Program-made: the position numbers and the translations under genes | Notes under the pieces: generated by a model | Seen by the model: only the letters and a program-made list of their open reading frames with translations | Database searches by the model: none | Told to the model about the DNA's origin: nothing | IMG/VR virus record: IMGVR_UViG_3300030099_000192 | Span: 1-21,809 of that record | DNA from: a virus | Direction: 5' to 3' (one strand) | Length of the DNA stretch: 21,809 nt | Part shown: positions 1 to 21,809 of the stretch, piece by piece | How the letters are laid out: each line of letters begins with the position of its first letter | Numbering within the stretch: position 1 is the first letter of the stretch

Positions 1-1006
1 GAAAGTCATAATCATTACTAGCTTCATTAAATACTGCTTCTGATGTTCCGAATACTGCACGTTGTGTGTCACCAGTAGCAAATTGAATACTGTTTGCTTC
101 TCTCAACCAGACTAAAGCATTTTCATTGCTATCAATACCTATACGAAATCCATCACTTGTAGTAGCACCAGTTGATGAATTAGTAAAAAGATGGTAATTA
201 GCACCACTTGAACTTTCGTGTTGATGTAATTTGTAAGCAGGACTATCTGTTCCAATTCCTACAAATCCATCTGACTTTATGCGCATAGCTCTTGTACTAG
301 AGCCACCAGAAGGAGTAGTATAGAAATCTAAATGACCATCATCTTTATTAGTAGTATCATCTCCTGCTGCAACTACTATTCTCGCAACTTGAGTGCCGTT
401 CCAATGTCCTTGAAACTCTGTTAAGTGTTGACCTGCTGATGACCTATTACTATCTCCTTTAAAAAATGCAGCAGTTGCATCATTGGGAGCTATTTTAATT
501 TCAGGACTTGAACCAGAGATTATTGTTATGTCATCACCAAACACAGATTTTTTTACTACAGATAAGCCACCATCAGTTTGTAAAGAACCATCTGTTGTGC
601 TTGTAGCATCTGTGGTATCATCTGTTTTAATAATGCCACTAAAAGTAGCTGTAGTGCCTGCTAAAGCTCCAGTCATAGTATCGCCATCTATATTTACATA
701 ACGACTATCTGAATCTGTTCTATTGTAGAAGTTAGCTACTGCAAATGTATCATATACAATTATCTCAACTATGTCATCAACAGATGCACCTGTTGTTAAT
801 ACAACAGATGTACCTGATGTAGCTGTATAGTCTGTTCCTGTTTTAAGAAGTACACCATTTTGATACACATCAACAAAATTACTGTCTGTGTAAGTTAATG
901 TAAGATTCTGTGTATCTGTTCCACTAAAGGTTGTTTGACTTGCCGTAGCAGTATACATATACCTTTGTCTAACACCTATCGTAGTAGATTTTCCTATATA
1001 TGGCAT
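1..1006 (-). CDS. Tail fibre-like protein, 3' part cut by window edge
   Basis: A frame open from ATG at 1006 down to the left edge encodes at least 335 residues with no stop, so the C-terminus lies outside the window. An AAAGGGG Shine-Dalgarno sits just upstream, and the gap to the preceding gene is 13 bp. The protein begins MPYIGKSTT. A compact beta-rich N-terminal region of about 90 residues (containing VDVYQNGVLL) is followed by GDTMTGAL near residue 110, a Thr/Ser/Gly-rich stretch, and a VGIGTDSP motif near residue 250. These motifs recur in phage fibre shafts. It is the third fibre-type gene in a row, and its first residues resemble those of the second (MAYIGNK), so the two may attach to a similar site. 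Role in host recognition is inferred from family and position. The receptor-binding end cannot be seen. Confidence 0.8.
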   Translation of the reverse strand, partial: MPYIGKSTTIGVRQRYMYTATASQTTFSGTDTQNLTLTYTDSNFVDVYQNGVLLKTGTDYTATSGTSVVLTTGASVDDIVEIIVYDTFAVANFYNRTDSDSRYVNIDGDTMTGALAGTTATFSGIIKTDDTTDATSTTDGSLQTDGGLSVVKKSVFGDDITIISGSSPEIKIAPNDATAAFFKGDSNRSSAGQHLTEFQGHWNGTQVARIVVAAGDDTTNKDDGHLDFYTTPSGGSSTRAMRIKSDGFVGIGTDSPAYKLHQHESSSGANYHLFTNSSTGATTSDGFRIGIDSNENALVWLREANSIQFATGDTQRAVFGTSEAVFNEASNDYDF

Positions 1007-1019
1007 ATTTTATTCCCCT

Positions 1020-3152
1020 TTATCCACAATATAATACGCAAGATACAAGTTTTACTTTTTCACTGCTATTACCTATGGTTACTTTACCTATTGTTTTACT
1101 TCTTATAATGTCATCAGACTGAACTTTAGCTGTGCCATCACCATTACTTTCAAGTAAATCACCACCCTCGCAAGCACCTGTGACTCTTATTGAGCCAATG
1201 CCTACAGAAGCAACTAAAGGTTTGCCATCTTCACTATAACTTTGAAGAACACCATAAACTCTTTTATCGCCTTCTGTATCTGACACTTTAATCTTAGCAT
1301 GGTCTGCTCTTGTTTGACCTGCTTTGAGTTGTCCTTCTGCATAAGTATCAAGCTCATCTATAGTGCTACAAATAGTTCCAACAGCCACATTATTTGCTAT
1401 ACCAGAAGTTTCGTGTGTTCCAGAAAAACCATTATAAGATACAGTAGAGCCACTAACTGAAATTGTACCTTCCAAACTAGCTGCACTTCTAAATCTGATT
1501 ATTTCTCCGTCATTTTGTCTATTAAAATCGTGATGACCATCACCTGTAGCAAAAAGTCTTCCAGAAGGTGATATCATAACTCCTTGGTCAGTATTTTGTG
1601 TCGCTACACTATCATTTGTTGTGCCAATGCCAAGCTTTCCATCGCTTCTAAGAACCACGTGTGGCGTAGTAGAGCTATCTATATTCCCTATATCACCATA
1701 AAAACCTAAACCTGTAATATTAGAATTAATATTTCCACCTACAATCCCAGCTCTTTTTGAACTACCAGAACTATTATTGGAGTGTAAAACTATAGAAGCA
1801 GAGTTGTTATTATTTTCGTTTTGCAACATTAATGTGGCATTATCCTCAAACTCAGTGCTAGAATAATCTACATCATTCCTTACTTTAAGTTTTCCTTCTT
1901 GAGCAGCAGTAGTCACATCACTAGTACCGATTGAAACTCTATCTTCTCCTGCATCAACAAAAAGTAAATGCGTATCGCCATTACCCTCAACACGGAAGTC
2001 TAAGTCTGCACTATCTTGATTAATTATAGTTCCTGTTCTATATATACCAATACGTTGTACAGAAGTTCCATCAACCAAGGATGAAATAAAAAGATTAGCA
2101 TCTTCTGTACCATCAGAGGAGTCGCTTATTGAAGTTTCAATTTTTGCATAAGTTGTAGCATTACCACCCTCGTCATTACCTTGAAAATTAATTCTACCTA
2201 TATCATCAGAGTCATTTGGAGAAGCAGAATTACGAAAAAAGTCTAAGACTGGTCCTTTATTAGCATCTGCATCAGTGCTTTCTAAAACAAGTTGTGAAGT
2301 ATTATCTGCTGTAATTATACGCATGGGAACACCAACATCTAAACCAAAACTAGGGTCATTCTTTCGTATTCCTATAGCATCTGCACTAGCATCTACAAAC
2401 AACATATGCGTTGAATTATCACTCTCAATACGGAAGTCTATAGCACCACCATCATCATTAAAATTTGTTTCTGTCGGACTAAACATTAATCGTTCAAAAC
2501 CTGCACCACCAGTTTGCGTTTGAATTACAAGTTTTGTGTCTTCACTTCCAGAAGTAGGGTCAATTATATGCGCTCTAATTTTTGCATATTCTTGTTCATT
2601 AGAAGCACTATCTTCTCCCATAAAACGTATTAATCCAATAATGTCATCTGCTGCAGGATTAGCAGAATTTCTATGTAAATCTAATTTTGGTCCAACACTT
2701 GCATCCGTATCTGTAGATACAAGTTTTAATTGTGTGGAATTATCTGCTGTTGTTAAAGTAGCTGTTGTGCCTGTTATAGAACCACTAATATCAACTGCAC
2801 CATTCATATCTATTGTTGTTGCATTTATTTCTATTTCTGTATCAGAAACTAAATCTAAAACACCATCAGCAGATTGATGAATATAAGTGCCACTATCTCC
2901 AAACTGTAGCTGCTTACTTGAGTTAAGTAATATTCCAGTGTCATGAACATGAGTAAGTGTTACATCATTATCTGCACCAAAGTTAATTACAGTTCCGTCT
3001 GTGCCGAAAAATAAATCATCAGTAAGAACAAGGTCATCACCTATGGTAACATCAGCACTAAGTGTAACATTATTGCTAACATCTAAAGTACCAGATACAA
3101 CAGCATTACCATCTGCAAGTCCACCGTCTACTTTATTTCCTATGTAAGCCAT
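1020..3152 (-). CDS. Tail fibre protein with duplicated shaft module
   Basis: A 710-residue, Asp/Ser/Thr/Gly-rich beta-repetitive protein, probably a trimeric fibre for host attachment. It starts MAYIGNKVDGG. Its ATG overlaps the stop of the preceding gene (TAATG), with GGAG eight bases upstream. Residues 134-262 and 280-409 are two copies of one module, each running from TADN..QL through a (D/H)xxRNSA motif to H(M/L)LFVDA. LRSDGKLGIGTT (501-512) is a typical fibre motif. The C-terminus (about 548-710) is a distinct globular-looking domain with GEIIRFRSA, ADHAKIKVSDTEGDKRVYG and a final VLYCG. From memory, similar ends occur on other marine phage fibres and may be a trimerisation, chaperone or receptor domain, which is inference. 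No catalytic residues for self-cleavage could be assigned. Confidence 0.85.
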   Translation of the reverse strand: MAYIGNKVDGGLADGNAVVSGTLDVSNNVTLSADVTIGDDLVLTDDLFFGTDGTVINFGADNDVTLTHVHDTGILLNSSKQLQFGDSGTYIHQSADGVLDLVSDTEIEINATTIDMNGAVDISGSITGTTATLTTADNSTQLKLVSTDTDASVGPKLDLHRNSANPAADDIIGLIRFMGEDSASNEQEYAKIRAHIIDPTSGSEDTKLVIQTQTGGAGFERLMFSPTETNFNDDGGAIDFRIESDNSTHMLFVDASADAIGIRKNDPSFGLDVGVPMRIITADNTSQLVLESTDADANKGPVLDFFRNSASPNDSDDIGRINFQGNDEGGNATTYAKIETSISDSSDGTEDANLFISSLVDGTSVQRIGIYRTGTIINQDSADLDFRVEGNGDTHLLFVDAGEDRVSIGTSDVTTAAQEGKLKVRNDVDYSSTEFEDNATLMLQNENNNNSASIVLHSNNSSGSSKRAGIVGGNINSNITGLGFYGDIGNIDSSTTPHVVLRSDGKLGIGTTNDSVATQNTDQGVMISPSGRLFATGDGHHDFNRQNDGEIIRFRSAASLEGTISVSGSTVSYNGFSGTHETSGIANNVAVGTICSTIDELDTYAEGQLKAGQTRADHAKIKVSDTEGDKRVYGVLQSYSEDGKPLVASVGIGSIRVTGACEGGDLLESNGDGTAKVQSDDIIRSKTIGKVTIGNSSEKVKLVSCVLYCG
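1926..2753 (-). repeat. Internal tandem duplication in the second fibre gene
   Basis: Two protein-level copies of about 130 residues occupy roughly 2753-2367 and 2315-1926, giving a repeat period of about 146 residues. Shared landmarks are TADN(S/T)..QL.L.STD.DA, GP.LD..RNSA, DDI(I)G.I.F.G, YAKI, and H(M/L)LFVDA. The copies have diverged at many positions, so this is an old duplication and not a recent expansion. Confidence 0.75.
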
Positions 3153-3508
3153 TAAGAAATCTCCATATAACTCATAATTACAGATACTTTGTCTGCCACT
3201 GAGCAGTCTACTTTTATAATATCACCCTCATTTAAATTAATTTTATTACCTGACATTATTTCTAATGAACTACCTACTGGAATAGGTGCATCTTTAATAA
3301 TGTGCGCTGTAGTATTTTGTGTTTGTGAAGTTTGTGTTGTTGTACTTACAAGTGTAACACTTGCTGAAACTTGTGATGTATGTACGTTTGCAAGTATCAA
3401 TCCTAATATAACAACTGTGCTACCTGACTGCACAGTGTATAATGTTTCAGGAGTACCTGAACTTGCAGGTGCAACATCTCTTGTTATTACTTTAAATGTA
3501 TTTGCCAT
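3152..3508 (-). CDS. Small beta-rich virion protein between fibre genes
   Basis: This encodes 118 residues from ATG at 3508, with GGAG seven bases upstream, and shares TAATG with the following fibre gene. The sequence alternates hydrophobic and Ser/Thr residues throughout (TLYTVQSGSTVVI, NKINLNEGDIIKVD, VSVIMSYMEI), as expected for a small beta-sandwich without membrane segments. Its pattern resembles the 119-residue protein at 20084-20443: an early YxV, a central Thr-rich strand pair, a (D/N)K(I)I(I/K)V strand, then a final hydrophobic strand. Both may be paralogous virion components, perhaps a fibre-base adaptor or a decoration protein. No catalytic motif is visible. The position between two fibres favours a tail role, which is inference. 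Confidence 0.75.
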   Translation of the reverse strand: MANTFKVITRDVAPASSGTPETLYTVQSGSTVVILGLILANVHTSQVSASVTLVSTTTQTSQTQNTTAHIIKDAPIPVGSSLEIMSGNKINLNEGDIIKVDCSVADKVSVIMSYMEIS

Positions 3509-3533
3509 CTATATCTCCATTATATCATAATAA

Positions 3534-5480
3534 TTAGCCTAGTGCAATCGCTAAAGCTGTCGCATCATCAACTGTTGCTACTGTGCCTGTAGCACTTGGT
3601 AAAGTTAAAGTAGTATCTCCTGTTAAAGCAGGACTAACTAATGTTACTTTATTAGTTCCATCATCAGAGTCTTCAAAGAACTCTATAAACCCACCACCTG
3701 TGCTACCATTTTTAATAGACACTCCTGCATCAAATACAGGCTTACCACTAACAGTTAAACCTGTAAGTGTTCCTAATGATGTAACATTAGTTTGAGCTGC
3801 AGTTTGTAATGTGCCTGCAAGTTGTGTAGCTGTTAGTTTACCTGTGCTTGGATTGTAAGTTAAGTTACCATCCATCTCTAGGCCAACATTACCTGTGCTA
3901 GAAGTAGCATTCTCTACAAAAGTAATTAAATTATCTTCATCTGTACTTTCATTATCAGTAACTAAAACATGTGCAGAGTTAGTAGCATTAGTAGCATTAG
4001 TAACAGTAGTTCCTGCGATAACAGTTGCCAGAGCTGTGCCATTTACAGTAATAGCATCAGCCTCTAGTGTTCCATCAATGTCGGCATCACCACTAATATC
4101 AAGACTTGTAGCATCAAGTTCTCCTGCTACTGTAACAACTCCACTAGATAATGTAATTAAATCAGTATCACTAGTGTGACCTATTGTTGCACCATCAATG
4201 TTTACGTTATCAATAACCGCCTGTGTAATAGCACTATTTGTACCTAGTGTAGCACCATCAATACTTCCACCATCTATATTAGCAGTATCTGCTGCAAGAG
4301 CATCTGTTGTAACCGTGCCATCAAAGAAAGCATCTTTAAATTCTACAGAGCTTGTTCCCAAATCTATATTATTGTTTGTAGACGGAACAATTGCACCGTC
4401 TGTAAAAGTAACTTGATTTTCTCCTCCAGCGGCTATTGTTATAACATTAGAACCACTAAATGTAATACTTGTGTCGGTATCCCCATCACCAGTAATGCTA
4501 TCTAATTGTATGTCACCTGCATTTGTAAAATTGGAGTCACTTAAATCAAATGTACCTGTTACGTCAAGATTACCATCTACAGTTACGTTACCTGCAAAAG
4601 TAGCATTAGCTCCACTACCTGTAAGCATAGTAGTAGAACCAGATTTAATAATTAGATTACCTGATGAATTTGTAAATGCAGCATATTGTGTGCCATCATC
4701 TTTAAGAACAATATCTGCATCACCTGCATCTAATGTAATATCAGCTACAGCATCAACAATAAGATTATTAGCAGAGATAGTCATGTCTGTACCATCTCCC
4801 TCAATCTTTTCACTATCTCCACCAAATACAATACCTACGTTATTAGGCACATGTATATCAGATGTAGCTGTAAGATTAATCTTAGCTCCTGATGTAATTG
4901 TTAAATCAGTGTTGTCGCCCTCTATTTTTTCTCCAGTGCCAAAAGTTATACCAACATCTGCAGGTACAACTATATCAGCTACAGCAGTAAGATTAATGTT
5001 ATTACCACTAATAGTTAAATCTGTACCATCACCCTCTATCTTTTCTCCATCATCACCAAAAGTTAAACCAACATTTGCTGGAATATTAATATCGGCACTA
5101 GCTACAAGATTTAAGTCTGTGCCATCACCGTGTATATATTCACCACCTTCATCAAAGAAGTATAATCTTTTAGAGCTATCAATTACAACATCATCAGAAA
5201 ACTTAAAATGGTCTTCATCTTCCATCCATGTAATAACACCATCATTTGTTTCACCGTCAAATGTTACAGCGATATCAGCCCCAGCAGAACCATCACCAAT
5301 AGTAATAGCTGCACCCAACAGTTTAGTAATAGGACCACCCTCGGCTGTAGTGCCATCATGTGTGTGTCCTGTTCCTGATGCAAAGGCTGCTAAGAGTTGA
5401 TTAAATTCATCATTAGTATGCGCTGCAGTAATTACATCACCGTCAGTATATGAAGACTGTCTTGTGTATGTTGCTCCCAT
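3534..5480 (-). CDS. Tail fibre protein with Gly/Asp-rich repeat shaft
   Basis: This is a 648-residue fibre-type protein whose ATG directly abuts the TAA of the tail nozzle gene. AGGAG lies 11 bases upstream. The N-terminus (1-60) includes AAHTNDEFNQLLAAF and GHTHDGT, motifs common at the base of phage fibres that dock to the tail. Residues 114-250 contain four degenerate repeats marked by (E/Y)..GD(G/N)TDL and (V)P..VG(L/I)(T/V)FG. The remainder is Ser/Thr/Asn/Asp-rich beta structure, ending near LTLPSATGTVATVDDATALAIALG. This end resembles the TLTLP..TGT.... segments found in other phage fibre proteins. As the first fibre gene after the nozzle, it is the best candidate for the primary tail-attached fibre. 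The absence of a recognisable enzymatic domain argues against a depolymerase tailspike. Confidence 0.85.
   Translation of the reverse strand: MGATYTRQSSYTDGDVITAAHTNDEFNQLLAAFASGTGHTHDGTTAEGGPITKLLGAAITIGDGSAGADIAVTFDGETNDGVITWMEDEDHFKFSDDVVIDSSKRLYFFDEGGEYIHGDGTDLNLVASADINIPANVGLTFGDDGEKIEGDGTDLTISGNNINLTAVADIVVPADVGITFGTGEKIEGDNTDLTITSGAKINLTATSDIHVPNNVGIVFGGDSEKIEGDGTDMTISANNLIVDAVADITLDAGDADIVLKDDGTQYAAFTNSSGNLIIKSGSTTMLTGSGANATFAGNVTVDGNLDVTGTFDLSDSNFTNAGDIQLDSITGDGDTDTSITFSGSNVITIAAGGENQVTFTDGAIVPSTNNNIDLGTSSVEFKDAFFDGTVTTDALAADTANIDGGSIDGATLGTNSAITQAVIDNVNIDGATIGHTSDTDLITLSSGVVTVAGELDATSLDISGDADIDGTLEADAITVNGTALATVIAGTTVTNATNATNSAHVLVTDNESTDEDNLITFVENATSSTGNVGLEMDGNLTYNPSTGKLTATQLAGTLQTAAQTNVTSLGTLTGLTVSGKPVFDAGVSIKNGSTGGGFIEFFEDSDDGTNKVTLVSPALTGDTTLTLPSATGTVATVDDATALAIALG
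4731..5141 (-). repeat. Four degenerate shaft repeats in the first fibre gene
   Basis: Protein repeats of roughly 32-40 residues are marked by GDGTDL at residues 118 and 150, GDNTDL at 188 and GDGTDM at 228 of the 648-residue fibre. Most repeats also carry EKIEGD and a P.(N/D)VG(L/I) turn. The DNA repeats too (for example ccatcaccctctatcttttctcc-like blocks near 5025-5050 and related blocks near 4795 and 4920), so copy number could change by recombination. Confidence 0.75.
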
Positions 5481-6986
5481 TTATCTTCTTGCTCCTGCGT
5501 TAAATTCTAACTGAAAACCTTTTAGTGAGTATGGTGCAGATGTTCCTCTGTCATTCACCCTAAGTGCGATGGCAAATCCTGAACCTTCTATTGGTTGTCT
5601 AACAAGTGGGTTAGACTGTCCACCGTATGTAGCTGTATTATATAATGATGTTCCATAAATAGCTACCGATGTTGATGTGTCAAATGGATAAGCAGCGGGT
5701 CGTGCCACTGTTGGTGATTCATAATCATATCTAACAAATAAATCTGCATTCACTGTGGCTTCAGGTGCATAGTTAATAATAACACGCTGAAAGTTTTTTC
5801 GTAAGCCTGCGTCACCCATTGTTAAATCAGGCGACCTATATTTACCTTCTATGTTACTTCCATCAAAAGTATCACCTTGTTCTTGTCTATATACAAATCC
5901 ATCAAACTCACCATGAAGAACAATGCTTTCTCCTGCAGCTACAACAGAGTCAGTTGAACTTGGTCTAATTCCTTTGATATCAGCAAACTCGTAGTCATTT
6001 CCTTTACGAACCGCAATTACACCAGCTGTTGATGCACGTACTGTAGAACTTTTAGAAAAGAAAATTCTATATTGTGTTTTATCAGGAACTACAACACTAT
6101 CAAATTCATCAACATCTGTGATTCCTGCAAATCTTCTTTGAACCTTTCGACTAATTGTGCCTAGTTCAACGTCACCAATTCTTTCTGTACCTGCAACAGT
6201 TCTCAATCCATCAGGTGCTAGAAATACAACATCACCTGCAAATTCTTGAATTGTAAAACCATTTATACAACCTATTTCACGTGTAACAGGTTGAACAACA
6301 AAATCGGCTATTGTATTACCTGTCAATCTAAAGATACGTTCTTGACAGAAAATAAACAGTTGGTTACGAAAAGGAAATAGTCCTGTAATATCACTGTCTA
6401 CTTGTATCGTGCCTGCACCATTAGCAACATTAAAGTCATCATCTGTAAATGGTGCGGTAAAAACTAAAGCTTGTGGATTACTTGACATGCCTGCAAAAAA
6501 TAAGGCATCTTTAAATCCTGTTACAAACTTTGGGTCGCTTGGTGCGCCTGTAGCATTTAAATCTGTAACTGTTGTATTGTCGTACTTACTTGCATGGTTT
6601 GCACCATCTGCCCATACTATAAACTCTGTACCGCCTAGATTATATCGAAAGAATGTATATTTTTCTGCACTTGTTCTTCCTGTATCAATCTCTGTCCAAG
6701 AACCAGTCGTACCACCTTTAAATACTTTCTGCCCACGAGCTGCTATAACATTGCCTTTAAAATGGGCAGATAATAAAACGGGTTCACTACTTGATGAAGT
6801 TTGTGGCACAATATTACTATTCCATTTTGAATAGCCTGATATTCTTCTGTACCCACCTCTGATGTCTGGCTCAAAGTTTGATAGTTCTAGTGCCATGCCC
6901 GGTTGCATAGCAAACGTTGATTGGTCTAAAACTAATCCACCTTGACAAGCAAAAACAAATGGACTTAATCGTGCTTCATCTGCCAT
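5481..6986 (-). CDS. Tail nozzle / tail tubular B-like structural protein
   Basis: This 501-residue protein begins 9 bp after the adaptor gene. It is rich in short hydrophobic beta strands with repeated Gly/aromatic turns (GGYRRISGYSKWN at 44-56, then FKGNVIAARGQKVFKGG, FVTGFKDALFFAG, LFIFCQERIFRLTG, FLAPDGLRTVAG). This pattern suits the beta-propeller nozzle proteins of short-tailed phages (T7 gp12 and P22 gp10 types). It has no signal peptide and no enzymatic motif. Its place directly after a predicted adaptor and before the first fibre matches podovirus order. Assignment to the T7 or the P22 family is not possible from motifs alone. Confidence 0.7.
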   Translation of the reverse strand: MADEARLSPFVFACQGGLVLDQSTFAMQPGMALELSNFEPDIRGGYRRISGYSKWNSNIVPQTSSSSEPVLLSAHFKGNVIAARGQKVFKGGTTGSWTEIDTGRTSAEKYTFFRYNLGGTEFIVWADGANHASKYDNTTVTDLNATGAPSDPKFVTGFKDALFFAGMSSNPQALVFTAPFTDDDFNVANGAGTIQVDSDITGLFPFRNQLFIFCQERIFRLTGNTIADFVVQPVTREIGCINGFTIQEFAGDVVFLAPDGLRTVAGTERIGDVELGTISRKVQRRFAGITDVDEFDSVVVPDKTQYRIFFSKSSTVRASTAGVIAVRKGNDYEFADIKGIRPSSTDSVVAAGESIVLHGEFDGFVYRQEQGDTFDGSNIEGKYRSPDLTMGDAGLRKNFQRVIINYAPEATVNADLFVRYDYESPTVARPAAYPFDTSTSVAIYGTSLYNTATYGGQSNPLVRQPIEGSGFAIALRVNDRGTSAPYSLKGFQLEFNAGARR

Positions 6987-6995
6987 TTATTTCAC

Positions 6996-7715
6996 CTATG
7001 TAAATGTCGCTACATTTGTACCATATCGTAATGACCTTGGAATGTACGTGGAACGAACATAGTCGGTTCTATTTAGTAGTAGTGACTGCATTTGTTTGAT
7101 GCCCTCTTCAAATCGTGAAAAGTTAATTCCATATTGTTGTGACTCACCACGATACTGATACCCATATGCTGTTGCGCCATCCACTATAACTTGTCTAAAT
7201 TGTTCAGGAACAGTTGGCACATCAGTTGTTGAACTTAATGCCGTTGGTTTATTATAGTATTCATACTTTAATTGAAATGCTTTATTTGGGTATGGGTAAA
7301 GTCCATAATTATTATCTGGTGTTCTAAATACATAAAGAGGTACACCACCTACGTCTGATGTTGTTTCTTGTTCGATGTACTTGTCTACGTACTCTTTATA
7401 ATCTAAAACTCTAAGTGTTGTTCCAGCAACGCCTAGAGTATTATCTTTACTAATTCGAAATGTTTCATAGTCAACATGCTGTGCGCCTGTAGGAATAGTA
7501 TATCGTGTTGTTCCAACAGACAATGTTTCTGTTTGAGTAGCATGACTAAATGGCCAACCAAACTCACGTTGATTAATATAATTTATGGCATCATTTACAG
7601 CGTTTTTACATTGTGTTTGAAATCCTCTTGAGTTAACAAAATTACTTGAAGTTAATTCAACCTCATTCATTCTTGCAAGAACTTCGTTTGTAATACCTAT
7701 GTAATCGTATGCCAT
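6996..7715 (-). CDS. Head-tail adaptor / tail tubular A-like protein
   Basis: This encodes 239 residues. The N-terminal part is helical (MAYDYIGITNEVLARMNEV, then CKNAVNDAINYIN), a central beta part follows (TRYTIPTGAQHVDYETFRI, PLYVFRTPDNNYGLYPYP), and the C-terminus is helical and ends SRFEEGIKQMQSLLLNRTDYVR. This architecture and length fit the adaptor that extends the portal ring in short-tailed phages (T7 gp11 type, with similarity in logic to P22 gp4). The start at 7715 follows a weak AGGG. It is the first gene after the capsid terminator, so transcription here must come from readthrough or a promoter I cannot see. The assignment rests on order and fold pattern. Confidence 0.65.
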   Translation of the reverse strand: MAYDYIGITNEVLARMNEVELTSSNFVNSRGFQTQCKNAVNDAINYINQREFGWPFSHATQTETLSVGTTRYTIPTGAQHVDYETFRISKDNTLGVAGTTLRVLDYKEYVDKYIEQETTSDVGGVPLYVFRTPDNNYGLYPYPNKAFQLKYEYYNKPTALSSTTDVPTVPEQFRQVIVDGATAYGYQYRGESQQYGINFSRFEEGIKQMQSLLLNRTDYVRSTYIPRSLRYGTNVATFT

Positions 7716-7732
7716 CGTAAACCCTATCTAGT

Positions 7733-7757
7733 AAAAGGGGCAAGTTTCCCTGCCCCT
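7733..7757 (-). terminator. Rho-independent terminator after the capsid unit
   Basis: On the minus strand, AGGGGCA and TGCCCCT form a perfect 7-bp GC-rich stem (7751-7757 with 7736-7742) around an 8-base loop, followed by a short run of Ts (7736-7733). It lies 12 bp past the stop of the putative decoration gene and before the tail adaptor gene. The U-tract is short, so termination is probably partial, letting some transcripts continue into the tail genes. Confidence 0.8.
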
Positions 7758-7768
7758 CATATAACTAT

Positions 7769-8269
7769 TTAAGCGAGTGTATCCCTATCTACCTCATCGG
7801 CAGTCATCGAACCAGTGTCACTAATATCCATTAACACAGCATACAATCTGATTTTACCACCAGTTGTTGTACCTGTTTGTGTTTGGATTTCAATGTCAAG
7901 AGTATCGGATGTTCCACCAACAACGACAGGAGCAAAGTTGTCATCAGCTGGACTTGAAAAGTCGCCAACAGATGCAGCGTCAAAATCAAAGCCGTCAACA
8001 AAATTGTCAAGGTTGCCACCTGTAATACCTAAATCTAACGTGCAGTCAGTTGAAGTACCAGCGTGAGCTTCAGTTACTTCAAAGCCTGCATGTAAAATTG
8101 CAGTTTTAGCAGGAACGGTTAAACCCGGAATAACATCACCTGCAGCTAAAGCAGTACCTTTATCTGTTACAGCAGTTGCGAAATTAATCTCATGCTGTAC
8201 CATGTAAGGTTGCCTACCTCGTGCCATATTACCTCTTGCTACAGAGGTTGTATTATCACCTAATGCCAT
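7769..8269 (-). CDS. Putative capsid decoration or head protein
   Basis: This encodes 166 residues, starting at ATG 8269 with a strong AAGGAG nine bases upstream, 14 bp after the capsid gene. The sequence is Asp/Gly/Thr-rich and beta-patterned (GDVIPGLTVPAKTAILHAGFE, TLDIEIQTQTG, GKIRLYAVLMDI), with a short polar N-terminus (ARGNMARGRQP). There are no membrane or enzymatic features. It shares the capsid promoter upstream and the terminator directly downstream, which points to a high-copy virion component such as a decoration or head-fibre protein. That function is inferred from genomic position, as I recognise no named domain. Confidence 0.65.
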   Translation of the reverse strand: MALGDNTTSVARGNMARGRQPYMVQHEINFATAVTDKGTALAAGDVIPGLTVPAKTAILHAGFEVTEAHAGTSTDCTLDLGITGGNLDNFVDGFDFDAASVGDFSSPADDNFAPVVVGGTSDTLDIEIQTQTGTTTGGKIRLYAVLMDISDTGSMTADEVDRDTLA

Positions 8270-8283
8270 AATTCAATCTCCTT

Positions 8284-9363
8284 TTATACGAGGTTATAAC
8301 GTGCAGAAACCAAGGCTTCAGGTCGCAGAATTTTACGTCCATACAAATGCATGCCACGCACAATGTCTGCAAACGAATCTGGGTCACGATACGTTTCGGT
8401 TTTGTTAATTTGCTCGGCAGTAGCTACTGCGGAGTCATGACCAGCAACAATGATACCAAAGTTGGAAGAGTTAGTTCCACCAGTAGTAGCAGGACCAGTA
8501 CCGATTGATGGTAGGTTGTTAGAAGTAAATACACGGAAACCATGTAGATTACCAATAACTTCGCCACTTCTCAATCCACCTGCTTGTCCAAAGTCCTGAT
8601 TGAATAGGCGAGAATCCTCGTCCTTCAATACTTCCATGAACACTGGGTCTAAAACTAACCATCGACCCTGTGAATCAACATTTTGTTGGTCAAGTAGTCT
8701 AGCCATTCTAGCAATGACTGTTAATGGAAAAGTTGTACCAGCAGCGGGTGTCAAATCGGTTGCGCCCGGACCTCTTGGCTGAAGACCAATAGAGTTACTT
8801 GCAGAACCAGCAGTACCAGAACCATCAGTAAAATCAGAAGCATCTAACTTCATAGTAGCTAGAAGTTCATCAGAACCTGCAGTTGATACAGCTTTTGAAC
8901 CGTTAATTGTGGTATTTGCGGTGTCGGCAGCTCCGTGTATTGCGGATTGCTTAAAACCACATAGATAACCAAGAACATCTTGGTCATACTGGTCAGCTAG
9001 TCTATAGGCTGCCCTATCACTAGCTAGTTGTCCAAAGTTCACATGACTGTGAGCTTCTTCGATATCGTCAACCTTAAATGCAAAGTAGTTAGCTTTGTCT
9101 ATTGTAAGGCTAAAGTCCTCATCGTCAAGGTCTTGTGGTGTAATAGTTGTACCACGAGCGTACTCCTTAACGGTGATTTCAGGCTCTTTAATAATCTTGA
9201 CGGTATCGCCCATATTTGCAATCTCTCCAAAGTAATCAGAGTTTGTGATTGCTTCAGCAACAGCACTCTTGCGGAACGCAAGCTGTACCTGTTTGCTGTA
9301 AATAATTGGCGAAAAATTACCGTTAGGAAGATTACCGTGGCCTGCAGCACTTGAAAATGCCAT
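8284..9363 (-). CDS. Major capsid protein (HK97-fold type)
   Basis: This 359-residue protein has a strong ribosome site (AAGGAG nine bases before ATG 9363). An N-terminal region with YSKQVQLAFRKSAVA, then GDTVKIIKEPEITVKEY and a long helical segment (LASDRAAYRLADQYDQDVLGYLCG), matches coat proteins of short-tailed phages. The middle has a Gly/Ser/Thr-rich insertion (about 140-205), followed by VDSQGRWLVLDPVFMEVLKDE, a motif seen in many capsid proteins, and GFRVFTSNNLP. The C-terminus (IVRGMHLYGRKILRPEALVSARYNLV region) is also typical. It follows the scaffold gene, with an oxygenase gene between them. It probably builds the icosahedral shell. Whether it is nearer the T7 or P22 coat group needs structure comparison. 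Confidence 0.85.
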   Translation of the reverse strand: MAFSSAAGHGNLPNGNFSPIIYSKQVQLAFRKSAVAEAITNSDYFGEIANMGDTVKIIKEPEITVKEYARGTTITPQDLDDEDFSLTIDKANYFAFKVDDIEEAHSHVNFGQLASDRAAYRLADQYDQDVLGYLCGFKQSAIHGAADTANTTINGSKAVSTAGSDELLATMKLDASDFTDGSGTAGSASNSIGLQPRGPGATDLTPAAGTTFPLTVIARMARLLDQQNVDSQGRWLVLDPVFMEVLKDEDSRLFNQDFGQAGGLRSGEVIGNLHGFRVFTSNNLPSIGTGPATTGGTNSSNFGIIVAGHDSAVATAEQINKTETYRDPDSFADIVRGMHLYGRKILRPEALVSARYNLV

Positions 9364-9569
9364 AGTACCATCTCCTTTTGGTTAAGTTTCAATTTTACAC
9401 AGATACAAACTTAGTAGACTAATCAGAGGCCGATTCGCTATGGGTGCGTATTCATTTGGTTGGCCGACCAAAATTTCAACGGGCCATGCTCGTCAGGTAA
9501 TCCGTAAGACTGACTGTTTGTGGGTAAATGTACGAAAACTGCGCTTGTTATCATACACTTGTACATATA
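9364..9569 (-). other. Long structured leader upstream of the capsid gene
   Basis: About 200 nt of untranslated leader runs from the predicted promoter to the capsid ATG. The part at about 9428-9500 is clearly richer in G and C than the surrounding genes. It contains a 6-bp hairpin (TTTGGT 9455-9460 with ACCAAA 9467-9472) and three GGCC tetramers at 9428, 9462 and 9482 that could pair alternatively. It also has open frames on both strands: minus 9566-9438 (42 codons) and plus 9440-9586 (48 codons). Neither mini-ORF can be shown to be real. The region could be a regulatory RNA, a short leader gene or a packaging-related site. Confidence 0.5.
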
Positions 9570-9590
9570 GTTATATTGAGCTATAACTAT
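9567..9590. repeat. 24-bp palindrome inside the capsid promoter
   Basis: ATAGTTATA (9567-9575) and TATAACTAT (9582-9590) form a perfect 9-bp inverted repeat around a 6-base spacer. It covers the -10 element and the promoter spacer, the classic place for an operator, and it also includes the stop codon of the oxygenase gene. It could bind a dimeric regulator or, if transcribed from upstream, form an AT-rich hairpin. Confidence 0.65.
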
Positions 9591-9597
9591 TTGTCAA
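9570..9597 (-). promoter_or_regulatory. Sigma70-type promoter for the capsid genes
   Basis: On the minus strand TTGACA (9597-9592, perfect -35 consensus) is followed by a 16-bp spacer and TATAAC (9575-9570, five of six -10 consensus bases). The predicted start is near 9563, about 200 nt before the capsid ATG. The -35 lies within the last codons of the oxygenase gene. It suggests that host RNA polymerase transcribes the capsid unit separately. Confidence 0.7.
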
Positions 9598-10255
9598 CAC
9601 TTTTTTCTTTTGGTACTTCAATGAAATTCATATTCATACTAAAAGACCTTCGTTCACCTTTTGTGTAGAAAGGATAAACACAGTGAAACAATTGTGAAGG
9701 AAAAACATAAAAGTCACCAACTTGGGGTTTTATCAAAAAGTTGGTACAGCTATAACCTGCTGATGTACCGTTTGCAAATTGAATATGCCCATGTGAAGGA
9801 TGGTGGTCTTTATAGTCCTCTTCCCATTCTTTTTCTATTCCATCAGGTAGTTTTAAATAACCAACGCATGATAAACGACAACTTGTATGAATATGCAAGG
9901 GATTATACTCTTGCTCAAACTGTCGTACAAACCATCCTGATACAATTTGTACTCCATAATTAAAATTTTCAGGGTCTAAAGTTTTAGCTCCCATTGAATT
10001 ACGATATTCACTATACGCTTGATATTTGCCTATAAACTGACCAACTCCTGCTTGTGCTATTTTAATTGTTTCTTCATCAAACTTCAACTCTTCTTTAACT
10101 TTACCAACCAATTTATTAGAATAGTCTTGTAGTTTATCTGACATGCGATTGTTTAGTTTTTCAACTAAATCAGTTGGCATTTTAAAATAGCCCATAGTCG
10201 GACCGAATGGAGCAAGTAACTCCATATCTTTTTGTGGTTTATATATTACACTCAT
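9587..10255 (-). CDS. 2OG-Fe(II) oxygenase-like protein
   Basis: This 222-residue protein resembles the putative 2-oxoglutarate/Fe(II) oxygenases common in marine phages (2OG-FeII_Oxy_5 type). EYNPLHIHTS at 117-125 supplies an HxH in place of the classical HxD. It is followed by a hydrophobic core strand (LSCVGYLKLP), GHIQF, and GDFYVFPSQLFHCVYPF (180-196) with the distal His at 191. RRSFSMNMNF (202-211) supplies an Arg-x-Ser-like 2-oxoglutarate contact. Its ATG overlaps the scaffold stop (ATGA), so it is translated with the scaffold, and it ends inside the capsid promoter. A hydroxylase or related oxidation is the family expectation. The substrate is unknown and could be a virion or host protein. 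Confidence 0.8.
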   Translation of the reverse strand: MSVIYKPQKDMELLAPFGPTMGYFKMPTDLVEKLNNRMSDKLQDYSNKLVGKVKEELKFDEETIKIAQAGVGQFIGKYQAYSEYRNSMGAKTLDPENFNYGVQIVSGWFVRQFEQEYNPLHIHTSCRLSCVGYLKLPDGIEKEWEEDYKDHHPSHGHIQFANGTSAGYSCTNFLIKPQVGDFYVFPSQLFHCVYPFYTKGERRSFSMNMNFIEVPKEKSVDK

Positions 10256-11130
10256 CTTGCTGACCCCGATATATCATAAATAAATTTTCCAGAACGAATA
10301 GCTTCCATAATTTCATCTGACTTTTTTTCATATTCTTTTGCAGACATTTTTTGTACATCAGATTCTTTTATATACGAGGATGCTTCGTTTGTCTGTGGTA
10401 CTTGTCGTGCCTTCGTAGCCACAGCTTCAGCAGCACCTTTAGACGTTTTCGTAGTTTTTTTGTTATCACCTAATATACCTTTGTCAGCTTTATATAAGTC
10501 TATCGCTCTTGATGCAGACATAGCATCATTATCGTTTTCGTACAAAGCATTCTGAACCCACTGTGGTTGTTTTTCCGCCCACTCATGAAACTCATCACTA
10601 TCTCTAATTGTACTAAAGTCAGGATGAAGTTGCATTAGTTCAGCTTCAGCTTTTTCTTTTTGAGCAGACAATTGCATATCGTCAATAGCTTTCATTTTTT
10701 CTTCAAGAGCTTTTGATTGCTCTTTAGCTTTTTTGATAGCTATTGTTTCTACAATACCTGCTACATCAGGGTATTCTTTTATCCAAGCGTCAAGGTCGGC
10801 ATCTGACTTTGGAAGTTTCATTTCTTTCTTCGTTGCCGCAGAAAGTTGTTGTTTTAAAGAATCAATCTCACCTTGAAATTGTTTTTCTTTTTCTTGAACA
10901 TGTCTACGCAAATCACCGTATCGTTTTTTAAAAGTACGTTCCTCTGCGGTTTCAGGTTCTTTTTCTTCAGGTTCAGCAGGTGGAGTTTTCGTTTCCGCCT
11001 TTTGTTCCTCTAACATTTGCTTTAGCTCTTCCTCGTCTTTCTTAATCTTATCGTCACGAGAATATGGGCGCGATACAAATGCTACTTTTTTATTTGGCTT
11101 TGCTTCCGCAGCCAATACCGTATCATTCAT
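10252..11130 (-). CDS. Capsid assembly scaffold protein
   Basis: This 292-residue, highly charged, mostly helical protein has a strong AAGGAG eight bases before ATG 11130. Residues 27-140 are Lys/Glu-rich with clear coiled-coil potential (KIKKDEEELKQMLEEQK, DLRRHVQEKEKQFQGEID, IKKAKEQSKALEEKMKA). A second helical part contains QLHPDFSTI and DEFHEWAEKQPQWVQNA. The C-terminus (SAKEYEKKSDEIMEAIRSG) is a basic helical end of the kind that binds coat protein. Length, composition and position between the portal-side genes and the coat gene all fit a scaffold that guides procapsid assembly and then leaves. No protease gene is nearby, so exit without cleavage is possible. Confidence 0.8.
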   Translation of the reverse strand: MNDTVLAAEAKPNKKVAFVSRPYSRDDKIKKDEEELKQMLEEQKAETKTPPAEPEEKEPETAEERTFKKRYGDLRRHVQEKEKQFQGEIDSLKQQLSAATKKEMKLPKSDADLDAWIKEYPDVAGIVETIAIKKAKEQSKALEEKMKAIDDMQLSAQKEKAEAELMQLHPDFSTIRDSDEFHEWAEKQPQWVQNALYENDNDAMSASRAIDLYKADKGILGDNKKTTKTSKGAAEAVATKARQVPQTNEASSYIKESDVQKMSAKEYEKKSDEIMEAIRSGKFIYDISGSAR

Positions 11131-11216
11131 GATTTACTCCTTACTAGGGCCACCGTAGCCGTGTGGGGGATGGGTAGCTAGTTGCTTGACAAATTTACCG
11201 TGTTGTCAATTCACGG
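11131..11216 (-). other. 80-bp gap with two overlapping inverted repeats
   Basis: This is one of the few intergenic gaps, in front of the scaffold gene. TTGACAA (11186-11192) pairs with TTGTCAA (11203-11209) across 10 bases. CCGTG (11198-11202) pairs with CACGG (11212-11216) across 9 bases, touching the TGA of the upstream gene. The two stems overlap and exclude each other. No U-run follows, so a terminator is not supported. A TTGACA is present on the minus strand, but no -10 is found at 16-18 bp. Confidence 0.4.
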
Positions 11217-13151
11217 ATAGGGTTTAACCCCTAATCCCTTTTTATTTTTTCTTTGTTTCTTTTTTGGTTTTGATTTAGATGCTAAACCACCTTTCTCAAA
11301 TCCACCAAAAAAGTTACCTGATTGAAATGCATCTACTTTACTTTGTGTATAATCTTGGGCTGCTTGAACAGATGGTGAAAAACTTGGTGTATCATCTTTC
11401 TTTGAACTACCTCCAAAACTTCCAAAACCTCCAAAACTTGATGCGCCGCCGGGACCAAATGCTTCTTGTTCATAAGAAGATTGAGTTGGAGTAACACTTG
11501 GAGTAGACGCTTTCATTATTCCTTCAATACTAGAAGTATCTACATATGATGGTGCGCTAAAATCATCATCATCGTCATCATCGTCTTGTTGACTTGTTGA
11601 TATACCAGCTGCTTCTTCATAAGCTGCTTGATTATCTTGAGCCACTTTATTTTGTGTTTCTTGTACTTTTTTTGTGGCTGCTGCTGACGCTAATCCGGGG
11701 TCAACACCTTGACTTTGTAATTTTTCTTGTTCCTTTTGTATCGCTGCCATTTGAGCTGCTAATGCTTCAGCTTGAGCTTTTGCCGCGGCTTCTTCTGCTG
11801 CTTTTTGTTGGGCTGCTAGTTGCGCTTCTTTTTCTTTATTTTTCTTGTATTGTTCTCCAGCATTTTGAACAGTTATACCACCTGTTGCGGTTTCAACTTC
11901 ACTTTCTTTAGCTCCTCCTCCTAATAAATTATTAACAGCATCTGCTACAAAATCTGCACCTTTTTTCAATGCATCAAGAAGGAATATACCCGATGTTCCT
12001 AATCTACCATCTTCTTTCGCATCTTCATAGACACTCTTAATATATGCATTATCTTCGGCTGTTAGTTCTTGACCTGTCATAACTTTTAATTCTTTACCTA
12101 CAAGTTTTAATCTATCAGTCAATGGTAAGTCATAATAATCTTGTAAAGAGCCAAATGCTCCTGAACCTTTTAATCTACCATAAGATACTAATAGTGCGTT
12201 GTAATTATCGGCAGGCATACCTATAGGTTTACCATTTGATTTTAGTATTATAGCATCTTCATTGTCTTTATACAAGTCTAAAAGTTCTTGCGCTGATTTT
12301 ATTTCAGGCATAGAAGGACCATCGTCATCGTCTTGTCTAACACTTGTTTGACCAACAACTCCTGTACCTACATCTGCACTTGTATCATCTGTGGGTGTAG
12401 ATGGTGCGGATGGGTCAGTTGGGTCAGTTGGGTCATCTGTTACTGGGTCTACATCTTTGACATCTTCACGTACATATGGTACGTAGCCTTCTGGTATTTC
12501 AGATGCAGGTTTACCATCTATAATTCTAATTTGAATAATAGAAGAAGGTCCTATCTCTGGATTATAATATTCTTTATATACACCACCCAGCAACGTTCCG
12601 AAATCTAACGGTCCGGGAGTAGGTGCAATAGGTGCTTGTGGCACAACTGGTTGAATATACTGAACAGGTGCAATACCACCATACGTGTAAGGTGATTGTG
12701 GTGTGCTAGGTGTTTGGCTATAATTAGCAAACTGAGAAGGAACTTGAAAGGTATTTGTAGATGGAGCGTTATATTGTACGGGTGGTATAGAACCACCTAA
12801 GTTTAATTCTAATTGTCCATCATCTTCCATAATTAAATCATCAGATGAAAAAGGAATATTGTCAGGTAAAATAGCTTCATCACTATTACCCATTTGCCCC
12901 ATGTCCTCCATCTTTTGAAGACCACGTTTGGCTTCTTGTCGTAACTTCATTAGAGTTTCTAAACCCCAATATCTTACAACATCGGCAGGAAAAACAAATT
13001 CACCTTCGCTGAGTTTGGCATCAATGTCATCTCTTACTTCTTCTTGTAAAGAACCTGACGGTACATCATTACCCGACACTGGGTCTATTGTACCACCCTC
13101 ATCTTTTAAACCACCTTCATTGAAAAGTTCCATCTGTTTATTTAGTGCCAT
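11211..13151 (-). CDS. Large low-complexity virion-associated protein
   Basis: I take the start at ATG 13151 (646 residues) because AAGGA sits eight bases before it. The in-frame ATG nine bases upstream overlaps that site. The N-terminal region (about 10-95) is the conserved-looking part: GGLKDEGGTIDPVSGN, then SEGEFVFPADVVRYWG and LMKLRQEAKRGLQKME. Such segments recur in marine phage proteins of unknown role. The rest is Pro/Thr/Gln/Asp-rich, with an Ala/Lys/Glu coiled coil near 455-510, an eight-Asp tract and a basic Lys-rich tail ending GLGVKPYP. Position between portal and scaffold suggests a head-inner or tail-related virion protein, perhaps an ejection protein. This is inference, and no enzymatic motif is visible. 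Confidence 0.7.
   Translation of the reverse strand: MALNKQMELFNEGGLKDEGGTIDPVSGNDVPSGSLQEEVRDDIDAKLSEGEFVFPADVVRYWGLETLMKLRQEAKRGLQKMEDMGQMGNSDEAILPDNIPFSSDDLIMEDDGQLELNLGGSIPPVQYNAPSTNTFQVPSQFANYSQTPSTPQSPYTYGGIAPVQYIQPVVPQAPIAPTPGPLDFGTLLGGVYKEYYNPEIGPSSIIQIRIIDGKPASEIPEGYVPYVREDVKDVDPVTDDPTDPTDPSAPSTPTDDTSADVGTGVVGQTSVRQDDDDGPSMPEIKSAQELLDLYKDNEDAIILKSNGKPIGMPADNYNALLVSYGRLKGSGAFGSLQDYYDLPLTDRLKLVGKELKVMTGQELTAEDNAYIKSVYEDAKEDGRLGTSGIFLLDALKKGADFVADAVNNLLGGGAKESEVETATGGITVQNAGEQYKKNKEKEAQLAAQQKAAEEAAAKAQAEALAAQMAAIQKEQEKLQSQGVDPGLASAAATKKVQETQNKVAQDNQAAYEEAAGISTSQQDDDDDDDDFSAPSYVDTSSIEGIMKASTPSVTPTQSSYEQEAFGPGGASSFGGFGSFGGSSKKDDTPSFSPSVQAAQDYTQSKVDAFQSGNFFGGFEKGGLASKSKPKKKQRKNKKGLGVKPYP
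11562..11585 (-). repeat. Eight-codon aspartate tract
   Basis: Eight consecutive Asp codons (GAT/GAC mix) encode a poly-Asp stretch in the large low-complexity virion protein. Mixed codons show it is not a simple recent slip repeat. A related acidic run (QDDDDGP) occurs further upstream in the same protein. Confidence 0.9.
12412..12438. repeat. Three 9-bp tandem repeats (Thr-Asp-Pro)
   Basis: GGGTCAGTT occurs twice in tandem, followed by GGGTCATCT (plus-strand reading). It encodes the DPTDPTDP segment of the large low-complexity virion protein, a small repeat in a disordered linker. Confidence 0.85.
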
Positions 13152-13350
13152 TGACTTCATCCTTCATATATTTAAATTTACGTAAGACAGCAATTGCACC
13201 TTGACTTCGGTGCATTAAAATTAAGTTATCAGATTGCTCTAAAGCTTTTTGTTGTTGTTCAATTAAAACGTCTAAGTAACTATTGAACGCTTCCCACTGT
13301 TCCTTGTTGTTCACCAGCGGCTTGAGCTTGCTGAGTATTTGCTTGTTCAT
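13138..13350 (-). CDS. Small helical protein after portal
   Basis: This encodes 70 residues from ATG 13350, overlapping the last 71 bases of the portal gene and the first 14 of the next gene. An earlier in-frame ATG exists at 13395, but the added residues are only the portal sequence read in another frame, and AGGA lies just before the chosen ATG. The protein is predicted almost wholly helical (MNKQILSKLKPLV, EAFNSYLDVLIEQQQKALEQ, AIAVLRKFKYMKDEV) with even charge and no membrane segment. Similar short helical proteins follow portal genes in marine phages. They may be head-completion or assembly factors, but I recognise no named family. Confidence 0.7.
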   Translation of the reverse strand: MNKQILSKLKPLVNNKEQWEAFNSYLDVLIEQQQKALEQSDNLILMHRSQGAIAVLRKFKYMKDEVNGTK

Positions 13351-15409
13351 TTCCTGTAAACCCTCTTTCGTTTGGCACTGGTGCTTGTCCAACACCTATA
13401 GTTCCACCACCTGTTCCCGTTGGGTCATTGGCATCTGCACCTGCTACTGGCTGTTGGGGCTGTGCAGGAGTTTGAAACTGTTTCATAAGTTCAGCTTGTA
13501 GTGCAGCTTCACTCATGTTGTTCGTTACTTTTTCAGGGTCTAATCCAAGTGACTTGGCTATTTCTCTTATTACATATTGAAACTTTGCAAATGGTGCAAG
13601 CGCAGGATTACTTGCTACACCCAAAAATTGCATAAGCCTTTGACTACGAACTTCGTTTGCCATTAGACTTTCTGTTCCACGTGCTTTAACTTCTAAGTCG
13701 CCTTTAATATTTGGGTCAAAATCAAACTGCATATTGAATCTAAATAAACCTTCACCCAACGGTCTAAGTAAATAATCATCTATATTTTTAATAACAGTTT
13801 TAACACCACCTGATGCTGCATTCATTAACATTGATATACCACTTGCTGTTCGTCCAACACCTGATACACCTGTTTGTCCATGAGCAAAAGATGGAAAGCC
13901 TGTTGACTCGTCTGATAACTGTCTTGCTTTATCAAACAACATCATATTTTCAGAACTTACATTTGGATACTTTGTACCAAACAATGCTTGTCCCGGTGCG
14001 CCACCTTGTCTACGAAATACTTTTCCCGGATACAACGATAAGTCTTGTCCCGGAACTAAGTTTGTTTCATCAACTTCAAATACAAGATTACCTGATAAGA
14101 CTGCATTATCGACAGCCATACGCATAAAACCATTCATCAATGTTTGTGTGTCGTCCATATTTTCTGCGATACCAACTCCAAAGAAACTATATGGATTCAA
14201 TTCATATGGTGATGCAACATAAGGTATCTTTGCAGGTTTAAATGGATTTAAAACCATACGCAGTAATTTATCATTACAAATCCAAACGTTTGCTTGTAAT
14301 TCATCAAAGTCTTTTAATTCGTTTGGTATTTCAACACCTTGTTCTTCAAGAATGTCAATATCGACCATACCCCAATATTCAAAGATTTCAAATCTATCTA
14401 CACCATGTTCAGGTGCATAATCAGATAGGTCATCTTCCCAATATTTTTTAGTATAGTTTTCGCCCATGTTAATAACTTCATCTATAACTTGACTTCTAAA
14501 GTATGGACGTTTTTTTAAATTACGTAGTTGTGAACGTGACATTTTATGTCGTTCAACAACAAACTGTGCTTCATCTATATTGTTTGCATCTGGGTCAGGA
14601 TAAAAGTTCCAAACCGATACGTGATTAACTTGTGGTATAGTTTTGAAAAGTGGGTCATACTCACCTTCATCATTCCAATTAGCATACTCTTTATCAACAG
14701 CAAAAGGACCTTTCATAATACCTGTACCAAATAAAGCCATTTCAAATGAACTACTTCTCAAACTTTTCGTTGCACCTGATTCTTCTAATTGGTCATGTAT
14801 TTTCTTTTCCATCTTTTTAGCTGCTATCATAGCAGGACTAAACTCAATAGCTGTTGGAGTTTGAGCAGGACCTTCTTTTAGTTTATCTTGGATAGGCTCT
14901 AGTTTTTCATCAAGAGGTCCTAGTTTATCTAATAAACTTTTCTGTGTAGCACCTTTAGGTAAATCATTTCCATCTCCATTAAATCCATATGGACTTTCAC
15001 CTTGTGGCGATGGTGGTTGATTAGGTTGTGGTTGTGTATCAAAGTGTACATCTTCTACAACACCTTCAGGTAATTCTGTTGGTTCGATAGATAATGGAAA
15101 CTTATTATTAGCAAACAATACATCAACAATTTGTCCGTAAGCTGCTAATGTTTTTGTTTTTGTTACTTTAATAAATACTCTTGATTTTTCAGCTTCAGTA
15201 AATTGAACGTCAGGTCCGTATAAACCACGATAGTTTCTATAAGCTCTTAGCCATCGCTCTTCGTCTTGGTATCGGTAGTCTTCTGCACGTTTGTATCGTT
15301 CATGTATAAATCCAATAATTGAAGAGACAGAACTATCTGTTTCTTGACTATCATCTGTATCATCTAATGCAATCGCATCATCTTCAATCATTATTTCTTC
15401 TTCTGCCAT
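13280..15409 (-). CDS. Portal protein (head-tail connector)
   Basis: This is a 709-residue portal, ten bases after the large terminase, with AAGGA seven bases before ATG. The acidic N-terminus (1-27) leads into a helical region (IIGFIHERYKRAEDYRYQDE, then RNYRGLYGPDV). The core has KTKTLAAYGQIVDVLFANN, a long linker (about 130-185) rich in Pro and Gly, HVSVWNFYPDP, and a stem/clip region ending in GVGRTASGISMLMNAASGG with VIKNIDDYLLRPLG. These match portals of marine short-tailed phages in content and length. The C-terminal 60 residues are Gln/Ala/Gly-rich and probably disordered. It forms the dodecameric ring through which DNA is packaged and released. Confidence 0.85.
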   Translation of the reverse strand: MAEEEIMIEDDAIALDDTDDSQETDSSVSSIIGFIHERYKRAEDYRYQDEERWLRAYRNYRGLYGPDVQFTEAEKSRVFIKVTKTKTLAAYGQIVDVLFANNKFPLSIEPTELPEGVVEDVHFDTQPQPNQPPSPQGESPYGFNGDGNDLPKGATQKSLLDKLGPLDEKLEPIQDKLKEGPAQTPTAIEFSPAMIAAKKMEKKIHDQLEESGATKSLRSSSFEMALFGTGIMKGPFAVDKEYANWNDEGEYDPLFKTIPQVNHVSVWNFYPDPDANNIDEAQFVVERHKMSRSQLRNLKKRPYFRSQVIDEVINMGENYTKKYWEDDLSDYAPEHGVDRFEIFEYWGMVDIDILEEQGVEIPNELKDFDELQANVWICNDKLLRMVLNPFKPAKIPYVASPYELNPYSFFGVGIAENMDDTQTLMNGFMRMAVDNAVLSGNLVFEVDETNLVPGQDLSLYPGKVFRRQGGAPGQALFGTKYPNVSSENMMLFDKARQLSDESTGFPSFAHGQTGVSGVGRTASGISMLMNAASGGVKTVIKNIDDYLLRPLGEGLFRFNMQFDFDPNIKGDLEVKARGTESLMANEVRSQRLMQFLGVASNPALAPFAKFQYVIREIAKSLGLDPEKVTNNMSEAALQAELMKQFQTPAQPQQPVAGADANDPTGTGGGTIGVGQAPVPNERGFTGNEQANTQQAQAAGEQQGTVGSVQ

Positions 15410-15419
15410 ATTTATATCC

Positions 15420-17006
15420 TTAATATCCGAATGTTGAGTCTGCTACTCGTAAACCCCCAGTAGGTGTACCCGTAGGGTCGTAATCAAATATGCTAAACCT
15501 TGGTCTTGACATTATACCATATCTTAACGCATCATACAAATGGTCTTCCGAATGCGTGTCAATATCCTCTGGATTTTTTTTGTCCAAGGGCAACGCAGGC
15601 AATTGGGAGATAATGTTCGTGCAACTATTAAAGAAAACAAGGCGCGGCTCCTCTGTATATTCGTCTATCTGTAATCTTCTGTGAACTTCATTTTTACCAG
15701 CTACTCTACTTCCTCTGCTTCTATCTGATGGTCGCCATCGACAACCCTTACTAATCATTTGTTCTGCCAAAGATGGACCAGTATCCCCACGCTTATGCCA
15801 AAGGCTAGAGTCCAACACACCGTACTTAATATTACCATCGCCACTTTCTAACTCCATAACCATTTCTGCTAAATCAGTAGCTAATACTTTGGACACATAT
15901 AATTCTCTATAAACAATCAATTGTTCTGATGGTGAAACAGCAAACCATAATACACCACTAAAAGAACCATATCCATAATCGCATGCTCTAAACTTTACCC
16001 AATTTGACGGAATTGTAAAAGGTTCAATAACATGAGCAGTTCGGTCAAACTCTGTAAAGGCAGCACCTTCTTTAATATCCCAGTCTCCTTCCAACAACTG
16101 CTTACGCTGTTGCTCTGGTAAAGATAAAAGCATTGCTTCATAATCACCAGTCTCTGACAAGAAAGGATTGTCAGAAAGTCTTGCAGGTATAAATCGTCTT
16201 TTAAATAATGACTCTCCTGCTTTTGGGTGTCCATGCGGATAACGTAGAACTTCTGTTGTTTCTATGTTCGTTGCGTCAAAAGACTTTCCGTATGGTGCTG
16301 GGTCAATAAACATTTTCTTAACCCATGCATGCCCCCTACCTCCGGGGTTTGTTGTTGCCCTCATAAAGATAGGCAAATCTGGTGCAGTGGAACGTAGACG
16401 ACTTCGCATGTAATCCCATGCATATGGTGTGGACCATTGTGTCAGTTCGTCAAAACCTATCCAGCTAAACGCTAGACCCTGATAACGCAAGACATCTTCA
16501 TCTCTATCGAGGTATGACATCCACAACCTTGCGCCAGATGGTGCGGTCCACTGCATCTTTCTTTCTGACCACTTAATGCCGGGCCATATTTTAGGGTATA
16601 ACTCTTGCGATTTAAATATAAGTTCTCTTAACTCTTCGGTTGTATGTCGCAAAAGCAATCCACTAAACTGTGGATGCCCCATATATCTTAAAGGGTCAGC
16701 AAGCATGGCGTAACTCTTGCCGCCACCTGCACTGCCACCATAAAGAACTTCTCGTTCACTTGCTGCCAAAAAATCAGTTTGAGGTCCTGCATTTGGCTTG
16801 AACAACACATTAGCTGTTTCTTCAATTGGTGTTACATCATCTAGATTTGATTCAGTTATATTAACTATACTACTTGATGTATCAAGCTTCGGCTTCTTTT
16901 GCACCTGTTCTTTGGGTTTCAATTTCTTGCGCTTTGGCGATTGCCTTTTCCGCATAGTCTGCCCACTGGCGGATGCCTTTAGCTTTGTTCTTACGCTGTC
17001 GTTCAT
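15420..17006 (-). CDS. terL: Terminase large subunit (DNA-packaging ATPase/nuclease)
   Basis: This 528-residue motor protein has a Walker A (GGSAGGGKSY, 90-99), a Walker B (FSWIGFDEL, 180-188) with catalytic Glu, and a coupling motif (RATTNPGG, 216-223). The C-terminal RNase H-like nuclease shows FRACDYGYG (Asp343), VLDSS (Asp399) and EDHLYDALRYG (acidic residues near 488-492). It cuts concatemeric DNA and pumps it through the portal. The annotated start overlaps the upstream HTH gene by 125 bp. The first 40 residues are Lys/Arg-rich and could be overprinted or spurious. A GTG at 16808 near the conserved NVLFKPN is an alternative start. The family looks like Terminase_6. Confidence 0.92.
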   Translation of the reverse strand: MNDSVRTKLKASASGQTMRKRQSPKRKKLKPKEQVQKKPKLDTSSSIVNITESNLDDVTPIEETANVLFKPNAGPQTDFLAASEREVLYGGSAGGGKSYAMLADPLRYMGHPQFSGLLLRHTTEELRELIFKSQELYPKIWPGIKWSERKMQWTAPSGARLWMSYLDRDEDVLRYQGLAFSWIGFDELTQWSTPYAWDYMRSRLRSTAPDLPIFMRATTNPGGRGHAWVKKMFIDPAPYGKSFDATNIETTEVLRYPHGHPKAGESLFKRRFIPARLSDNPFLSETGDYEAMLLSLPEQQRKQLLEGDWDIKEGAAFTEFDRTAHVIEPFTIPSNWVKFRACDYGYGSFSGVLWFAVSPSEQLIVYRELYVSKVLATDLAEMVMELESGDGNIKYGVLDSSLWHKRGDTGPSLAEQMISKGCRWRPSDRSRGSRVAGKNEVHRRLQIDEYTEEPRLVFFNSCTNIISQLPALPLDKKNPEDIDTHSEDHLYDALRYGIMSRPRFSIFDYDPTGTPTGGLRVADSTFGY

Positions 17007-17289
17007 TTTCCAACCGTTTTCTTAACCCTACATGAGAAATATATCTACCAGTATTAGAAGATAACCAATTAGCTACTTCTCTATATGAATACTGAATAAC
17101 GTGTGTTCTTGCTTCATCTAATAAATCTAGTTCTTTTTTTATTGGGTCGAGTATATTAGGGTCGGACTCATTTTGTTTATACCCAAAGGGTATTGTTCGT
17201 GCTATGCGTGGAATTTGTGTCCACTCATTATTTTCTTTAATATCTGTTGGTTGTGGTAGTTTCCACTTTCCTATACTACGTGCCATCAT
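16882..17289 (-). CDS. Small HTH protein between terminase genes
   Basis: This encodes 135 residues, overlapping both terminase genes (14 bp with the small subunit, 125 bp with the large). Two adjacent ATGs occur at 17289 and 17286, with AGAAG upstream that suits either. RTIPFGYK at 31-38 and YSYREVANWLSSNTGRYIS at 67-85 followed by VGLRKRL look like a helix-turn-helix of the sort found after the catalytic domain of serine recombinases. Here there is no catalytic domain. The C-terminus is a Lys/Ala/Glu helix. A DNA-binding role in packaging or regulation is likely, but unproven. Confidence 0.75.
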   Translation of the reverse strand: MMARSIGKWKLPQPTDIKENNEWTQIPRIARTIPFGYKQNESDPNILDPIKKELDLLDEARTHVIQYSYREVANWLSSNTGRYISHVGLRKRLENERQRKNKAKGIRQWADYAEKAIAKAQEIETQRTGAKEAEA

Positions 17290-17647
17290 TAACTTCTTTT
17301 GGTGGCATTAGCATTACACCACCTGTCGCTTCTACTTGAACTTTTTCTGTTTTGATTAAACCACTTCTATCAAGTAATTCTTTTGCTGCAGACATCTTAT
17401 CACGAATGCCAAGTTCTGTTGGGTCATACAAACCACCCACCATAGCCATTGCAGCTTTCGGTGCGTTACGTGCCATATAAAGTTGTGTAGCTTCTAGTAT
17501 CTCTTCTTTTAAACCTTTAACAATAGCTGATGTTTGTGTGTTGTCAGAATAACCTGCAAGTTTCTTTGCAGTCACTACATCACCATTTGCTTCTTCAAAA
17601 AGAACACTTAGAAACTTTTCTTGTCTTTCATTTAGTTGCCTAGACAT
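17276..17647 (-). CDS. terS: Terminase small subunit-like protein
   Basis: This encodes 123 residues from ATG 17647. The in-frame ATG at 17698 would add only residues overlapping the preceding gene. LNERQEKFLSVLFEEANGD (5-23) followed by VTAKKLAGYSD is a typical N-terminal helix-turn-helix of small terminases. RNAPKAAMAMVGGL and DKMSAAKELLDRSGL form the following helical oligomerisation region. The C-terminus is short and polar. It should recognise phage DNA and load the large subunit, whose gene is two genes downstream. It overlaps the preceding membrane-protein gene by 8 bp. I am confident in the class, less so in the exact family. Confidence 0.8.
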   Translation of the reverse strand: MSRQLNERQEKFLSVLFEEANGDVVTAKKLAGYSDNTQTSAIVKGLKEEILEATQLYMARNAPKAAMAMVGGLYDPTELGIRDKMSAAKELLDRSGLIKTEKVQVEATGGVMLMPPKEVNDGT

Positions 17648-17882
17648 TTTCTTTTGTTTCCGTTTTTGATTGAACTTGCACAGAAGCTCTGTTTCCATTT
17701 ACATATAAACCAAACCAAGCTGCACCTGCACCAACAACCACAGATACAAAACCTGCTTGTGCATTATTAGGGTCTGGTAAACTCATAAACCAATTACAAG
17801 TTTGATAGAACACTATCATGTACGCTAAAATTAATGCACGTGGAATAATCCGCCATGCATCTAACTTTTCAGGAGTAATCAC
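17640..17882 (-). CDS. Small two-TM membrane protein (lysis-linked)
   Basis: This encodes 80 residues from a GTG that follows the endolysin TAA directly, with only weak GG upstream, so reinitiation is likely. Two hydrophobic segments (about 12-33 and 43-61) flank a short loop (SLPDPNNAQAG), and the C-terminus (NRASVQVQSKTETKENV) is polar. The first TM is preceded by KLDAWRIIPR. The architecture is like class II holins, and it abuts an endolysin, so holin or antiholin is a sensible reading. The presence of another, better recognised holin in the same operon leaves its exact role open. Confidence 0.7.
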   Translation of the reverse strand: MITPEKLDAWRIIPRALILAYMIVFYQTCNWFMSLPDPNNAQAGFVSVVVGAGAAWFGLYVNGNRASVQVQSKTETKENV

Positions 17883-18335
17883 TTAACTTACCAATTCAAA
17901 ATGCGGCGCATCAATAAATGCCCGACGGCCCTGTGAGCGTCTAAGGTCTACGTAAGCATTCATTAAATCTTCAGATGAACCTTCCCAATCAGTTAGGTTT
18001 TGATGCCATGCTGCACCCCATCTTAATTTTACATTATTATTTAAAGCAGCTTCTTTAAAAGCATCAGCAATGTCATCGTACAAATTGAGTTCCCAAGAAA
18101 TTCTTGAACCTAAATAAGCAACAACATCAACAGCATCACCTGTCAAGTGAAGACTTTTCATAGTCTGGCTCGCGCCTTTATCAACAAGCTCGCGTTGTTC
18201 TGCTTCCGTTCTTAAACCACAGGTCACGCCAAAATCAATTTTAGACAGTTTGATGGCCTCACAAACTACTGAATGCATTTCATTTTTAACACCATTTAAT
18301 CTTGATAAACTCTTTTGTGAAAGTTGGAATGCCAT
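17883..18335 (-). CDS. M15-family peptidase endolysin
   Basis: This 150-residue enzyme has AAGGAG eight bases before ATG. Motifs of the M15 (T5 endolysin-like L-Ala-D-Glu or D-Ala-D-Ala) peptidases are visible: GLRTEAEQ (40-47), SLHLTGDAVDVV (61-72) giving zinc ligands His63 and Asp70, and DAPHFELV (142-149) giving His145 as third ligand. RWGAAW (105-110) is a further family motif. It would cleave peptidoglycan stem peptides at the end of infection. There is no signal peptide or cell-wall-binding domain, so it depends on a holin for access, as expected for a phage of Gram-negatives. Confidence 0.9.
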   Translation of the reverse strand: MAFQLSQKSLSRLNGVKNEMHSVVCEAIKLSKIDFGVTCGLRTEAEQRELVDKGASQTMKSLHLTGDAVDVVAYLGSRISWELNLYDDIADAFKEAALNNNVKLRWGAAWHQNLTDWEGSSEDLMNAYVDLRRSQGRRAFIDAPHFELVS

Positions 18336-18347
18336 CTTGTATCTCCT

Positions 18348-18575
18348 TTATTTACATTTTCCACAACATTCGTTGTTGTTACCTCTAGCGGTTACATATC
18401 CTGCAACAATACCAACAACACCAACTAATGCATTATTTAATAGTGCTAGTATGCCTTCATCAAATTTACCACCATGTTCGGAAGCAATCATAAATTCATC
18501 CACGACTATAATTCCTAATAACCCCATTAATCCGAGAGCTAAAATCATAACTGTAATATCTTTTAAATTTTTCAT
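18348..18575 (-). CDS. Second small membrane protein, Cys-rich C-terminus
   Basis: This encodes 75 residues, with ATG overlapping the stop of the preceding holin gene (ATGA), so the pair is likely translated together. Two hydrophobic segments (about 8-26 and 44-62) flank a loop rich in acidic residues (VDEFMIASEHGGKFDEG). The tail is unusual: GNNNECCGKCK carries three Cys in four-residue spacing at the C-terminus, possibly a metal or disulfide site. It may be an antiholin or holin partner, which is inferred from position. I do not recognise a named family. Confidence 0.7.
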   Translation of the reverse strand: MKNLKDITVMILALGLMGLLGIIVVDEFMIASEHGGKFDEGILALLNNALVGVVGIVAGYVTARGNNNECCGKCK

Positions 18576-18973
18576 TTTGTTAATCCTTTCTGCTTCTCAT
18601 ATGTGCGGAGTCCACCTATTCCAAGCATGCCACCCAAAACAGTTAAAAGTGTACCCATGTCAAATTCTGGAAGCTCTGGTAAATCTGCACCTGCAAAAGA
18701 TGCACCAAATATAATTAAGTCTTTTAAAATAAAGTGATATGCAAAAGCAATCGCACAGACCCACCCTACGGCTGGTCGCCATCCGCCTTTAAATATCGAA
18801 CCTGATGCTGCTTCAGCTTTATTTATTTCTAACTGAGCAAGCATAGCTTCCTGCGCATGTTTTTCAGACATGGTGGCTATTTCGTGAGCCAACTTAGCCT
18901 TTTGGTCTTTGTCTTCTATAAACTTATCAAGTATGTTTCCGACAGGTCCTATCAATGCATTTACAATAGACAC
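18572..18973 (-). CDS. Holin of the 3-TM (GTA-holin) type
   Basis: This encodes 133 residues from a GTG start within TAGTG, with AGGAG seven bases upstream. An N-terminal amphipathic region (PVGNILDKFIE) is followed by a Glu/Lys helix with HAQEAMLAQLEINKAEAASG. The signature GGWRPAVGWVCA at 63-74 starts the membrane part (TM near 68-92, and a second at 106-124, TLLTVLGGMLGIGGL). The WRP..GW motif is the hallmark of the gene-transfer-agent holin family (PF11351). It should form inner-membrane lesions that release the endolysin, which is encoded two genes downstream. Confidence 0.85.
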   Translation of the reverse strand: MSIVNALIGPVGNILDKFIEDKDQKAKLAHEIATMSEKHAQEAMLAQLEINKAEAASGSIFKGGWRPAVGWVCAIAFAYHFILKDLIIFGASFAGADLPELPEFDMGTLLTVLGGMLGIGGLRTYEKQKGLTK

Positions 18974-19224
18974 TATCCTACTCCTCTTCTGAACTTTGCA
19001 GTCTTCTTTGCAATAGATTTTGGTTGCTTGACAAATTGTTTGCCTTTACGAGTACCCTCTCGCTTGGCTTTAGTTGTAGCACTATATTCAGCACTTGTCA
19101 AGGATTTTATTGCTTTTTCAGGCAAATAGCGTTCTCCAGTCTGTGAAGATGGTTTACCTGATTTAGTTCTCCACTTTTGTTTGCCCCAAGAGACTAAACT
19201 TTTTTGTGATTTTTTTAATGCCAT
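18973..19224 (-). CDS. Small basic protein of unknown function
   Basis: This encodes 83 residues, strongly basic (Lys/Arg-rich) and without hydrophobic segments. Its ATG follows directly on the stop of the membrane-protein gene (TAA|ATG), with AAAGG upstream. The visible core is SWGKQKWRTKSGKPS, TGERYLPEKAIKSLTSAEY, and a C-terminal KAKREGTRKGKQF and KSIAKKTAKFR. Similar proteins occur widely in marine phage contigs. Candidate roles are nucleic-acid binding or a head-inner protein. None is shown by sequence. Confidence 0.7.
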   Translation of the reverse strand: MALKKSQKSLVSWGKQKWRTKSGKPSSQTGERYLPEKAIKSLTSAEYSATTKAKREGTRKGKQFVKQPKSIAKKTAKFRRGVG

Positions 19225-19668
19225 TTATAATGTACCTTTCAACCACAATGCCCAATAAATAATACCTATCATTCCTACTACAAAAATAACTATGCCTAAA
19301 CATATACCAAAAAGTTGGGCTAACTCTTCTCTTCTTTTTTTTGCTAATTCTTCTTGTACTCGTCTTGACTTTCTTGCTTCCGCCAAAAACTTTTGCCAAT
19401 CATTCCAAAGTCCGGGTCTACCTGTCCAAATCATTATCTCTTTTAATTGCTGTTCATTTTGTTTTATTTTTTCAAGAGCCATAAATTCTTCTAAGTCAGA
19501 TGCTTTGTGTCCTCTGTTTGTTTTTTTATTTTTTCTTCTTGTTAATTCTTCCTTGGCACATACAAAATCTGATATCTGCTTTCCTGCCGATGCAAGCTCA
19601 CGTCCGTTTTGAACACACTGCTTGATAACAGCAAAGGCGGCATTTGCCGCTGCTAATTCTGCTAACAT
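19225..19668 (-). CDS. C-terminally anchored membrane protein, lysis region
   Basis: This encodes 147 residues with GAGG upstream. The N-terminus is Ala-rich and helical (MLAELAAANAAFAVIKQ). A long charged stretch (40-118) contains KEELTRRKNKKTNRG, WTGRPGLWNDW and a Lys/Arg/Glu helix (SRRVQEELAKKRREEL). A single strong hydrophobic segment (119-143, LFGICLGIVIFVVGMIGII) ends the protein, giving a tail-anchored layout. Its neighbours are basic and holin genes, so it may help lysis or sit in the host membrane. No family name is certain. Confidence 0.75.
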   Translation of the reverse strand: MLAELAAANAAFAVIKQCVQNGRELASAGKQISDFVCAKEELTRRKNKKTNRGHKASDLEEFMALEKIKQNEQQLKEIMIWTGRPGLWNDWQKFLAEARKSRRVQEELAKKRREELAQLFGICLGIVIFVVGMIGIIYWALWLKGTL

Positions 19669-19714
19669 AAAATTTCCTCACGATGTTGGGATTAGGGGGT
19701 ATTAGTTTTGTGAG

Positions 19715-20074
19715 TTACTTATATCCACCGCCTGCTTTTTTATAAGCAACGGCTAACATTTGTGCTTTTCTTGCCGACCATTGACCGGGCTTTCCGCCTT
19801 TTGAGCCAGCTTTAATTCTATTAAATATACGTTTTCTTAATCCGGGTTTAGTGTAGTTACCAGCTTCATTAACTCTACTTTTGCTTTTCTTTTTAGTACT
19901 TTTCGATTTACTGCTTTTTCGAACTGACCCACCTTTCTTGAGTTCTTGTTTTTTCTCCACGCCTTTAATTGTTCCTTTGTTGGCGGCTCCGTAGAAGACT
20001 TGTTCACCTTTCTTCTCCCCATATTGTTTCTTCATGGCAGATTGTATTTTTTTTCCTTTAGGTGTTAGTGGCAT
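19715..20074 (-). CDS. Lys-rich protein with DUF5872-like C-terminus
   Basis: This encodes 119 residues, about a quarter Lys. The N-terminal part has LTPKGKKIQSAMKKQYGEKK and YGAANKGTIKG. The middle is a low-complexity Lys/Ser linker (SVRKSSKSKSTKKKSKSR). The C-terminus NYTKPGLRKRIFNRIKAG with GGKPGQWSARKAQMLAVAY is a recognisable repeat of many phage proteins (DUF5872-like, from memory). The ATG sits within GGATAAGGAGATG, and AGGA seven bases upstream serves as the ribosome site. The basic character suggests nucleic-acid or virion interior binding. A small terminal domain shared with giant-virus proteins would be interesting, but is not shown. Confidence 0.75.
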   Translation of the reverse strand: MPLTPKGKKIQSAMKKQYGEKKGEQVFYGAANKGTIKGVEKKQELKKGGSVRKSSKSKSTKKKSKSRVNEAGNYTKPGLRKRIFNRIKAGSKGGKPGQWSARKAQMLAVAYKKAGGGYK

Positions 20075-20083
20075 CTCCTTATC

Positions 20084-20443
20084 CTATCTATTTGGGTCAT
20101 AAAATTCTTCAGCTGCGACACCAACAAGAAGTGTATCTGCTGCTGACGCTGCGACAATAATTTTGTCTTCTGAATGAATGTAGAGTGGTTTATCCATTGT
20201 CACTAGATGTGTTATTGTTTTTGTATTTGAAGCATGAGCATCAAACAACGTAGTTGTTGTATTTGCCTTTTTATTAAAATACTTAACAGTAAAGGTTCTA
20301 TTGCTACCATCATTATTTGCTACAAAAACATTTTCGATATGTGCTGCAAAGTTTTTTGGAACAACATAACAATCTGTATCGTTTGTTGAAGACAACGCAG
20401 TTATGTCTGTTCTAAATTTTGAACCCTCTGCTACTCTAGGCAT
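20084..20443 (-). CDS. Small beta-rich virion-type protein
   Basis: This encodes 119 residues whose ATG overlaps the stop of the SET gene (TAATG). The pattern is beta strands of alternating polar and hydrophobic residues: DCYVVPKNFAAHIENVFVAN, NRTFTVKYFNK, TITHLVTMDKPLYI, DKIIVAASAADTLLVGVAA. It has no membrane segment or catalytic motif. The layout parallels the 118-residue protein between the fibre genes, suggesting a paralogous pair of small virion proteins that each work at a different site. Linkage to the SET gene could mean co-function or simple packing. Function is unknown. Confidence 0.7.
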   Translation of the reverse strand: MPRVAEGSKFRTDITALSSTNDTDCYVVPKNFAAHIENVFVANNDGSNRTFTVKYFNKKANTTTTLFDAHASNTKTITHLVTMDKPLYIHSEDKIIVAASAADTLLVGVAAEEFYDPNR

Positions 20444-20793
20444 TATCTACTTTCCCAATACTCATCACCATAATCGTGACAGATTTCTTCGTTTTCTTTT
20501 ATTTCTTTAACCGCAACAAAACGAATAAAGCGGTTATCTTCTTCGCTAATTTCCCACTCAGCATTTGGGTCTGAGCTATGATTATACACCATGCCCAGAC
20601 CAAGTGCGATGAGATACTCTTCACAATCATCATTGGGAGACTGAAACATATAATCATGTAGGATACAATTTTTTCCCACATCATCGTCATCTGTAACCAA
20701 ATAAGGGCAGAGTTCAATCGTATCACCCACAGAATATTGTCTATCAGCAAATACACCTTGCCCATGAAGTTGTGAATCTTTGACATATGGCAT
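20443..20793 (-). CDS. SET-domain lysine methyltransferase-like protein
   Basis: This 116-residue protein is little more than a SET domain. HGQGVFA at 10-16 is the N-terminal loop, and YNHSSDPNAEW at 70-80 carries the NHSxxPN motif that contributes to S-adenosylmethionine binding. ICHDYGDEYW at 104-113 matches the C-terminal EIxxDYG motif with the catalytic Tyr. It is about the size of the chlorovirus vSET enzyme (119 residues), which methylates host histone H3. Both ends overlap their neighbours (TAATG at each), so it is translationally linked to the Lys/Met mini-protein upstream and the beta-rich protein downstream. The substrate is unknown. A lysine-rich partner is a hypothesis. Confidence 0.9.
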   Translation of the reverse strand: MPYVKDSQLHGQGVFADRQYSVGDTIELCPYLVTDDDDVGKNCILHDYMFQSPNDDCEEYLIALGLGMVYNHSSDPNAEWEISEEDNRFIRFVAVKEIKENEEICHDYGDEYWESR

Positions 20794-20972
20794 TACTTCT
20801 TTTTCTTAGCCATTCCGCCACGCATCATTTTCTTTTTTGCCATCATCATGCCGCCACCACGCATTTTCTTTTTGGACATCTTGGCCATACCACCGCCCAT
20901 CATTTTTTTCTTTGCCATGCCGCCACGCATCATTTTTTTCTTCTTAGCCATTTTTGCTTTTCCCATTGCCAT
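20793..20972 (-). CDS. Lys/Met/Gly repeat mini-protein
   Basis: This encodes 59 residues from ATG 20972 (AAGGAG eight bases upstream), with TAA overlapping the SET start. It contains 20 Lys, 17 Met, 11 Gly, 7 Ala, 3 Arg and one Ser. It is built from degenerate repeats of the type MAKKKMMRGG, MAKKKMMGGG, MAKMSKKKMRGGG and MMMAKKKMMRGG, ending MAKKKK. There is no hydrophobic core or signal. The nucleotide sequence repeats as well. Such Lys/Met/Gly mini-proteins occur in marine phages. Nucleic-acid condensation in the head or another polycation role is plausible but unproven. Its first 29 bases overlap the preceding gene's end. Confidence 0.75.
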   Translation of the reverse strand: MAMGKAKMAKKKKMMRGGMAKKKMMGGGMAKMSKKKMRGGGMMMAKKKMMRGGMAKKKK

Positions 20973-21489
20973 TTCGTAGTCTCCTTCTATCTATTACTAG
21001 GGTTTGATATATATCATCAGGAAAATGTTTATAATATCCTGACTTCGCTAGACTCATTGCTGCGTCATCCAACAATGAAAGTTTTTGTACAAAGACCATG
21101 CAATAAGATAAATTCTTATCTGTTACACCGTCATCTACAAGAAAATCCAGACCTGCTTCTTTTGCGTCATAATCTGGATGAAACACCATTAGGTGCATAT
21201 CATGCCCTGCTAAAGACAGAGCTTCGTTTATACCATCACAGAATCCATCAAGGTATTCTACATCAGGCAACAGATGACTTGCCCATATAACTATATCGTA
21301 GTTATGACAGTCAAAGTCAACTATCTCTTTGACCAGACCTTCTAAGCCTGTATTAATACTAAATGTAACCTTATTATCTAACCATGCTTGTTTAGCATAA
21401 GGACATGGTGGTAAACCATTTAGTTTCGCATTTGGTACTTCTAAAAATTCATGCGACCATTTACGAATGTCAGCTTCTATTGGATGCAC
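20944..21489 (-). CDS. Possible DUF1415-like protein (uncertain start)
   Basis: The frame ends in TAA at 20944. Its reading upstream of about 21475 coincides with the neighbouring gene, so the true start is probably a GTG at 21489 (about 181 residues). It lacks a clear ribosome site. The protein has IRKWSHEFLEVPN, then LPPCPYAKQAW, a hydrophobic DIVIWAS strand, and MVFHPDYDAKEAG. From memory the CP(F/Y)A and FHP.Y elements recall the DUF1415 family, which has no known function, but the match is distant. The last 28 bases overlap the mini-protein gene. A longer overlapping version (to 21663) is possible. Confidence 0.6.
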   Translation of the reverse strand: MHPIEADIRKWSHEFLEVPNAKLNGLPPCPYAKQAWLDNKVTFSINTGLEGLVKEIVDFDCHNYDIVIWASHLLPDVEYLDGFCDGINEALSLAGHDMHLMVFHPDYDAKEAGLDFLVDDGVTDKNLSYCMVFVQKLSLLDDAAMSLAKSGYYKHFPDDIYQTLVIDRRRLRNGNGKSKNG

Positions 21490-21772
21490 GAGTTTTTCGT
21501 TTTTGTTGTTCAATAAATTTTCTGTAGACAGCTGCGGCTGCTTTCTTGCCAGCAACCCTCGCCCTTTGTTCCATAGCGATTGCAGCTTGCGTTTTATGTG
21601 CATGACTACGCCCAGAGGATTTAATCTTACGAACAGATTCTTCAGCATCTTTAACTGTAGCAAACTTTAAACCTTTTATTGTACCTTTAGGATTCTCATC
21701 TGTATAAAGGTCGCTGTGTTTTTTAGACTTAGCGGGTTGGCCTTTTTTTCTTGGCACTCTTGGATTTGCCAT
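21470..21772 (-). CDS. Basic protein of unknown function
   Basis: This encodes 100 residues from ATG 21772 with AAGGAG five bases upstream (AAGGAGTTATTAATG). It is Lys/Arg/Ala-rich. Features are PRVPRKKGQPAKSKKHSDLY, NPKGTIKGLKFATVKDAEESV, GRSHAHKTQAAIAM and ARVAGKKAAAAVYRKF. The KGTIKG element also appears in the Lys-rich protein at 19715-20074, hinting at a shared module. It has no membrane segment or signal. It may be a virion-interior or nucleic-acid-associated protein. No name can be given. Confidence 0.7.
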   Translation of the reverse strand: MANPRVPRKKGQPAKSKKHSDLYTDENPKGTIKGLKFATVKDAEESVRKIKSSGRSHAHKTQAAIAMEQRARVAGKKAAAAVYRKFIEQQKRKTRASNRS

Positions 21773-21809
21773 TAATAACTCCTTGCAATGTTTTAGCTTG
21801 CCCCGCATG

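Follow-up and report, generated by a model that had tools for sequence, protein, structure and literature searches.

We present evidence that a marine podovirus of the HMO-2011 type carries a gene for a predicted SET-domain protein lysine methyltransferase, and we interpret this gene as one shared with SAR116 bacteria and carried by the phages as optional cargo. The proposed explanation, to which we assign a probability of about 0.55 as a whole, is that a minimal single-domain SET lysine methyltransferase, near-core in SAR116 and exchanged between SAR116 and phages, is carried in a variable slot directly behind the gene of a common basic mini-protein, that its translation would be coupled to the stop codon of the mini-protein gene in a late operon, and that the phage enzyme would methylate lysines late in infection. 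As far as our searches reach, a host-shared SET lysine methyltransferase (predicted) as cargo of abundant marine phages is new.

The analyzed sequence, referred to here as the window, is the whole stretch of 21,809 nucleotides from the IMG/VR virus record IMGVR_UViG_3300030099_000192, which is 53,397 bases long. Apart from 18973-19224, given by position alone, the genes cited by window position lie on the minus strand. Just past the end of the window (G000:C1, about 21810), L018 shows a run of N, which marks the record as a scaffold at this point.

Results

The phage is assigned to the HMO-2011 type (53-kb marine podoviruses) by its terminase, by the similarity of its late region and by the presence of the mini-protein at the corresponding place. 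Its large terminase (15420..17006) is 82.8% (~83%) identical to that of Puniceispirillum phage HMO-2011, the nearest isolate by terminase, which infects SAR116, and 82% identical to those of Roseobacter phages CRP-1 and CRP-345. The endolysin (17883-18335) and a GTA-type holin (18572-18973), both late-region landmarks identified by profile matches, lie together with the terminase on one strand around the SET gene, and the SET region is therefore likely to be expressed late. Elsewhere in the window, among the structural genes and adjoining a major-capsid-like gene, there is a 2OG-Fe(II) oxygenase gene (9587-10255; PF13759, E=3.6e-17), which is a second possible protein-modifying enzyme of this phage.

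The original prediction described a 59-aa protein with 20 Lys that shares a TAATG with a complete SET gene, and both ORFs are present as described (20793-20972 and 20443-20793, respectively). The SET ORF (20443..20793) encodes 116 aa with a net charge of -19 and matches Pfam PF00856 over its full length (profile 1-105/105, E=8.8e-13) with 49 bits compared to the curated cut-off of 22.4. The analogy to the small chlorovirus enzyme vSET, drawn in the same prediction, holds both by sequence and by fold. The vSET of PBCV-1 is the best solved sequence match (E=2e-18), followed by fission yeast Set7, and it is also the top fold match (3kma, TM 0.77) of an AlphaFold2 (AF2) model that was built from 46 aligned sequences and has a mean pLDDT of 88.3; the top five PDB fold matches are all small SET enzymes.

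Y16, Y50, N69, H70, Y105 and Y109 of vSET are active-site positions. Across 42 HMO-type SET sequences, the equivalents of Y50, N69, H70, Y105 and Y109 never vary; they include N71 and H72 (the NH cofactor motif) and Y108 (the catalytic Tyr) of the window SET. The phage protein also shares the YWxSR C-terminal end of vSET. The equivalent of Y16 is replaced by L, H, Q or F in nearly all HMO-type SETs, which leaves the vSET tyrosine set (Y16, Y50, Y105, Y109) incomplete. This replacement could be taken to mean that the protein lacks catalytic activity and serves only for binding or as a decoy, which we consider very improbable given that every other tested position of the active site is invariant and that the gene is under purifying selection, with dN of 0.02-0.07 compared to dS of 0.11-1.04 in eight sequence pairs. 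Both the SET and the mini-protein genes are kept in frame in dozens of contigs. The phage SET would use SAM to methylate lysines in an exposed basic segment, late in infection. Distant phage SETs of L258 and L259 carry NSS where the NHS motif would stand and are possibly altered or inactive; in L258, the SET gene and that of a small basic protein adjoin each other (1140-1517 and 1517-1744).

The mini-protein (20793..20972, by ORF translation) is rich in Lys, Met and Gly: its 59 residues comprise 20 K, 17 M, 11 G, 7 A, 3 R and 1 S, with no acidic residues and a net charge of +23. Four copies of a K/M-rich unit of the form ...MRGG/MGGG make up its repetitive character, and the 20-nt pattern of this unit occurs at 4 sites in the mini-protein gene and at none in the rest of the window, against an expectation of 0.00; chance does not account for the repeat. 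The mini-protein is a common protein of HMO-2011-type phages. HMO-2011 itself has a 50-aa Lys-rich version at L247:7629-7781 (minus strand) that is unannotated and whose stop codon overlaps gp65, an annotated virion structural protein, by 1 nt. A search of annotated phages with the mini-protein gave no match, probably as a result of low-complexity filtering, because HMO-2011 does have a mini-protein. A search of the SAR116 genomes likewise gave no match, a result that is uninformative for want of a positive control. In L305, L311 and L312, the mini-proteins ahead of SET have a C-terminal extension (...AAMLRSKNLTKAEAAAIYNAVKGMKN).

The mini-protein stop and the SET start overlap by 1 nt in TAATG. 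Such coupling is ordinary in this window, since SET and the next gene (20084-20443) also overlap in TAATG and junctions of 0 nt, 1 nt or 4 nt are present elsewhere. A boundary of the TAATG type is found in most of the 91 SET loci described below, with some SETs starting with GTG (TAGTG overlap) or TTG. The SET gene has no clear Shine-Dalgarno sequence of its own and the ATG of the mini-protein gene is preceded by AGGAG; consequently, SET is probably translated by reinitiation at the mini-protein stop codon, in a late operon.

The genes on both sides of this pair define its setting. Upstream, a conserved gene of the family phrog_28122 (20944..21516, E=1.6e-76), whose own start is not assigned with certainty, extends 29 nt over the start of the mini-protein gene and adjoins the mini-protein gene in 44/44 sequences with SET and 40/43 sequences without SET that were tested. 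Behind SET lies the gene of a 119-aa protein (20084..20443) that is modeled as all-beta (AF2 pLDDT 85.9, strands only), is highly variable between related phages and is present with and without SET. Its fold matches are weak only and include phage tail-needle knobs and a cement protein, which suggests, if weakly, that it is probably a virion accessory protein. The downstream border of the slot is formed by the gene of a basic protein of 119 aa (19715..20074; phrog_17747, E=9.8e-34; 24% Lys, charge +30), present in 41/44 sequences with SET and 37/43 without. This protein and two more, of 100 aa (21470..21772, 17% Lys) and at 18973-19224 (22% K), both recognized by composition, are further Lys-rich small proteins nearby; the original prediction had mentioned several such proteins in the same operon. 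The products of 19715-20074 and 21470-21772 are possible alternative phage substrates of SET.

Co-occurrence of SET and the mini-protein was surveyed in SET loci collected from IMG/VR searches and from other scans, of which 91 distinct ones have 250 nt or more of upstream sequence. Within HMO-2011-type phages the expected co-occurrence is borne out, as the mini-protein is found ahead of SET in all 86 distinct loci with sufficient upstream sequence. The distance between the two is within 10 nt in 83 of these loci and 177-203 nt in the other three (L014, L015, L309); in L014-L016, a 46-aa ORF is located between mini-protein and SET. The remaining five of the 91 loci (L318, L251, L257-L259) belong to other phage types, where SET occurs in unrelated contexts and no mini-protein is present. 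A different picture emerges from a terminase-based sample, which was chosen to avoid bias and offers 26 loci whose upstream sequence is long enough: 24 of them have the mini-protein but only 4 have SET, so that 20 of the 24 mini-protein genes occur without SET. The association is thus strict one way only, in that SET implies the mini-protein but not the reverse, and the enzyme and the basic partner do not strictly need each other, since SET in turn exists without the mini-protein in SAR116 and in other phages. Although it is a phage of SAR116, HMO-2011 has no SET gene.

In phages without SET, the slot behind the mini-protein is occupied by the 119-aa beta protein, by short ORFs, by an oxygenase that by eye resembles HMO-2011 gp61 or, in HMO-2011, by gp65. 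The phrog_28122 gene and the downstream basic gene flank the slot in phages with and without SET. Mapping the presence of SET on the tree of the upstream gene yields 7 gains or losses, at least 3 of which are forced by supported branches, indicating that SET has been gained, lost or exchanged, each time at the slot behind the mini-protein. These observations could also be explained if SET were slot cargo whose adjacency to the mini-protein is maintained by nothing more than gene order together with recombination across the repeats of the mini-protein gene, with a target among host proteins unrelated to that of the SAR116 enzyme. The variety of unrelated genes in the slot, the conservation of its border genes regardless of SET and the unrelated contexts of SETs in other phages are consistent with such an incidental neighborhood. 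However, SET comes first behind the mini-protein in 83/86 loci even though the slot is often shared, and free cargo might also sit elsewhere; we regard this explanation as improbable.

When 84,980 species genomes were scanned, the nearest cellular relatives of the phage SET, with 53-58% identity, came from nine SAR116-type alphaproteobacterial genomes. A narrow alignment had detected no cellular relative; the SAR116 SETs were recovered with a broader one. Of 49 genomes of the SAR116 family, 43 have the gene, which makes it near-core there, and among 289 sampled alphaproteobacterial genomes strong matches occur in three, all of which are in the SAR116 family list. The SAR116 SETs stand alone in several chromosomal contexts with no Lys-rich neighbor; one such context, in our own reading of the sequences, is presumably between old-yellow-enzyme-like and metallo-beta-lactamase-like genes. 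This vSET-like SAR116 gene (L319-L327, L377-L388), near-core in its family and rare in other Alphaproteobacteria, appears to be uncharacterized. In an unrooted tree, the phage SETs come together with those of SAR116 in a supported clade (98/96), within which they make up a single group (91/78), and vSET falls outside this clade on a long and poorly placed branch.

The phage SET is best read from these comparisons as a host-shared accessory enzyme in a late operon, and it is probably host-derived. Because of the near-core presence of the gene and its conserved housekeeping contexts in SAR116, transfer from host to phage would be the simplest direction, with phage and SAR116 SETs as neighboring groups in the unrooted tree; the phage/host identity of only 53-58% counts against this direction.

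Discussion

The main question raised by these results is which protein the phage enzyme would methylate. The original prediction favored the coupled mini-protein or other basic phage proteins, and in its general form this proposal amounts to a dedicated pair, where the substrate of SET would be the mini-protein, or further basic proteins from the late genes of the phage, and methylation would alter the binding of the polycation to DNA or capsid. Part of that proposal stands: SET in HMO-2011-type phages always accompanies the mini-protein, at a fixed place as a pair would show, and the two lie in the late region near holin, endolysin and terminase. The mini-proteins of phages with SET are also richer in Lys (31.8 compared to 28.4%) and in KKK (5.1 compared to 2.8 counts) than those without, and the KKK contrasts are never reversed; however, there are just three supported independent contrasts, which is too few for significance. 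Precedents exist in prokaryotes, as cpnSET of Chlamydia pneumoniae is reported to methylate Hc1 and Go1-SET of Methanosarcina MC1alpha, both small basic DNA-binding proteins (PMC10117894), and methyl-lysine can occur on phage virion proteins (PMC13288928). Those two enzymes differ from the present one in that they are not phage-encoded, and no member of the Hc1 family was found in 51 SAR116-family genomes.

The retention of the mini-protein without SET, the variable slot, the SETs of other phages without a mini-protein and the host SETs without an adjoining basic partner speak against a dedicated pair. Charge complementarity (-19 for SET, with a family mean of -19.5, versus +23 for the mini-protein) was set aside as evidence for the pair, because the SAR116 SETs are likewise acidic (-10 to -19) and the acidity of the phage enzyme is therefore ancestral. 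All things considered, a dedicated pair is a tentative proposal that we hold to be clearly less probable than the host-shared cargo. Its more specific form, in which HMO-2011-type phages have captured a bacterial SET and dedicated it to modifying their own mini-protein, so as to tune a methylated protein that resembles a histone tail and is located in the virion or on the injected DNA, appears somewhat less probable still and is unlikely.

Under the preferred reading of SET as host-shared cargo, our leading guess for the target, at roughly even odds, is the same SAR116 protein that is modified by the host enzyme. Such a shared target fits the origin of SET, the fact that the host gene has no partner and the optional presence of SET in phages. 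A host target had been the alternative in the original prediction, and it gains weight from the near-core, lone SAR116 SETs, while the KKK contrasts and the late region leave a phage target with some support. Next among the candidates comes the mini-protein coupled to SET, or else some other basic phage protein made late, with a smaller yet appreciable chance of being correct.

Among known systems, vSET (A612L) of chlorovirus PBCV-1 is similar in being a stand-alone minimal SET protein (~119 aa) of a DNA virus. It is packaged in the virion and trimethylates H3K27 (PMC7019647). In contrast to the HMO-2011-type phages, PBCV-1 infects algae with histones, and the phage SET differs from vSET in its strong acidity (-19 versus +1), in the replaced Y16 and in its grouping with SAR116 bacterial SETs. 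The SAR116 (Puniceispirillaceae-type) enzymes resemble the phage SET in identity, length and acidity and share a clade with it but are chromosomal and alone. The closest isolate by terminase, HMO-2011, has the same terminase and the same kind of mini-protein at the corresponding place but differs in the absence of SET and in the gp65 structural gene that its mini-protein overlaps instead.

Conclusions

The open-licence papers searched contained no description of a SET methyltransferase from a phage, and the main text of a 2022 paper on HMO-2011-type genomes makes no mention of SET or methyltransferase. It was only in 2026 that methylation of phage proteins was reported, both in infected cells and in virions, and the phages concerned are not known to encode methyltransferases (PMC13288928). 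The present results indicate that an abundant and widespread group of ocean phages carries its own predicted SET enzyme, whose SAR116 relative is near-core yet apparently uncharacterized. They raise the testable question of whether a protein lysine methyltransferase brought by the phage acts on the host or on the phage's own basic proteins; if the latter holds for the coupled mini-protein, the two genes would constitute a phage-encoded pair of enzyme and polycation.
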